This document shows positions 1-64,000 of a stretch of 64,000 nucleotides of DNA, piece by piece. The notes under the pieces are model-generated. The model was not told where the DNA came from, did not search any database, and was given only the letters and a program-made list of their open reading frames with translations. A program made the position numbers and the translations under genes. This stretch comes from Eubacteriaceae bacterium (lineage in GTDB: Bacteria; Bacillota; Clostridia; Peptostreptococcales; Anaerovoracaceae), in the NCBI GenBank assembly GCA_902362435.1, contig CABIWW010000012.1, forward strand, positions 36,299-100,298, read 5' to 3'. Position 1 is the stretch's first letter. Each line of letters begins with the position of its first letter.

Positions 1-159
1 CTTGCTTCTTACCACGATAAATTCCCATGGGCGGCGACCCTTACTCGATGCTGAAAGCATCCCGGCCTGAAGCACTTTCTCTATCTTTTCATCATCTATA
101 CGCTCGCCTGTGTACTTCCTGACACTGCGGCGGTTTCTCATTATTTCAAGCAGATCCAT
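1..159 (-). CDS. Nitroreductase family protein, N-terminal 53 residues (runs off the left edge)
   Basis: Read leftward from an ATG at 159 with an AGAGGAG ribosome binding site 5-6 bases upstream. The visible start is MDLLEIMRNRRSVRKY, the classic opening of FMN-dependent nitroreductases: the Arg-Arg-Ser-x-Arg stretch binds the flavin phosphate in this family. It continues with a helix and a SASSKGRRPWEFIVV segment, where members position a Pro-Trp-x-Phe turn. Such proteins usually have 160-200 residues, so about two thirds lie outside the window. The substrate cannot be told from the N-terminus. Gene boundary and family are clear; the specific role is unknown. Confidence 0.85.
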   Translation of the reverse strand, partial: MDLLEIMRNRRSVRKYTGERIDDEKIEKVLQAGMLSASSKGRRPWEFIVVRSK

Positions 160-789
160 GATTTTCTCCTCTTTTCTATTACAATATAAATATGGTTAAT
201 ATCCCTTACCCCCTTACGGACAGTATGAGATCATCCATCTTGTTGCCTGTTTTTACGCAAATGTACGACAGCCTGGAAGCTCCTGCCGATCGACTGCTTT
301 TATTTTACTATCAAACTCGAAAAGCTTCAATCGAAAACCGAATTATATAATTTTGGCTCACCTCCGCGTTTCATGATCACCTCTTATTTCTGTGATGCAC
401 GGCTACTTACTTCTGTGATGTACGACTGTTACTCACAGCGATCTGGATCAGAACTATAAATCAGAATGATAAAATGATATAGCCTGGAAAAATCCCAAAG
501 TCACATACTGCATAAGTTGTATCAGAACTTGTGGACGCAGTATAATCCCGAAATCTGTGTATTATCCGCCACATTTAAAAATACCTGCACAAACGCTCTT
601 AAAAATGTGTATGATATGCGATCTTTCAAAAATAGTTACACACGATTTTCTATAATATATCAAAAATTACATCAAAAACGCGCCAAAAACGCATTTTTAT
701 CCAATATTTTCTATATTTGTGTGTAATAAAAAATAAATCCTTTTGTAAATACACAGACTAGAATGCGTTTGTGTATTGAGACTAAAAAA
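160..789. other. AT-rich intergenic stretch with no convincing gene
   Basis: About 630 bases between the nitroreductase and the CRISPR relic. The only open frame (517-726, plus strand) lacks a ribosome binding site, has biased lysine/asparagine-rich content and no recognisable motif, so I do not call it. The stretch should contain the nitroreductase promoter (minus strand), but I see no clear -35/-10 pair. An inverted repeat with 8-base arms AATACACA/TGTGTATT (748-755 and 770-777) could end transcription arriving from the relic CRISPR leader. Confidence 0.5.
388..436. repeat. Imperfect direct repeat of about 23-26 bp, two copies
   Basis: Two adjacent copies begin with TTCTGTGATG(C/T)ACG at 388 and 411 and both end near TTAC/CTCAC. 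They lie about 230 bases upstream of the nitroreductase start on its promoter side. They may be a regulator binding site or a simple duplication; no function can be assigned from sequence. Confidence 0.4.
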
Positions 790-878
790 CAATGTATTCT
801 ACACAAAATCAAAGAGCCTCAATTTAAGTTACAGATAAATTGAAAGGTCTCTGCATTCTATGATGTAACTGTTAAATC
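790..878 (-). CRISPR. Relic or solo CRISPR unit: one decayed repeat, a 38-base spacer-like stretch and half of a second repeat
   Basis: Read leftward. A repeat-like 30-mer at 849-878 matches the array consensus at 23 of 30 positions by eye. It is followed by a 38-base spacer-like stretch (811-848), close to the normal 34-38. At 790-810 lies a second partial repeat that keeps GATTT and ATACATTG of the consensus with a 3-base insertion, followed by a T-run. The whole sits directly behind a second copy of the leader (879-947). The Cas6 stem is broken at two of six pairs (TACATC/AATGCA) and the handle is ATGCAGAG instead of ATGTAAAG, so efficient processing is doubtful. It may be a decayed older array or a degenerate crRNA-like guide. 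I found no target for it in the window. Confidence 0.6.
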
Positions 879-947
879 CCCAACCTCTTCAAACTCTCTA
901 ATTATAACACTTCCAGGCTGTGTTTTGTTTACCTCTTAATCAATAAG
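879..947 (-). promoter_or_regulatory. Second copy of the CRISPR leader core
   Basis: These 69 bases align without gaps to the 69 bases next to the leader-proximal repeat (3518-3586), with about 14 differences by eye (about 80% identity). Both copies keep a TATAAT box on the minus strand (here 906-901), the AGAGAG segment behind it, and the same distance to the following repeat. This copy lies 26 bases beyond the leader-distal end of the main array and points the same way, towards the decayed repeat at 849-878. It could still start transcription of a short crRNA-like RNA. Confidence 0.65.
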
Positions 948-973
948 TGTTTCCGACTTTCGTCCATATGCCA

Positions 974-3517
974 TTTTACATTCCACAATGTATCTATTAA
1001 ATCGCTTCACTAAGTCATTTACTGAGCATGGTCTTGTTACTTTACATTCCACAATGTATCTATTAAATCTTGTCTCCGTCGATTGTCGTACATGCTACAT
1101 CGTTCTTTACATTCCACAATGTATCTATTAAATCTATACCTTTTGCTATAATAATGACATAAGATAAAGAACTTTACATTCCACAATGTATCTATTAAAT
1201 CCAGGAATCAACAAAACATAAAAATCAGAAACACCATTCTTTACATTCCACAATGTATCTATTAAATCGTCAGTACCTTGCGCAAAAATTTCACGATTTT
1301 TAACCTTTACATTCCACAATGTATCTATTAAATCCGTAGTGTTCTACATTCCAGTCCGTGCTGCCGGATGACTTTACATTCCACAATGTATCTATTAAAT
1401 CCCGAGACAGATCAGATGATTTACTCCGTTCTGGGTCTCTTTACATTCCACAATGTATCTATTAAATCTGAACCCTATCAGCTCATCATTTGCGGACGCG
1501 CCCTCCTTTACATTCCACAATGTATCTATTAAATCGCGAATACCGCACTGAATGCATCGTAGCAAAAACAGTGCTTTACATTCCACAATGTATCTATTAA
1601 ATCGTAGTTTCTGCCCTCGCGCGTTACGATGTCATTCTCTTTACATTCCACAATGTATCTATTAAATCCAATAACGAATATGTCTATGATCCGCTGCCGA
1701 AGCCTTTACATTCCACAATGTATCTATTAAATCCAGAGCTCTGATCAACGCAAATGTCGTTCAGGATCTGCTTTACATTCCACAATGTATCTATTAAATC
1801 GGTGATGATGCTCTTCTTTCTGCTCGCTTGGGGCGGCTTTACATTCCACAATGTATCTATTAAATCCGCAAACGGCACCGGATCTGTGACTATCGAAAAA
1901 CCTTTACATTCCACAATGTATCTATTAAATCTGTATTGCATTCGAAAACACAAGGACCGTTATTGCCTTTACATTCCACAATGTATCTATTAAATCTTAA
2001 ACTGGCTTGCGGGAATGACGGTTCGTGACGACCTTTACATTCCACAATGTATCTATTAAATCTCAGTTGCTCTGTTCCCGGTTCGATCATCTCCTCTTCT
2101 TTACATTCCACAATGTATCTATTAAATCTTACGCACGGACCATACACGATCATTTTAAATTCTGACTTTACATTCCACAATGTATCTATTAAATCTTCAG
2201 TTGCTCTGTTCCCGGTTCGATCATCTCCTCTTCTTTACATTCCACAATGTATCTATTAAATCATGAATATCACCACGGACGCTATCATGGCGATCTGCCT
2301 TTACATTCCACAATGTATCTATTAAATCGATTTTAATGCTGTAGCATCAGAAGACGGTACAGCCTTTACATTCCACAATGTATCTATTAAATCTACAGCC
2401 GGAAACATCATCGCGCAGCTGCAGAAAAACTTTACATTCCACAATGTATCTATTAAATCTCGTGCTTTCCTGCGCACACGCGCCAGTTTTCCGCCTTTAC
2501 ATTCCACAATGTATCTATTAAATCTGCACGAGGTTCGAAGATCAAATAAATTTGTCTTTCAGCTTTACATTCCACAATGTATCTATTAAATCAATATGCG
2601 TCGTTGCAACGCTGGTCATCGCTGCAGCTTTACATTCCACAATGTATCTATTAAATCTTTTCCCCGAATTTATTCCGCGTGCATATTTTTCCACTTTACA
2701 TTCCACAATGTATCTATTAAATCTGAAAAGTGGAAAGCAAACCGACAACGCCGCAACAAACTTTACATTCCACAATGTATCTATTAAATCTGGCACGTGA
2801 TCCAGGGAACGCCGGCAACCGGAACGCCTTTACATTCCACAATGTATCTATTAAATCTCTATTTATGACGACACCAAAACCGGCCGCTGCTGTCTTTACA
2901 TTCCACAATGTATCTATTAAATCTGCCCAGAGGGCTCTCCGTATCGATGTTTTCTTTTACTTTACATTCCACAATGTATCTATTAAATCTGCCGCCCTTA
3001 ATGTCTTTTAGCATTTTTTTCAGTGCCTTTACATTCCACAATGTATCTATTAAATCCCTTGAACACTTGCGTGTCAAACTCTCTGAAATCTACTTTACAT
3101 TCCACAATGTATCTATTAAATCTGACATCTATCGCCGGCCTGCCGGAAATAAAAGAGGCTTTACATTCCACAATGTATCTATTAAATCTGAAAAGTGGAA
3201 AGCAAACCGACAACGCCGCAACAAACTTTACATTCCACAATGTATCTATTAAATCGCTCGGCAGGTGCTTTGAAAAATACGTCAAAGCCGCCTTTACATT
3301 CCACAATGTATCTATTAAATCTTGTCCACGAACGCGCCCTCATTGATAATCGCCGCTTTACATTCCACAATGTATCTATTAAATCGAGCAGATCGCGTAC
3401 CAGATCGGCACGGAAGAAGCTGCTTTACATTCCACAATGTATCTATTAAATCAAGAAGAAAATTTCGTTATTTTTGCATGAAAGTGCCTTTACATTCCAC
3501 AATGTATCTATTAAATC
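974..3517 (-). CRISPR. Type I-B CRISPR array, 39 repeats of 30 bp and 38 spacers
   Basis: Repeats start every 64-68 bases from 974 to 3488. On the transcribed (minus) strand the repeat begins GATTTAATAGATACATTG and ends TGGAATGTAAAG. It carries a 6-bp hairpin TACATT-GTGG-AATGTA and, after Cas6 cleavage, an 8-base handle ATGTAAAG, very like known Clostridioides I-B repeats ending GGAATGTAAAT. Spacers are 34-38 bases. Polarity follows from this handle, from the leader at 3518, and from the only altered repeat being at 974 (last base changed), the leader-distal end. Two spacer pairs are duplicated: 2063-2098 with 2196-2232, and 2724-2760 with 3189-3225. Many short open frames across this region are artefacts of the repeat. 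Confidence 0.98.
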
Positions 3518-3705
3518 CCCGTACTCTTCAACCTCTCTAATTATAGTACTTCCCAGCTATGTTTTGTCCACCTCTTGATTAATAAATTTTCCTGGCCTTC
3601 ACTGGTATGCGAAAATCACGGTAAAAGCTGCCGGAGTGTGTGCTTTTCAGGGTTTGTCGACTGGCTACGTTTTTTGCATTATCAGGAGTCGACAAAGGTA
3701 AATGA
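3518..3705 (-). promoter_or_regulatory. CRISPR leader and array promoter
   Basis: The stretch between cas2 and the leader-proximal repeat. On the minus strand it has a perfect -10 box TATAAT (3545-3540) preceded by TAC; the best -35 candidate is TGGACA (3570-3565) at a wide 19-base spacing. Transcription would begin about 15-20 bases before the first repeat. The same core recurs at 879-947. No gene fits here; a plus-strand frame starting at 3575 overlaps cas2 and is a shadow. Confidence 0.75.
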
Positions 3706-3984
3706 TCAAATTAAGAAACTGGTCTTGTCATCTTCGATGCCCCAGAATTCCTTGTCCAGCCATCTTTCCTGCCGGCTTTTGAACAGTATTATCGAGTCCA
3801 GCGAGGTGTCAACATGCGGCTTCAGTTCCTGCCTGAGCTTTTCCAGCTGGACCTTTGACAGCTCGCCTTCAAAAACCGAATTCTGGATATGCGTCAGATA
3901 TTTTTTGCATATCTTGAATATGCGCGACCACCTCTTCTGCCCGTTATCCGTCTTGCTTATATCATATACCAGCACAATATACAT
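3706..3984 (-). CDS. cas2: CRISPR adaptation endonuclease-like protein Cas2
   Basis: A 92-residue protein, the usual Cas2 length. It opens MYIVLVYDISKTD, the beta-1 strand with the conserved Asp (residue 8) of the ferredoxin-like fold, and has HIQNSVFEGEL, the typical (Q/N)xSVFEG motif of the second half. Cas2 dimers bridge two Cas1 dimers in the complex that inserts new spacers at the leader end of the array. The start is 3 bases after the cas1 stop, so the pair is translationally coupled. It is the last gene of the cas operon and lies next to the leader. Confidence 0.97.
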   Translation of the reverse strand: MYIVLVYDISKTDNGQKRWSRIFKICKKYLTHIQNSVFEGELSKVQLEKLRQELKPHVDTSLDSIILFKSRQERWLDKEFWGIEDDKTSFLI

Positions 3985-3987
3985 TTT

Positions 3988-4980
3988 TCACCACCATATT
4001 CTGAACCCTTCATACTCTTTTTCACCGATCAGATGCTTTATCAGCTTGTAAGCTTCCAGACGCATCAGATACTGATACGAAACTTTCCGCCCGAGCTCCC
4101 TGTGCATGATCGTCTTCTTCAGCCGGTTTTCAAACTCAGAAACTATCAGCCTCGAGGCATCCTGCTTCAGATGCATGAAGTTTAGTTCTTTTGTAAAGCT
4201 GCCCTCTGTTATCTGCCTCCTGTTCAGGAGCGAAAAAATCAACCGGTCACCTATCAGAGGCTTGAAGACCTCGGTCAGATCCAGGCAAAGCGAATACCTG
4301 CGCACTCCCGGTTCATGCAGATAGCTTATCGTCGGATCGAGCTGAGTTTTATATATTTCACTTAAAGCCTTCGTGTATATCAAAGAATTCACGTACGAAA
4401 TCAGTGAATTGATCATATTGTCCGGCGGATGCATCACTCTTTTTTCAAACCGGATGTCCTGATCCACTATGATATTCCATGCCGAATAATAGCTTTTGCG
4501 TATATTCCCTTCGATCCCCATGAGCTCATCGATCTTTTTCGCAGACGATATCCCACGCCTCAGGCTGTCTATCTCTCTCATGTAAAGCGATACATCTTTT
4601 CCTCTTCCGTTATAATAGCGCAAATTACGATATATATTGTCTGCCGCGGCTTCTATGAATTTCCTGGCGATCACGAGCCGCTTACTGTCATCCGTGTAAT
4701 GTTCCACCTGTCTGACCAGCATCTGTCCTGCCAGCAGACTTTCTCTAGGGTAGTAGCTCCCTGTATAGAAACTGTAGTGATTGAAGAAATGCATCGGTAT
4801 CCCGTACTTTGATATATAATTGATAAAATTCGTATTGAACGTCATCTCCGACATGACATATATATCAGAAATACGTTCAACCGGCATGTCACGTTTTTCT
4901 CCTTCATATGTCGTAAACTGCAGTGTGTTGTCTTTACGCTTCAGATCTCCACTGCTGTAGACATAAAAACTCTGTTTCAT
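3988..4980 (-). CDS. cas1: CRISPR spacer integrase Cas1 (type I-B)
   Basis: 330 residues counted from ATG 4980, chosen because AAAGGAGG lies 5 bases upstream; an upstream alternative start lacks this. The N-terminal beta domain (YVYSSGDLKRKD, ISDIYVMSEM) is followed by the helical catalytic domain with YLHEPGVRRYSLCLDLTEVF, the conserved metal-binding His/Asp segment of I-B Cas1 enzymes. With Cas2 it joins protospacers to the first repeat. Gene order cas4-cas1-cas2 with tiny gaps is typical of subtype I-B, where Cas4 trims prespacers and selects the PAM. Confidence 0.97.
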   Translation of the reverse strand: MKQSFYVYSSGDLKRKDNTLQFTTYEGEKRDMPVERISDIYVMSEMTFNTNFINYISKYGIPMHFFNHYSFYTGSYYPRESLLAGQMLVRQVEHYTDDSKRLVIARKFIEAAADNIYRNLRYYNGRGKDVSLYMREIDSLRRGISSAKKIDELMGIEGNIRKSYYSAWNIIVDQDIRFEKRVMHPPDNMINSLISYVNSLIYTKALSEIYKTQLDPTISYLHEPGVRRYSLCLDLTEVFKPLIGDRLIFSLLNRRQITEGSFTKELNFMHLKQDASRLIVSEFENRLKKTIMHRELGRKVSYQYLMRLEAYKLIKHLIGEKEYEGFRIWW

Positions 4981-4997
4981 CAGGTCCTCCTTTCCGG

Positions 4998-5492
4998 TCA
5001 AATAAAGCACAGATCATGGTATGCACACTTTCGACATATTTTTTTCTCGCAAAAATCAGGTGGGATTTCCTGCTTCCTTACCCTATTGATCTCTTCAATG
5101 ATGCATTCGAGTTCATGTTCATCCTCAGACAGCAGTTCTACAGTCAGATTCTGTTTCAGCAGAGGATAATCTATCCTTGCTTTCATATCTCTAAGCCCTC
5201 GCTGTGCAAGATAGTACAGATAATATTTGACCTGCCAGATCCCCGCTTCCTCTATCGATCTGCTCTTTTTTATTTCATGCAGTTCACGGTGTCCTTTTAT
5301 GAAATCTATATTTATCACATTGTCTATGTTTATATGTTTTTCATCACGCCTGTAACTGTTTTCATCCAGCAGTTTTCCAAGCATCACATCTTCATTTTCA
5401 TTCTCCATGTTTATCTCGTGGCAAAAATACCACAGCTTTCTCTTACAGACAAAATGATAATATATCATCATTCCTGTGATTCTTTCTTCCAT
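4998..5492 (-). CDS. cas4: CRISPR prespacer nuclease Cas4
   Basis: 164 residues from ATG 5492, which has GGAGAG 6 bases upstream. It is a RecB-like nuclease with an iron-sulfur cluster. One cysteine sits near the N-terminus (FVCKRKLWYF, about residue 16) and three cluster at the C-terminus in the CEKKICRKCAYHDLC segment, giving the cluster ligands. The ExK motif of the active site is seen as HEIKKSR, with acidic residues before it. Cas4 processes the ends of prespacers and helps choose fragments with a correct PAM before Cas1-Cas2 integrates them. It lies 17 bases before cas1. Confidence 0.93.
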   Translation of the reverse strand: MEERITGMMIYYHFVCKRKLWYFCHEINMENENEDVMLGKLLDENSYRRDEKHINIDNVINIDFIKGHRELHEIKKSRSIEEAGIWQVKYYLYYLAQRGLRDMKARIDYPLLKQNLTVELLSEDEHELECIIEEINRVRKQEIPPDFCEKKICRKCAYHDLCFI

Positions 5493-5510
5493 AAGCAACT
5501 CTCCTGCAGA

Positions 5511-7871
5511 TCAGCATATCATAAACGTTTCCTGCTGTTCTTCAGCCTTGATGAAGAGGCCTTTACCACTCAGCGTTTCCTCATCGAAATCGTATTCAGC
5601 GCAATTTTCATCTATCCTGTGTATGAAAGTCCCCTTGATCGGCTCTTTATCCATCGCGTTCCTGTACCTCTTGTCATACGAGGCTACATTGAGAGTAAGC
5701 GCATCCAGCTTTGAGTTGAGTACAGCTTTTATTTCTGTACCTATATTCGCACCACACAAAATATTGCTACATACACGTATCATTTCATGTTCCTTCTGGT
5801 ATATGCTGTCAGGCATAACAGTCGTGTTTCTTATCTTTCGAAAGCTGTCATCCGCTTCACTTTTGCTGTATTCAGCAAATAATATAGTTTCGAAATGTCG
5901 GAGCATATCCTTTATTTCTTTATAATAATTGCTGTTTTCTATTTCGGGCGAACCATAAACTTCGTTCACGCATTCTGTTTTCATTTTCTCGGAAAGCACC
6001 TCGCCGGTAATTTTTCTGATACAGTGCAGTGACTCGTCATAGATCACCTCGTCGTATATCGTTTTTCTGCCGTTTTTCGTATCATGCACTATGATATTAG
6101 GATGTTCAGGGAAGTATCTGCCAGAACGGTTGCAGCGGCCCATGCGCTGCAGCAGGCTGTCGATCGGGCACATCTCCGTATACAAAATATCAAAATCTAT
6201 ATCGAGACTGGCCTCCACGATCTGCGTAGTCACCCAGATGCCTTCCGCGCCTTCCTGCACAGAAAAGTCCATTATGCTTTTCTCAAGCAAGTCACGATGC
6301 TTTCTGATAAAACCTGCGTGCAGCAGCTTTACATTGCTATTCATTTCTCGCAGCGAGTCATAGACCCTCTGGGCTTTGCGCACTGTATTGCATATCACAA
6401 GCACTTTCCTGCCGTGTGCGCTTTCCAGTATCTCATTGATATCCATTTCACCGTCTGTCACAGATACGATATGCCTCTTCAGCTCTGATTCACCTGAAAA
6501 ATCCTGCAGATAGCACTCTTCACCAAAGCGCAGTCCGTGCTCTTCCATAAGTTTTTTCAGCACCGGCGGGAAAGTCGCTGTTATTATCGCAAACCGCCCG
6601 CCCATCTCTGATATTGTTTTTAGCCCGTATATCAGCGCTGCAACTACGCGCGGAGAATACGACTGTATCTCGTCGATTACCACCTTTGAATATTTGAGCG
6701 TCGCCGCAAATATTTCAGTGCCTGCGGCTTTATACGAGAATTTGAACAGCTGATCCACCGTGCATACTGTCAATGGTGCGGACAGAAGCTTCGCCTTTTC
6801 ATAGCGGCTGTAGCCATCGCCCTTTTCAGAGGATTCTTTGAGGAATTTCTTCATGCTGCCCGAGTGCAGAAGCGCCGCCTCTTTATACTCATATCGTTCA
6901 CGTATCCTGTCGTATATCGCATCAGACGAGACCATCATCGGAAGCGTGTAAAAACCTTTTTCGCCATCGAGCCATAAAAGCGCCGCTTCTGTTTTACCGG
7001 ATCCTGTCGGTGCTATCACTACCAGGTTATCCTCAGAATGCTCACGCATGTATTCCTGCGCTGGTCTAAGATTACCGTCCAGGCTTTTTTCGATACTTGA
7101 TTTCAGCTTCTTTTCTATCAGATCGGGATGCTGCTCCGCTTCACTGTACCCGGCGCTCACGGACCAGTCAAATTTGTTCAGCATACCCTTCACCAGGATA
7201 TACTCGCGCCATATTTCATCATCTACATCTGAATTCCGGCATTGCTGATTCAATCTGAATATGACCTTCCGAATGTTTCCAACAGAAAACTCCCACTTAT
7301 CGTCATCAAGGAACTCTCTGACGGATTTGTTGTAATATTTTTCCGCATACCCATTAATATCTTTAGCTTTATATTCATCATCTCTTGTGTGGTGATGATA
7401 AACAGCAGTAATGAACACCTTGAAATCATCCTCCGTGAAGCGCTCATCTATATCCTTGAAATCATTCCACGAAACCGACAGTGCACTCAGGTGACCATGC
7501 GGCATCTGCCGCACGCCCTTCAATTTCTCGTTATCAGTAATCCTATCCTGAAAAACTTCGTTTGCCTTGCCTATATCATGATATCTGCAGGCCGCTATGA
7601 TCAGTTTTATTTCTTTTTCCGAAAAATATTTTCCATGGTCGACAAAGAATCCTTCAGCACATTTCACTGTTTCATCAAGGTGATCTTTTAACAGTTTCTG
7701 CGGCCCGTTTTTTCCGGCTTTCACTTTCTGAGCTGCATTATCTATCGCAGCAAGTTCCCAGTCAGCCAGTTCGCCATGCAATACTTCCTTAAGCTCACGC
7801 ACTGATTTCAAAAAAGTGTCTTTCTCCTTGCCGGTAATGCTCCGTTCTTCTGATTTTGCATAATACTCCAT
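5511..7871 (-). CDS. cas3: CRISPR helicase-nuclease Cas3 (HD plus SF2 helicase)
   Basis: 786 residues. The N-terminal HD nuclease shows DHLDETVK (about 63-70), YHDIGKANEVFQ (HD at 98-99), PHGHLSA and the YHHH run near 160, the expected metal ligands. The SF2 helicase follows: Walker A APTGSGKT (287-294), DEIQ box (400-403), TATFPP motif III and QRMGRCNRSGR motif VI. Once Cascade has opened a target, Cas3 is recruited to the displaced strand and degrades DNA processively. All catalytic motifs look intact, so interference should be active. It starts 74 bases after the cas5 stop, the widest gap in the operon, with its own AAAGGAGG. Confidence 0.97.
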   Translation of the reverse strand: MEYYAKSEERSITGKEKDTFLKSVRELKEVLHGELADWELAAIDNAAQKVKAGKNGPQKLLKDHLDETVKCAEGFFVDHGKYFSEKEIKLIIAACRYHDIGKANEVFQDRITDNEKLKGVRQMPHGHLSALSVSWNDFKDIDERFTEDDFKVFITAVYHHHTRDDEYKAKDINGYAEKYYNKSVREFLDDDKWEFSVGNIRKVIFRLNQQCRNSDVDDEIWREYILVKGMLNKFDWSVSAGYSEAEQHPDLIEKKLKSSIEKSLDGNLRPAQEYMREHSEDNLVVIAPTGSGKTEAALLWLDGEKGFYTLPMMVSSDAIYDRIRERYEYKEAALLHSGSMKKFLKESSEKGDGYSRYEKAKLLSAPLTVCTVDQLFKFSYKAAGTEIFAATLKYSKVVIDEIQSYSPRVVAALIYGLKTISEMGGRFAIITATFPPVLKKLMEEHGLRFGEECYLQDFSGESELKRHIVSVTDGEMDINEILESAHGRKVLVICNTVRKAQRVYDSLREMNSNVKLLHAGFIRKHRDLLEKSIMDFSVQEGAEGIWVTTQIVEASLDIDFDILYTEMCPIDSLLQRMGRCNRSGRYFPEHPNIIVHDTKNGRKTIYDEVIYDESLHCIRKITGEVLSEKMKTECVNEVYGSPEIENSNYYKEIKDMLRHFETILFAEYSKSEADDSFRKIRNTTVMPDSIYQKEHEMIRVCSNILCGANIGTEIKAVLNSKLDALTLNVASYDKRYRNAMDKEPIKGTFIHRIDENCAEYDFDEETLSGKGLFIKAEEQQETFMIC

Positions 7872-7945
7872 ATGATCCCCGACCTCCTTTCAGAAGTTGC
7901 CTGCGGTTCTGACTTCTATACATGACTCATTTCCGGATCATACAG

Positions 7946-9513
<1,568 letters not shown>

Positions 9514-9521
<8 letters not shown>

Positions 9522-11214
9522 CGCGACCTTCCTCCTTTTCATCATCCTGCGTCTTTACCGAATAACTTCCCTTCAATCCCAGTACGAATGCATACCCGTC
9601 TTCCTGGAAGCACTTCTGATCTCCGATCATGTATATAAATCCTTCCGGCATCTGAAGCCTGCTCGAGCAGTACATTCGCATCACTATTTCTATAAACTTT
9701 TTATCATTTCCGACTGAAAGAGCATTGAGAAGCTGATATATAGTTCCGCGGAGAAAATCATCGCTTGTCAGCCCTCTGCTTTCCATCAGATTTTTCCGCA
9801 GAGCATACCCGCTGTCTCTCATCCTGTATTTATTCATAAAAGCATTACCTCCTTTGTTCTCGTTTATATGGCACTGCTGCAGCTGGATGCAGTACACCAT
9901 GAAAGCCGTTCCCAGCATACCGTCGTTTTCTATCGAAGCCTTCATCAGCCTGTTCAGCAGCGGATACTGTTCACGGTATTTCAGCAGATTCATTATGACT
10001 TCCTCATACACATTCAGGTATTCGCTGCCTATTTTGCAGAACGGATGCTCTGCCAGTTTCCCAAGGCAGCTTTTCACCGTTTTATCATTAAGGATCCTCA
10101 GTACAGGCTTGCTTATTATGCTGAAGGCATATCTGTCGCTCTCATTCGTACCTCTCATGATCACCTGTATATTTAAAAGCTCATTCGTCTTGTCTTCGAG
10201 CACCATGTTCACAACTCTTGCAAACCACGACGGATATCTTTCATCTTTTTCTTTCATCGAACTATCTTCCACCGCAGGTATTTTTTTATTGACGCCAATA
10301 ATCGTTTTTACATTGTGATTCAAATTCACAAATACGAATTTATTTCCGATAAGCTGAAAACCCAGTGGACTCATCGCATACAGGAATGCACATACCGGAC
10401 ATAGATACGCATCCACTTTCCCGTTCCAGAATGCAGATCTTTTTCGTGCCAGATCATCGGCCATTTCTTTCATAAATGCTATAGAAACCTTCTCCCCACT
10501 CTTAATAGGCATGCCGCATTCTATACATGAATCCTTAGACCTGCTGTGATCGCTTTTCAGATACTCTACGAACGGGATTCCAAAATCTTTTGCAAATATT
10601 GCTCTCATGTTTTTGTCTGCATTTTTACGATGGAGGAAACATTTTTTATCCCAAAATCTGTTTATGATGCTGTATATGATGCTTTTCATCGCAAAAGTTT
10701 CCCTGCAGATGTCATTTGAAAGGAAAACCTTGAGTCCTCTCAGTTTTTCAAGAAGCAGTGTCTCATCCATTTTGTCACTGAGTTTTTCTTTTTTCAGCTG
10801 CTCATACGCTTCCATGCATTTTACTTCATCACTGCCTGCAGCCTCTTTTATGTTTTCAAATCCTGCCTTGTAACTGTTTAACAGCAGTTTGTCATTTATA
10901 TACTTCAGCTGTTCTCTGTTTTCTTTCGTAGCTTCCCAGCTGTGGATCTCCAGTTTACTGATGCAGCTGTCGATCTTCTTTTCGATCTCAGGCAGTACTG
11001 TCGCCGGCCCTAAATATTTTACAAAAGCTTTGAAATATACGTCTGTCCAGTCAGTATCCAGTGCAAATGCCCGGTCTATCCAGAACGTATATTTATCATC
11101 AGAGATCCCGTAATCGACACCTTCTCTCGCACCGTGATTTTCGAGTGCATAATAAAGGCCTGTGATGCCTGCGTTTTTAAGAAAATCCCCAAGACTTATT
11201 TCTAAACGATCCAT
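9514..11214 (-). CDS. cas8b: Cascade large subunit Cas8b (Cst1-like)
   Basis: 566 residues with AGAGGGGGTG 5 bases before the ATG. The opening MDRLEISLGDFLKNAGITGLYY and a central zinc-finger-like module, SCIECGMPIKSGEKVS followed by AYLCPVCAFLYAMSPLGF, are typical of the Cst1/Cas8b1 group found with Cst2 and Cas5t. The large subunit reads the PAM and recruits Cas3. This places the locus in the I-B variant once called Tneap. The family diverges fast, so assignment rests on the zinc module, length and position between cas6 and cas7. Confidence 0.9.
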
Positions 11215-11229
11215 ATTACACCCCCTCTG

Positions 11230-11952
11230 TTACAGCAGCAGCGTCCACTTGCCATGCCCTGATGACCGCCTTGCACCCATTCCCGCCTGATACAATACGT
11301 TCAGAAGCTCTGGCGTTCCTGTCAGTTTGTACACTCCCAAGCTGGCATCCGTATTTCTGCCAAACACGGGCACGACGACTTTCTTTGCTTTTACCGGTGT
11401 TATAGAAAATCCTTCTGTAGAAACGCTTGTCCCTGTTTTCTGAAGAAAGAAATCTATATTTTCTTTGAGTGCTTCACTGAACTCCCGGTCTTCAAAGGTG
11501 TAGTACGTGTCTTTATTGTTTTCGTAATCATGTCTCCTGACAACAAGAGGGCTCATCATCTTTACCACAACTTCACGATCTCTGATATCCCTGTATCGCT
11601 GCATCACGAGTGAGACAAGTGTCATCGAATTGTTTTTCATCGGATATCGTTTTTGTACAAGTGATTTGAACCCGTTAAAAAACCGTATGAATTCGCCCAG
11701 ATCACTGTCCGAAAAAAACATCGTGAGTCTGCTGCTCCCGAGCAGTATACGATCCGCTTCAAATCTGGGCCTGTCCAGCATATATGAATATGTATACTGC
11801 TTCAGCACCGATCTGTCTTTGGCGTACATTTCGTGGAAAAATTCCTGCGATGATGCTTCTGCCGCCGCTTTTATGAAGCTGACCAGCAGTCTGTCGAGCT
11901 CTTTCGGCAGTTCAGGTTTTTCCAGCTCAAATACTAGCTTTAATTGCTGCAT
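11230..11952 (-). CDS. cas6: CRISPR RNA endoribonuclease Cas6
   Basis: 240 residues. It is the first gene of the operon, with AAAGGAG 7 bases before its ATG. The C-terminus has the glycine-rich loop GMGARRSSGHGKWTL diagnostic of Cas6 RAMP proteins; candidate catalytic His residues are in the N-terminal half (FFHEMYAKD). Cas6 cuts the repeat just below the TACATT/AATGTA stem, leaving the ATGTAAAG handle. The crRNA-like RNA at 12108-12212 keeps this stem and should also be its substrate. The cas8b start lies 15 bases downstream. Confidence 0.95.
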   Translation of the reverse strand: MQQLKLVFELEKPELPKELDRLLVSFIKAAAEASSQEFFHEMYAKDRSVLKQYTYSYMLDRPRFEADRILLGSSRLTMFFSDSDLGEFIRFFNGFKSLVQKRYPMKNNSMTLVSLVMQRYRDIRDREVVVKMMSPLVVRRHDYENNKDTYYTFEDREFSEALKENIDFFLQKTGTSVSTEGFSITPVKAKKVVVPVFGRNTDASLGVYKLTGTPELLNVLYQAGMGARRSSGHGKWTLLL

Positions 11953-12013
11953 GATTTACTCCTTTCGTTAATTATGATTATTTTGCCCGTTTTATTTGTT
12001 TGAATTTTCTTTC

Positions 12014-12042
12014 ATTATAAGCCCTCTCATGATTCTTGTCAA
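12014..12042 (-). promoter_or_regulatory. Promoter of the cas operon, perfect sigma-A consensus
   Basis: On the minus strand TTGACA (12042-12037), a 17-base spacer and TATAAT (12019-12014), a perfect consensus. Transcription would start near 12007, about 55 bases before the cas6 ATG. Such a strong unregulated promoter would overproduce Cas proteins, which makes the repressor target touching its -35 box (12043-12067) meaningful. Confidence 0.9.
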
Positions 12043-12067
12043 CCAGATATATGTGTTTTATAACATG
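12043..12067 (+). promoter_or_regulatory. Candidate Cascade self-target: CCA PAM plus seed match to the divergent crRNA-like RNA
   Basis: CCA at 12043-12045 is a PAM compatible with the CCW type reported for clostridial I-B systems. The next bases, GATATATGTGTTTT (12046-12059), match the pseudo-spacer start GATATTTGTGTATT (12128-12141) at 12 of 14 positions. The two mismatches fall exactly at 6 and 12, the bases flipped out by Cas7 in type I complexes and not read. Pairing then ends, as expected for binding without cleavage. The PAM touches the -35 box of the cas promoter on one side, and the R-loop approaches the -35 box of the RNA's own promoter (12074) on the other. Confidence 0.75.
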
Positions 12068-12073
12068 AGTCTC

Positions 12074-12102
12074 TTGATTTGAAATTTTATTTGTTGTATA
12101 AT
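12074..12102 (+). promoter_or_regulatory. Promoter of the crRNA-like RNA, divergent from cas
   Basis: TTGATT (12074-12079), a 17-base spacer and a perfect TATAAT (12097-12102). The predicted start at about 12108-12110 falls at the first base of the Cas6 hairpin, so the transcript needs no long leader. The box is back to back with the cas promoter, 31 bases between the two -35 elements. Confidence 0.85.
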
Positions 12103-12107
12103 CCGTT

Positions 12108-12212
12108 ATACATATTGGAATGTAAAAGATATTTGTGTATTTATCACTCAATTTAATAGCCCCATATTGGATCTCATCAGCTCCCTGCCACCACTAGTGG
12201 CGGGGAGCTTTA
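12108..12212 (+). ncRNA. CreR-like crRNA-like guide RNA predicted to repress the cas operon
   Basis: The unit reads: half-repeat 1 (12108-12127; 17 of 20 bases match the 3' two thirds of the CRISPR repeat, with a 5-bp stem TACAT/ATGTA and handle ATGTAAAA); a 22-base pseudo-spacer (12128-12149); half-repeat 2 (12150-12172; keeps ATTTAATAG and TTGGA of the repeat's 5' part); and an intrinsic terminator. It is the only repeat-like element on the plus strand and has its own promoter. The pseudo-spacer seed matches a CCA-flanked site at the cas promoter. Known crRNA-like guides (CreR for cas genes, CreA for toxins) share this architecture. No toxin frame is present, which favours CreR over CreTA. 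Processing and binding are inferred, not shown. Confidence 0.78.
12179..12212 (+). terminator. Intrinsic terminator of the crRNA-like RNA
   Basis: A 13-base-pair stem (12179-12191 with 12197-12209, one G-U pair), loop CACTA, followed by a short T-rich tail TTTACT. It begins 6 bases after half-repeat 2 and closes a transcription unit of about 100 bases. Confidence 0.8.
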
Positions 12213-12544
12213 CTATGCCATACATATTTTCACAGTTGAACCCCTTCCCTTTCCCTGTTATATTAATATCAAAGATCGTGCATTATGCCGCTTTCATCCG
12301 CGCCGGTTCTCCTTGCGAATGATGTGTCGAGCGGAAGCACGGAAAGCTTTCTCCCTATGGAAAAAATTATGACGTGCTCATAAAAGCATTGCATTCTCAA
12401 CATCTGCAGCGTTTTTACACTAAAATAAAGTACCGATTTTTACTACAGGGGTATGAAATATGGTACCTGGGTACCATAGATTTCAGAAAGCTTAGATAGT
12501 ATAATCATTCACGAAATAATCAAACAATATTGAAAGGACTGCTT
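12213..12544 (+). promoter_or_regulatory. Upstream region of the LuxR gene: palindromic operator and -10 box
   Basis: No gene between the RNA terminator and the LuxR gene. A perfect inverted repeat with 9-base arms, TATGGTACC-TG-GGTACCATA, lies at 12459-12478, followed by a TATAAT box at 12500-12505. The palindrome occupies the -35 to -45 position and no good -35 hexamer is visible. That arrangement suggests an activator, possibly LuxR autoregulation, but could equally be a repressor site. The rest of the region shows nothing I recognise. Confidence 0.6.
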
Positions 12545-13297
12545 ATGAGTCAGGAACTGTGGACGAAAGACTGGAAAAAAATCAACGATATAATACTCCA
12601 GATGAACAGCGAAAGCGACATCCTCAAGGCTTTGAACACATTTCTAGTTGATATCGAGGGACTGGTGCCTTATGAGAAAGCGTGTATATACTTTTATGAC
12701 CTTTCTGCACCTAACACTGTCAAGCATTACCTCGGTCAGGGCTTCAGCGACAAGGAGCTCAGGGATTACGAGCGTTACTACTGCAAAATCGATGACGTTG
12801 TGGACAAGATGATGCCGAACAAGGAGGTCGTGATCAAAAGCACAGAGGCTTTCGATATAGAGCAGCGAAAGGAGACTGAGTACTTCATCGATTACGTGAC
12901 TCCGGCAAACACCAAGATCTCTCTGGATACGAATTTCCGATGGAATCTTGAAAACAGGGAGTTCTGCATCGGTTCACTGGATCTGTTCCGCAATGAGAAG
13001 GACATCGATTTTTCTGAAAGGGAAGTTGAGATCTGCAGGGTATTCCAGCCTCATCTCGAGCTGAAGGCTTCGAACTACGCATTCCTGTTTGACAATATCG
13101 CTCATCAGTATTCGCTGACTAACGCCGAGCAGGATATCGCGACTATGATCCTTAAAGGCTATTCCAACGAGCAGATAGCCGAGGAAAAATGCATCACGAT
13201 ATCCACGGTCAAAAAGCATGTGACCAGGATACTGGAAAAATCCGAAACAAAATCGCGTATCGAATTCATCTGCAAGACTACCGGCAAGGGCAAATAA
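12545..13297 (+). CDS. LuxR-type transcriptional regulator
   Basis: 250 residues from ATG 12545, which has GAAAGGA 6 bases upstream; a TTG 15 bases earlier is less likely. The C-terminal 60 residues are a LuxR/GerE helix-turn-helix: LTNAEQDIATMILKGYSNEQIA, then CITISTVKKHVTRILEKS, with the conserved Glu in the first helix and the recognition helix TVKKHV. The N-terminal ~180 residues resemble a GAF/autoinducer-like sensory fold but have no motif that names a ligand. It precedes a nitrilase and an amino-acid permease on the same strand and probably controls them. Confidence 0.8.
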   Translation: MSQELWTKDWKKINDIILQMNSESDILKALNTFLVDIEGLVPYEKACIYFYDLSAPNTVKHYLGQGFSDKELRDYERYYCKIDDVVDKMMPNKEVVIKSTEAFDIEQRKETEYFIDYVTPANTKISLDTNFRWNLENREFCIGSLDLFRNEKDIDFSEREVEICRVFQPHLELKASNYAFLFDNIAHQYSLTNAEQDIATMILKGYSNEQIAEEKCITISTVKKHVTRILEKSETKSRIEFICKTTGKGK

Positions 13298-13337
13298 ACG
13301 CAGCTGCCGGCCGGCGCAGGCAGTGCGTATCAACCAA

Positions 13338-13366
13338 TTGACAATTATTTGGAATAATTTTAATAC
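13338..13366 (+). promoter_or_regulatory. Promoter of the nitrilase-permease operon
   Basis: Perfect TTGACA (13338-13343), 17-base spacer and TAATAC (13361-13366) as a weak -10 box, 20 bases before the nitrilase start with its AAAAGGAG site. Confidence 0.7.
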
Positions 13367-13386
13367 TACTAAAAAAGGAGAACACT

Positions 13387-14280
13387 ATGAAAGACATTAT
13401 CACTGTTGCCGTGGCAAACTTCAGAGTCGATGCGGCAAACAAAGAGAGCAACCTTTCCAGAATGTGCGGATTTGCAGAAGCTGCAGCTAAGCGCGGCGCA
13501 AACCTCATCTTATTCCCTGAGATGTGTCTCTACGGTTATGACTACTACGTAGATGAAACTATCCCTCAGGAAGAAAAGATCAAAACCGCAGAAACGATCA
13601 ACGGTCCTTCATGCCAGGCGATCGCAGAGATCACAAAGAAATACGGGATCTATGTTGTTTTCGGAATGGCAGAAAAAATGGAAGAAACACCTGACGCAAC
13701 GCTTTACAACTCAGCTGTTGCAATAGGTCCTGACGGTGTTATCGGCGCTTACCAGAAGATGCATCCGTTCGAAACAGAGAGCATCTGGTGTGTAAAGGGC
13801 GAAAAGCCGTTCATGTTCGATACTCCATGGGGTCCGATCTCAGTGGGCATCTGCTTCGATACATATCAGTTCCCTGAACTCCAGAGATACTACTGCGGAC
13901 AGGGCAGCAGACTTTACCTGAACCCTACTGCAGTTATCGAGGAGATCCCTAAGGAAGGCAGCCGTCAGGCATTCATAGACTACTATGCACCTACTCTCGA
14001 ATACGGAGTTCTGTGCAATACTATCTTCGTTGCAAGCTCGAACCTCTGCGGTACTGACATCGTGGACTACTTCGGCGGCGGCAGCTGCATCATAGGACCG
14101 AAGATCACTCCGTTCTATGAGACAAACCTTCACTACTATGCAGGAAACAAGGATAATGTACAGGAAGGCATCTTCATCGAAACGATCGACCTTTCTCTCG
14201 CAGAAAGACGTCTGTTCGTAAACAAGGAGATCACTGGTGTTCCTGACTACAGACCTGACCTTTACAAAAAGTTTCTGTAA
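13387..14280 (+). CDS. Carbon-nitrogen hydrolase (nitrilase superfamily)
   Basis: 297 residues. The catalytic triad is visible: Glu45 in LILFPEMCLYGYDY, Lys124 in GAYQKMHPFE and Cys156 in SVGICFDTYQFPEL. Such cytosolic enzymes cleave C-N bonds of amides, N-carbamoyl compounds or nitriles through a Cys thioester. The motif next to the Cys is Cys-Phe-Asp, closer to amidase branches than to true nitrilases. The permease gene starts 46 bases downstream on the same strand, so substrate import and hydrolysis are probably coupled. The substrate is unknown. Confidence 0.87.
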   Translation: MKDIITVAVANFRVDAANKESNLSRMCGFAEAAAKRGANLILFPEMCLYGYDYYVDETIPQEEKIKTAETINGPSCQAIAEITKKYGIYVVFGMAEKMEETPDATLYNSAVAIGPDGVIGAYQKMHPFETESIWCVKGEKPFMFDTPWGPISVGICFDTYQFPELQRYYCGQGSRLYLNPTAVIEEIPKEGSRQAFIDYYAPTLEYGVLCNTIFVASSNLCGTDIVDYFGGGSCIIGPKITPFYETNLHYYAGNKDNVQEGIFIETIDLSLAERRLFVNKEITGVPDYRPDLYKKFL

Positions 14281-14326
14281 ATCGTTGTCTTAAAGAACAT
14301 GTCAATAAGAGAGGAGAAGTGTTCAA

Positions 14327-15655
14327 ATGAGTGACAATACTTTAAAACGTACTATGAAACTGCACCACCTTGTCATCTTCGGTGTAGCTTTCCTGACACC
14401 TATGATCGCATATACTATCTACGGTGTCATCGCCACTGCATCACACGGTGTTGAATCCGGTTCGATATGCTTCGCGGTAATCGCTATGCTGTTCACAGCA
14501 CTGAGCTACGGCCACATGGCCAAGGCTTTCCCTGCTGCCGGATCCACATATACATACACAAGAAAGGCTATCAACGCCAAGCTCGGAGTTGTCGCAGGAT
14601 GGATCGTACTGCTGGGATATGTGTTCTTCCCAATGGCAATATGGCTCATCGGCGCATCATACTTCAGCGCTGCTGTTCCTGCCGTTCCTTCATGGGTATG
14701 GCTCATCGGCTTCATCGTTGTTACATCACTGATCAATATCGTCGGTGTGGAAGTAGGAAGCAAGATCAACTTCATCATGGTTTCGATCCAGGTCGTTATC
14801 ATAGTAGCTTTCCTTATCTTCACTATCAAGGCGATCACTGAGGGCATGGGAGAAGGTACACTTGCATCGTTCTCACCGTTCTACAACCCTGACATCGATT
14901 TCAGCTACACGGTAGCCGGAGCTGCAGCTGCATGCTACTGCTTCCTCGGGTTCGACGCGCTGACTACATTCACAGAAGATACTATCGACCCGACAAAGAA
15001 CATCCCAAGATCGATCATACTGACACTGCTCGTATGCGGCGCGATCTTCCTGGTAGTAACTTACTTCACTCACCTCGTGCATCCTTCGTTCGACTATCCG
15101 AACCCGGACAACGCTGCATATGATATCGCTAAGCAGGTAGCTCCTTCTATCTTCGGAGGCATCTTCCTGATCGGTACTATAGCAGGTCAGTTCGCGGCAG
15201 GTCTGTCGGCTCAGGCCAGCGGCGCACGTCTGCTCTACGCAATGGGCAGAGATGGTGTACTTCCTAAGAAGTTCTTCGGAAATCTGAATCACAAGACTCA
15301 GACTCCTGTAAATGCTATCATCCTGACTGGTGTAGTTGCACTGTTCGCTGTATTCCTCGATGTTACAAAGGCTACAGCTTACATCAACTTCGGCGGATTC
15401 GTTGCATTCTTCTTCGTAAACATTTCTGTTATCGTGTACTATTTCGTAAAGCAGAAGCAGCGTTCAGTGAAAGGCTTCTTCCTGTACCTGGTATTCCCTG
15501 TCCTGGGAGCGCTTCTCTGCCTGTACCTGCTGGTGCACCTTGACAAGATCGCTATCATCCTGGGATGTGCATGGACAGTAGCCGGTATCATCTACCTGCT
15601 CGTTCTCACCAAGGGACTCAAGGAAGAACCGCCTGAACTCGGTATCGATGCGTAA
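14327..15655 (+). CDS. APC-superfamily amino acid/polyamine permease
   Basis: 442 residues with about 12 hydrophobic segments. TM1 has LHHLVIFGVAFLTPMIAYTIYG, followed by the family's GYGHMAKAFPAAGSTYTY-like signature (YGHMAKAFPAAGSTYTYT) and the TM6 region CYCFLGFDALTTFTEDT typical of amino-acid and amine transporters. An AGAGAGGAG site precedes the ATG. It forms an operon with the amidase-like gene upstream. The substrate may be an amino-acid amide or amine; sequence does not decide. Confidence 0.88.
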   Translation: MSDNTLKRTMKLHHLVIFGVAFLTPMIAYTIYGVIATASHGVESGSICFAVIAMLFTALSYGHMAKAFPAAGSTYTYTRKAINAKLGVVAGWIVLLGYVFFPMAIWLIGASYFSAAVPAVPSWVWLIGFIVVTSLINIVGVEVGSKINFIMVSIQVVIIVAFLIFTIKAITEGMGEGTLASFSPFYNPDIDFSYTVAGAAAACYCFLGFDALTTFTEDTIDPTKNIPRSIILTLLVCGAIFLVVTYFTHLVHPSFDYPNPDNAAYDIAKQVAPSIFGGIFLIGTIAGQFAAGLSAQASGARLLYAMGRDGVLPKKFFGNLNHKTQTPVNAIILTGVVALFAVFLDVTKATAYINFGGFVAFFFVNISVIVYYFVKQKQRSVKGFFLYLVFPVLGALLCLYLLVHLDKIAIILGCAWTVAGIIYLLVLTKGLKEEPPELGIDA

Positions 15656-15780
15656 AGCACAGTGCAGCGGCAGGCAAACGTACGGCATCGCGAATACAGA
15701 TGCTATGTGCAATGCAGGCCGTATGATACAGCAAAGCTGCAGTGCAGCATAAACAAATTCTATAATATACAAAAATCATA

Positions 15781-17585
15781 GGGGCTGTCGCATTAACGAT
15801 TTAAGGTCGTTAGGGCGGTGTCCCTTTTTCATTTCTTTAAAACATTGGAATTCTAAGCTTACTCTTTGATGATCATATTGTTGTTTTGCGTATCACAAAA
15901 TACAGACACTATTCTCGTCTCTGAACTTCCGTTTCAGTTTTTTCATTTAAAATTATGCAGCTTCTTTTTCCTGTTTCAGTTCATAAAGATGCAGGTTGAG
16001 CTTATCGTTTTGGATCCTGCTATGAAGCCATCCCAGGTTATGTGACATGGCAAAGAGTATGTATTCCGCCTGCACATTGACGCTTCCACGACACAGGAAT
16101 CCAGTAAATCCACAGTCTCCTTTGATATCGGCAAAGCATCCTTCTGCCTGTATACTTCTGTTCATGCGCAGCTTTTTTCCTTCTTCCGAATCGATGAGCC
16201 GGTATTCTTCCGCCCGCAGAGCCTCAAATTTTCGTGATACGATCAGAGTCTTGTATCTTTTATCCAAAGGTTTCTTCCAGTTCTTTCCTTCAAGACATTT
16301 TGCTCTGTGAGGACATCCGTCGCATTCTTCACAGTAGTAATGGGTTTCTTCCCGGATATATCCTGAGGCTGTTTTGACTTTTCTGCTTCCCGTTTTTTTG
16401 ACAGCTTTTCCATTGCAGCAGATGTAACAGTCATGCTCTGCATCATACATCATATTTTCTTTGCGACCGATTTCCTTTGAAAATTTCCGGGTGCCGATCT
16501 GTTCATAGCTGCCAGGCTTTATGTAGGCTGCGATCCCCCTTTTCCTTAAGATAGGTCAGATTCTCTTCACTTTCATATCCGGCATCTGCTACGATCCTCT
16601 CAAACTTCATGTTCAGATTCGATTCCATGTTTTCCACGAATGGCTTTAATGTCAGTACATCTGTTGGATCAGGGAATATCCCCACAGAAACAATAAATCC
16701 GGAATTAACAGCATGCGGTACATTAAATGCAGGTTTGAGCTGTCCGTTCATCATATGATCATCCTTCATATGCATGAAAGTTGCATCATTGTCGGTCTTG
16801 GAATAACTGTTTCGCATACCGCATTTGTGGATCTTCAGCTCGTATTCCCTGATCTTTTCAAGCGCAGCTTCCAGATCCTCGATATCTCTCTGCAGCTGTT
16901 CTTTTCTGTGCCCTCGCCCGCAGACGAATTCAAGGCCCTGCTTCCGCGCAAGGGTTTTGAGAGTTTTCAGTAGCTTCTTTACATGCTTTTTCCTGACCTG
17001 CTTTTGCCATAACGGCTTAAGGTCATATCGCTGTATGATATCTCCAACCAGCAAAGCAGTTTTTCTTGAAAATCTTGCCTGATGCCTTGAAACTGCCCGT
17101 TTCCATACAAAAGTATATTTGTTTGCAGCAGCCTCGATCTTTGTTCCATCAATGAAAACTTCTGACGTGGTAAGCTGATCAAGTTCATAAAGTATGCGGC
17201 TCATCTGGGCCAGGAAGCTTTGCGCACATTTTGCAAAGTGCTTTGTTCGGAATCTTGCGATCGCGGCATGATCAGGTGCAGCTCTGCCTTCCAGAAGATA
17301 TTTGTAATTGATATCACGCCTGCAGTTTTTCTCGATGGACCTGGAAGAAATATCTTTGGCTTCATGGTATGCATACAGCATTACCTTTATCAAAGCATCC
17401 AGTTCCATTGGTATTTTCAATTGATAGTTTTGTTCGTTCAGTATATACTGTTTTCGTAAGATGTTGTGTTTGGTCATACAACTATTTTACCATACCCTGC
17501 TCACATCCTTGTGATCAGGGTAGTTTTTTTGCACGAAAAAAGAGGCTCCGCCCTAACGATCTTAAATCGTTAATGCGACAGCCCC
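15781..17585. mobile_element. IS1182-family insertion sequence with 38-bp terminal inverted repeats
   Basis: The ends GGGGCTGTCGCATTAACG (15781) and its inverse ending at 17585 form 38-bp inverted repeats (15781-15818 and 17548-17585) with a single mismatch. A 4-bp duplication CATA flanks both sides (15777-15780 and 17586-17589). The 1805-bp element carries one transposase reading leftward, broken by a frameshift. It has landed 8 bases beyond the 3' end of ssrA. The well-preserved ends and target duplication indicate a recent insertion. Confidence 0.93.
15953..17477 (-). pseudogene. IS1182-type transposase, frameshifted
   Basis: The first part (17477-16503) gives 324 residues opening MTKHNILRKQYILNEQNYQL with the IS1182 N-terminal and DDE-type domain (VFIDGTKIEAAANKYTF). 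The second part (to 15953) has the C-terminal cysteine-rich module (CDGCPHRAKC). Reading switches frame at a run of four A and five G on the minus strand (about 16535-16543). Removing one G restores KGIAAYIKPGSYEQIGTRKF and a continuous protein of about 507 residues. Either an indel has killed the gene, or slippage at the run yields a little full-length enzyme. Confidence 0.88.
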
Positions 17586-17593
17586 CATAGGTT

Positions 17594-17967
17594 TGGTGGA
17601 GATGACGGGAGTCGAACCCGTGTCCGAAAGCATTTCCACGAGACTTTCTCCGAGCGCAGCTTATGTTTTAAGATTTCGCCTCTCTCAACGCCCAAAAGCA
17701 GGCTTTGAAATCAGCTATCCCGTTGTTCCCTCATGCTGCCGGGCTTTCACATGAAGTTTTCCTGTATGATCGATGCCAGGTCTCCAGCCTACAGGTGAGC
17801 CGGAGCTGACACGCACAGCTTATGACTGACTACGCAGCCATAGCCATAGGTGCGAAATTATTGTTCTTTTTAGCGTTTATATTTAAACGGCCACTTTTAA
17901 CGTAGACTTGGCGACTACGGCTCGCTTATCCGGTTTCCACACCCCCGTCGAAACCATAAACATCCCC
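17594..17967 (-). ncRNA. ssrA: Transfer-messenger RNA (tmRNA)
   Basis: 374 bases. The 5' end GGGGATGTTTATGGTTTCGA and 3' end TCGACTCCCGTCATCTCCACCA (last 22 bases, 17615-17594) pair as the tRNA-like acceptor, with an encoded CCA and a T-loop GGGTTCGACTC. The mRNA-like part encodes a tag that, by my reading, ends NNNFAPMAMAA before TAG, preceded by GCTAAAAAGAAC (resume codon probably GCT). It rescues stalled ribosomes with SmpB, whose gene is 370 bases upstream on the same strand. The tag ends in Met-Ala-Ala rather than the usual Leu-Ala-Ala. Confidence 0.97.
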
Positions 17968-18019
17968 ATATCTCACTGCAGACGATCGCTCGCCTGCAGG
18001 GTTTTTCTCTGAATAATCT

Positions 18020-18325
18020 TTACTGATCTTCGTCAGCTGCTCCTGCTCTGACATCACTGATCTGCTGCTGCAGATCTGCTATGTTGTCCTCATATACCCT
18101 GATCTTCTCGCAGTACTCTCTGATCTTTTCGTTATCTATACAGTCCTGCTGGAACAGATCGTAGCAGTAGTCACCTATAGCCGCCTTTGCAGCTTTGATG
18201 TTCTGCTTTTCAGTGCTGATCTTTCCCTTGAGCTTGCCGATCTCCAGCAGCTCATTTGCTTTGCTGCCCGCCTTGTTTGCGGCAGCTCCCGCTGTTTTAC
18301 CTATTTTGTTCAAGAAACTCTGCAT
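18020..18325 (-). CDS. Small coiled-coil protein of unknown function
   Basis: 101 residues with a GGAGG site before the ATG (18325), 12 bases behind the smpB stop and 53 bases before ssrA. It opens MQSFLNKIGKTAGAAANKAG, an amphipathic Ala/Lys helix, and then has long charged heptads (LKGKISTEKQNIKAAKAAIG, EKIRVYEDNIADLQQQIS) that predict a coiled coil. Similar short proteins in Firmicutes carry C-terminal zinc ribbons, but here only two cysteines occur and they form no ribbon. Function unknown; the position suggests co-transcription with smpB. Confidence 0.7.
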   Translation of the reverse strand: MQSFLNKIGKTAGAAANKAGSKANELLEIGKLKGKISTEKQNIKAAKAAIGDYCYDLFQQDCIDNEKIREYCEKIRVYEDNIADLQQQISDVRAGAADEDQ

Positions 18326-18337
18326 ATCACAGCCTCC

Positions 18338-18781
18338 TTACTTTCTCATGGCCTGCTGCATCCTTCTGTCAGCATCCCTCTTGGCAATATCGTGTCTCTT
18401 GTCATATTCTTTCTTGCCTCGCGCAACTGCGATCTCTACTTTGGCAAGACCGCTACCATTAATGTACATCTTCAGCGGCACCAAAGTCAAGCCTTTTAAT
18501 GTAGTGTATCCGATAAGTTTCCTTATCTCACGCTTGTGCATCAGCAGCTTTCGCGGTCTGACAGGCTCTGCATTGAACCTGTTGCCCTGTTCGTACGGAC
18601 TTATATTCATACCGTAGAGTATTATCTCTTCATTTTCTATCTTCGCATAGCTTTCCTTTATGCTCACTTTTCCCTGTCTCACCGATTTTATTTCGGTACC
18701 GGTAAGAGATATCCCCGCTTCATAAGTCTCTTCTATAAAGAAATCGTGTCTGGCTTTTTTATTATTTGCTACGATTCTCAT
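18338..18781 (-). CDS. smpB: SsrA-binding protein SmpB
   Basis: 147 residues, normal length. [38 protein letters not shown] is the conserved OB-fold start (given in part), and the basic tail [19 protein letters not shown] mimics a codon-anticodon helix in the ribosomal A site. It escorts tmRNA to stalled ribosomes. It lies between the signal-peptidase cluster and ssrA, all on the minus strand. Confidence 0.97.
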
Positions 18782-18800
18782 TTCCCATGCATCCTTTCTG

Positions 18801-19298
18801 TCATCTGAAGCAGACTTTGCCTATACATTCACGGCTGTCGACGATGCCGACCGCCTCATTCCTGCTGTCCATCGATGCTCTGCGGTCATCGCTGAGCACG
18901 AATATTTCATTCTTCCCGAGCGTCGTTTTCTTTACAGTCTTCATATCGGCCGGTTCTGACATATATTCCTCGTAAGGGCTGCCGTTGAGATAGAATATAT
19001 TGTCCTTTATCTCTATGACATCTCCGCTGCTTCCTGCAACTCTCCTCACCAGTATCGCGCCTTCTCCGTCCTCTCCGTGCACATCACATCTGAATGCGAC
19101 TATATCACCGACAGCTGGAGCCGTATCGTGCGCCTTTCCATATGCCATCCTGTTCACCAGTATGTGATCTCCGTCTGACAAAACCGGCTCCATGCCGCTT
19201 CCGGTCATATCTTCAACTGTGAATACGGCTGACAGCGCCAGCGCCAGTGCGATACCTGCCGCACCGGACAGTACATAAAGCAGCATTTTTCTGATCAT
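18801..19298 (-). CDS. Signal-peptidase-I-like protein lacking both catalytic residues
   Basis: 165 residues from ATG 19298 (GGGAGG upstream). One N-terminal membrane segment ([20 protein letters not shown]) precedes an S26 peptidase fold. The active-site Ser before Met-x-Pro is Gly35 (TGSGMEPVL) and the Lys of the KRVxG box is Arg85 ([12 protein letters not shown]). The C-terminal [11 protein letters not shown] box is kept. Its neighbour at 19378 keeps both residues. It is therefore probably a catalytically dead paralogue, perhaps a partner or regulator of the active enzyme. Conservation of the rest argues against simple decay. Confidence 0.82.
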
Positions 19299-19377
19299 AG
19301 CGACCTCCCGCTCATTAAAAATATGTACCACTGTGCATCGGCTGTCTATGCCGCCGGTTTTTACGGTTTCTTCCTCT

Positions 19378-19896
19378 CTATTTGAGCAGACCTATCTCAC
19401 TGAACGGATAGAGCCTGAAAAACGCCTTTCCTATGATTTGATCCTCGTCGACAGTGCCCACTTCATCCGACCTGCTGTCGAGGCTCACTCCCCTGTTGTC
19501 ACCCATTACGAAAACTTCGTTTTCCGGAACGGTGAATCCGTCTATCTCGCCGCTCGTGAACCCCTCGAGCGTATAAGGCTCATCCAGTCTCACATCATTG
19601 CGGTAAACACTGCCGTCCTTTATGGTTATCACATCGCCTTCAACGCCGATGACACGTTTTATCAGGATCTTTTTCCCACTGCCGTCATCCTTGCTGATAT
19701 CCGACTTGAAGATTATTATATCTCCGTATGACGGATGATCCTTCGTCACATACGCCAGCTTGTTGACGAACAGATAATTGTTCTCATACAGCGTCGGCTC
19801 CATCGAGCTTTCCTTTACTATCGTCGGTTTTATCACAAAAGTTATCGCTAATACTATTATGAGTGCTATTATTATGTCTTTTATAAATTCCTTCAT
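19378..19896 (-). CDS. lepB: Signal peptidase I, catalytically competent
   Basis: 172 residues. A single N-terminal membrane anchor (IIIALIIVLAITFVI) is followed by box B KESSMEPTL with the nucleophile Ser31, box D ILIKRVIGVEGD with the general base Lys80, and box E MGDNRGVSLDSR. It removes signal peptides from secreted proteins on the outer face of the membrane. It is the middle of three tandem paralogues and the only one with the Ser/Lys dyad. The gene upstream ends 1 base before it. Confidence 0.95.
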   Translation of the reverse strand: MKEFIKDIIIALIIVLAITFVIKPTIVKESSMEPTLYENNYLFVNKLAYVTKDHPSYGDIIIFKSDISKDDGSGKKILIKRVIGVEGDVITIKDGSVYRNDVRLDEPYTLEGFTSGEIDGFTVPENEVFVMGDNRGVSLDSRSDEVGTVDEDQIIGKAFFRLYPFSEIGLLK

Positions 19897-19897
19897 C

Positions 19898-20437
19898 CTA
19901 GTCTATTCCTCCGAATCGTGACAAAGGCCATACGGAAAAGAGCACACGCCCCTTTATCGCTTTCATATCGACCGGGCCGAGCTTTTCATTCCTGCTGTCG
20001 ATATCCTCATCTCTGTTGTCGCAGAGCAGGAAGACCTCGTTTTTCTTCAGCTTTACTTTCATTTCACCGTCAGCGCCCTTTATACCGCCCGGAGCAACAT
20101 ATTCATCTCCGTCTATGTACACCTTGCCGTCTTTGATCTCCACAGTCTCCCCCGGAAGTCCGGCTACACGAGCTATGATGTTGTCGTCATAGACATCCGG
20201 AGCTGCGGTCTTTTCGAGAACCACTATATCGTTCCTGTCAGGCGCTCCTCTCTTGGCCGAGTACGATGTCTTGCTGAGTACAAGCACCTGCCCGTTTTCT
20301 ATCGCAGGCGACATCGCCTTTCCCTCGTTCACTTCCGGCGCGACCAGAATAAACATAACTATCGCCAGCACGAATGCGACTGCATACGGCGATTTCCGCC
20401 TTCTTCCATAAGTCTGTCCACTTGATCCTCTGTTCAT
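19898..20437 (-). CDS. Second signal-peptidase-I-like protein lacking both catalytic residues
   Basis: 179 residues: a basic N-terminal tail, one membrane segment (YAVAFVLAIVMFILVAP) and an S26-type fold. Box B reads GKAMSPAIENGQ with Ala41 where the nucleophile Ser should be; box D reads NIIARVAGLPGE with Ala89 in place of Lys. Box E LCDNRDEDIDSR remains. The losses are different substitutions from those in the paralogue at 18801, so inactivation happened twice or each copy was selected as inactive. It lies 11 bases after the pseudouridine synthase and 1 base before lepB. Confidence 0.82.
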   Translation of the reverse strand: MNRGSSGQTYGRRRKSPYAVAFVLAIVMFILVAPEVNEGKAMSPAIENGQVLVLSKTSYSAKRGAPDRNDIVVLEKTAAPDVYDDNIIARVAGLPGETVEIKDGKVYIDGDEYVAPGGIKGADGEMKVKLKKNEVFLLCDNRDEDIDSRNEKLGPVDMKAIKGRVLFSVWPLSRFGGID

Positions 20438-20448
20438 ACTTTATCCTT

Positions 20449-21420
20449 TCATTTTCCGGCATCCGCCAGCAGCAGCTTCCTCGCTCTGATGAACTCAGAC
20501 GGTAAAGGAGCCTCGGCTGTTGTGCCCTCAAGATATTCCAGTCCCTCGATACTTCCCTTGAATTCAAGCCTGCACGCATGCAGCAGCTGCGTCGTTATGC
20601 CTTCTTTTTTCAGCTGCCGGTTCACAGCCGGATCGCCGTACTTGCTGTCGCCCGCCAGCGGGAATCCGGCATGAGCGAGGTGCGTCCTTATCTGGTGCGT
20701 CCGTCCTGTGAATATCCTCACTTCAACGAGAGAAAAGTTTTTTCCCGTGCTGACCGGCTTCACGTACGTAGCTGCCGCCTTTCCGCTGCCGTCACTGCTC
20801 ACTTCCGAAATATTCCTGTCCGTATCCCGCTTCAGGTTTTCATTGAGAAAGACAGGCTCCTTCAGACTGCCGCAGACTATCGTCATATAATACTTTTCTA
20901 TATTATCGTGTTCTCTTATGGATCTTGTCAGATTTCGCAGCGCAGCTGAATTCTTTCCAAAAACAACAAGGCCGGTGGTGTTCCGGTCAAGCCTGTTGAC
21001 GGGTGCAGGAGTAAAAGTCTTCTCTTTCGAAGGATCGTACTCTCCCTTGTCCTGCAGGTATCCGCACACCTGATTCACAAGTGTGTTCTTCTTCTCATGA
21101 GAATCGCCGTGCGTCAGAAGCCCCCACGGTTTATCGACGATCAGGATGTTGTCATCTTCATATGCGATCTTGAACTGTCGTTTCGATGTCTTTTTTCTGC
21201 TGTCAGTCGCCAGCTCTTTTGCCTTTTCTTCAGGTATGTAAATGCTCAGCTCGTCGCCCGTGCAGAGCATAGTGTCTTCCTTTGCACGTTTTCCGTTCAG
21301 CTTGATATCTTTTCTTATCAGCTTGTAGATAAAACTCAGCGTCGCTTTTCTGAAATACTTCCTGAGAAAACGGTCAAGTCTCTGGCCCGCTTCATTTTCA
21401 GTAATAATCAATTTCACCAT
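20449..21420 (-). CDS. RluA-family 23S rRNA pseudouridine synthase
   Basis: 323 residues from ATG 21420 (MVKLIITENEAGQRLDRFL); a start 27 bases upstream is possible, and neither has a close ribosome binding site. An S4 RNA-binding domain (about 10-75) precedes the RluA catalytic domain with the HRLD-type motif PVNRLDRNTTGLVVF, whose Asp attacks the uridine, and GRTHQIRTHLAHAGFPLAGD. It isomerises uridines in 23S rRNA. Whether it is RluC, RluD or another specificity is not decidable here; His to Asn in the HRLD box (NRLD) is common in Firmicutes members. Confidence 0.9.
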   Translation of the reverse strand: MVKLIITENEAGQRLDRFLRKYFRKATLSFIYKLIRKDIKLNGKRAKEDTMLCTGDELSIYIPEEKAKELATDSRKKTSKRQFKIAYEDDNILIVDKPWGLLTHGDSHEKKNTLVNQVCGYLQDKGEYDPSKEKTFTPAPVNRLDRNTTGLVVFGKNSAALRNLTRSIREHDNIEKYYMTIVCGSLKEPVFLNENLKRDTDRNISEVSSDGSGKAAATYVKPVSTGKNFSLVEVRIFTGRTHQIRTHLAHAGFPLAGDSKYGDPAVNRQLKKEGITTQLLHACRLEFKGSIEGLEYLEGTTAEAPLPSEFIRARKLLLADAGK

Positions 21421-21551
21421 GTTTATGATTATACAACAACTCCTCATCTAAATACAATTTTTTGTACCAATTATTATAAATAAATTTTATACCATTGTTT
21501 ATAAAATGGTGTTAAAATCATAGCAGCAAATAACAGACTCAGGAGGTCATC

Positions 21552-23336
21552 ATGTTCAGATCCATACAGACAAAGACAATGTTTTTTCTAGTTACGCTCG
21601 CCATATGCCTTACTGTGATCATAGGTTACATGACTGTGTTTGCAATGGACTACGCTATCGAAGGGCTGAAGCATGATGATATGCGCGACAAAGTCCTGAC
21701 CGCATCGCGAGCCGTTTCACAGGAGCTGGAAGGCAGGACTTCTCCTGACACGTCAGTGCTCGACACCATCGACCGCGGCGACCTCGCCTGCCACTATTTT
21801 TTCATCAATGCCGACGGAACGATGAAAGGATGCAGTGACGAGGAGACGCCATATGACCTTGACTTCTCCGGAAAATCAAACGTCCAGAAAGTTTACAAAA
21901 ACGGAAAGTACTATATATCCGCACTCGCTCCCGTACAGACCGGCGAACCCGGCTGGTTTCTATGTGCCGAAGAGGCAAAGTCCGACTACATGCAGACGGT
22001 GACCAATATCAAGACGATCATCATCATAGCCATAATAATCATCATACTGATACTCTGGCCTGTGGGCAAAAAAATATCCTACGAAATACAGGCTCCGATC
22101 AAAAAACTCGCAGAGGATGCCGAACGCATCGCCGACGGCGACATCAGCCGCGGCATACAGGTATCCGAGGGCACCGAACTCGCGGACATCGCGGATTCAT
22201 TCAATCTGATGCTCAACAAGCTGAAGGACACTATGCAGCAGGTCCTCGACAAATCTGCTGAAGCAGTATCGATGCAGGAGATCATGGCGTATGTGGACGA
22301 GACATACAACAATCTGCCGACGGGGATAATCAGCATAAACAATATCGGCGAGATCACTACCTTCAACAGTACGGCTGAAGAGATCACCGGCATCCATCCC
22401 GATGACATCATCGGTATCAGCATCAGCAACCCTACGCCGCCGCAGATAAAGAAACTCATATCCGAGCTCAAGAGATGCCTGAGCCGCGGCTCGCTGCAGA
22501 TAAAAACGATAACCGATATAAGAAATATCTCCGGCGAAACTATACCTGTCGAATACAGCATCAATATCCAGTTCGGACTCCAGGGAGAAGTCATCGGCGC
22601 CATCTGCGTGTTCCGAAAGATAGAAGACATACACAGCTTCGAGGAAAGCGCCAACAGAGTCAAGACCATGGAGACGCTCGGAGAGATCGCGGCAAGCATG
22701 GCTCACGAGATCAAAAATCCGCTGACGAGTATACGCGGCAATACACAGTATCTCGAAATGATGCTGAATGAAAAAGGTATGGAGTTCGACGAACTTGACA
22801 TCATCATGCATGAGACCGACAGACTGACCAACATGCTCAATCTGCTGCTGAATTACGCCCGCCCGCGTCTGCCTGAGACAGAAAAGCTGCACATCGAGGA
22901 AATCATGCAGTATGTAGTCGATCTTACGAGCAAGGACAGGAGCGACAGTGTTTCCGTCAAGTGCGAATTCAGCAGGACGCCTCGCGTGATGATCGACAGA
23001 GAAATGCTGGAATCCGTATTCATCAACCTGATGCTGAACGCATCACAGGCTATGCCTGACGGAGGCTGCATACACCTCAAGACCAGCTTCGACAAAAACA
23101 GGAACATGGTCTGCGCGTCTGTCAGCGACACAGGCAAAGGGATACCGCCGGAAATATCCGAAAAGATATTCGACCCGTTCTTCACGACAAAGGATACCGG
23201 TACCGGACTGGGACTTCCTATCGCACTTCGCACGATCAAAGCTCACCACGGCATCATAGAAGCCGAAAGCATAGAAGGCGAAATGACAAAATTCACGATA
23301 ATGCTCCCGGCTGTAATCGAAGAGGAGGATGACTGA
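21552..23336 (+). CDS. Membrane sensor histidine kinase (NtrB-like, HAMP-PAS-HisKA)
   Basis: 594 residues, CAGGAGG before the ATG. TM1 about 10-30, an extracellular sensor of about 125 residues, TM2 about 158-175 ([17 protein letters not shown]), HAMP, PAS (about 250-360), phospho-acceptor His385 in [17 protein letters not shown]-box [14 protein letters not shown], and G boxes [15 protein letters not shown] and GTGLGLPIA. It phosphorylates the response regulator that starts 2 bases after its stop. The ligand of the extracellular domain is unknown. Confidence 0.93.
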
Positions 23337-23338
23337 TA

Positions 23339-24790
23339 ATGAACAACAAAACTATACTGGTCGTTGACGACGAACAGAACGTACGTCAGCTGATATGCAA
23401 AGTCCTTGAAAAAGAAGGCTTTACCGTCCTGACCGCATGCAACGGCAGCGAAGGACTGGAGATTTTCCATAAAAACAGCATCGACCTTATAATAAGCGAT
23501 ATCAAAATGCCTGAAATGTCCGGCATAGAATTCCTGCACAAGGTGAAAGAAGAAGAACCCGGCATCGGCTTTATCCTGATCACCGCATTTGCAACCACAG
23601 AAACTGCGATAGATGCGATACGAAGCGGCGCTCAGGACTATATCACCAAACCGTTCGACCTCAAAGAGATCGTCACGACGGTACGCAAGATCCTGCTGAC
23701 AGCAGACAGCGGCGATGACCTCAACTACAGACTCAGCGACTCAGATGATAGCAAAACGACAAGCAACAGCCCCGTTATGCAGCAGGTATACAAGCTGGCA
23801 AAAAAAGTCGCAGTCTCCGACTCCACAGTCCTGATACTGGGTGAGACCGGTACCGGAAAAGAAGTCATATCGACAGCCATACACCAGTGGAGCCGGCGAT
23901 GTGACAAGCCCATGATAAAAGTCAACTGCGGCGCCATCCCCGACAACCTCCTCGAAAGCGAGCTGTTCGGCTATGAAAAGGGTGCATTTACAGGAGCATC
24001 TTCATCGAAACCGGGGCGCTTCGAGATCGCAGACGGCGGGACCATATTCCTCGATGAAATAGGTGATATATCGCCCCAGCTGCAGGTGAAGCTCCTTCGC
24101 GTGCTGCAGGAGCGCACCTTTGAACGCCTCGGAGGGATAAAGCCGGTATCCGTCAACGTGCGCATCATCGCAGCCACGAACCGAGACCTGAAGGAAGCTG
24201 TAAAGGCCGGGGAATTCCGCGAAGACCTTTACTACAGACTCAATGTCGTCCCTATCCAGCTGCCGCCTCTCCGCAAACGAAAGGAAGATATCGAAGATCT
24301 CGTCAACGTGTTCCTCAGATCTTCTGCAGGCATCTCCGGATGCGCAGTCAAGAGCATGAGCCCCGAAGCCATGGCGTGCCTAAAAAACTACAACTGGCCG
24401 GGCAATATAAGAGAACTCGAGAACATCATTGAACGATGTGTCGTGATAACAGAAGACGACATCATAGGTGCAGACAGCCTGCCGCCTGAGATCATTTCAT
24501 ATGCGCTTGAAACCGAAAACAGCAGCGATGACATAGACAAAGAAAGCTCACAGTCAGTTCCGCTTTCTCACGCAGACGGCACCGCATCCACACCGCCATC
24601 TGCATCTGCCGTCAGCACATCAAAAACGGCCGACTCACTCAGCAGTGCCATCGACGACCGCGAACGCGAAGTGATCGTCAGAGCGCTGAAGGAACACGGC
24701 GGCAACAAGACAAAGACCGCGCTCGCTCTCGGCATCAGTCGCAGATCGCTGCACCGCAAGATACAGAAATACGAGATCACCGAAGCATAA
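23339..24790 (+). CDS. NtrC-family sigma-54-dependent response regulator
   Basis: 483 residues. Receiver domain with the acidic pocket DDE and phospho-acceptor Asp54 (LIISDIKMPEMSG); AAA+ domain with Walker A LGETGTGKE, the sigma-54-contacting GAFTGA loop (YEKGAFTGASS), Walker B and the R-finger region ([12 protein letters not shown]); C-terminal Fis-type helix-turn-helix (KTKTALALGISRRSLHRKIQ). A low-complexity Ser/Thr/Ala linker joins AAA+ and HTH. With the kinase upstream it forms a two-component switch. The sigma-54 permease gene convergent with it is a plausible target. Confidence 0.95.
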   Translation: MNNKTILVVDDEQNVRQLICKVLEKEGFTVLTACNGSEGLEIFHKNSIDLIISDIKMPEMSGIEFLHKVKEEEPGIGFILITAFATTETAIDAIRSGAQDYITKPFDLKEIVTTVRKILLTADSGDDLNYRLSDSDDSKTTSNSPVMQQVYKLAKKVAVSDSTVLILGETGTGKEVISTAIHQWSRRCDKPMIKVNCGAIPDNLLESELFGYEKGAFTGASSSKPGRFEIADGGTIFLDEIGDISPQLQVKLLRVLQERTFERLGGIKPVSVNVRIIAATNRDLKEAVKAGEFREDLYYRLNVVPIQLPPLRKRKEDIEDLVNVFLRSSAGISGCAVKSMSPEAMACLKNYNWPGNIRELENIIERCVVITEDDIIGADSLPPEIISYALETENSSDDIDKESSQSVPLSHADGTASTPPSASAVSTSKTADSLSSAIDDREREVIVRALKEHGGNKTKTALALGISRRSLHRKIQKYEITEA

Positions 24791-24820
24791 AGTCATAGAT
24801 AGCACAAAGATCGAAAACAG

Positions 24821-24865
24821 AAACGCCGTGCTGCAGCCATCATCAGGTTTTGCAGCACGGCGTTT
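24821..24865. terminator. Terminator of the two-component operon
   Basis: A perfect 15-bp stem (AAACGCCGTGCTGCA at 24821-24835 with its inverse at 24851-24865) and a 15-base loop, 31 bases after the response-regulator stop. There is only a short T-run on either side, so it may act in both directions between convergent genes. Confidence 0.7.
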
Positions 24866-24964
24866 CCGCTTCGCCATAATATTTATATCATCCAGTTATA
24901 CACATGATCTCTGTGATCATCATACGCCAGACATCTGACATCGTGTACCGTTACGCGCCATATC

Positions 24965-26419
24965 TTATGCGTGTACGGGTTCACCCTTTGCTTCTTCATG
25001 CTTTTCGGTTTCATCATCGTCGAGTGTGCTTTCTTCATTTATCATAGCTTCGACTTCAGGGGACCAGAGATGTCCGAATGTAGTGTCGCCCTTGAAGAAA
25101 TCTTTTCCGTAGCAGAGCAGGCATGCGAGTATACCTACTGCAAGTCCCCATGCAGAACCCTTTATAACGAGAACTCCTGCGATGACACCTGCTATACCGA
25201 GATCCTTGAAGCTCTTAGCCTGCTGCACACCGATACGGACACTTACGAAGCCCTGAACGACGAGCGTCAGTGACAGCGCTACCGACAGTATCGGCTGTAC
25301 CAGCGATACGATAGGCATGAGCCAGTAGCCTGTGAATGTACCGAATCTGAAGCATGCAGCTCCTCCGAATATCGATCCCATGCTCTTCTTGCCTTTTTTG
25401 TATCTTTCACATACGACTACCTGCATTGCTGCCCACAGAGGTCCGCACATCGTCAGGTCAGGTCCGATAACGCCCATGATAGTGTTTCTGATCCCGAAGA
25501 TCAGATGAGCTCTGTTCGGATCATAGTCGATCTTTTCATCAGGTCTTGTCACATCTGCATCGTGTACGAGAGATTTGCTCTGTACCACGTCACCGAAGAG
25601 TACTATGTAAATAGCGAGGACTGTAGGTATCGCGCTGATAAACATCTTTATGCTTGGCCATCCGAGTGTTCCCCATGGCACCCAGTCAGTCCAGAGAGCC
25701 GCAAAATCAGGATGTGAGAACCCCCATTCTATCGTAGGGAAAGCCGTCTCGCCTACGAGCGGAGCCACGATGACTGCGATCAGTACTGCAGGAAGGATCC
25801 CCAGGTTGGCTATAGTCTCAAAGAATTTGTTCTTAGTGCTCAGTCTCTTGAATCCGTTCGAGAACAGCAGGTAAAATGCTATTACCAGACAGATCGTAGT
25901 CGTATAAGGCATTGCCGCGAACTTCGTATCGTCGCTGAATATCATATATATCGCCGATATACCTGCCCCGAGTATTACGCCTGACTTGATTGCCGGCGGG
26001 ATAAGATTTACGAGCTTTCCTGCTATCCCTGTAACACCGAGAACTATCGAGAACACACCGAGAGTTATCTCAAATGCGCACAGTGCCTGCATCCTGGCCT
26101 GTCCTTCAGGGAAAGTGAGGCAGTATGCGACCAGAAGAGGTATCGCCGGAGTTATCCATCCGGGAACTACCGGGTCACCCAGGAAAGTGTGCCATGTATA
26201 CAGGAAACCATTCAATGTGACGATCGCCAGGGCAACGCTGAACGGCATCCCCAGGTTTTCCTGCAGAAGAGGTATCGCACCAAGACATACAGCGCACATC
26301 AGCAGCCCCTGTATGTAGTCTGCGATCTCAAAACGATAATGTATGAACGGAAGACGGATCTTGAACGGTCCGGCTTTGATATAAGGCTGTTCCTGCCCGT
26401 AAGGCATATACTCTTTCAT
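24965..26419 (-). CDS. Multi-pass permease, probably of the UraA/NCS2-like (solute carrier 23) type
   Basis: 484 residues from ATG 26419, which has GGAGG 7 bases upstream. I count 12-14 hydrophobic segments. MCAVCLGAIPLLQENLGMPF, GWITPAIPLLVAYCLTFPEG and IPPAIKSGVILGAGISAIYMIF resemble the 7+7 inverted fold of nucleobase and related transporters, with IPPAIKSGVILG resembling their central helix signature. The substrate is uncertain and an inorganic anion or carboxylate is possible. A sigma-54 promoter lies 76-91 bases upstream, so transcription needs an enhancer-binding activator, plausibly the NtrC-like regulator next door. Confidence 0.6.
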   Translation of the reverse strand: MKEYMPYGQEQPYIKAGPFKIRLPFIHYRFEIADYIQGLLMCAVCLGAIPLLQENLGMPFSVALAIVTLNGFLYTWHTFLGDPVVPGWITPAIPLLVAYCLTFPEGQARMQALCAFEITLGVFSIVLGVTGIAGKLVNLIPPAIKSGVILGAGISAIYMIFSDDTKFAAMPYTTTICLVIAFYLLFSNGFKRLSTKNKFFETIANLGILPAVLIAVIVAPLVGETAFPTIEWGFSHPDFAALWTDWVPWGTLGWPSIKMFISAIPTVLAIYIVLFGDVVQSKSLVHDADVTRPDEKIDYDPNRAHLIFGIRNTIMGVIGPDLTMCGPLWAAMQVVVCERYKKGKKSMGSIFGGAACFRFGTFTGYWLMPIVSLVQPILSVALSLTLVVQGFVSVRIGVQQAKSFKDLGIAGVIAGVLVIKGSAWGLAVGILACLLCYGKDFFKGDTTFGHLWSPEVEAMINEESTLDDDETEKHEEAKGEPVHA

Positions 26420-26494
26420 CTCTGCACCTCCAATAGTAAATATGATCATTATTTCTCCTGAAACAACTGTACCTGATGTTTCACCGATATATAA

Positions 26495-26510
26495 AGCAAC
26501 TTCTGTGCCA
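26495..26510 (-). promoter_or_regulatory. Sigma-54 (-24/-12) promoter of the permease gene
   Basis: On the minus strand TGGCACAGAAGTTGCT: the invariant GG and GC are 10 bases apart. The start would be near 26484, 65 bases before the ATG. A related palindrome GTGCCACTTATGGCAC (26699-26714), about 220 bases upstream, is a possible activator site. Confidence 0.85.
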
Positions 26511-26657
26511 TTATGGCATACTTTATTTTATTTTTTTATGCAAAGAGCCGGCACACTTCATTTCTCCCCTTGCATCCACTGCGTTTGAGTGTTTTGCAAA
26601 ACGCAGACCCGTTTTGATCCGAGGGTCTCCATCATGCTCTGCACGTTCTGCCCACCG

Positions 26658-26727
26658 GGCGTGCACAGTGCGCGCCCGGTGTCTGAGCGCCCGCTTTTGT
26701 GCCACTTATGGCACACTGCGCGGGCGC
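26658..26727. repeat. GC-rich nested inverted repeats
   Basis: In an otherwise AT-rich intergenic stretch of about 480 bases there are two hairpins: CACCGGGCG/CGCCCGGTG (around 26652-26681), and an outer pair GCGCCCGC/GCGGGCGC (26687-26694 and 26720-26727) enclosing an inner pair GTGCCA/TGGCAC (26699-26704 and 26709-26714). The inner palindrome resembles the one at the permease promoter (GTGCCATTATGGCA, 26505-26518). It may be an activator site, a cruciform or a terminator. No gene is seen between 26511 and 26915. Confidence 0.5.
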
Positions 26728-26915
26728 CTGCCTGCTCCGCAGATGACCCGCTTCATTGTGAAGAAATTTTCATCAAAATCATATCGTTTGGATTTGAGAA
26801 AGATTCTGAAATATGTTAAAGTATATATGTATGCAATGACAGTAAATCTCAGGCAGATCCACTTTGCCCGTATTTTCGTCACTGCTGCATACTTGTCTTG
26901 TTAAGGAGTATATGG

Positions 26916-27305
26916 ATGAAAAAATTAAAGGACTTTTTTTACAATAAAAATGATATAATAATCGTACTTATAATACTAGCAGTAGCTGCGCTGATAATAT
27001 ACACGAGGATCGGGGCCATCATGGACTATCCCGCAAAGCTTGCCAAACAGGCCGCGGCAACAGCAGAAACGACGACGACAGAACCGGCTTCTGCTGAAAA
27101 GGAGAAAATATCAGTGACCATCGAGGACTCAGACACAGCTTCGACTGTGGCGCAGAAGATATATGATGCAGGACTCATATCATCTAAGTCCGAATTTGAG
27201 GAATATATCACAAGCTCCGGCAAAGAATCATCTATCAAAGCCGGCACATACGAGATACCAATTAGCTCTTTACAAGAAGAGATCTTAAATATTATAACTG
27301 AGTAG
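26916..27305 (+). CDS. Small membrane-anchored protein with a MltG/YceG-like domain
   Basis: 129 residues from ATG 26916, with AAGGAG 8 bases upstream. One membrane segment (IIVLIILAVAALIIY) follows a short basic cytoplasmic tail, then a Thr/Ala/Glu-rich linker, then about 70 residues (ISVTIEDSDTASTVAQKIYD, KAGTYEIPISSLQEEILNII) matching the substrate-binding half of endolytic transglycosylase MltG. The catalytic half is absent, so it should bind rather than cut glycan strands. It is 23 bases upstream of the aldolase gene. Confidence 0.7.
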   Translation: MKKLKDFFYNKNDIIIVLIILAVAALIIYTRIGAIMDYPAKLAKQAAATAETTTTEPASAEKEKISVTIEDSDTASTVAQKIYDAGLISSKSEFEEYITSSGKESSIKAGTYEIPISSLQEEILNIITE

Positions 27306-27328
27306 AACCATTTAATAAGGAGGCAATC

Positions 27329-28258
27329 ATGGCTCTAGTTACTACAAAAGAGATGTTTGAAAAAGCATTGACACAGGATTATGCAGTAGGTGCATTCAAT
27401 GTCAACAACATGGAGATCATTCAGGGTATAGTAGAAGCTGCACAGGAAGAAAAGGCTCCTCTGATCCTGCAGGTTTCCGCAGGTGCGAGAAAGTACGCAA
27501 AACCCGCATATCTTTTAAAGCTGGTAGAAGCTGCTATAATGGATACAGGTCTTGACATCGCGCTCCACCTCGATCACGGTGAAGATTTCGACATATGTAA
27601 GAAATGCGTAGATGACGGATTCACTTCCGTAATGATCGACGGTTCGAAGCATCCTTTTGAAGAAAACATGCGTCTTACAAAGGAAGTCGTAGAATACGCA
27701 CACAGCAAGGGTGTTGTAGTAGAAGCCGAGCTCGGAAAGCTCGCAGGTATAGAAGACAACATCAAGGTAGATGCAAGGAACGCTACATTCACAGACCCTG
27801 AAGAGGCTGCTGAATTCGTTGAAAAAACAGGTGTCGATTCTCTGGCTATAGCTATCGGCACAAGCCATGGCGCATACAAGTTCAAGGGTGAACCTTACCT
27901 TGACTTTGAAAGACTCAGAGAGATCCACAAGCTTATACCTGATACACCTCTCGTTCTTCACGGCGCATCGACAGTACTTCCTGAATTCGTATCAAAGTGC
28001 AATGAATACGGCGGAAACATCCCCGGAGCTCAGGGAGTGCCTGAAGATATGATCAGAACAGCTACAAAAGACGGTATATGCAAAGTAAACATCGATACTG
28101 ACCTGAGACTTGCGATGACTGCGGAGATCAGAAAGCATTTCGTAGAGCATCCTGCTGATTTTGACCCTAGAAAGTATCTCGGACCTGCAAGAGACGCCAT
28201 CAAGCGCATGGTACAGCACAAGATCAGAAACGTTCTCAATGCATCAGGCAAGAGATAG
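27329..28258 (+). CDS. fba: Class II fructose-bisphosphate aldolase
   Basis: 309 residues with a strong AAGGAGG site. Metal and substrate residues of the family are visible: HLDHGEDFD (the zinc His pair region), SVMIDGSKHPFEENM, VEAELGKLAG, AIGTSHGAYKF with its conserved His, LVLHGAST and KVNIDTDLRLA. It converts fructose 1,6-bisphosphate to two triose phosphates (glycolysis/gluconeogenesis). Followed by a strong terminator. Confidence 0.97.
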   Translation: MALVTTKEMFEKALTQDYAVGAFNVNNMEIIQGIVEAAQEEKAPLILQVSAGARKYAKPAYLLKLVEAAIMDTGLDIALHLDHGEDFDICKKCVDDGFTSVMIDGSKHPFEENMRLTKEVVEYAHSKGVVVEAELGKLAGIEDNIKVDARNATFTDPEEAAEFVEKTGVDSLAIAIGTSHGAYKFKGEPYLDFERLREIHKLIPDTPLVLHGASTVLPEFVSKCNEYGGNIPGAQGVPEDMIRTATKDGICKVNIDTDLRLAMTAEIRKHFVEHPADFDPRKYLGPARDAIKRMVQHKIRNVLNASGKR

Positions 28259-28292
28259 ATCTCCGATCATAAAAAGATTTGAATGGATAATG

Positions 28293-28338
28293 AAAAAGCG
28301 TATGTATGCCTGTATTTCAGGCATTGCATACGCTTTTT
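28293..28338. terminator. Bidirectional intrinsic terminator
   Basis: Stem AAAAAGCGTATG-TATGCCTG with its inverse (28293-28312 and 28319-28338, small mismatch), loop TATTTC, T-run on both strands. It separates fba from the convergent potassium-uptake genes. Confidence 0.9.
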
Positions 28339-28381
28339 ATGATTCTAATGATCACATCTCAGGGTATGTCAGAGTTCATGA

Positions 28382-29062
28382 TCAATTTTCCTCTATCCAG
28401 TCTGTCAGCTTTTTAATATCATCTATATTCCCCAGAACATAAATGACATCATCCTCCTTGAATTCATAATATGGATCGATATCACTCAGTATCTCACTGT
28501 TACTTTCAATTGCGATAAGCTTTACAGCAAATCTTGTTTCGATATCCACATCGTAAACAGTTTCCTCTTCCATTTCATATGCAACAGTTAGCTTCGCTAT
28601 ACCTACTTTGTCATTGAGCTGTGCAAATTCAGGCATATTAGCTTCTTCCATACGCTTTGCGAGCCTCTCGGCCATATCACGTTCAGGATAAACCACTTTC
28701 GCTCCAAGCTTTTCAAGTATTTCACCATGCTCTGCACTGGTAGCCCTTGCAACTACTTCCGGTATTCCCATCGATACAAGATGAAGTGTAGTAAGAATAG
28801 AAATATCCATCTGTTCACCTATACACACTATCGCAATATCGCAATTCTGTATACCCGTCTCCATAAGAGAAGCTTTGTCCAGATTTTTTATCACAAGCGC
28901 ATTTTCTGTATACTCTCTCATATCTCTTATCTTTTCTTCATCTTGATCAAGGATCAGCAGATCTGCATCCAGTTCTGCCAGTGCTTTTGCCAGTGCATAT
29001 CCGAATCTGCCAAGCCCCACTATGCCATATGAAACGTTATCATCTTTATATCTGCCAAACAT
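28382..29062 (-). CDS. trkA: Potassium uptake regulatory subunit, TrkA/KtrA type
   Basis: 226 residues. RCK-N Rossmann domain with the nucleotide loop GIVGLGRFGYALAKALAELD and the acidic LILDQDEEK; C-terminal RCK-C domain (VAYEMEEETVYDVDI). It is a cytosolic ring that gates the TrkH/KtrB channel in response to nucleotides. The gene starts 16 bases after trkH; GGAGGTG precedes the ATG. Confidence 0.93.
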   Translation of the reverse strand: MFGRYKDDNVSYGIVGLGRFGYALAKALAELDADLLILDQDEEKIRDMREYTENALVIKNLDKASLMETGIQNCDIAIVCIGEQMDISILTTLHLVSMGIPEVVARATSAEHGEILEKLGAKVVYPERDMAERLAKRMEEANMPEFAQLNDKVGIAKLTVAYEMEEETVYDVDIETRFAVKLIAIESNSEILSDIDPYYEFKEDDVIYVLGNIDDIKKLTDWIEEN

Positions 29063-29078
29063 TTTTACACCTCCAGCT

Positions 29079-30377
29079 TTATCCTATAGAAATATTTCCT
29101 TCCGGATAACTTGTACGTTCTCCTTTTATAAAATACCATACTGTAGCTATCGTCAGCGGACCGAGCCTCCCTATATACATTACTATTATAGAGAGCAGTT
29201 TCGCACCGATTCCAAGATTTGTCGTTATGCCTGTTGATAATCCTACAGTACCGAATGCGCTTGTGACCTCAAAGAGAGCATCCATTAGTGAAACATCCGG
29301 CTCCATGATCAGCATCAGATATGTTCCGACAAGGATCACACCGACAGCAATCATGGTTATAACCGATGCTTTTCTGAAAGCATCTTTAGGTACAGAGTAG
29401 TGGAAAGCCTCCTCCATCTTGTTTGTTGCAGACGATTTTATTCCCTGCAGCAGTACAAAAAATGTGCTGGTCTTTATTCCGCCTCCTGTAGAGCCCGGCG
29501 AAGCGCCGATAAACATCAGAACGATCAGTATAAGCAGCCCCGGGTCTGAAAATCTGCCAAGAGGATAAGTAGAAAACCCTGCTGTTCTCGCTGAAACACT
29601 GAAAAAAAATGCTCCCAGCCATGTGACGTCTTCTGTAAGCTTTATCAGCAGTGTCCCCGTCACGATAAGTATCAGACTCACTGAAATCACGATTTTCGTG
29701 TGCATAGAAAACTTTCTCCACCTGAACTTTTTTGTGATCATTTCTCTTATTACCAGAAACCCTATTCCACCGAAAAAGATAAGTATGCATGTAACCAGGT
29801 TAAGAAACACATTGTTACGATACGGAATGAGATTCTGAAAGCCGCCCAGTATATCAAATCCGGAATTATTGAACGCAGCAACTGAATGAAAGAGACTTAT
29901 TCCTGCAGCCTTAAGCGGTGGATAATCCTGGATGAATACAAATGAACTTAACAGAGCTCCTGTCAACTCGAAAACCATTGTCGTTAAAAAGATGCTTTTT
30001 ATAAACTTCACCATCCCTTTTCCTGTAGTCAGGTTCATCGCATCTTTTATTATATTCCTGCCTCTTAAATCGACTCGCTTTCCTACCGCTACTATCACAC
30101 CTGCGCCTACAGCCGTAACACCAAGTCCTCCTATCTGTATAAGAAATCCAAGAAAAAACTGACCAAGAGGTGTAAATGTATCCCCCGCATCAACAGCAAT
30201 AAGCCCTGTCACACATACTGCGCTTGTAGAAGTATAAAGGGCATCAATATAGTGAAGCGTGACCCCGTCTCGGATACAGCAAGGCAGCATCAGCAGCCCT
30301 GATCCCAGCAGTATCGCAGCCGCGAAACCGATAGCCACTATCCGCACGGTCGACAATTTTTTTATTTTATTAAACAT
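29079..30377 (-). CDS. trkH: Potassium uptake channel subunit, TrkH/KtrB type
   Basis: 432 residues. Four M1-P-M2 repeats can be traced, with selectivity-loop glycines in TSTSAVCVTGLIAVD, FHSVAAFNNSGFD, SARTAGFST and TSAFGTVGLSTGIT. It forms the membrane pore for K+ (often Na+-dependent) import together with TrkA. Confidence 0.94.
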   Translation of the reverse strand: MFNKIKKLSTVRIVAIGFAAAILLGSGLLMLPCCIRDGVTLHYIDALYTSTSAVCVTGLIAVDAGDTFTPLGQFFLGFLIQIGGLGVTAVGAGVIVAVGKRVDLRGRNIIKDAMNLTTGKGMVKFIKSIFLTTMVFELTGALLSSFVFIQDYPPLKAAGISLFHSVAAFNNSGFDILGGFQNLIPYRNNVFLNLVTCILIFFGGIGFLVIREMITKKFRWRKFSMHTKIVISVSLILIVTGTLLIKLTEDVTWLGAFFFSVSARTAGFSTYPLGRFSDPGLLILIVLMFIGASPGSTGGGIKTSTFFVLLQGIKSSATNKMEEAFHYSVPKDAFRKASVITMIAVGVILVGTYLMLIMEPDVSLMDALFEVTSAFGTVGLSTGITTNLGIGAKLLSIIVMYIGRLGPLTIATVWYFIKGERTSYPEGNISIG

Positions 30378-30443
30378 ATATATTTGTAATTTCTCCTGTT
30401 ATATATTCAGTAACTTTAAAATTTGAAGCTGAAAAACCGCCCC

Positions 30444-30635
30444 TTATGTATACGCTATACCGATATCTGCAGGTATATCAAAATCCGGAAAACCAGTTCC
30501 CGTTTCTAGTAAGATGTGAATATTTTTAAAAAAACAAACCGCTGATCTTATAAGAGCTATACAGCAAAACGACAGCGCTGCTGCCCTCATATCAATAAAA
30601 TCACTTTTGTCAGTTTCTTCTGCTTCGTTTAACAT
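30444..30635 (-). CDS. Possible small protein of unknown function
   Basis: 63 residues from ATG 30635 with GGAGGG 4 bases upstream; the longer frame upstream lacks support. Sequence MLNEAEETDKSDFIDMRAAA, then a cysteine-containing hydrophobic stretch (ALSFCCIALIRSAVCFF). No family recognised. It lies between trkH and pncB on the same strand. It could be a genuine small membrane protein or a chance frame. Confidence 0.35.
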   Translation of the reverse strand: MLNEAEETDKSDFIDMRAAALSFCCIALIRSAVCFFKNIHILLETGTGFPDFDIPADIGIAYT

Positions 30636-30750
30636 AAACCCTCCATCACGCCCATTATAGCACAGAAATTTGAGAAGTACAGTTAAAATAGTGTTAAAAT
30701 TTTTTGTTAAAAATCGCGCCCGCCATTCAGGCGGGCGCTGTATATGCAAA

Positions 30751-32175
30751 TCAAAGTTCCTCAAGCATGTCATGCTTCAGCTTCCACAGGTTGTATGAAA
30801 GATCGACATAGTATGTCTGCGGGTTTTCAAAACGCTTCATCTCGTCCCACATGGCATCGAGCTGCTGAGCGCAGTAAGCCTTGATCTCATCGATCGACGG
30901 TGACTCATACACACACTTGCCGCCTTCAAAGATCTGCTTCCTCAGGTTTCTCACATAATAGTTCTTGATCTTCTTGCGCTTCCACACTGCCTTGGGATCG
31001 AAGATCTCGTATTCATCGTTTTCAGGGATTATCTCTCCGTCAAGCACGATGACGTCAGCAAGCGCTCTGTGGCTGTCCTTGTCAAAAAATCTGTAAACGC
31101 TCTTGAATCCCGGATTAGTTATCTTTTCGATGTTTTCGCTCTTCTTTATCTTCGGTATCATCTTGCCGTTCTTTTCGAGAGCAGACAGCTTGTACACTCC
31201 GCCGAATACAGGCTCCGAGCCTGCAGTTATCAAACGTTCTCCTACGCCGAAGGAATCGACACATGCACCCTCTGAGAGGATATCTCTTATCAGATATTCG
31301 TCAAGAGAATTAGATACCACGATCGAACATTCCTGAAGTCCTGCATCGTCGAGCATCTTTCTCGCTTTCTTTGTGAGATACGATATATCTCCGCTGTCTA
31401 TCCTTATGCCCATCTTTTCAGGCTTGACTTCCTTAAACACCTTGATAGCCGCCGGAACACCTGATTTAAGCACGTTGTAGGTATCCACCAGCAGCACGCA
31501 GTTCGTAGGATATATCTCGGCATATTTCTTGAATGCCTCGTACTCGTTGTCGTACATCTGCACCCAGCTGTGCGCCATCGTTCCCATAGCCGGCGTGCCG
31601 TACTCTCTGTCCGCGATAGCACATGCAGTTCCCGCACATCCGCCTATGTACGCAGCTCTGGCTCCGTATACAGCGGCAGACACTCCGTGCGCACGTCTCG
31701 TGCCGAACTCCATGACAGGTCTTCCTGCAGCTGCCCTGGTTATCCGGCTCGCCTTTGTCGCGATGAGGCTCTGATGGTTTATTATCAGCAGCAGCATAGT
31801 TTCGATGAACTGCGCCTGCATCACAGGGCCTCTTACCGTGATCAGCGGCTCTCCCGGGAAGATAGGTGTTCCTTCCGGCACCGCCCACACATCGCATGTG
31901 AATTTAAAATCTGCGAGATATTCGAGGAATCTTTCATCAAAAAGCTTCTTCGCTCTCAGATATTCTATATCTTCATCAGTGAATTCGAGGTTTTTCAGAT
32001 ACTCTATCAGCTGTTCAAGACCTGCCATGATGGCGTATCCGCCCCCGTCAGGTATCCTTCTGAAAAACATATCGAAATACGCTATGTCATCAGCCATATC
32101 ACTGCAGAAATATCCATTCGCCATGGTTATTTCATAAAAATCAGTCAACATTGTCAGGTTCAGCTTCTCTATCAT
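30751..32175 (-). CDS. pncB: Nicotinate phosphoribosyltransferase
   Basis: 474 residues. MLTDFYEITMANGYF, the phosphorylated-His region VMEFGTRRAHG, DTYNVLKSG and IRIDSGDISYLTKKARKMLD are the family signatures. It makes nicotinate mononucleotide from nicotinate and PRPP with ATP, the entry step of NAD salvage. The ATG, with GGAGG upstream, lies 35 bases inside the end of the DMT transporter gene, so the two are co-transcribed. Confidence 0.96.
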   Translation of the reverse strand: MIEKLNLTMLTDFYEITMANGYFCSDMADDIAYFDMFFRRIPDGGGYAIMAGLEQLIEYLKNLEFTDEDIEYLRAKKLFDERFLEYLADFKFTCDVWAVPEGTPIFPGEPLITVRGPVMQAQFIETMLLLIINHQSLIATKASRITRAAAGRPVMEFGTRRAHGVSAAVYGARAAYIGGCAGTACAIADREYGTPAMGTMAHSWVQMYDNEYEAFKKYAEIYPTNCVLLVDTYNVLKSGVPAAIKVFKEVKPEKMGIRIDSGDISYLTKKARKMLDDAGLQECSIVVSNSLDEYLIRDILSEGACVDSFGVGERLITAGSEPVFGGVYKLSALEKNGKMIPKIKKSENIEKITNPGFKSVYRFFDKDSHRALADVIVLDGEIIPENDEYEIFDPKAVWKRKKIKNYYVRNLRKQIFEGGKCVYESPSIDEIKAYCAQQLDAMWDEMKRFENPQTYYVDLSYNLWKLKHDMLEEL

Positions 32176-33076
32176 TTAACTGTTCCTCCATCTTACCTTT
32201 CTCTGTAATTACTATACATGATGACGCTATAACTATCGCTCCTCCTATCAGCTGCATCACTCCCACGGATTCTCCCAGCAGGATCCATCCGAAGACTGTG
32301 GCAGTAACAGGCAGGAAATTCGAAAACATTGCTGATATCGTAGGCCCCAGGACCCGCAGTCCGTTTACCATTATCATGAAACCAAGTCCGCCGTTCACCA
32401 GTCCGAGATATATCACCTCTAACGTCACAGCCGGCGTGAATGTATCCATCGGCGGCATAGTATGAACAGCATACGGTCCGACCAGCAGCAGCGTACAGAA
32501 CAGCTGGTTGAACGCCATAGTAGTCCCTGAATAATTCGATGACAGTGATGCCGTCATGAAATTATAGATGTTCCACGAAATGACTGCTCCGAAAGCCAGC
32601 AGATATCCGGTCATTCGCCCGTGCAGCAAAGTCCTGAAATCAGCGCCGATCACTATCGCTACACCTATTATGCATATTATTACTCCCATTAACATCTTCC
32701 ATGTGAATTTCCTTCTGAATATGATACGTTCAGCTATTATAGAAACGGCAGGAACAAACGATAATATTATAGTGATAAGTGATACCGGCAGATAATCCAT
32801 CGCTGTGTATTCACAGAAGAAATACAGGATCTCGCCTGTCAGTGAACACAGTATAAAAAAAGGGATATCCTTCGGTCTTACGATCGTCTTCCGATCCTGC
32901 TTGAGCTTGATTCCAAATACAAGCAACGCACCTACCAGGTATTTAAGAAACAGCAGGTTCATCGGTTCCAGTATGTTCAGCGCATCTTTTGCCACTACGT
33001 AGTCGAGTCCCCAGAAACACACCAGAAGACACATCAGTAAAAATGCCGTGCTTTTTTCTCTCAAAAAATTCACCAC
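32141..33076 (-). CDS. EamA/DMT-family transporter
   Basis: 311 residues, ten hydrophobic segments in two EamA halves (LLMCLLVCFWGLDYVVAKDA, then ISWNIYNFMTASLSSNYSGT in the second half). Start at tandem GTG codons (33076), the only in-frame candidate with GGTGG nearby. Members export or import small metabolites. The overlap with pncB suggests a pyridine-related substrate, but this is inference only. Confidence 0.82.
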   Translation of the reverse strand: MVNFLREKSTAFLLMCLLVCFWGLDYVVAKDALNILEPMNLLFLKYLVGALLVFGIKLKQDRKTIVRPKDIPFFILCSLTGEILYFFCEYTAMDYLPVSLITIILSFVPAVSIIAERIIFRRKFTWKMLMGVIICIIGVAIVIGADFRTLLHGRMTGYLLAFGAVISWNIYNFMTASLSSNYSGTTMAFNQLFCTLLLVGPYAVHTMPPMDTFTPAVTLEVIYLGLVNGGLGFMIMVNGLRVLGPTISAMFSNFLPVTATVFGWILLGESVGVMQLIGGAIVIASSCIVITEKGKMEEQLNDREAEPDNVD

Positions 33077-33314
33077 CTAATCAACTAAATAAAAAAACAC
33101 AAAATAAGTACGATTTTAAATACTTTTTTCAGCACGTCATTTATTATTATATCATCTATTTCAAGACACTACAATCTTTTATAAATTTTACCAGTCAAAA
33201 CCCGATGCATATCTTCCGGTCAAAACTCGCCGCAGCTCTTCCGGTCAACACGACCTTAATGCTCACGACCGCTTCACAGGCACTTCGCATCCGATCCTGC
33301 ACGTTTTCCCTTAA

Positions 33315-33365
33315 CAAAAAGCGAGGCCGCGCAATGAAAACACTTTTTCATGCGCGGACCTCGCT
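33315..33365 (-). terminator. Terminator behind the CoA-transferase cluster
   Basis: Long hairpin AGCGAGG(T)CCGCGCATGAAAA with its inverse on the minus strand, followed by TTTTTG. It ends the operon transcribed from 37823. The rest of 33077-33397 contains short repeats of TTCCGGTCAA (around 33210, 33240) but no gene. Confidence 0.85.
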
Positions 33366-33397
33366 GTACTATTCGCCGGCAAACCTGCAGCTTTGCA

Positions 33398-34600
33398 TTA
33401 TTCCGCAGGAACTCCTATTATCTCACCTGAAATGAATCCTTCTATTTCTTCAGGAGTATATCCTGCCTCTTTTAAAACATCTATGCTGTTTTCACCTAAG
33501 AGCGGAGACGGTTTCCTGATGTATCCCGGCGTCTTGCTGAACTTCACAGGTATTCCGAATGCCGTGAATCGCCCTACGTTAGGATCATCTATATCGATTA
33601 TCATATTTCTTGCCAGCATCTGAGGATTTGTCATGTCATCGACAGGATCTACTATGACTGATGCCGGTATATTGAACTGCCAGAATCTTTCCAGAAGCCA
33701 GTCTGACGTCTTTTCCCTGAAAACGCTCTGCATCAGTTTTGTAAACTCTGCAAAATTGCTGCATCTGAGGTCATTCGTAGCATAAAGGGGATCGTCTTTG
33801 AGCTCAGGCATCTCAAGCGCATCGCAGAAATCAGGCCACATTGATTCATCGTTTATTCCAACTGCTATAAAATCATCTGCACAGTAGTATGTATCATACG
33901 GTACGATCTCTCTCGGTTTTGCGTTACCTGTCCTGCTTATTTCTTTCCCTGTAAGGGCATATGCCAGCACTGCATCTTCGATAGTCGCAAACATCGTGTC
34001 CAGCATAGCAACATCGATCCTTCGTCCTTTGCCCGTTCGCTTCTTGTCATAGCAGGCCAGTGTGATTGCAAGCGCCATTGTGAGGCCTGTATAACTGTCG
34101 GCTACTGAAGCTCCGGAGCGAAGCGGCGGGAATTCTGGAAATCCTGTCATTTCCATAAAACCGCTCATACATTCGATAACATTGTCATATGCCGTGTTTG
34201 CTCTCAGCGGACCTGTCTGCCCGAATCCCGTTATCGAGCCGAAGATTATCTCCGGATTGATCTTCTTCATCTCCTCATAACCGAGTCCCAGCTTGTCGAG
34301 TGTCCCGAACTTGAAGTTTTCCAGTACGACATCTACTTTCCCGTAAAGCCTCTTTATTATCTCCTTGCCTTCAGGAGCTCTCATGTCAACTGCGATGCCT
34401 TCCTTGTTGCGGTTGTATACTGCAAAATATCCGCTGTTTCCGTTTGCTGCATACGGGTTCCAGAATCTGGACTGATCACCTGTATCGATACGCTCCACTT
34501 TGATCACTCTTGCGCCGTAATCTGCCAGATTCATGGCACAGTACGGACCGCTGTATGCCTGTGTGAAATCAAGTACTGTTATTCCTTCTAATGGTCTCAT
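33398..34600 (-). CDS. CaiB/BaiF (family III) CoA-transferase, first copy
   Basis: 400 residues. MRPLEGITVLDFTQAYSGPY, RVIKVERIDTGDQSR and the catalytic-Asp loop GASVADSYTGLTMALAI show a family III enzyme that moves CoA between carboxylates through an Asp-CoA thioester. The start overlaps the stop of the upstream copy by 4 bases (ATGA). Two copies in tandem may form a heteromer, as in some family III enzymes, or act on different acids. Confidence 0.93.
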   Translation of the reverse strand: MRPLEGITVLDFTQAYSGPYCAMNLADYGARVIKVERIDTGDQSRFWNPYAANGNSGYFAVYNRNKEGIAVDMRAPEGKEIIKRLYGKVDVVLENFKFGTLDKLGLGYEEMKKINPEIIFGSITGFGQTGPLRANTAYDNVIECMSGFMEMTGFPEFPPLRSGASVADSYTGLTMALAITLACYDKKRTGKGRRIDVAMLDTMFATIEDAVLAYALTGKEISRTGNAKPREIVPYDTYYCADDFIAVGINDESMWPDFCDALEMPELKDDPLYATNDLRCSNFAEFTKLMQSVFREKTSDWLLERFWQFNIPASVIVDPVDDMTNPQMLARNMIIDIDDPNVGRFTAFGIPVKFSKTPGYIRKPSPLLGENSIDVLKEAGYTPEEIEGFISGEIIGVPAE

Positions 34601-35808
34601 TTTCTTCCTCCTTCACACATTACGATATTTTCTTCCATCAATCCTGCGATCTGTTCTTCCGTATACCCGATATCTGCCAGGAGCTGAGCTGTGTCTTCTC
34701 CCAGAAGCGGCGCTGAACCTGCCGGTACATCATCTATACCTGATATTTTTATAGGGGAACCAGGCATCCTTATCTTTCCGATCTGCTTATCTTCCACTTC
34801 TACTACCATGTTTCTGGAATTCAGCTGTTCGCTTTCAAATGCTTCAGGTACGGTGTATCCAGGTCCGCTCGGAATGTTATACGGTCTGAGCAGGTTTTCT
34901 ATCTCCCACTTTGTCATGTCCTTGAATTTATCGGCGATGATCTTTCTCAGACTTGTATCATAATTCTCTCCGCGTGATTCATTAGTAGCGTACCTCGGAT
35001 CATCGAGCAGCTCTTCCATATCCATCGCTTCGCAGAATTTCTCCCACTGAGCATTAGTGGAAACAGCTGTCGATACGATACCGTCCTTGACCTCGAAGGT
35101 ATCATACGGTGCTATACTTCTGGAACGGTTTCCTTCTCTTTCAAAGCGTTTGCCCGACATTGCCGCCTCTACGACACTGTCCTCGAGTGCAGTGAACATG
35201 CAGTCCGAAGATGCTATGTCTATCTGCTGCCCTTCTCCCGTGACATCTCTTGCCATAAGTGCACTCACTATCGCAAATGCAAGGAAAACTCCTCCGTACT
35301 GATCCGCCATCCTCGATCCGTGAGCCGTAGGCTTATCTTCAGGATATCCCGTGATCTGCATCAGACCGCATAGTGCTTCTGCAGTGAGATCGTTGCCTGC
35401 GCTGTTGCTCAGCGGACCAGTCTTGCCGAATCCTGTGTGTGAAGCATATATTATGGCCGGATTCAATTTGCTCATCTCTTCATATCCGAGACTGCACCTT
35501 TCCATCTCTCCTGCCGGAAACGATTCGCATACTACATCAGCATGTTCTATAAGTTTAGCGATCACTTCCTGCCCTTTTGCACTATGTCTGTCAACACACA
35601 CACTTCGCTTTCCACGATTCATATATGCATGATACGCACTGCCTTTTTCGTTTTTTGGAAAGCTGTTTCTGAGAACATCCCCGCCTGTTCTATGGTCCTC
35701 TATCTTTATGACCTCCGCACCAAAGTCAGCAAGAAGCATCGTTCCGTAGCTGCCTGTATGGCCCTGAGTAAAATCTATGATTTTCACTCCGTCTAATATT
35801 CTGGTCAT
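34597..35808 (-). CDS. CaiB/BaiF (family III) CoA-transferase, second copy
   Basis: 403 residues from ATG 35808, which follows GGAGGG; a longer frame is not supported. MTRILDGVKIIDFTQGHTGSYG, EVIKIEDHRTGGDVLR and GSRMADQYGGVFLAFAI with the catalytic Asp. Clearly paralogous to the downstream copy. In the operon it follows a hotdog CoA-lyase-like gene, implying that an amino or hydroxy acid is activated to its CoA ester and then deaminated or dehydrated. Confidence 0.93.
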   Translation of the reverse strand: MTRILDGVKIIDFTQGHTGSYGTMLLADFGAEVIKIEDHRTGGDVLRNSFPKNEKGSAYHAYMNRGKRSVCVDRHSAKGQEVIAKLIEHADVVCESFPAGEMERCSLGYEEMSKLNPAIIYASHTGFGKTGPLSNSAGNDLTAEALCGLMQITGYPEDKPTAHGSRMADQYGGVFLAFAIVSALMARDVTGEGQQIDIASSDCMFTALEDSVVEAAMSGKRFEREGNRSRSIAPYDTFEVKDGIVSTAVSTNAQWEKFCEAMDMEELLDDPRYATNESRGENYDTSLRKIIADKFKDMTKWEIENLLRPYNIPSGPGYTVPEAFESEQLNSRNMVVEVEDKQIGKIRMPGSPIKISGIDDVPAGSAPLLGEDTAQLLADIGYTEEQIAGLMEENIVMCEGGRK

Positions 35809-35847
35809 TTTTTCCCTCCGCATTTTCTCCAGTACTGTTTTTCTATT

Positions 35848-36279
35848 CTAGTCCACAGGATTTGCTATAACGAATGTAACGTCACCCTTTACCGTAAGTA
35901 CAGGTTCGTCGAAAACTTCCGAACGATCTGTCTTATGATCGTATTCGGATGTCTTATACATTTCATATCCGTATACTCTCGATCTGTTGCCCTGTTTCTT
36001 CAGCCAGCATACGATCTCAACAGCATCCAGCATATGTACAGGTCTGAGGATATTTCCCTCTGTGCGTACGAACAGTCCGCCGTCTCCGCCATCTCTGATG
36101 TTGCTGAGCTCAGTGCAGCAGTCGATGCATTTTTCCATGAGTTTGCATCCTGAGATCATTTCTCCCGGATAATGCATATCTTCACCATGGATGGATGTTC
36201 TGAATTTCAGTTCTGTAACATCACTGCCTTTTTTGACTTCACTAACGAGATCTCTTCTTTCCGCTTCAATTTTAGCCAT
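35848..36279 (-). CDS. Hotdog-fold protein resembling 3-aminobutyryl-CoA ammonia-lyase
   Basis: 143 residues with AAAGGAGG before the ATG. The segment IHGEDMHYPGEMISGCKLME followed by DCCTELSNIRDGGDGGLFV parallels the hotdog core of 3-aminobutyryl-CoA ammonia-lyase (Kal) of lysine-fermenting clostridia and fusobacteria, which has HDAHYGGNLVDGARML and a following DxATEL segment. It would remove ammonia from a beta-amino acyl-CoA. Two CoA-transferases and an antiporter share the operon. The resemblance is from memory of the motif, so the exact substrate is open. Confidence 0.6.
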   Translation of the reverse strand: MAKIEAERRDLVSEVKKGSDVTELKFRTSIHGEDMHYPGEMISGCKLMEKCIDCCTELSNIRDGGDGGLFVRTEGNILRPVHMLDAVEIVCWLKKQGNRSRVYGYEMYKTSEYDHKTDRSEVFDEPVLTVKGDVTFVIANPVD

Positions 36280-36324
36280 TTTTTATCCTCCTTTTAATAC
36301 CTTAAAAATATATTTTTTTACCTT

Positions 36325-37710
36325 TTAGAATATGAATCCGCATACCAGGAATCCTATCAGTGCGATAATTGCTGATAATACCGCATATGGGAACTGCGTG
36401 AATGCGTGCTCGAGATTCTCGATTCCGCATGCCTGCGATGTCAGTACCGTAGCGTCTGAATAGAAGCATGCGTGGCTTCCGAATGTACCGCCTGATACTA
36501 TAGCCCCGAACACGATCAGCGGATTTGCTCCACCTGCCAGTGCCAGCGGGATAAGGATAGGAACTGTCAGTGCCGGTATGCCCCAGTTGCTGCCTGTGAT
36601 GAATGACAGTGCTGCAACGACTACGAAAGTGATCGCAGGGAACAGGTCTGCATTCATGTACGGAAGCACTGCACTTATAACGAAATCCGGAAGTCCTATG
36701 CCGTTCATCGAAAGCTGTACTGTAAGCGCACCTATAGTTATGAACATCATCGGCACCATCGATGCGAAGCCTGATGCGAACCCTTCGCAGAATCCCTCGA
36801 ACGAAAGTGCTTTCGTCGGCAGATACATTATCAGCATCACGATAATCGCTGCTGCCAGACCTATGAGTATGTCTCCTGTTACCAGTGAAACTGCGATAAC
36901 GACAGCCAGAGGGATGACGAAGAACCATATGTTCCCGCCTTTTCCGTCCTGATCCATTCCTTCGGATTCCATCAGTTTATCGAATTCAGTTATGCCCTGA
37001 TTGTATTTATCACTTTTTTCCGAATATACTCTGCCTGTCTCTGCAACTCTCTCATACGCTTTTTTCATTCCGAACATCTTTGGAATGACACCCAGGATAA
37101 CGAGCGGCACCACCAGTACTGCGACCCATCCGTAAAGAATAAACGGCAGTGACTGAACATATATATCCATTCCACTTCCGTATGCAGCCATGCCGGCCTC
37201 ATCTCCGACTACTCCCGCATAGAACACTGCCCATGTGGAAAGCGGTATCAGTACGCATACCGGAGCTCCTGTCGAATCGATAACATATGCCAGCATTTCT
37301 CTAGGCGATTTGTACTTGTCACATGTTTCTCTCAGCGATGTGGACACCGTTAAAATATTGAGATAATCATCCATAAATACGATGATTCCGAGCACCCATC
37401 CGATCATCAGCGTTTTCTTTTCTGAATTTGCGAACTTGCGGAGTATTTTACCGAATCCCAGTGCGCCTTTCGAGCGCTGAAGCAGGAATGTGAATCCGCC
37501 CAGCAGACCGAATACGAGTATCATCCACATATTGTCGGCTGCCGTAACTGAGAAGCCGTCAAGCGTAGCTCCCAGTACATTCCACTTGTCAGTCATAAAG
37601 AATCCGATCACTGCTCCCAGCAGGAGCGCTTCGAACGTTCTTTTGGTCGCCAGTGCGAATACAATGATCACTACCGGCGGTATCAATGTTAATAGCCCAA
37701 AATTGTCCAT
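36325..37710 (-). CDS. NhaC-family Na+/H+ antiporter or amino-acid antiporter
   Basis: 461 residues, about 12 membrane segments. MDNFGLLTLIPPVVIIVFALATKRTFEALLLG is a typical NhaC start (shown in part), with the conserved VFMDDYLNILTV charged membrane segment and VIDSTGAPVCVLIPLSTWAVF. In this family some members exchange amino acids (for example lysine or tyrosine) for others or for cations; here, heading a CoA-linked catabolic operon, substrate import is as likely as pH homeostasis. First gene behind a sigma-54 promoter. Confidence 0.82.
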   Translation of the reverse strand: MDNFGLLTLIPPVVIIVFALATKRTFEALLLGAVIGFFMTDKWNVLGATLDGFSVTAADNMWMILVFGLLGGFTFLLQRSKGALGFGKILRKFANSEKKTLMIGWVLGIIVFMDDYLNILTVSTSLRETCDKYKSPREMLAYVIDSTGAPVCVLIPLSTWAVFYAGVVGDEAGMAAYGSGMDIYVQSLPFILYGWVAVLVVPLVILGVIPKMFGMKKAYERVAETGRVYSEKSDKYNQGITEFDKLMESEGMDQDGKGGNIWFFVIPLAVVIAVSLVTGDILIGLAAAIIVMLIMYLPTKALSFEGFCEGFASGFASMVPMMFITIGALTVQLSMNGIGLPDFVISAVLPYMNADLFPAITFVVVAALSFITGSNWGIPALTVPILIPLALAGGANPLIVFGAIVSGGTFGSHACFYSDATVLTSQACGIENLEHAFTQFPYAVLSAIIALIGFLVCGFIF

Positions 37711-37806
37711 GACCTTTCTCTCCTTCTCTTCTTAAATTACATACTGTTGATGTAACGGCAATTCTTAAGAACTTTTTCTTGATTGTTTCGTGCACGCCTA
37801 TATAAA

Positions 37807-37823
37807 TTGCACAAACCATGCCA
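37807..37823 (-). promoter_or_regulatory. Sigma-54 promoter of the NhaC-CoA-transferase operon
   Basis: Minus strand TGGCATGGTTTGTGCAA: GG and GC 10 bases apart, -12 element GTGCA with one change from consensus. About 100 bases upstream of the NhaC ATG. The PAS/sigma-54 activator gene lies just upstream of it. Confidence 0.75.
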
Positions 37824-37846
37824 AGCATAAATATTTTTGAATTTCA

Positions 37847-37880
37847 TTGAAATTTCAACAGTTTTTAAAATTTCTGAAAT
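37847..37880. promoter_or_regulatory. Possible activator sites upstream of the sigma-54 promoter
   Basis: A perfect 12-bp palindrome TTGAAATTTCAA (37847-37858) and ATTTCTGAAAT (37870-37880) lie 24-57 bases upstream of the promoter. ATTTCTGAAA also occurs at 45524-45533 upstream of the other PAS-regulator-linked operon. Two paralogous activators would be expected to share such a motif. Confidence 0.45.
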
Positions 37881-37989
37881 ATCAGCCTATTGTTTCGGTG
37901 TTTTTCTGCAACGTTTTCTTGCTCTACTCCGATCACTAATTTGCCGCCGGTATAAAATATTCCCTAAACATCGCGTTTATGCCGCTTTT

Positions 37990-38045
37990 CGGGCAATAAA
38001 AAAGTTGCATTCTCGCACCTTTGCCGGTTCCAGAAATGCAACTAT
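37990..38045 (-). terminator. Terminator of the PAS/sigma-54 activator gene
   Basis: On the minus strand AGTTGCATT pairs with AATGCAACT around a loop of about 22 bases, followed by TTTTTTATT. It starts 44 bases after the activator stop and isolates it from the NhaC operon downstream. Confidence 0.75.
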
Positions 38046-38088
38046 TGCAAATTCAGCTGTGTTTTCTAAATAATTTCGTCCTTTTCAG

Positions 38089-39495
38089 CTATACATTTAT
38101 GTGCTGCTTCCTCAGCTTGCGACTTATCGTCGACTTGTCTACATGCAGTTTTCTTGCGACTTCAGCGGCATTAGAATATTTTTCGAGATAGCTCATCAGC
38201 ACTTCGCGTTCATACTCATCCATCAGCTCACCGAGAGTCACATTGTCTTCCGCTACGATGCTGTTTGAGTTTCGGCTGCCGGAAAACAACAGGTTCTTGA
38301 CCTGCCTGGCTGTTATGTGCTCGCCGTCATAGCTCACCATCAGTCGTTCTATCATGTTGCGCAGCTCTCTTATATTGCCGTACCACGGAGCATGCGCAAG
38401 CTCATCCAGTGCCTCCTGCGACAGAGTTTTTTTGATATTGTATTCGTCGGAGAATACACATACAAAATACTCTGCCAGTGCCTTTATGTCCTCCTTGCGT
38501 TCCCTGAGCGGCGGTATCTCGACAGGCACGACATTGAGCCTGTAATACAGGTCCTCTCTGAAATCTCCGTTCTTTACGGCTTCCTTGAGATTTACATTGG
38601 TCGCTGCGATTATGCGGACGTTGACCTTGATCGGTTTCTTTCCGCCTACGCGCATCAGCTCCCTTTCCTGCAGCACTCTGAGCAGCTTCGCCTGCAGTCT
38701 GAGCGGTATCTCCGTTATCTCGTCAAGAAACAGCGTTCCCTCATTTGCTATCTCGAACATGCCCGGCTTGCCATTCGAATCCGCACCTGTAAACGCGCCC
38801 TTTTCATAGCCAAACAGCTCTGATTCCAGCAGATTATCGGGGATCGCAGCGCAGTTTATCTTTACGAAAGGCTTGTCGACCCTGTTGCTCATGTTGAATA
38901 TGTAATTGGCTATCACTTCTTTGCCTACACCCGATTCGCCTGATATCAGCACCGTAGTGTCGAGCCTGGCAACACGCCTGACGGTCTGCAGTATATCCTT
39001 CATCTTATCGCTCTTTGCTATTACGTCAGACTTCCTCGACTTGCTCTTCGCACGCAGATACTCGAGTTCCTTCGCCTGCTTTTCCGAAAGCTTTTTAGTC
39101 TCGTCGAGGATCTTTTCCAGGACCTTCGTCTCAGTGATATCTCTTTCTGTACATATCACCAGCTCTATATCATCATCGTTGAAATAGGGGACTGCTGTCA
39201 GATAAAGACTGCCTCCGTTTGCCAGTCTCTGTATCATGCGGCACTCTTTCCGGTCCTCTATCGCCTTGAGCACCGACGACTCGTCCACGTAGCCTACAGC
39301 CTGCAGCTCCTCCATATTCCTGCCAAGGATATCATCGATAGCCATACCGCCTCCGGTACGCTCCGACTCCTCATTTAGCATCAGCACCTTGCCTTCTCCA
39401 TCCGTTATGAAAACGCCGACTTTGAGGGTATTCAATATATTCAGCATCTCCTGATAATGTTCGACGATAAACTGTTTTTCAGTAAACTTTCCCAT
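38089..39495 (-). CDS. PAS-domain sigma-54-dependent transcriptional activator
   Basis: 468 residues, GGGAGG 9 bases before the ATG. N-terminal PAS (VGVFITDGEGKVLMLNEES), a coiled linker (LEKILDETKKLSEKQAKELE), AAA+ with Walker A SGESGVGKE, GAFTGA loop (YEKGAFTGADS) and Walker B LFLDEI, then a Fis-type HTH (NAAEVARKLHVDKSTISRKL). A RocR/TyrR-like activator that senses a small molecule without a kinase. It has its own sigma-54 promoter and sits upstream of the NhaC-CoA-transferase operon. Closely paralogous to the disrupted gene at 56535. Confidence 0.95.
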   Translation of the reverse strand: MGKFTEKQFIVEHYQEMLNILNTLKVGVFITDGEGKVLMLNEESERTGGGMAIDDILGRNMEELQAVGYVDESSVLKAIEDRKECRMIQRLANGGSLYLTAVPYFNDDDIELVICTERDITETKVLEKILDETKKLSEKQAKELEYLRAKSKSRKSDVIAKSDKMKDILQTVRRVARLDTTVLISGESGVGKEVIANYIFNMSNRVDKPFVKINCAAIPDNLLESELFGYEKGAFTGADSNGKPGMFEIANEGTLFLDEITEIPLRLQAKLLRVLQERELMRVGGKKPIKVNVRIIAATNVNLKEAVKNGDFREDLYYRLNVVPVEIPPLRERKEDIKALAEYFVCVFSDEYNIKKTLSQEALDELAHAPWYGNIRELRNMIERLMVSYDGEHITARQVKNLLFSGSRNSNSIVAEDNVTLGELMDEYEREVLMSYLEKYSNAAEVARKLHVDKSTISRKLRKQHINV

Positions 39496-39573
39496 ATTCA
39501 GTTACCTCCCTGACATAGTGTTTCTCAGAATGATTTTTTCCAGAATTGATTTAGAATCGATAGAATTATATGA

Positions 39574-39589
39574 AGCAATTAATGTGCCA
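39574..39589 (-). promoter_or_regulatory. Sigma-54 promoter of the PAS activator gene
   Basis: Minus strand TGGCACATTAATTGCT, perfect GG-N10-GC spacing, about 80-95 bases before the ATG. The activator is thus probably under sigma-54 control itself, perhaps autoregulated. CCAATGCAAAA occurs twice nearby (39587 and 39635) and may be a binding site. Confidence 0.82.
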
Positions 39590-39699
39590 ATGCAAAAATA
39601 TGAGTGTGTGAGTCTTTAAATTATATCAACTTCCAATGCAAAATTGCAACTATTTTGTAACTCATAATGTGTTATAGTCTAGCGGTGCAAATCAACATT

Positions 39700-39735
39700 A
39701 TAATGTAATCAGTAATAATGGAGGGATTACATTAT
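39700..39735 (+). promoter_or_regulatory. Inverted repeat spanning the ribosome binding site and start codon
   Basis: ATAATGTAATC (39700-39710) is a perfect inverse of GATTACATTAT (39725-39735). The 14-base loop holds GGAGG, and the right arm includes the first two bases of the ATG (39734). As DNA it would be a symmetric operator for the ribbon-helix-helix dimer encoded next; as RNA it would put the start codon in a stem. Confidence 0.7.
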
Positions 39736-39916
39736 GGAAAAATTCATCATCACACCGAAGGAAGACAAGACAGTTACAATGACAATAAGGATCGACAAGA
39801 CTCTTCAGGAAGCGTACAACAGCTTATCGCTAAAGACGAACCGCTCGCGCAACGAGCTCATCAATCTGGCTCTGCGCTATGCGCTCAATCATATGGAGGT
39901 AAAAGACAACAGATAA
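39734..39916 (+). CDS. Small ribbon-helix-helix (CopG/Arc-type) DNA-binding protein
   Basis: 60 residues. A beta-strand TVTMTIRIDKTLQEAYNSLS and helices LKTNRSRNELINLALRYAL fit the MetJ/Arc/CopG fold: strand, helix A, turn (TNRS) and helix B. No toxin gene follows; the next feature is a terminator, so it is a solitary regulator rather than an antitoxin. It probably binds the inverted repeat over its own start. Confidence 0.8.
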   Translation: MEKFIITPKEDKTVTMTIRIDKTLQEAYNSLSLKTNRSRNELINLALRYALNHMEVKDNR

Positions 39917-39931
39917 TTTACATAGCAAAAA

Positions 39932-39976
39932 GAGCAGCGCTGCCTATCTACCATGTGACAGGCTGCTCATTTTTTA
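39932..39976 (+). terminator. Terminator of the ribbon-helix-helix gene
   Basis: GAGCAGC (39932-39938) pairs with GCTGCTC (39962-39968) and is followed by TTTTTTAT. On the minus strand it also faces the amidohydrolase stop. Confidence 0.8.
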
Positions 39977-40037
39977 TTATGCATGAAAACAGACGACCGG
40001 ATATCCCGCTCGCCCGTCTTCAGTTAATGTTTGTTTA

Positions 40038-41645
40038 TCAGGAATTGTAAACTATATTTCCATTTACGATCGTCATGATGACCTTCATGTCGAACATAGC
40101 CTGTCTGTCTGTTGCGCATTCAAACAGATTATGCTCAGTAATCACCATATCAGCCAGCTTACCTACACCTATCGTGCCCAGCTCGTGCTCTCTGTGAGCT
40201 GCATACGCTCCTCCGAGTGTATATGCCTTGAGTGATTCGTGAATGCTCACTCTCTCACCCGGATTCCATCCGCCCTGAGGCTCACCCTCATTGGTAAGTC
40301 TCGTCACTGATCTGAATATCCCTCTGAACGGGGAAACATCTACTACAGGGCAGTCTGTGCCGTATGCCAGCACTCCGCCCGTCTTCCTTATGGACTCGAA
40401 CGGCCACGAATACTTCATTCGCTCTTCGCCAAGTATCTTGTGGAACGGATGCTGATCGAAATCATATTTAGGCATATGCTCAGGCTGAACAGATGCTACC
40501 ACTCCCAGATTCCCGAAACGAGGGATATCCGCAGGATCCATGGATTCGAGATGCTCTACGCAGTGTCTCAGATCCTTGCGTCCGTAAAGTCTGTACGCTT
40601 CCTCGACAGCATCCAGACACAGCCTTGCTCCGGCATCTCCGCAGGCATGAACTCTCGTCTGTATACCTGCCTTATGAAAATCGCATACTTCCTTTATGAA
40701 AGTCTCTGGATCTCTCATCGGCGAGCCTTTTTCTCCCGGCATATCTGAATAGTCATCCAGCATATAGCCTGAATATCCCTGCGGCGTGCCGTCTATGAAT
40801 GCCTTTACGCCATTGCATCTCAGCATCGGGCTGTTATACGTTTTCATTCTCTCCAGTACGCTCTCCAGACCCTCATCGAACATAGGGTAAAAATGCACTC
40901 TTGCTGTCAGTTCACCTTTGTCCTCGAGTATCTTGTATCCGGCTTCTCTCACCGGTCCGGCGCCGGCAACATCGCCGAGCGCTGTGATGCCGTATCTGTT
41001 GGCTGACTTGATGAAGGTCTTGCTGTACTCAGCGATCTCTTCATCCGTTATCGTTTCGAATAACTTTTCCTGCATCTTGACAGCAGCCATCTCATGCACA
41101 TAGCCGTCCGGCTCGCTGTCTTCATATCTGCTATATGAGCCATTCAAAGGATCCGGTGTATTCTTGTCTATGCCAAACATCCTCAGTGTCGCACTGTTGA
41201 CCCATGCCCCATGGCATTCCTTATTGATCAGGAATACAGGAACATTCGGAAAATACTTGTCCAGGCTTTCCTTCGTAGGATTCTTATGACCCGGCCACAA
41301 CAACGGATCCCATGCTCCACCCATTATGAGTCTCTTGTTCTTGTTATCCTTGTGCAGCTGGCACAGATATCTGGCAGCCTCTTCTTCTGATTTCATATAT
41401 CTCAGTATTCCATCCATCTCGAGGAGTCCTGCACTTACAAGGTGAACATGAAAATCATTGAATCCCGGCATTATGAAATTGTTGTACACGTCGAATATCT
41501 CCGTGCTCGTATCGATATATTTCTTTCCTTCAGATTCAGTGCCTACAAAGATTATCCTGTCTTCATCCGTTATGACATAGCCGTCTATCAGCTGATCCGA
41601 GACTGCTGTGTATATGTTCTTACACCTAAATGCTTTTTTACTCAT
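40038..41645 (-). CDS. YtcJ-like amidohydrolase (amidohydrolase_3)
   Basis: 535 residues. Metal ligands of the TIM-barrel are visible: HxH in GFNDFHVHLVSAG, His in TRVHACGDAG and HCVEHLESM, and the late Asp in LAYGTDCPVVDVSP. A beta-sandwich N-terminus carries PGFNDFH. Members hydrolyse N-acyl or amide bonds, often of N-acyl amino acids or cyclic imides. Last gene of a sigma-54 operon with a symporter, so an imported amide is the likely substrate. Confidence 0.88.
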   Translation of the reverse strand: MSKKAFRCKNIYTAVSDQLIDGYVITDEDRIIFVGTESEGKKYIDTSTEIFDVYNNFIMPGFNDFHVHLVSAGLLEMDGILRYMKSEEEAARYLCQLHKDNKNKRLIMGGAWDPLLWPGHKNPTKESLDKYFPNVPVFLINKECHGAWVNSATLRMFGIDKNTPDPLNGSYSRYEDSEPDGYVHEMAAVKMQEKLFETITDEEIAEYSKTFIKSANRYGITALGDVAGAGPVREAGYKILEDKGELTARVHFYPMFDEGLESVLERMKTYNSPMLRCNGVKAFIDGTPQGYSGYMLDDYSDMPGEKGSPMRDPETFIKEVCDFHKAGIQTRVHACGDAGARLCLDAVEEAYRLYGRKDLRHCVEHLESMDPADIPRFGNLGVVASVQPEHMPKYDFDQHPFHKILGEERMKYSWPFESIRKTGGVLAYGTDCPVVDVSPFRGIFRSVTRLTNEGEPQGGWNPGERVSIHESLKAYTLGGAYAAHREHELGTIGVGKLADMVITEHNLFECATDRQAMFDMKVIMTIVNGNIVYNS

Positions 41646-41659
41646 TCTTTATGGCTCTC

Positions 41660-41884
41660 CTATTCTTCTTCCTCTTCTACGGACAGTACGCCCTTCTTTA
41701 TTTCCATCAGATAAAGGATACCACATACCGGCCCGAAACAAATAGCAATCGCTGCAAGAACTACCGGCAGCAGTACAGATGACTGCATGATAACACCTGC
41801 TCCTATTATGATCGATGCGATAACAGTTACTATCGTCCAGAAGTATGCAAGCTTCTGTTTCCTTGCTTCTGCTTTATTATCCAT
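41660..41884 (-). CDS. Small two-helix membrane protein accompanying the symporter
   Basis: 74 residues, GGAGG before the ATG, 11 bases after the symporter stop. Two hydrophobic segments (FWTIVTVIASIIIGAGVIM and LLPVVLAAIAICFGPVCGILYL) with a charged N-terminus and acidic tail (SVEEEEE). Small partners of this size accompany several sodium symporters. No named family recognised. Confidence 0.65.
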   Translation of the reverse strand: MDNKAEARKQKLAYFWTIVTVIASIIIGAGVIMQSSVLLPVVLAAIAICFGPVCGILYLMEIKKGVLSVEEEEE

Positions 41885-41895
41885 TACAGACCTCC

Positions 41896-43335
41896 TTATG
41901 CACTTAACTGCGCGTTTTCTTTATAAGTAGCCTTAGCAATAACCACATAAACTACGATGCTGAAGATGATACATGCAAGGTTCGTAGGTATGCCTGCCGG
42001 GCACTGAAGTATGAACTGCCAAACCATGTACATAACGATTGCAAGCAGCAGACTCCAGAAACCTGCAGCTGCAGTTTTCTTCTTGTAAAAGAGTCCGAAC
42101 ATGAGTGGTACAAAGAATGCTGCTACCTGGAATCCTCCGATGTAGTAGTAAGCCTTTGAAATACCATCCTGCCAGAAATACGTAGCGAATATGATAATTA
42201 TTCCTATTGCTGCAATAACTACCTTTGTAGCCACTACTTCGCCCTTGTCTGTGAGGTTCTTGTTTATGAAGCCTCTGTAGATATCGTGAACGACAACTGC
42301 ACCTGCAATCAGATAGTCTGCACTTACTGTAGACATTACTGCAGACAGCAGTGCTGCAACGAACAACCCTCTAAGACCGATAGGCAGTGTTTCGAATACG
42401 ATAGCCCAGAATGCCTGTGAAGGTGACTCTGCCGCTACCTCAGGATACTGAACAAGGGCAGCCATTCCTGCCAGTACCATGATAGTGCTGAATGCTACAC
42501 TGAACAGCATGATACACGAATATGAAACCTTGATGTCTCCTCCTGACTTCGATGATCCGAATCTCTGGTACGACTGTGAATTAGCGTACATAGCAACAGC
42601 GCCTATAGCCCACGAAAGCATTTCCATACCACTGAGACCGCCTGAAGGTGATGTCAGGTTTGGATCTATTGTATGAGCCTGCTCGAATATCGGTGCGAAT
42701 CCGTCAAAATGCATGAACATACCTACGCAGAGCACGCCTGCTGCGATCGACATGATAACGAACTGTACCATATCTGTAACAGCAAGTCCGAACATGCCTG
42801 AAAGTGAAGTATATCCTACTATTATAAGCCCTAAGATTATGAATGCCACCCACATGTTTATTCCTGTAACATATGAGATGACCTGTCCGCCTGCTGTGAG
42901 CAGTGCAGCCTCATACAGTACCGGACAAAGCATTCCGATAGCCATGATCAGTTTAGTGTTTCTGCTGTACATGTATTCCATAAGGTCAGGCATCGTGATT
43001 ACCCAGTCAGGCATCCTGTCTCTTACGAGAGGTCCGATCCACAGTGCCAGCGGCAGTCTGAGTATCGTATTAGGAATAACGTATATGAAGAGTATACATA
43101 TACCCATCGTGGTACCGCACTCAGCCAGTCCTACGATCGACCATGAATCGATCCAGCTCGCTGCACCTACACCGATCAGCACCGGTATAGTCAGTCGTCT
43201 TGCTGCTACGAAGTAGCTCTTCATATTCTTGCTTGCACGTCTTCTCATCGTGAGTCCGACAGCAATGATAAAAACAAAGTATAGAACGATTACACCCCAG
43301 TCCAGTCCAGACCACATTTTGGTAAAATCTATCAT
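41896..43335 (-). CDS. Sodium:solute symporter (SSS family)
   Basis: 479 residues, 13 hydrophobic segments, GGAGGG before the ATG. YFVAARRLTIPVLIGVGAASW, GYTSLSGMFGLAVTDMVQF and the late SAVMSTVSADYLIAGAVVVHDIY (Na2-site Ser region) are family signatures. It uses the Na+ gradient to import a solute, presumably the substrate of the amidohydrolase or dehydrogenase-like enzyme in the operon. Confidence 0.92.
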   Translation of the reverse strand: MIDFTKMWSGLDWGVIVLYFVFIIAVGLTMRRRASKNMKSYFVAARRLTIPVLIGVGAASWIDSWSIVGLAECGTTMGICILFIYVIPNTILRLPLALWIGPLVRDRMPDWVITMPDLMEYMYSRNTKLIMAIGMLCPVLYEAALLTAGGQVISYVTGINMWVAFIILGLIIVGYTSLSGMFGLAVTDMVQFVIMSIAAGVLCVGMFMHFDGFAPIFEQAHTIDPNLTSPSGGLSGMEMLSWAIGAVAMYANSQSYQRFGSSKSGGDIKVSYSCIMLFSVAFSTIMVLAGMAALVQYPEVAAESPSQAFWAIVFETLPIGLRGLFVAALLSAVMSTVSADYLIAGAVVVHDIYRGFINKNLTDKGEVVATKVVIAAIGIIIIFATYFWQDGISKAYYYIGGFQVAAFFVPLMFGLFYKKKTAAAGFWSLLLAIVMYMVWQFILQCPAGIPTNLACIIFSIVVYVVIAKATYKENAQLSA

Positions 43336-43364
43336 ATCATTCCCTCCGTAAATAATTCCTTGAA

Positions 43365-43979
43365 TCAGGATTTGTGTTCGACACGGTATTTGAGCCCCAG
43401 GATATGTTCGCTCTGAATACCGAATTCATCGAGATACACATATCTCTTGTTTAAATTCTCGTTTCTGTAAATAACTCCAAGTTCAATTGCGGGTCTATAA
43501 AAATTCTGTCTGTTGATCAGTTTAAGGTCTCCCTGTTTACCGTAAAACCGTTTCATTATCTTCATCTGAATATGCTGCTCTGTCTGTCTGAAGATTTCTT
43601 CATCCTGCACATTCGTACGGATCAGTTGTCTGTCTTCGCTTTTTTTCCTGCTCACGAGCTTCAGATCTCCACTCTCGTAAATGTCGTACTGAATAGGATG
43701 CATCTCGTTGAGGTCAAAGACTACAGCAACCTTCCCCTCACGTGCAGGACCTTTCTTCCTAAAGTAAGCATTTCTGCTGAGGGTATAATGATAAACCAGA
43801 TAGCAATACGGTACCCAAACGTCTCTCATGGAATCGATTTCAAATTTTATTAGAGGTTTGCCGAAGATGCTGCCGTGCAAAAGCTTCACCTTTTCTTCAA
43901 CAGCATCCTCGCTGCTGCGTACTATGTCAGTATGCATGAAATTACTTTGCATCTTTTTTTCATTCAACCGTTTTACCAT
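43365..43979 (-). CDS. Protein of unknown function in the sigma-54 operon
   Basis: 204 residues with AGGTGG before the ATG. It is soluble and rich in charged residues and tyrosine (WVPYCYLVYHYTLSRNAYF), with no signal peptide and no motif I recognise. It lies 29 bases upstream of the symporter and 39 bases after the dehydrogenase-like gene, so it is very probably part of the same pathway or its local regulator. Confidence 0.7.
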   Translation of the reverse strand: MVKRLNEKKMQSNFMHTDIVRSSEDAVEEKVKLLHGSIFGKPLIKFEIDSMRDVWVPYCYLVYHYTLSRNAYFRKKGPAREGKVAVVFDLNEMHPIQYDIYESGDLKLVSRKKSEDRQLIRTNVQDEEIFRQTEQHIQMKIMKRFYGKQGDLKLINRQNFYRPAIELGVIYRNENLNKRYVYLDEFGIQSEHILGLKYRVEHKS

Positions 43980-44018
43980 ATCGCCACCTGATTCAACCTT
44001 TCCAGTTTTTGAAGTAAA

Positions 44019-45248
44019 CTATCCTTCTATCACGCTTTCTTTCCACTTGTAAGGATATCCGGTATCCATCATTCTCTTGAGGAAATCGTCAGGATCAAGT
44101 TCATCCGAGAACACGATGCCTTTCTTCAGGTCTGTGTCTCCGAGGATCGTAGTTCCTATAGCGAGCGGCAGTGCTACATATACGAGCGCTGTTCCGTACA
44201 ATCTCTTGAGCTCAGGGCCGGGAGCATTCATTTTAGGGCAGTTTGCCTTGTAAGTAACTTTCTTTCCGTCCTTTTCACCACTGACTTCAACAATAAGTTC
44301 TATGAATGCTCTCTTGTCGGCTTCTGCAAGCTCTTCTTCTGTTGCTCCAAAAATGTTGTTCTGCGGAGGCGGAACCATTGCTGCAACTACATCTATAGGT
44401 GCGACTTCTACATCGCCTACCTTCACTTTTTCCTGCGAGCATAACCCTGAAGCGTAGAACATTGCCGGCTGGTACATCATGTAATACTTGAAGTCCAGAT
44501 CCTTTACGCCTTTGAAAGTAGCCGGCATGCTGTATATCTCTTCATGAGAATGGTGCGTAACAGGCAGTGTTCCTACCGGTTCAGGGAAATCGCACATTTC
44601 GATTCCTCCGAATGGCGGATACTTCACATATTTGCCGTCTTCCAGTGCATATGTCGATGATGCACAGTCAACGAGCGCCTGTTTTGGCGACCATCCCGGA
44701 TTCCATGGGCGGAGTACCCAGTCATAAGGTCCTTCTCCCGGAACCAGATTAGCTTTACCTATTCTCATCTTGATGCTGTCTACTGTATCCAGCTTGTTTG
44801 CAAATTTTCTTGCCAGAACGTTTGTCATTCCCGGAGCGAATCCGCATCCGAAGAGTGCTGTAAGTCCTGCTTCTTTGAATTCCTTGCAAAGTGTGAGTTC
44901 ATCAACAGATTTTCCTTCCAGGAACTCGTCCCAGTAAGGAGCATCGAATGCAGTATTGATATAGTTTGCTCCTGCCTTTAAAGCTCCCTTCATAACGTAA
45001 GTTACCATCCAGGGCATAACCATATCTACTACTACATCTACACCTTCAGCTGCTTTTGCAACGTCATCAGGGTCTGTTGCGTTTACTGAACCAGTCTTCA
45101 CTTTAGAGCTTCCGATTTTATCTGCAACGGCTTTTGCGGTTTCTTCTTTTAAATCCACGAGCCTTATTTCTTCTACTGCTTCCTGTCTTGCGAGGATCGA
45201 TGCACAAGCACCGCCCTGACCGCCTGCTCCTACGATCAATACTTTCAT
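44019..45248 (-). CDS. Saccharopine dehydrogenase family protein
   Basis: 409 residues, AAGGAGG before the ATG. Rossmann start MKVLIVGAGGQGGACASILAR, then VDLKEETAKAVADKIG, GVDVVVDMVMPWMVTYVMKGAL and the FGCGFAPGMTNVLARKFA segment of the saccharopine dehydrogenase C-terminal domain. NAD(P)-dependent; family members act on amino-acid/oxo-acid secondary amines or carboxynorspermidine. First gene behind a sigma-54 promoter. Confidence 0.88.
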   Translation of the reverse strand: MKVLIVGAGGQGGACASILARQEAVEEIRLVDLKEETAKAVADKIGSSKVKTGSVNATDPDDVAKAAEGVDVVVDMVMPWMVTYVMKGALKAGANYINTAFDAPYWDEFLEGKSVDELTLCKEFKEAGLTALFGCGFAPGMTNVLARKFANKLDTVDSIKMRIGKANLVPGEGPYDWVLRPWNPGWSPKQALVDCASSTYALEDGKYVKYPPFGGIEMCDFPEPVGTLPVTHHSHEEIYSMPATFKGVKDLDFKYYMMYQPAMFYASGLCSQEKVKVGDVEVAPIDVVAAMVPPPQNNIFGATEEELAEADKRAFIELIVEVSGEKDGKKVTYKANCPKMNAPGPELKRLYGTALVYVALPLAIGTTILGDTDLKKGIVFSDELDPDDFLKRMMDTGYPYKWKESVIEG

Positions 45249-45310
45249 GTTATAAGTCCTCCTTCATATATTTGATAGGATCCTTTTTGTATCGCGATGC
45301 AAATATATAA

Positions 45311-45326
45311 AGCAAAAGGCGTGCCA
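45311..45326 (-). promoter_or_regulatory. Sigma-54 promoter of the dehydrogenase-symporter-amidohydrolase operon
   Basis: Minus strand TGGCACGCCTTTTGCT, a perfect -24/-12 element with GG-N10-GC. About 63-78 bases before the ATG. Its likely activator is the PAS/sigma-54 gene now cut in two by the mobile element (45539-45604 and 56602-57932). Confidence 0.88.
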
Positions 45327-45346
45327 ACTTGTGAGCTGTTTTTTAG

Positions 45347-45534
45347 AAACGTTGAATTTCCAACGTTCTATGGGTTTAATTATACTGTAAAGTCACACTA
45401 TTTCGCATATTTTTTCTTCAAAAACATCAAAAACAGGGTATTTCGTTTCATTTTTAAAACAAAATGCCCCATTTTTGGTTTTTTACCGTCTTTTTTGTTT
45501 CATTTTTAAAATACTGCAGTTCCATTTCTGAAAC
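45347..45534. promoter_or_regulatory. Upstream region with candidate activator sites
   Basis: No gene. AACGTTG-N6-CAACGTT (45347-45366) is a perfect 7+7 palindrome just upstream of the sigma-54 promoter. Further out, GTTTCATTTTTAAAA occurs twice (45439 and 45498) and ATTTCTGAAAC once (45524-45534); the last resembles the site at 37870 upstream of the paralogous operon. Confidence 0.45.
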
Positions 45535-45538
45535 CATG

Positions 45539-45604
45539 CTATTCAAGGCCGTATTTCTTCATTCGTCGTGACAATGTTGATTTATTGACATTCAGCGCAC
45601 GTCC
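45539..45604 (-). pseudogene. Severed C-terminal end (DNA-binding helix) of the PAS/sigma-54 activator
   Basis: Read leftward, the frame gives GRALNVNKSTLSRRMKKYGLE and a TAG stop, the second half of a Fis-type HTH homologous to ARKLHVDKSTISRKLRKQH of the activator at 38089. It has no start of its own. Joined at GGACG to the truncated gene at 56602, it restores ASDV-GRALNVNKST without a break. The mobile element between them is the cause of the split. Confidence 0.93.
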
Positions 45605-45608
45605 GACT

Positions 45609-47465
45609 TCAGTCGGTCATTTTTTGCGGACAGTTCATACATGCTATCCTTTTCTGTTCTCTGCTCCTGCGTTTGCTCTCGTTTGATTTCTCCCTCCGTA
45701 TCTTCTTGGCACAAGCAGGACAATACCTTGATGCACCAGAGCCCGGGACATATTCAACGCCGCACACCGTACAATTTTTAGCGGGCATTGCTGCCCACCG
45801 TTTTGTAGGTATGATATGTAATTCATCGACAAAGCCGATGAATTTATAGTAAATCTTGATTTCCTGCTTCACTGTTCCGTCTGCCATCTTCTCACGCTCC
45901 GAAACAAGTATCTTGTCTATGAGTGCGTTTATAACTGTTGCATCCAGTTCTTTTAAGCCTTGATAATTTCGGATAAGGGCGAGGAAGTCACGGATTCCCC
46001 GTGATTTCTCGTAGCTTTCATTAAGAGTTTCCGTCACCTCTTTCAGCCTTGCTTCAATTTCAAGCTGCTCTTTCTGGTATTTCCCCGACATCATCTCAAA
46101 ATTCCGCTCGGTAATACGCTCCATGACCTTATCCTCGTAGAGAGAGGAAAACAGCCTGTCCAGTTCCGCAAGGCGTTTGTTCAGCTTCTTACGTTCTTTC
46201 TCTAATGCTTTCGCCCTGCTCTGGTCTGTTTCCGTGAGCCGCTTTTCTATGGCCCTGACCGCCTTTTCATCATTCACTGCCATATCCGCAAAACAGTTGA
46301 TGTCGGCAAGAACGGCATTGAATAAATCCCTTGCTTCTATATTGTGGGCACTACACTCGCTTCTTCCGTTTCTTGCATAATTATTACATGAATACTGTAC
46401 ACAGTCGATAATCTCTGGGCGTTTCCTCCTGTGTACGTTCATTGCCCGCAGAGCACATCCGCAGTCCACACACTTGATAACGCCTGCAAAAATATTTACA
46501 AATCCTCCCTTGTTCTGTGGAAGCCTACGACTTGTAATAAGCTGTTGGACAATATCAAATTCCTCCTGCGTGACTATTCCCTCATGGGTATTGGGTATCA
46601 CTTCCCATTCTTCGGGCAGCTTAGAGGGGCGTTTCTTGCTTTTCATATTGGCGGCAATCCGTTTGTAGCCTACAAGATTTCCCGCATATATCGGGCTTCT
46701 TAAAATGCTCCTCACGCTGTTCCCACTCCAAATATAGCGTTTGTCCTCGTTCCCCTCAAAATGACGTTCAAAGCCTGTTTCGCCACGCTCCGCCGCATAA
46801 GCGGCAGGGCGTAGGATATGCTGTTTATTAAGATGTCTGCAAATTTTGGCAACTCCATTCCCTTTTAATGCAAGGTCGAATATCTCTTTTACAACATGTG
46901 CCACTTTATCATCTATCAGCAGATGGTTGTGGTCGGCAGGGTCTTTGATATAGCCATAAGGGGCGGTAGTTCCCATGAATTTCCCCTGTTGAAACCTCGC
47001 CCGATATGCCGATTTTATCTTAACAGATATGTCAGCGGCATACATTTCGTTTAAAATGTTGCGGAAAGGCGTGATGTCCATAGCAGATTTATTCAAGGTA
47101 TCTACGCCGTCATTGACCGCTATATACCTCACGTTATGCTCTGGGAAGAAAACTTCCAGATATAACCCACAATCAAGATAGTTTCTCCCCAGACGGGATA
47201 AATCTTTCGTAATCACGCAGTTTATCAGACCGCTTTCAATGTCTTTTATCATATTCTGGAAACTTGGTCTTTGGAAATTTGTACCAGAATAACCATCGTC
47301 CACATACGTTTTTGCTATGTGCCATCCCTGCTTTTTCACATAATCCGTGAGGATGGATTTCTGTGTCGCAATGCTCGCACTCTCGTTATCCGTACCATCG
47401 TCTTTAGATAAGCGGCAATAAATGCCGACTAAATAGATTTTCTTTTCTTCTTTGATTCCTGCCAT
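45609..47465 (-). CDS. tnpX: Large serine recombinase (TnpX-like)
   Basis: 618 residues. The resolvase domain has the nucleophile region VGIYCRLSKDDGTDNESASI and the YVDDGYSGTNFQRPSFQNM and LSRLGRNYLDCG motifs. The recombinase domain follows, then a zinc ribbon (KCVDCGCALRAMNV) and a long coiled coil (KALEKERKKLNKRLAELDRLF). Its stop lies 5 bases inside the left end of the element, as in Tn4451-type elements. It excises and inserts the element by strand exchange at a short core. Confidence 0.94.
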   Translation of the reverse strand: MAGIKEEKKIYLVGIYCRLSKDDGTDNESASIATQKSILTDYVKKQGWHIAKTYVDDGYSGTNFQRPSFQNMIKDIESGLINCVITKDLSRLGRNYLDCGLYLEVFFPEHNVRYIAVNDGVDTLNKSAMDITPFRNILNEMYAADISVKIKSAYRARFQQGKFMGTTAPYGYIKDPADHNHLLIDDKVAHVVKEIFDLALKGNGVAKICRHLNKQHILRPAAYAAERGETGFERHFEGNEDKRYIWSGNSVRSILRSPIYAGNLVGYKRIAANMKSKKRPSKLPEEWEVIPNTHEGIVTQEEFDIVQQLITSRRLPQNKGGFVNIFAGVIKCVDCGCALRAMNVHRRKRPEIIDCVQYSCNNYARNGRSECSAHNIEARDLFNAVLADINCFADMAVNDEKAVRAIEKRLTETDQSRAKALEKERKKLNKRLAELDRLFSSLYEDKVMERITERNFEMMSGKYQKEQLEIEARLKEVTETLNESYEKSRGIRDFLALIRNYQGLKELDATVINALIDKILVSEREKMADGTVKQEIKIYYKFIGFVDELHIIPTKRWAAMPAKNCTVCGVEYVPGSGASRYCPACAKKIRREKSNESKRRSREQKRIACMNCPQKMTD

Positions 47466-47519
47466 ACTGTAAAACCTCCGTATCTGTCCTATCTGTTTTC
47501 ATGCCCCATTGCGTACATT

Positions 47520-47783
47520 CTAAGCGGACAGCCCCTCATTGTCGAAGGTGTCGCCCTCGGCAATCTTCTTCCGAATATCCTCGGAGATAATCGGGACAAA
47601 CGCTTCTGTAACGGTCTGTGTGCCGACATATTCACGGCTGATTATCATCTGCACTGGTGCTTTTGGCACGATACGCTTTCTCTTTTTATCTGCTTTCTTA
47701 TCCTCGCCCATACTTAAATCTTCCTTTCCAGACAGGGCAGGGAAGAGTTTGGAAATGTCCCCGCCCTGCCAATCAGATACCAT
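47520..47783 (-). CDS. Small element-borne protein of unknown function
   Basis: 87 residues. The start codon overlaps the stop of the upstream gene (TAATG). Basic centre (KKADKKRKRIVPKAPVQMII) and a C-terminal part VGTQTVTEAFVPIISEDIRK. Similar short proteins accompany recombinases in clostridial mobile elements; role unknown. Confidence 0.65.
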   Translation of the reverse strand: MVSDWQGGDISKLFPALSGKEDLSMGEDKKADKKRKRIVPKAPVQMIISREYVGTQTVTEAFVPIISEDIRKKIAEGDTFDNEGLSA

Positions 47784-48013
47784 TAATCCTCGCTGTTTAA
47801 TTCTTTCTGTAATGCTTTAAGGAGTGCCGCCGCTTCATCAGCGTTCAGCGTGATTCCCTTGCCGCACTTTTCACGGTTCGGGGAAAAGCTGCGGATGTCA
47901 TACTTCGGCTCTTTCCCATTCCATGAAATGAGATTGATTTCCTTTGTGTAGCCACTGTCGCCCGTAGACAATACTGCGATTTCCTTTACGATTTCATACT
48001 GGATTTCTCTCAT
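47783..48013 (-). CDS. YdbC/PC4-like single-stranded DNA-binding protein
   Basis: 76 residues. KEIAVLSTGDSGYTKEINLI and EPKYDIRSFSPNREKCGKGITL fit the YdbC family of PC4-like beta-sheet proteins that bind single-stranded DNA. In mobile elements such proteins may protect strands during transfer. Confidence 0.75.
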   Translation of the reverse strand: MREIQYEIVKEIAVLSTGDSGYTKEINLISWNGKEPKYDIRSFSPNREKCGKGITLNADEAAALLKALQKELNSED

Positions 48014-48058
48014 TCTCCATACCTCAACTCTCTGTATTTACTTCCCGAAAAAAGAAGA

Positions 48059-48913
48059 TTAGCGGCTGTCACGGTTGCGTTTCCTCTGCAACTCACGCTC
48101 CAAAAGTTTGATGATGGTTTCCTCCATCTGCTTCGGCGTTGTGTTCTTCGGAAAGTATTTTTTCAGCTTGCTTGTGTTGATTTTCAAGGTTTCTTTCTGG
48201 TTGCCCTTTTCCTCCGTCATAATCGCAAATATCGTATCCATGTCAAGCCGCCCGCTCTGGCTTAACTGTTTCATCCGCTGTGCCTGTGAGAGTGAGGGCG
48301 TTGCTTCTTCGCTCTCCATCGTGGCAAAGAGGTTTTCCTGCTCGTCTTTCTTCAAGAAGGACAGTTCCACCGCAGGCGTGAGGGCGATTTTCCCCTCGTC
48401 CACCATCTGCAAAATCGGCGGTATCAGTTCCGTCAGGCGGATAAAACGCTGCACGGTCATCCTGCCCACGCCGAAGCCCTGTGCCACCTTGTCGTCCGTC
48501 CGCAACTTCGTCACAACTTGTGACGAGGTTAAGTCTGTGCGGAAACCCTGCCGCTTCATGGCTTCGGATTTCATCTTGTAAGCAAACGCCCGCTCCGATG
48601 GCAGGATATTCTCACGCTGCAAATTGCTGTCTACAAGGGTGATGATGGCTCGGTCACGGTCTAAGGGCAGGACAAACGCAGGCACGGTATTTATCCCTGC
48701 AAGTTCAGAAGCACGGACACGCCGCTGTCCTGCAATCACTTCATAACCGTCCCCGTCCTCTTTCGGGCGTGTGATTATCGGCGTGACAATGCCAAATTCC
48801 TTGATGCTTTCCGCTAACTCTGACAGTGTTTCATCTTCTGCCACATGAAACGGATTGTCGGGGAACGGGTACAAGTCTTTGGTCTTTAACACCTTAAAAT
48901 CCTGTTTCTTCAT
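48059..48913 (-). CDS. ParB/RepB/Spo0J-family protein
   Basis: 284 residues. N-terminal ParB box: PFPDNPFHVAEDETLSELAE, GIVTPIITRPKEDGDGYEVI, then the catalytic/clamp motif AGQRRVRASELAGI; a central HTH (GVGRMTVQRFIRLTELIPPI) follows. No ParA partner is seen, so it may act as a regulator or nuclease-like factor rather than in partition. Confidence 0.88.
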   Translation of the reverse strand: MKKQDFKVLKTKDLYPFPDNPFHVAEDETLSELAESIKEFGIVTPIITRPKEDGDGYEVIAGQRRVRASELAGINTVPAFVLPLDRDRAIITLVDSNLQRENILPSERAFAYKMKSEAMKRQGFRTDLTSSQVVTKLRTDDKVAQGFGVGRMTVQRFIRLTELIPPILQMVDEGKIALTPAVELSFLKKDEQENLFATMESEEATPSLSQAQRMKQLSQSGRLDMDTIFAIMTEEKGNQKETLKINTSKLKKYFPKNTTPKQMEETIIKLLERELQRKRNRDSR

Positions 48914-48921
48914 TCACATAT

Positions 48922-49887
48922 CTACCTTTCTTTCGCTCTGCTTCTATGATTTTTCTGCAATTCTTCCAACACTTCGGGCGGTATTTTTGACAGCAGCCGC
49001 CCCATCTGCTCGTTGGTTCTCTGCAATTCAAATATCTTCTGATTCGCTTTCTGCACCTTTAGTTCCTGCTCGTACTTTTCATCACGCATACGCCCCGCAT
49101 AGTCTGATTCCTGCCCAATTCTCTCTTTCAAACTGTCGATATACGCCTGCTGTTTCCCGATTTCCTTAGAGAATTTCTCCACGTCTGGCAGCCATGCAGA
49201 GAGTAAATCTAACGCTTTATCCCTTTTCTTCCCTGCGTTAAAGGCGTTGATGTCGGATAGGGCAGACACGATTTCTTCATACTGTTTATCAAGCCTGCCG
49301 CCTAATTTATAGAGCCATGTGGGGACGTGTTTCCGCTTGGTTTCCATTGAGGACTGCCCCCGTTCAAGCTGATTCCACCGTGAGGACATCCGCTCATGGT
49401 AGGCGGTCTGCCACTCGGATAATGATTTCTGGTTGCCTAAGATAGCTTTCGCTGACAGCTTATTGTCTGGCGTAATCGGCACAAAGCAGAGGTGCATATG
49501 GGGCGTTCTCTCGTCCATATGGACGACAGCGGAGAGGATATTCTGCTTTCCAACACGCTCCGAAATGAAGTCAAGAGCCGTCTGGAAATACGCTTTTTGT
49601 TCTTCGGGCGGTAACTGGTTCATAAATTCTGGTGAAGCTGTGATGAGCGTTTCCACCATCATCACGCTGTCTTTCCTTGTCCTGCACCCCGCTTCGGCTA
49701 CCATGCGGTTAATCTCTTTCTTGTAGGTGTACTTTGGTGGTGCTATGAGATGGTAATTGTTTTTAGAGCGTTCCATATCTATATCTGGGTTGCTTTTGTA
49801 GGCTTCTTTCTTCCGCTCGTTGTGGCGTTCACAAGCCGCAACGCCGCCCGCTTTTCGTTTCTGGAAACGCAGGATTGCATAAGGCAT
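48922..49887 (-). CDS. MobV-family relaxase (TnpZ/Pre-like)
   Basis: 321 residues from ATG 49887, which has AAAGGAGG 9 bases upstream; the longer upstream frame runs through non-coding repeats and is rejected. MPYAILRFQKRK and RHNERKKEAYKSNPDIDMER are the MobV N-terminal motif, and HMDERTPHMHLCFVPI is the metal-binding HxDExxPHxH motif III. The C-terminus is a long coiled coil. It nicks oriT, presumably in the repeat region just upstream, and pilots the strand into a recipient through a helper's channel. Confidence 0.9.
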   Translation of the reverse strand: MPYAILRFQKRKAGGVAACERHNERKKEAYKSNPDIDMERSKNNYHLIAPPKYTYKKEINRMVAEAGCRTRKDSVMMVETLITASPEFMNQLPPEEQKAYFQTALDFISERVGKQNILSAVVHMDERTPHMHLCFVPITPDNKLSAKAILGNQKSLSEWQTAYHERMSSRWNQLERGQSSMETKRKHVPTWLYKLGGRLDKQYEEIVSALSDINAFNAGKKRDKALDLLSAWLPDVEKFSKEIGKQQAYIDSLKERIGQESDYAGRMRDEKYEQELKVQKANQKIFELQRTNEQMGRLLSKIPPEVLEELQKNHRSRAKER

Positions 49888-49916
49888 AGGCGGATTCCTC
49901 CTTTCTTTCGGCGGGT

Positions 49917-50476
49917 GACCGTCCTTTGGGGTGACAGCGGTGACGGTGGTGACAGCAGTTTTGGGATACCCCTGCCGACTGCCGCAACTGTCACCCTCAC
50001 CCCCTGCATGACGGTCATGTCGATGATGACGGTGTTTTTGGGATACCCCCCTCGCAAGAGCCGTCACCGTCATGCCGCCATTCTTTTATCCGAAGCCGTA
50101 AGGCGTAGGATAGCAGGGCACAGCCCTGCCTTAAGGGAGTCCAGAGGGAACGTCTGGCACACGACTTTGCAGGGCAAAGTGTAGTGTGTTACACCCTGTA
50201 AACGCAGTCGGAAAAATCGGAATGATTTTTCTGACCGCAGGGGTGGTTTTACACGACCGAAAAGGGCGAGTAAATCTCACGCCTGCATTTTGCGTTTACG
50301 GGGTGTTCTCCCGTAGGGATGACAGCGGCAGGGTATCCTAAAATCACTGTCACCACCGTCACTGCTGTCACCCGCAGGGCAGAGCCGCCAGCTTTACATG
50401 GCTTTAAGCGTCAATGACAGTAACAGGGGGGTATCCTAATATCGCTGTCACCACCATCACCGCTGTCACCCGCCCT
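49917..50476. repeat. Four copies of a ~45-bp repeat, two in each orientation (putative oriT/origin region)
   Basis: Copies around 49917-49965 and 50026-50072 end in TTTTTGGGATACCCC-type sequence. Inverted copies at about 50330-50377 and 50424-50471 carry GGGGTATCCTAA followed by CTGTCACCACCGTCACTGC. The last overlaps the 3' end of the ATPase gene, adding a repeat-encoded tail (RAGDSGDGGDSDIRI). Lying immediately upstream of the relaxase gene, these are candidates for oriT or iterons. Apart from them, 49888-50410 holds no gene. Confidence 0.65.
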
Positions 50477-51436
50477 CCTTGCAAGGGCAATCCGCCTGCC
50501 GTCTTTCCTGCGGCTGTACTGGTAGCAGATACGGTTCTCGCTTAAAAATGTGGTGCGGTATTCATTCAGCCATTTCGTAATCACCGTGGGTATGGTTTCC
50601 GTTTCCCCCATAGCGGCTAACAGTTCCGTTGCCGTGCCTATCCATTCTTCCTTATCCCTCATAAAATCCACCAACCGAAAAAGGACATCTGGTATCGTTT
50701 CTTTCGCAAGCTGCTCCTGCGTTTTCCGCTCCACAAGCTCCCAACGGCAATCACGGAAACGCAGCGTGTATTCCTGATAAGGCGTGTCCCTGCCCGTCAC
50801 ATACAGCTTGGCGGTGTCAGACGCACGTTTCTCCTTTTCCAGAACAAAGGTAGCGTCCGCACTCCCCGTTAATCCTGTCGTCCCAGACACCTTGTTGAAC
50901 ACGTCGCTGTCATTCTGCTTTCGGATGTGGTGTACGACAATGACCGCCAGAGAGTGCCTGTCGGCAAAGTCTTTGATGAGGGAGATGTCCCCATAGTCGC
51001 TTGCATAGGCATTGTCTTTTGAAGCTGTACGGACTTTCTGCAAGGTATCAATGACAATGAGCCTGCTGTCTGGGTAATCTTTCAGATAATCTTCAAGCTG
51101 CACGATAAGACCGTCTGACAGCTTGCAGCTTGCCACGGCAAAGTGGAGCCGCCCGCTTGCTTCGTCCGTCAAACGAAATAACCTGTCCTGTATGCGGCAG
51201 AACGTGTCCTCAAGGCAGAGGTAAAGCACATCGCCCTCCATTGTCGGCATATCCCATAAAGGGATTCCCTGCGACACGCATAAGCATAGCTTCAGCATGA
51301 GCCAGCTTTTGCCTATCTTCTGTGAGCCGCAGAACAGCGATAAGCCTGTCGGGATAAGGCTGTCCACCACAAAGGATGGTTTCTCAAGCGGTTCATAAAG
51401 GAGCGTTTCGGCGTTGACTGTCTGTAACTTCTGCAT
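50411..51436 (-). CDS. RepA-like AAA+ (RecA-fold) ATPase/helicase
   Basis: 341 residues with AAAGGAGG before the ATG. Walker A CGSQKIGKSWLML (about 36-48), Walker B SRLIVIDTLQKV, sensor VIVVHHIRKQND. This is the RepA/RSF1010-type hexameric helicase fold common in mobilizable elements, probably for replication of the excised circle. The C-terminal 20 residues come from the repeat and look like an accidental extension. Confidence 0.85.
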   Translation of the reverse strand: MQKLQTVNAETLLYEPLEKPSFVVDSLIPTGLSLFCGSQKIGKSWLMLKLCLCVSQGIPLWDMPTMEGDVLYLCLEDTFCRIQDRLFRLTDEASGRLHFAVASCKLSDGLIVQLEDYLKDYPDSRLIVIDTLQKVRTASKDNAYASDYGDISLIKDFADRHSLAVIVVHHIRKQNDSDVFNKVSGTTGLTGSADATFVLEKEKRASDTAKLYVTGRDTPYQEYTLRFRDCRWELVERKTQEQLAKETIPDVLFRLVDFMRDKEEWIGTATELLAAMGETETIPTVITKWLNEYRTTFLSENRICYQYSRRKDGRRIALARRAGDSGDGGDSDIRIPPCYCH

Positions 51437-52065
51437 GGCTTTCCTCCTTTCGGGCGGTGTCTTTGTTTTCGTTGCACATAGGCGTTGACCTCCTTAAAAA
51501 TAGATTTACTCCCACGGAAAAAAGTGAGAGTATGTAATGCCGCCAATCCCACACAAATAAAAAACAGATTTCTTTTTCGGGCGGTGTCGGTCACGGTTGG
51601 AGATATTTCTTCAATTTCCGCCTTTACTTTCTCCTTTGCAATCGCAACAGATTTCTGTATTGCCGAAGCGGTGCAATGCTCCATAGCGGCGATTTGGTAA
51701 AAATTGAACTCATACTCGTAGTAGAGCAGGAAACGCCGCCTTTGTATCTCTGGAAGGCTCCCAACCGCCTTATAGAGCGTTTCATTCCGTTCTTCCTCAA
51801 CCATGCGTTCATCAAGGCTCTTAGGCACACGCAACGCCCGTCTGTAAAGGGTTTCGTCCCATACCTCGTTAAACTCCCTGTGCCGCTCGTCCCATTAGAA
51901 AAGATTCCTGTTCCTGCGCTCCATCTGCCGAAACTCCATAAAGAACTGTTCCGACACTTCCAACTCGTGGGATTTGCCCTGCCCGTCCTTAAAGCTGATA
52001 AAATACCTTGTGCCGCTTTCCGTGGATTCCTCCCGAAGCGTGTATGCCTTAACCCTGTATGCCAT
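51313..52065 (-). pseudogene. Sigma-70-like regulator interrupted by an in-frame TAA
   Basis: From ATG 52065 (GGAGG upstream) the frame runs MAYRVKAYTLREESTESGTR to RRNRNLF, then TAA at 51897-51895, then continues in the same frame as WDERHREFNEVWDETLYRRA and a sigma region-4-like HTH (FNFYQIAAMEHCTASAIQKS). In the intact relatives I recall, a Gln (CAA) stands at the stop, one transition away. The far C-terminus overlaps the ATPase start and does not look like protein, so a second lesion is possible. Confidence 0.72.
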
Positions 52066-52148
52066 CCTGTTGTCCTCCTGCAAAAAATGAGTGAGGGGAT
52101 TTCCATCCCTCACCCAGTAGCCCGCAGGATGGCAGGCTGTTTTAGAAG

Positions 52149-52574
52149 CTATAAAATTTTCCGCAGCTTCTTCCGCAGATGGTCTAACCTCGCATAGATG
52201 GCACCAGTCGTCAAATGCACAAGCGGGGCAATCTCCTTTGTGGAATACCCCTGCATTTTCAGCAGGACGATTTTCAAGGTACGCCCGTCCACCGTGACTA
52301 ATACTTGATAGAGATTTTCGCTCTCAATCTCTTCCAGTAACTCCGCAACCGTACCCACTTCCGCCTGCCGCTCCCTGCCTGCCATGTCCTCAAGATATTC
52401 CGCAACGTCATTCGTCCATCGGTAAAACCGCCTGTTGGAATTGAAGTCTGCCCTGTCCGCCATGCGTATCTGCTCAATGGTCGCTTCATCAACGCCGCAC
52501 TCACGCAGCAGCTTTTCCTCCGCTTCTTTCCAGATACGCCATTTCCTGTCCTCCCGTCCGTGGTTGTATGCCAT
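52149..52574 (-). CDS. Sigma-70 region-4-like helix-turn-helix protein
   Basis: 141 residues from ATG 52574 (GGAGG 8 bases upstream). N-terminal charged helices (REDRKWRIWKEAEEKLLREC), then a sigma-4-like HTH at the C-terminus: VLLKMQGYSTKEIAPLVHLT followed by TGAIYARLDHLRKKL. Such short sigma-like regulators are typical of clostridial conjugative and mobilizable elements. Confidence 0.78.
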   Translation of the reverse strand: MAYNHGREDRKWRIWKEAEEKLLRECGVDEATIEQIRMADRADFNSNRRFYRWTNDVAEYLEDMAGRERQAEVGTVAELLEEIESENLYQVLVTVDGRTLKIVLLKMQGYSTKEIAPLVHLTTGAIYARLDHLRKKLRKIL

Positions 52575-52668
52575 TCTTACTTCCTCCAATCAGAATTGAT
52601 TGAGAGGGCAGAGAAAAGCCCCCTCATCTTCCCAAAGGAAAAAACAAGGGGGCTGAACGCCTTAAATT

Positions 52669-53181
52669 TTAATTTTCTATTATCTTTCTTAGTTTTATTA
52701 GGATTCTGGCTTTGCGTTTGTTTACAACGCTCTGGGTTATGCCCAACCTCGCCCCGACTTCACGCTCGGAAAGTCCGTCAAAAAAGATTGCCTGTATCAG
52801 CTCCTGTTCACTATCCGACAGCAAAGGCAGGGCGGCTTTCAGCCTGTCCACCATGACCGCATTGACAACGGTTTCTGCAATGTCCACCGCTTCATCAGTG
52901 ATAAAGTCCAGAGGATTCCCCTCGCTGTCCGTAAATCCGTCGAGAGATAGCAGTCTATTCTTTGTATCTAATTTTTGCAGATAACGCCACCGTTCCTTGT
53001 CACGGTAGAAGTCTGTGTATTGCTCCCTCACGACTTCAAGCAGACAGCCTTGAATGGGGATAAACAGCTTGTCCATATAGGTCTGGTCGGATTCCCTGCA
53101 ACGGCAGAACTCCGTGTAGGATAATTCCACATAGCCGCCACTTTCTCTGATATATACCTTTCTTGGTGCATATTTCACCAT
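52669..53181 (-). CDS. Sigma-70-family regulator of the mobile element
   Basis: 170 residues from ATG 53181 (GGGAGG 5 bases upstream). Tyr/Arg-rich N-terminus (YAPRKVYIRESGGYVELSYT) and a C-terminal region-4 HTH (FFDGLSEREVGARLGITQSV, KRKARILIKLRKI). It probably turns on transfer genes. First of the sigma-like trio in reading order. Confidence 0.82.
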   Translation of the reverse strand: MVKYAPRKVYIRESGGYVELSYTEFCRCRESDQTYMDKLFIPIQGCLLEVVREQYTDFYRDKERWRYLQKLDTKNRLLSLDGFTDSEGNPLDFITDEAVDIAETVVNAVMVDRLKAALPLLSDSEQELIQAIFFDGLSEREVGARLGITQSVVNKRKARILIKLRKIIEN

Positions 53182-53668
53182 AAATACCTCCCATCTGAAT
53201 TTTTGAAATGTAAAAAATCCAGATGGAGAGGCGGAGAACGACACCGCATATCAGAAACAGCCCTACGGCACTTTCCAACAAAAATCGACAAAAGAAAAAC
53301 CGCAAAGGCTCTGTGACCTTTACGGTTATAGGAAATAGTAATTCTATTGTATGGAGATTGTACTTCTACTTTCAAGGTGAGAAGTACCGTTGCACTGGCA
53401 GAAATTTTTTTAACTGGTTTCCTGCCGTTCTCTGATATGCTATGTATTGATAAATTTTGCTTCGTATGAGCAGATAGATAACTGCCCGAAAAAAGGACAT
53501 AAAAAAATCCCTCCAAATTTAAAAACAAATTCAGAGGGTAATTTAGGGTATAACAAAATAACCCACCCGAATATCGTTTTTTTTATTTGGTGAGTTTGTT
53601 CTTTCAAATACGAAACAAAAAGAGCCGATGATTCGTGAATTGTTCCACAATTTCATCGGCTCTGCGTC
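53182..53668 (-). terminator. Non-coding stretch with two terminators behind the KTR gene
   Basis: No gene. Minus-strand hairpin AGAGCCGATGA with its inverse (53663-53653 and 53631-53621) followed by TTTTTG ends the tet/KTR unit. A second hairpin CCCTC-GAATTT / AAATTT-GAGGG (53539-53508) followed by ATTTTTTTATG is a backup. Another palindrome near 53365-53392 (TACTTCT...AGAAGTA) is probably part of the sigma gene's promoter region. Confidence 0.7.
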
Positions 53669-53842
53669 TTAAGCGTCTGGCTCTTTGATGACAGTTATCT
53701 TCAAGTTGTCAACTTTAATCAATCTTTCTTGTCTGCATTTTGGACAATAAAGGGGATAATTCTCCAAAACAGTGTCCTTCCTAATTTTATTACGGGTTTT
53801 GCTCCCACAAACAGGACACAATATCCATTCGCATTTCATCAT
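53669..53842 (-). CDS. Cysteine-rich KTR-domain protein
   Basis: 57 residues, too short for many gene finders. MMKCEWILCPVCGSKTRNKI then LYCPKCRQERLI: two CxxC knuckles and the Lys-Thr-Arg signature that names the family. Such proteins occur just behind tetracycline resistance genes in Tn916-like and related elements. Role unknown; a small zinc-binding regulator is likely. It starts 52 bases after the tet stop. Confidence 0.88.
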   Translation of the reverse strand: MMKCEWILCPVCGSKTRNKIRKDTVLENYPLYCPKCRQERLIKVDNLKITVIKEPDA

Positions 53843-53893
53843 AATTAGTCTCTAATCCTTTCAAATCTCATTTTATATGACTTTTGCAAGCTG

Positions 53894-55813
53894 TTAAGCT
53901 AACTTGTGGAACATATGCCGAACCTTATCTATACGGCTATTCGGGCGGCGGGGTTGGCAAATAAATTTACCAATAGCTGGCTGGTATCCTTTTAACTCTG
54001 TCAAGCAGACTCCCTGCCCATTTGTGAAATAAGTTAAATCGTTCCTGTATTCTTGAATACATCTAGCAGGGATTTCTCCTTTCAGAATGACCTCGTCATT
54101 CTTTATCTGAGTACTTACAATATCTGCACAATACCTTGGAGCATCATGATACGCCCGTGAGAGATATTCCTGCGGTGCATAAATTTCAAAGTGGAGATAT
54201 GGCTCTAATAGTTCTGTCCCTGCTTTTTTTAAAGCCTGCTCCAATACGATAGGGGAAAGCAGCCGAAAGTCTGCGGGGGTACTTACAGGACTATAATACA
54301 ATCCATATTCAAAACAGATTTTACAGTCTGTCACTTTCCATCCATACAGCCCCTGCTCGCAGCCATAAAGAACCCCCTCCATAACCGCATTTTGGAACGA
54401 TTGATTTAAATATCCAAGTGAAACTCTGCTTTCATACTGCACTCCGCTTCCAATAGGGAGCGGCTCTATGGACAACCCGACAGAAGCCCAGAAAGGATTT
54501 GGCGGGACTTCTATGTGGATGGTATATTCTGCTTTTCTAAGCGGTCTTTCCATATATATAACAGTAGGCTCTTTTATTTCTGCCTCCACATGATATTTTT
54601 CCTCAAGGATGGCACAAATGACTTCCATCTGCACATTCCCCAAAAAAGAAAGTATAATCTCATGCGTTGTAGTATCCACATAATATTTTAAAAGAGGGTC
54701 GCCATCTGAAATTTCTGTAAGTGCCCCAAGCAATATTTCCCGCTGTTCAGATTTCTTTACTGCAATCGTTGTTTGGAGCATAGGGAGAGGATTTTCAATA
54801 AATTTTCTCTGCGGCAACAGTATTTCGTTCCCCAAAATACTGTTTAGCTGCAAAACATCATTTGGTAAAATTACAATATCACCAGAGCAGGCTGTATCGG
54901 ATGAATATAATTCACCGTTTGTCGGAACACACATCTCTGTGATTTTTATTTTCTCTTTTTCAGATATTCTAATAACATCCCTCAAATGCAATGTTCCGCT
55001 ATATATACGCACATAAACAAAACGCCGCCTTTTCTCTGAATATTCAATCTTAAAAACCTGCCCGCATAGTTCAGATTGACCTTCAGGCGTTGATGAATAA
55101 AATTTACTGGCAATTACTTCTATAAGCTGCCGAATCCCCAGATTGTTTTTAGCGCTTCCGTGATAAACGGGAAATAACGTTCCGTTTTGGAATCTCCTGT
55201 TTTCTTCCTGTTCCAGTTCTGACATTTTAAACGGTTTCCCTGACATATATTTCTCTAATAGTTCATCGTTTCCCATAATTACCGCATCCCACTGTTCCAT
55301 ATCGTCATTGTCCGTTACATTTATATGGGGATGCTGCCCAACCTTTTGCTTCACTATAATTTCCGAAGAAAGCTTTGCTTTCATTTCCCGATATACCATT
55401 GGCAAATCAATCCCCTCTTGGTCAATTTTATTGATGAAAAAAATTGTCGGAATCTTCATTATCTGTAGTGCATGAAACAGTATACGGGTCTGTGCCTGTA
55501 TGCCATCCTTTGCAGAAACTAATAATACTGCTCCGTCTAATACGGATAAAGAACGGTATACTTCCGCCAAAAAATCCATATGGCCTGGCGTATCTATAAT
55601 GTTGACTTTTACATCCTCCCACTGAAAAGATGTCACTGCTGTCTGGATAGTGATTCCCCTTTGACGCTCCAAATTCATTGTATCTGTCCTTGTTGTGCCT
55701 TCATCTACGCTCCCTAGTTCTGCAATTGCACCACTGGTATACAATAAACTTTCCGTTAATGTTGTCTTTCCTGCGTCAACGTGAGCCAGAATGCCTAAGT
55801 TAATTATTTTCAT
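53894..55813 (-). CDS. tet(O): Ribosomal protection tetracycline resistance protein, Tet(O) type
   Basis: 639 residues, the Tet(O)/Tet(M) length. EF-G-like GTPase with G1 [16 protein letters not shown]3 [12 protein letters not shown] and G4 FINKIDQEG; the domain IV loops that reach the decoding centre include [15 protein letters not shown] [19 protein letters not shown]. It uses GTP to dislodge tetracycline from the 30S subunit. The sequence agrees with Tet(O) as I remember it along its length, but a mosaic with tet(32) or tet(W) cannot be excluded without alignment. Preceded by an attenuator. Confidence 0.92.
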
Positions 55814-56179
55814 GTGATTTTCCTCCTATCAACACCCAAAAAAGGGCATAAAAATACCCAGTGATAAATACTCCTATCACTGGGTAAATAACTCCAATAG
55901 CCCCAAAACACTTATATGTTTTCGGGCATATAAAATTACATGATAAAAGTATTCTTAAACTGGGTACAAAAAACTAAGCCCCATATTAAAAGTGAAACGG
56001 GACTGCTACTTTTTGTTCCCACTATCAAATTGACAGTTTATTTAAGAATACCTTGCCGCATATTTATTAACTCCTTGTATAATACTGAATCTAATTATAT
56101 TCCTTAACCCTTTATTTGTCAAGCTGACAAACTAAAGCAGAAAAAGCGGCAGGATTTCCCCCTGCCACTAATCATCTGT
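55814..56179 (-). promoter_or_regulatory. tet leader with transcription attenuator
   Basis: On the minus strand an 11-bp stem ACCCAGTGATA/TATCACTGGGT (55886-55857) is followed by ATTTTTATGCCCTTTTTT, a terminator hairpin ahead of the GGAGG and ATG. Upstream a short frame ATGCCCGAAAACATATAA (about 55931-55914) resembles the leader peptide of tet(M)-type genes, and AAAGTGAAACGGGACTGC pairs with its inverse around 55985-56010. Drug-stalled translation would let polymerase read through. No other gene in this gap. Confidence 0.8.
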
Positions 56180-56554
56180 TTATGCAAAAATAATTTCCTT
56201 TTCCACAATCTCCCTCGCACAAGCCCTTATGTTATTGAGGCATCCTGTCCATTCTAAGGCGTTTTCTGCCTTTAGCTGTTCCGTTATGCCCTGTGCCTGT
56301 TTCATACCCTCTATGAGCCTTTCAAAGCGTTCCTGTGCCTGTCTGTTGATGTCGGCAAGGTAGGCGTTTAGCCTGCCGCTTGTAAGAAGATTGGTGTATG
56401 TAACTTTACGGTACTGTTTTAGATAATCTAAATGCCGTTGCCCCCAGATGCCTATTGCCTGTTCTTCTTCGGCGGGTACAGTTAAGCACGGTATCAAATA
56501 ATCCCCTTGCCTTTCGTATTTGCCGCCCAGTTCCTCAAATAATGATTTTGCCAT
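56180..56554 (-). CDS. tnpV: TnpV-like transposon-encoded protein
   Basis: 124 residues with GGAGG 8 bases before the [25 protein letters not shown] and [20 protein letters not shown] match the TnpV proteins of Tn4451-type elements; a helical charged C-terminus follows. Function is unproven; excision control has been suggested for such small proteins. It overlaps the truncated activator frame by 20 bases at the right end of the element. Confidence 0.85.
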
Positions 56555-57932
56555 TGTCTGTTACCTCCACATTCTTTTTTATTTTGAATGTCCGCAAAAT
56601 CCGTCCTACATCACTGGCTCTCTTATATTTTGCCAGCATAGACTCCAGTATGCTTTTTTCATATGCATCCATCAGCTCCTCGAGGCTCCTGCCCTCGATA
56701 CCTGACAGATCAGCTCCTGACAGGTCCGTAGGGACACCGATCGCCCTTTCTGTCTGCCGTTTAGTGATCACCTCATCATCAGAGCTTATCATTAGTCTTT
56801 CTATAACGTTTTCGAGCTCTCTTATGTTCCCCGGCCAGTCAAAATCCTTCAGGACTTCCATCGCTTCCGGTGAAACCACTTTGCTGAGCTTATATGTGAC
56901 ATTGAACTTTTCTGTAAAATAATCAACAAGAGCCTTTATATCCTTCTTCCTTCCCTTCAGCGGCATCAGCTCTATCGGCATGACGTTCAGTCTGTAATAA
57001 AGATCTCCTCTGAACGTGCCGTTTCTGACCGCTTCTTTGAGATCGCGGTTCGTAGCTGCTATGAAACGTATATCTACCGGGATCGTCTTTGTTCCACCAA
57101 CATGCATTATCTCCCGCTCCTGTATGGCTCTCAGCAGCTTCGACTGCAGATGTATCGGTATCTCTCCCACCTCGTCGAGAAACAGCGTACCGTGATTGGC
57201 CATTTCAAACAGTCCGGCCTTCCCGTTTTTGTCAGCGCCGGAAAAGGCGCCCTTTTCATATCCGAAAAGCTCTGACTCCATGAGGTTCTCCGGTATAGCA
57301 GCGCAGTTGACCTTTATAAAAGGCTTGCCTGCTCTCCCGCTGTTCTGATATATGAAATTCGCGAAGACTTCTTTTCCCGTTCCGGACTCCCCTGTAAGCA
57401 GGACTGTCGCATCGAGTTTGGCGACTCTCGTGGCTTTTTCCGCCAGCAGCTTTGTCTCGAAATCTTCAGCGATCATGTTGCCCCACATGACGATATTCTG
57501 CTTTCTCAGGTATTCGATCTCGTCTTTTATCTTCGCATTGTCCTTGTTCTTTTCTTCCAGAAGCTCTTTAAGAGTAAGAGTTTCCGTTATGTCACGCTCC
57601 GTGCATACGACTACATCGATGCCTTTATCGCTTTTCAGCGGCGTTCCAGTGACATAAACTTTGTCTCCGTCTCCGAGGTTCTGTATGATCATCTCCTCTT
57701 TGCCGCTCTCTATCGTTTTCAGCGAAACCGATTCCTCGATAAATCCCATGCGCTCGAGCTCCCGCATGTTCTTTCCGACTGTCTCACTTTGCTCAAGTCC
57801 GCCTGTCTTGCACGACTCGTTGTTGAGCAGTAGCGTTTTCCCGTTGCCGTCTGTGATATAGACGCCGACTTTAAGACAGTTGAGTATACCCAGCAGTTCC
57901 TTATAATTCTTTTCTATGAATTTCTTGTACAT
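56535..57932 (-). pseudogene. PAS/sigma-54 activator truncated by the mobile element
   Basis: 465 residues from ATG 57932 (TTGGAG upstream). PAS ([19 protein letters not shown]), AAA+ with Walker [16 protein letters not shown] ([13 protein letters not shown]) and LFLDEV, then [11 protein letters not shown], after which the frame enters the element at 56606 and ends in a random tail ([16 protein letters not shown]). The HTH half is left at 45539-45604. The GAFTGA loop reads GAFSGA, a Thr to Ser change seen in some working activators. The protein can no longer bind a specific site but may still form AAA+ rings. Confidence 0.92.
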
Positions 57933-57972
57933 CTTCTTCTCCAACACGTTTCGGGTATTCTGCCCTGTATCA

Positions 57973-60813
57973 TCACCTTGCCTTCAGCATTTTTTTCAGG
58001 AACTCTCCTGTATATGAGCCTTCGACCTCTGCGACTTCCTCCGGCGTCCCCTCCGCCACGATCATGCCGCCTCTGAATCCTCCGTCCGGTCCAAGGTCGA
58101 TGATATGGTCTGCACGCTTTATCACGTCGAGATTGTGCTCTATCACTACTACCGTATTTCCCGCGTCGACCAGCTTGTCCAGTACCGTTATCAGTCTGTC
58201 TACATCTGCGAAATGCAGCCCGGTCGTCGGTTCGTCCAGGATATACAGGGTCTTTCCCGTGCTCTTCTTGGAAAGCTCTGACGCGAGCTTTATCCTCTGC
58301 GCCTCTCCTCCTGAAAGCTGCGTGCTTGGCTGTCCCAGCTTGATATATCCCATGCCTACATCGAGCAGCGTCTGCAGCTGCCTTGAAATGGCGGGTATAT
58401 TCTGAAAGAACTCTGCGGCCTCTTCTATGTTCATATCGAGCACGTCAAAAATACTCTTGTCCTTGTACTTGACCTCGAGCGTCTCGTGATTATAGCGTTT
58501 TCCCTTGCAGACTTCACAAGGCACATATACATCCGGCAGGAAATGCATCTCAATCTTGATTATGCCGTCACCGCCGCAGGCCTCGCATCTGCCGCCCTTT
58601 ACATTGAAACTGAAACGGCCTTTGCCGTATCCTCGCAGCTTCGCCTCCGGCAGCTGTGAAAACAGATCTCTTATATGCGTGAACACTCCCGTATATGTTG
58701 CCGGGTTTGATCTCGGCGTCCTGCCTATCGGAGCCTGATTTATGTCGATGATCTTGTCGATATTCTGCAGACCGTTTATACGTTTGTATTTACCTGGCTT
58801 TTCCTTGCTTCCGTACATCTCAGCAGCAACAGCCTTGTACAGTATCTCGTTGATCAGGCTGCTCTTTCCCGAGCCTGAAACTCCTGTGACGCATACGAGC
58901 TCGCCCAGAGGTATCTTCACATCTATCCCCTTCAGATTATTCTCGGCAGCGCCCTTGATCTCCAGGAATTTTCCGTTGCCTTTTCTCCTCGTTTCGGGAA
59001 CTTCGATCTTCTTCTTTCCGCTCAGATACTGGCCCGTTATAGATTCAGGGCAGTTCATGATGTCTTCGACCGTGCCCTGAGCCACCAGCTCTCCGCCGTT
59101 GACTCCGGCCTCCGGACCGATATCGACTATGTGGTCAGCTGCATACATCGTGTCTTCGTCATGCTCCACGACTATAAGCGTATTGCCTATATCCGTCAGT
59201 CTTCTCAGCGCTTCCAGCAGTTTTTCATTATCCTTCTGATGCAGTCCTATGCTCGGCTCATCCAGGATGTAAAGCACTCCGACAAGTCCCGATCCTATCT
59301 GAGTCGCCAGTCTTATACGCTGTGATTCCCCTCCCGACAGCGTCGCTGCCGCTCTCGAAAGAGTCAGATAGTCCAGTCCCACATTTGCCAGAAATGTGAG
59401 TCTGCCCTTTATCTCTTTGATGATCTCCTCTGCTATCTTCATGTGTGTCTCCGAAAGCTTCAGATCTGACACGAACTCTATCGCTTCGGCAACTGACATA
59501 TCGCAGAATTCCATTATATTCTTTCCGCCCACAGTGACTGCCAGCAGTTCAGGCTTCAGCTTGTTGCCTTTACATACAGGGCATTGCGTGATGCGCATGT
59601 ATTTTTCCATCTTTTCCTTGATCCACTCGGAGCCGGTCTCTCTGTACCTCCTCTCAAGGTTATTGATTATACCCTCGAAAGTGTGATTTCTGTTCTGCGT
59701 GTCGCCGTTTCTGTTGGTATAAACGTACTGCAGCTTTTCATCACCGGTACCGTAAAGCAGCACCTGCTTGAATTCTTCCGGCAGATCCTTATACGGAGTA
59801 TCCAGGCTCGCACCGTATTTCTCTGCAAGCGCATTTATCACCTGCCAGTAGAAGCTGGTGTACTCCATCGTTGCAAACACGTTGCTCAGACACTTCTCGT
59901 TGATGCTCTTGTCCGTATCTGTTATTATCAGATCCGGGTCGATACGCTGTATGAAGCCGAGCCCGTTACACTCAGGGCATGCTCCCAGCGGATTGTTGAA
60001 CGAAAACATCCTCGGTTCGAGTTCCTCTATGCTGACTCCGTGCTCAGGGCATGCGAGGCTCGTGCTGAAGGTCTTTTCCTCAGGCCCTTCACCTTTGTCG
60101 ACGATCACCTGCACCAGTCCGTCACCATGGGCGATCGCAAGTTCACATGCTTCCGCCAGCCTGCTCTGGACTCCGTCCTTGACTTTTATCCTGTCTACGA
60201 CTATCTCTATCGTATGTTTGAATGTCTTCCCGAGCTTTATCTCTTCTTCTCCCAGGATCCTGATCTCACCGTCGACCCGCACTCGCGTAAATCCTTCCTT
60301 ACGGATCCTTTCGAGTATTTTCTCATGCTGTCCTTTTTTCTGTCTTACCACAGGCGCCATCACTGTCAGTTTCGTTCCCTCGCCTTCCAGCATCAGGAGT
60401 TCGACTATCTGATCTATAGTCTGGCTCGTGATCTCTCTGCCGCATACAGGGCAGTGCGGTATACCTATCCTCGCATACATCAGCCTGAGATAATCGTATA
60501 TTTCAGTTACCGTTCCCACCGTGGAACGCGGATTCTTGTTTGTAGTTTTCTGGTCTATCGAGATCGCCGGTGACAGTCCTTCTATATACTCCACATCCGG
60601 CTTTTCCATCTGCCCCAGGAACTGCCTCGCGTACGACGACAGACTTTCCATGTACTTTCTCTGCCCCTCAGCATATATCGTGTCAAATGCCAGAGATGAC
60701 TTTCCCGAACCTGACAGGCCTGTCAGCACGACAAGCTTGTCCCTCGGTATGGTAACGTCTATATTTTTAAGATTGTTTTCTCTGGCTCCCTTTATAATTA
60801 TATCTTTTGCCAT
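57973..60813 (-). CDS. uvrA: Excinuclease ABC subunit A
   Basis: 946 residues. Two ABC modules: Walker [10 protein letters not shown] and GVSGSGKSS, signatures [12 protein letters not shown] and [12 protein letters not shown], and zinc modules [20 protein letters not shown] and CEACGGDG with [10 protein letters not shown]. It scans DNA for bulky damage and loads UvrB. It follows uvrB on the same strand after 109 bases. The truncated activator gene starts 40 bases downstream and may be co-transcribed. Confidence 0.98.
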
Positions 60814-60893
60814 TTTACCTTCCTGTTGATCCTCTTATTCCCTTTTCTTCCGCCATTTCATGCTGTCTGTCGACGGAGTTCATTCTCCCTCTG

Positions 60894-60925
60894 CCGACAG
60901 GCATGCTTACCGACAGGCATGCTTA
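60894..60925. repeat. 16-bp tandem duplication at the end of uvrB
   Basis: CCGACAGGCATGCTTA occurs twice without gap, the second copy containing the uvrB stop codon. A simple duplication; it leaves the reading frame intact. Confidence 0.8.
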
Positions 60926-62896
60926 CAGTCTAGCCTTGTATTCGAATATCACATCTCTGAGCTCGGCGGCACGCTCGAACTGCAGGTCTGCTGCAGCCTG
61001 TTTCATTTCCTTCTCGAGTTTGCCGACGTATGCCTTCAGCTCTTTCTTCGTGAGCTCGAGCGGACTCTTTCCTTCGTATTTTCCTTCATCCTCCGCAGCC
61101 TTAGTGGCTTCTATGACGCTTCTGACCGCTTTCTTTACAGTGTGCGGAACGATGCCGTGATCTTTGTTATACTTGTCCTGTATAGCGCGTCTTCGCTCCG
61201 TTTCGTCGATAGCCGACTTCATCGCCGGACTTATGCCGTCACAGTACATTATAACGCGGCTGTCGGCATTTCGTGCCGCTCTTCCTATAGTCTGTATCAG
61301 CGAGGTCTCCGTTCGAAGGAAGCCTTCCTTGTCGGCATCGAGTATGGCCACGAGTGAAACTTCAGGTATATCGAGCCCCTCTCTAAGCAGGTTTATGCCT
61401 ACCAGCACATCGAATGTCCCGAGTCTCAGATCTCTTATTATCTCCATTCTCTCCAGCGTATCTATCTCCGAATGCAGATACCTCACCTTTATCCCGACGT
61501 TTTTCAGATAATCCGTCAGGCTCTCTGCCATTTTCTTCGTGAGCGTCGTGATGAGAGTTCGCTCTCCTTTTGCTGTAGTCTTGTTTATCTCACCTATCAG
61601 ATGGTCCATCTGACCTTCTGTGCTGTGCATCTCTATCACAGGATCCAGCAGCCCTGTCGGCCTTATTATCTGCTCTGCCGAAATGCCGCCGCTCTGCTCT
61701 TTTTCATAAGGCGCAGGCGTTGCACTGACGTAAACTATCTGATTTATGAGATCGTTGAATTCTTCAAATTTCAGCGGTCTGTTGTCAAGCGCCGACGGCA
61801 GTCTGAAACCGTAATCCACCAGAGACTGCTTCCTCGACCGGTCCCCCGCATACATCGCCCTAAGCTGCGGAAGCATGACATGCGATTCATCTATTATTAT
61901 CAGAAAATCATCCGGTATATAGTCTATCAGCGTATACGGCCTGCATCCCGCTTCAAGTCCCGTTATGTGCCTCGAGTAGTTCTCTATGCCTTTGCATGTG
62001 CCGACTTCTCTGAGCATTTCCACATCGTATCTCGTCCGCTGCTCTATACGCTGCGCTTCGATCAGCTTGCCGCGGTCTCTGAACCACTGGATGCGCTCCT
62101 CGAGCTCTTCATTTATCGTCTGAGCAGCTCGCTCTATCTTCTCCTTGCTCGTCACATAATGCGATGCCGGATATATCGCCACGTGATTCCTGAGTCCCAC
62201 GATCTCGCCAGTGACAGGATTTATCTCCTTGATGGTCTCGACTTCATCTCCGAAAAGCTCTATCCTGACGGCATTTTCAGCTCCCGCCGGATATATGTCG
62301 ATCGTATCTCCTCTGACTCTGAAATTGCCGCGATCCATCGCGATATCATTTCTCGTGTACTGGATATCGACGAGCTTTCGCATCAGCTCCTGCCTGTCCT
62401 TCTCCATGCCCGGCCGCAGAGAGATCACCTGATTTTCATAGTCTATAGGACTTCCCAGTCCGTATATGCACGATACACTCGCTACTATTATCACGTCTCT
62501 TCTTTCGGAAAGCGCTGCAGTTGCGGAATGCCTGAGTTTTTCTATCTCTGCATTGATGTCCGAATCCTTTTCTATATACGTGTCGGTCGAAGCCACGTAC
62601 GCCTCCGGCTGATAGTAGTCGTAGTAGGAGACGAAGTATTCCACTGCGTTCTCCGGAAAAAATTCCTTGAACTCGCCGTGCAGCTGAGCTGCCAGCGTCT
62701 TGTTATGGGATATCACGAGCGTCGGTTTCTGCACTTTCTCTATGAGCTTCGCCATCGTAAAGGTTTTCCCTGATCCGGTCACGCCCATAAGCGTCTGTGC
62801 ACGTTTCCCGTTCTTTATTCCGTTCGCAAGGATCTCGATCGCCTGAGGCTGATCCCCCATCGGCTCGAAATCCGAATGCACTTTGAATTCCGTCAT
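60923..62896 (-). CDS. uvrB: Excinuclease ABC subunit B
   Basis: 657 residues. Walker [13 protein letters not shown], the beta-hairpin [21 protein letters not shown] (shown in part), [21 protein letters not shown] and a C-terminal UVR domain ([20 protein letters not shown]) that binds UvrC. It verifies damage handed over by UvrA. AAGGGGGATGA precedes the ATG. The 86-bp tandem repeat lies upstream. Confidence 0.98.
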
Positions 62897-62953
62897 TTAT
62901 ATCATCCCCCTTTCAGAGGTCATCCAATCCAAAAATATATCATGCGAGGCGCA

Positions 62954-63211
62954 AGACCCGCGGGTATTATAACGAGCAAGCTCGTCGCAGCGCGTTTCAA
63001 TGGTTTCTTCATTGCGGCAACGCTGCGTATTGATGTACGAGACCCGCAGGCATTATAACGCGCAAGCTTGTCGCGGCGCGTTTCAATGGTTTCTTCATTG
63101 CGGCAACGCCGCGTATTGATGTACGAGACCCGCAGGCATTATAACGCGCAAGCTTGTCGCAGCGCGTTTCAATGGTTTCTTCATTGCGGCAACGCCGCGT
63201 ATTGATGTATG
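62954..63211. repeat. 86-bp tandem repeat, three copies plus a partial fourth
   Basis: Units start at 62954, 63040 and 63126 (AGACCCGC(A/G)GG(C/T)ATTATAAC...), over 90% identical by eye, with a shortened fourth join near 63212-63225 (TGAAACCATTATAAC). The length is not a multiple of 3, so the 84-codon minus-strand frame reads each copy in a different frame and is not a credible gene, although GGAGGTG precedes one ATG at 63215. Each unit carries TTATAATG on the minus strand, in the direction of uvrB. Role unknown; it may be an unstable upstream region of uvrB. Confidence 0.85.
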
Positions 63212-63225
63212 AAACCATTATAACA

Positions 63226-63907
63226 CCTCCATTTTTAATTGTAAACGCACGTTCGCACGCCAATTAAAACTATCTCCACATCTCCTATAACGCTACAAAA
63301 TTTTGTTATGCAATCATTATGCATTCATGATTTTACTGCCGTGCTTTTATCAAAACACGAAATGTATGAAAACCACCTTCCGAACAGGTATTTTGTTACA
63401 GTACATTGTACTTTTTTGAGCCGATTTCAGCTACTTCCGTAAATAAACCTTAGACAGGTTCAAGCCCTCATGTAAAGAGCTCCCGTTCAAGGGAAATATG
63501 CCTGCTATTTAAGGTTGATTTGCATATCTATGCATTCATAGCACGTTTTATGCACTGGATATGTATATACATTTTTTTCCATATTCGCACTGTTACGAAA
63601 CACCTTGAAACCGGGCGGTTTTTATGCATTTGACATTTTTTGCCATCAAAATCCTCCTGCAATTCCTCATACGATTCCTGCCGCCATTCCACCAGCAATC
63701 CCACTCGCGATTTTCGCCAACCAGCTCCACAAGCACACTTCACAAATCAGCTCGGCCATATCGTTCCACCGCTAGCCGGATCCCCCTTTTTCATCCGCCA
63801 GCTCTTCCGGTTCTGCCAGTTCTGCCAACTACGCCAGCTCTTCCGGTTCAGCTAGGCCAGTCATCTCAGCAAGCTCCACCAGCACACCTCGCCCGTCGCT
63901 CCAGCCA
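63226..63907. other. Region without a recognisable gene
   Basis: About 680 bases. A minus-strand frame of 71 codons (63743-63528) and plus-strand frames near 63624-63923 have no ribosome binding site and no motif. Between 63790 and 63852 the phrase CGCCAGCTCTTCCGGTTC occurs twice 37-39 bases apart, within a run of CCAG-rich near-repeats. This may be a decayed gene fragment or the exon side of an intron insertion. Confidence 0.45.
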
Positions 63908-64000
63908 TAATAGGGTAGAGTGAGTATACTCACCCTCCCATTGCACCGTACGTACGGTTCTCGTATACGGCGCTACATCAATATAGAATCAAATATTGCT
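63908..64000 (-). mobile_element. 3' end of a group II intron (domains V and VI), entering from the right edge
   Basis: Read leftward, GTAGCGCCGTATACGAG then AACCGTACGTACGGTGC (63976-63941) folds as domain V: the AGC triad, an 8-bp lower stem GCGCCGTA/TACGGTGC and an upper GTA-containing stem. It is followed by GAGGGTGAGTATACTCACTC and TACCC (63935-63911), a domain VI hairpin, and an end near ...CCCTAT at about 63908. The rest of the intron, perhaps with a reverse transcriptase, would lie beyond 64000. Confidence 0.6.

Follow-up and report, generated by a model that had tools for sequence, protein, structure and literature searches.

A likely CreR-type guide RNA gene facing the promoter of a type I-B cas operon

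Does a bacterium carrying a type I-B CRISPR-Cas system use a crRNA-like RNA to direct its own effector to the promoter of its cas genes? The question is raised by a crRNA-like unit of two psi-repeats and a pseudo-spacer, divergently oriented next to a type I-B cas locus in the window, as we call the whole 64,000-nucleotide (64-kb) stretch of DNA that was analysed. From its sequence and that of related loci, we consider it very likely that this unit is a CreR-type gene, whose RNA would load type I-B Cascade and repress the cas operon without cutting.

The CRISPR-Cas locus of the window lies on the minus strand and by its sequence is of type I-B, with the gene order cas6-8b1-7-5-3-4-1-2; the association with type I or V-A cas genes that marks CreR is thus present. 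It comprises cas6 (11230-11952), cas8b1 (Cst1; 9514-11214), cas7 (Cst2/DevR; 8652-9545), cas5 (Cas5t/Cas5b; 7946-8698), which scores below the curated cut-off of the Cas5t model and above that of the general Cas5 model, cas3 (5511-7871), cas4 (4998-5498), whose match (E 1.3e-15) is below the curated cut-off, cas1 (3988-5010) and cas2 (3706-3984). The CRISPR array on the same strand (974-3517) holds 38 identical 30-nt repeats and one terminal variant, with spacers of 34-38 nt. Within its 1040-3517 part, spacer 5 equals spacer 12, and spacer 20 differs from spacer 22 in a single end base; spacers 38 (1004-1039) and 34 (1269-1304) are similar to capsid genes of Microviridae, which are single-stranded DNA phages. 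Past the far end of the array, on the minus strand at 785-961, lies a copy of the array leader (849-961 against 3488-3600, 77% over 113 nt), followed by what we read as a degenerate repeat or two; together these may be what is left of a second array. This relic was considered as a second regulator and rejected: nowhere else in the window is the full seed of its guide-like stretch matched, and the sole site with 9/10 seed bases is not CC-flanked. Further along, two separate ORFs lie between 61-nt inverted repeats of 85% complementarity (15769-17597), one a fragment of an IS1182-type transposase (15953-16453) and the other at 16503-17477; this segment looks like a broken insertion sequence. It is followed by a tmRNA gene on the minus strand (17594-17967; tag AKKNNNFAPMAMAA).

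The unit has the form expected of CreR, namely a crRNA-like gene outside the array with repeats resembling the cognate repeat. Its first psi-repeat (12098-12127, plus strand) agrees with the array repeat at 7 of the last 8 nt, the 5′ handle, and at 11 of the first 22, and its second (12150-12179, plus strand) at 16 of the first 22 and 1 of the last 8, an alignment equalled by none of 300 shuffles. Between them lies the 22-nt pseudo-spacer (12128-12149, plus strand), which starts GATATTTGTGTATT. On the 3′ side of the RNA, a terminator-like 13-bp hairpin (12179-12209, plus strand; -26.5 kcal/mol) is followed only by TTTACTAT, a poor T-run, and the terminator scan made no call there. When folded alone, the first psi-repeat keeps a 5-bp hairpin, as good a result being given by 32 of 200 shuffles; the whole RNA in its lowest-energy fold lacks the handle hairpin and has pairing with the guide in its place, which counts against our reading. 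An Rfam search of positions 1-14000 returned nothing at the gathering score. We rejected an ordinary CRISPR or mini-CRISPR for immunity, given the degenerate repeats and a spacer of 22 nt as opposed to 34-38 nt in the array.

According to the original prediction, the pseudo-spacer matches a site that abuts a perfect cas promoter, TTGACA-17-TATAAT, with mismatches only at positions 6 and 12 within 1-14, CCA directly at the seed end and pairing that ends after base 14. On recomputation the match came out the same. The target of the 22-nt guide is at 12046-12067 on the plus strand, positions 1-5, 7-11 and 13-14 matching within 12046-12059 (GATATATGTGTTTT); the PAM, CCA (12043-12045, plus strand), does adjoin the seed end and abuts the predicted cas -35 box; and positions 15-20 are unmatched, with a single match at 21. 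The promoter call also agreed, at 12 of 12 consensus positions: the -35 box TTGACA (12037-12042) and the -10 box TATAAT (12014-12019), both on the minus strand, have a spacing of 17. A guide partly complementary to the unit's own cas promoter, beside a PAM, is a further mark of CreR and is found here, the promoter being called by consensus only and the PAM CCA being taken from the relative L018. With both weak positions mismatched and 15-20 blank, the pairing in the window is among the shorter ones, which counts against our reading.

To place this match in context, we turn to the relatives. The UvrA of the window shares 99% identity with that of a Eubacteriales MAG and 91-92% with those of Lentihominibacter, Mogibacterium and Anaerovoracaceae records, which makes the host a probable member of the Anaerovoracaceae. 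The Cas6 of the window has one relative at 93%, and its next full-length relatives are at 59% or less; 25 genome records gave a Cas6 alignment, 12 of them titled Lachnospiraceae, and in the presumed family (that of G758, UvrA 73%) a Cas6 match occurred in 7 of 336 genomes, all at 35% or less. A Cas6 search of viral contigs found none. Related cas6 loci from genome collections were found by Cas6 alone, whatever their subtype. A first set comprised 53 distinct loci, with seven near-duplicates, five short loci and L054 and L057 (no tblastn hit to the queries) left out; psi-repeats were sought on the strand opposite cas6, and the best 14-nt match was scored without the PAM. A psi-repeat was present in 21 of the 53, and the best upstream match of the guide that follows it was flanked by CCA or CCT in all of these except L005 (20/21). 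With the PAM, own guide and region paired at 11 or 12 of 12 positions in 20 of 21 cases, as opposed to 5 of 420 foreign guide-region pairs at 11/12 and 0 of 420 at 12/12. Single loci were not significant without the PAM, the score of L013 being reached by 147 and that of L024 by 129 of 500 shuffles; the same holds for the match of L005.

A wider set took in both strands over 1200 nt at 72 distinct cas6 loci, window included, and applied the psi-repeat rule followed by a match of at least 11/14; nine duplicate or short loci, L054, L057 and loci with less than 350 nt upstream were left out. Here 37 loci had a psi-repeat, 34 a match of at least 11/14 and 31 a CC-flanked one (17 CCA, 12 CCT, 2 CCC). 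The remaining 35 of 72 had no psi-repeat under the rule used, which counts against our reading. The psi-repeat loci under 11/14 were L005, L042 and L051, and the matches of L004, L040 and L050, which have no CC PAM, look like chance and were kept in the mismatch tally described below. Among the 30 other loci with the same kind of match as the window, the guide letters differ in nearly all. Six later loci (L108-L113) were admitted under a looser psi-repeat rule of two mismatches. In L109 a CCA site is the best match (mismatches 12 and 13), in L113 a CCT site matched at 1-11 is tied with two other sites, and in L111 a CCA site with mismatches 6, 12 and 13 is outscored by a site without CC; in L110 the only CCA-flanked match is 665 nt upstream, and no guide match of the pattern was found in L108 and L112 among these later loci. 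In L005 and L110, which have a psi-repeat and no CC-flanked match near cas6, a relocated target or a defunct unit may be the cause. The unit of L009 lies about 1 kb upstream of cas6, its guide match being CCA-flanked at -85.

The position of the site relative to promoters bears on what the RNA would control. In the window, the predicted creR promoter consists of a -35 box TTGATT (12074-12079) and a -10 box TATAAT (12097-12102), both on the plus strand with a spacing of 17; as is seen in several relatives, the -10 box runs into the 5′ part of the first psi-repeat. Between the -35 boxes of cas and creR are 31 bp that hold the target site, and these two promoters are the only ones called next to it; because of this placement, we infer that one bound complex could block both. 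The target strand in the window is the one opposite to cas6-sense, whereas it is the cas6-sense strand in 19 of 19 other matched loci of the 53-locus set, which counts against our reading; the window, alone of this set in its target strand, has its PAM touching the -35 box. The same strand combination recurs in L085, L091 and L095 of the 72-locus set and in the later loci L109 and L113. Fourteen of the 19 have a promoter-like pair on the downstream side whose -35 box is 16-39 nt from the site start, so that the far guide end points to the promoter; in L037 the site overlaps the -35 box of such a pair, and in L001, L012, L017 and L059 no promoter-like pair fits.

This geometry speaks to an alternative in which the RNA is the CreA of a CreTA-like pair, repressing a small toxin gene through which the CRISPR system is retained in the genome, with a secondary effect on cas. 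Small ORFs of 20-57 aa are present in the region, and a creT may be just a few codons long. However, the target touches the predicted cas -35 box and the sole other promoter called beside it is that of creR, so the candidate site in a toxin RNA gene promoter was rejected; the downstream promoter-like pairs in 14 of 19 relatives and the overlap in L037 argue in the same direction. We regard a CreTA-like pair as improbable.

The mismatches themselves provide a second line of evidence for the CreR-type reading. Over positions 1-14 of the 34 matched loci, at sites chosen with PAM and position ignored, they number 2, 0, 1, 0, 2, 18, 2, 0, 0, 2, 3, 19, 2 and 1; that is, 37 of 52 fall at position 6 (18) or 12 (19), with a binomial P of 2.6e-20 for this clustering that ignores shared ancestry. 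Position 18 is mismatched in 23 of 34 loci, versus 12 at 17 and 17 at 19, and later positions are equally high. A search with 6 and 12 masked is biased and was excluded from the periodicity evidence. As had been proposed for the window, positions 6 and 12 would thus be those whose bases are flipped out, in keeping with the type I-B results given in PMC8501985, where they are dispensable and 1-5 and 7-11 essential. Together with the CC-flanked matches in 31 of 72 and 20 of 21 loci, this clustering lends comparative support, at the level of sequence, to the central claim of the original prediction, that the RNA would take Cascade to its own cas promoter for binding without cutting.

A natural double change is consistent with this. 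L034 is a dropped near-duplicate that we restored in the pair and guide-length counts for its different guide; it is identical to L008 at 326 of 359 aligned bases (91%; upstream region and 30 nt of cas6). Guide and target of the two loci both differ at positions 5, 7 and 8 with pairing kept, and at position 6 the guide alone has changed. This is the trace to be expected, because selection on pairing with the sixth base flipped would leave it. The overall counts of guide/target pairs (69 co-changed versus 9, and 5 versus 36 at positions 6 and 12) are in part built into the method and are not independent of one another, and among them we give weight to L008/L034 alone. The unit might instead be what remains of a mini-array, its old spacer, once acquired from the cas promoter, now decaying without a present role, as its degenerate repeats and the short pairing in the window could suggest. 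Yet decay would not spare 1-5 and 7-11 across loci while 6 and 12 change, nor would it give the matched changes of L008/L034, and the promoter-like pair and the handle are kept; we therefore find such a relic hard to credit.

The original prediction also called a chance match very unlikely, and shuffling bears this out. In the 630-nt upstream region, none of 3000 shuffled guides reached a match with PAM CC[AT] and all 12 informative positions, and one of 3000 reached 11 informative positions with this PAM. When neither condition on PAM nor on position is applied, 18 of 500 shuffles reach 12/14, so the significance is carried by the PAM and the positions. On both strands of the 64-kb window, all 10 seed bases (1-5, 7-11) occur only at the target and at the guide itself, and there are two CC-flanked sites with 9 of 10. 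A chance match of two AT-rich stretches near a promoter is thus very improbable, for although the region is AT-rich and 12/14 is reached by shuffles freed of both conditions, the match with PAM and informative positions is not, the site is the sole one of its kind in 64 kb, and the pattern is repeated in 30 other loci.

The CCA had been put forward as compatible with a CCW PAM, which holds for a relative and not for the spacers of the window itself. The array repeat of L018 (Blautia schinkii) is identical to that of the window at 26 of 30 positions, and the closest phage matches of three of its five phage-matched spacers, 7 (38/38), 2 (35/36) and 5 (34/36), lie next to CCA, with CCA or CAA in the weaker contigs of spacers 2 and 5. 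Spacer 1 (34/38) has CCG and spacer 4 (32/37, seed mismatched) TCC. The contigs with CCA at the PAM position that three of these L018 spacers match are listed as bacteriophage from human fecal samples. The L018 spacers with CCA make up a usable PAM set for this group. The targets of the window's own spacers are diverged microviruses, and the 8 of 82 matching records that were read give no clean CCW: those of spacer 38 have CAA or CGA at -3 to -1, with CC at -4 and -3, and those of spacer 34 have GCT or GGT. Viral contigs gave no match to the window's spacer patterns, plasmids none to its array (E 1) and phages none to the arrays of L003 and L019 (E 0.5); the arrays of L010 and L009 gave three and two weak phage records, and in the one examined for each (L082, L083) no spacer match reached 75%.

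Guide length may explain how such an RNA spares the chromosome. We counted lengths for the 25 of 32 second psi-repeats with P ≤ 0.02, the other seven being left out. In these 25 loci, 18 pseudo-spacers are 20-24 nt long (median 22, range 12-35), and the 227 array spacers from 13 loci are all 34-39 nt. For the type I-B system of Haloarcula hispanica, the results on short guides in PMC10989794 put target mRNA at about 9-13% in one strain and 10-29% in another with guides of 21-24 nt, and report no interference or priming by these with cas3 present; a 20-nt guide was weaker, 28 nt left signs of cutting, and earlier work cited there saw very weak priming with a 24-nt guide. Most natural pseudo-spacer lengths appear to lie in or beside this repressing range, a link that we draw ourselves. 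Such short guides suggest how a cell could aim Cascade at its own chromosome despite Cas3. We tentatively propose, with slightly more doubt than confidence, that autorepressor guides of type I-B systems in Clostridia are length-coded at about 22 nt, inside the 21-24 nt repress-only range, as a safety lock, and that in the window one Cascade, bound between the two diverging -35 boxes, shuts both cas and creR in a double feedback.

What is read from sequence is the pairing together with its CC motif, geometry and conservation; each biochemical step of the CreR-type reading is inferred from these. Transcription would start from the predicted promoter at 12074-12102, and Cas6 would process the first psi-repeat to leave an 8-nt handle, ATGTAAAA. 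A short Cascade would assemble on the processed RNA and bind at CCA by 12 base pairs, with positions 6 and 12 flipped out, and RNA polymerase would be blocked at the cas -35 box. Occupation of Cascade by an anti-CRISPR protein, or by ordinary crRNAs in large number, would free the cas promoter. If this is true, RNA-guided CRISPR self-control is a common feature of loci around this Cas6 branch (31 of the 72 examined). The natural record would then amount to a mutagenesis experiment, in which guide positions 6, 12 and perhaps 18 drift freely and the others are held, and the loci would offer places in bacteria at which release by an excess of crRNA or by anti-CRISPR proteins could readily be tested.

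How does the unit compare with known systems? CreR, known to us here through reviews (PMC12737573, PMC13131331, PMC12948488), is described in them as an RNA leading the effector to its own cas promoter in types I-B, I-E and V-A; they trace it to Liu et al. 2023 (Cell Host Microbe, PMID 37659410), so that the class has been known since 2023. A crRNA-like RNA and a partial match to the cas promoter of its own system are common to both. A literature search returned no description of such RNAs in these bacteria among the matches listed, Liu et al. 2023 and its supplement being outside its scope. In haloarchaeal creA, as set out in PMC8501985, the first repeat usually keeps its last 8 nt and the second its first 22; the CreA of CreTA thus resembles our unit in its two degenerate repeats with split conservation and in its seed of 1-5 and 7-11, but represses a toxin RNA gene with the PAM TTC, whereas our unit has the cas promoter as its target and CCA as its motif. 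The short crRNAs of Haloarcula hispanica in PMC10989794 were designed, whereas those considered here are natural and pair partially; PMC5904413 is among the literature that we count in favour of the CreR-type reading. Self-repression by the effector is also shared with SpyCas9, although the latter is type II and a single protein. Autorepression by SpyCas9 is guided by an RNA derived from tracrRNA. As summarized in PMC13131331, SpyCas9 represses its own expression and anti-CRISPR proteins relieve this. Because reviews already describe CreR, we assign the unit of the window to this known kind of self-control, of which it is a well-supported further example, while the short-guide rule and the double-promoter site may be new.
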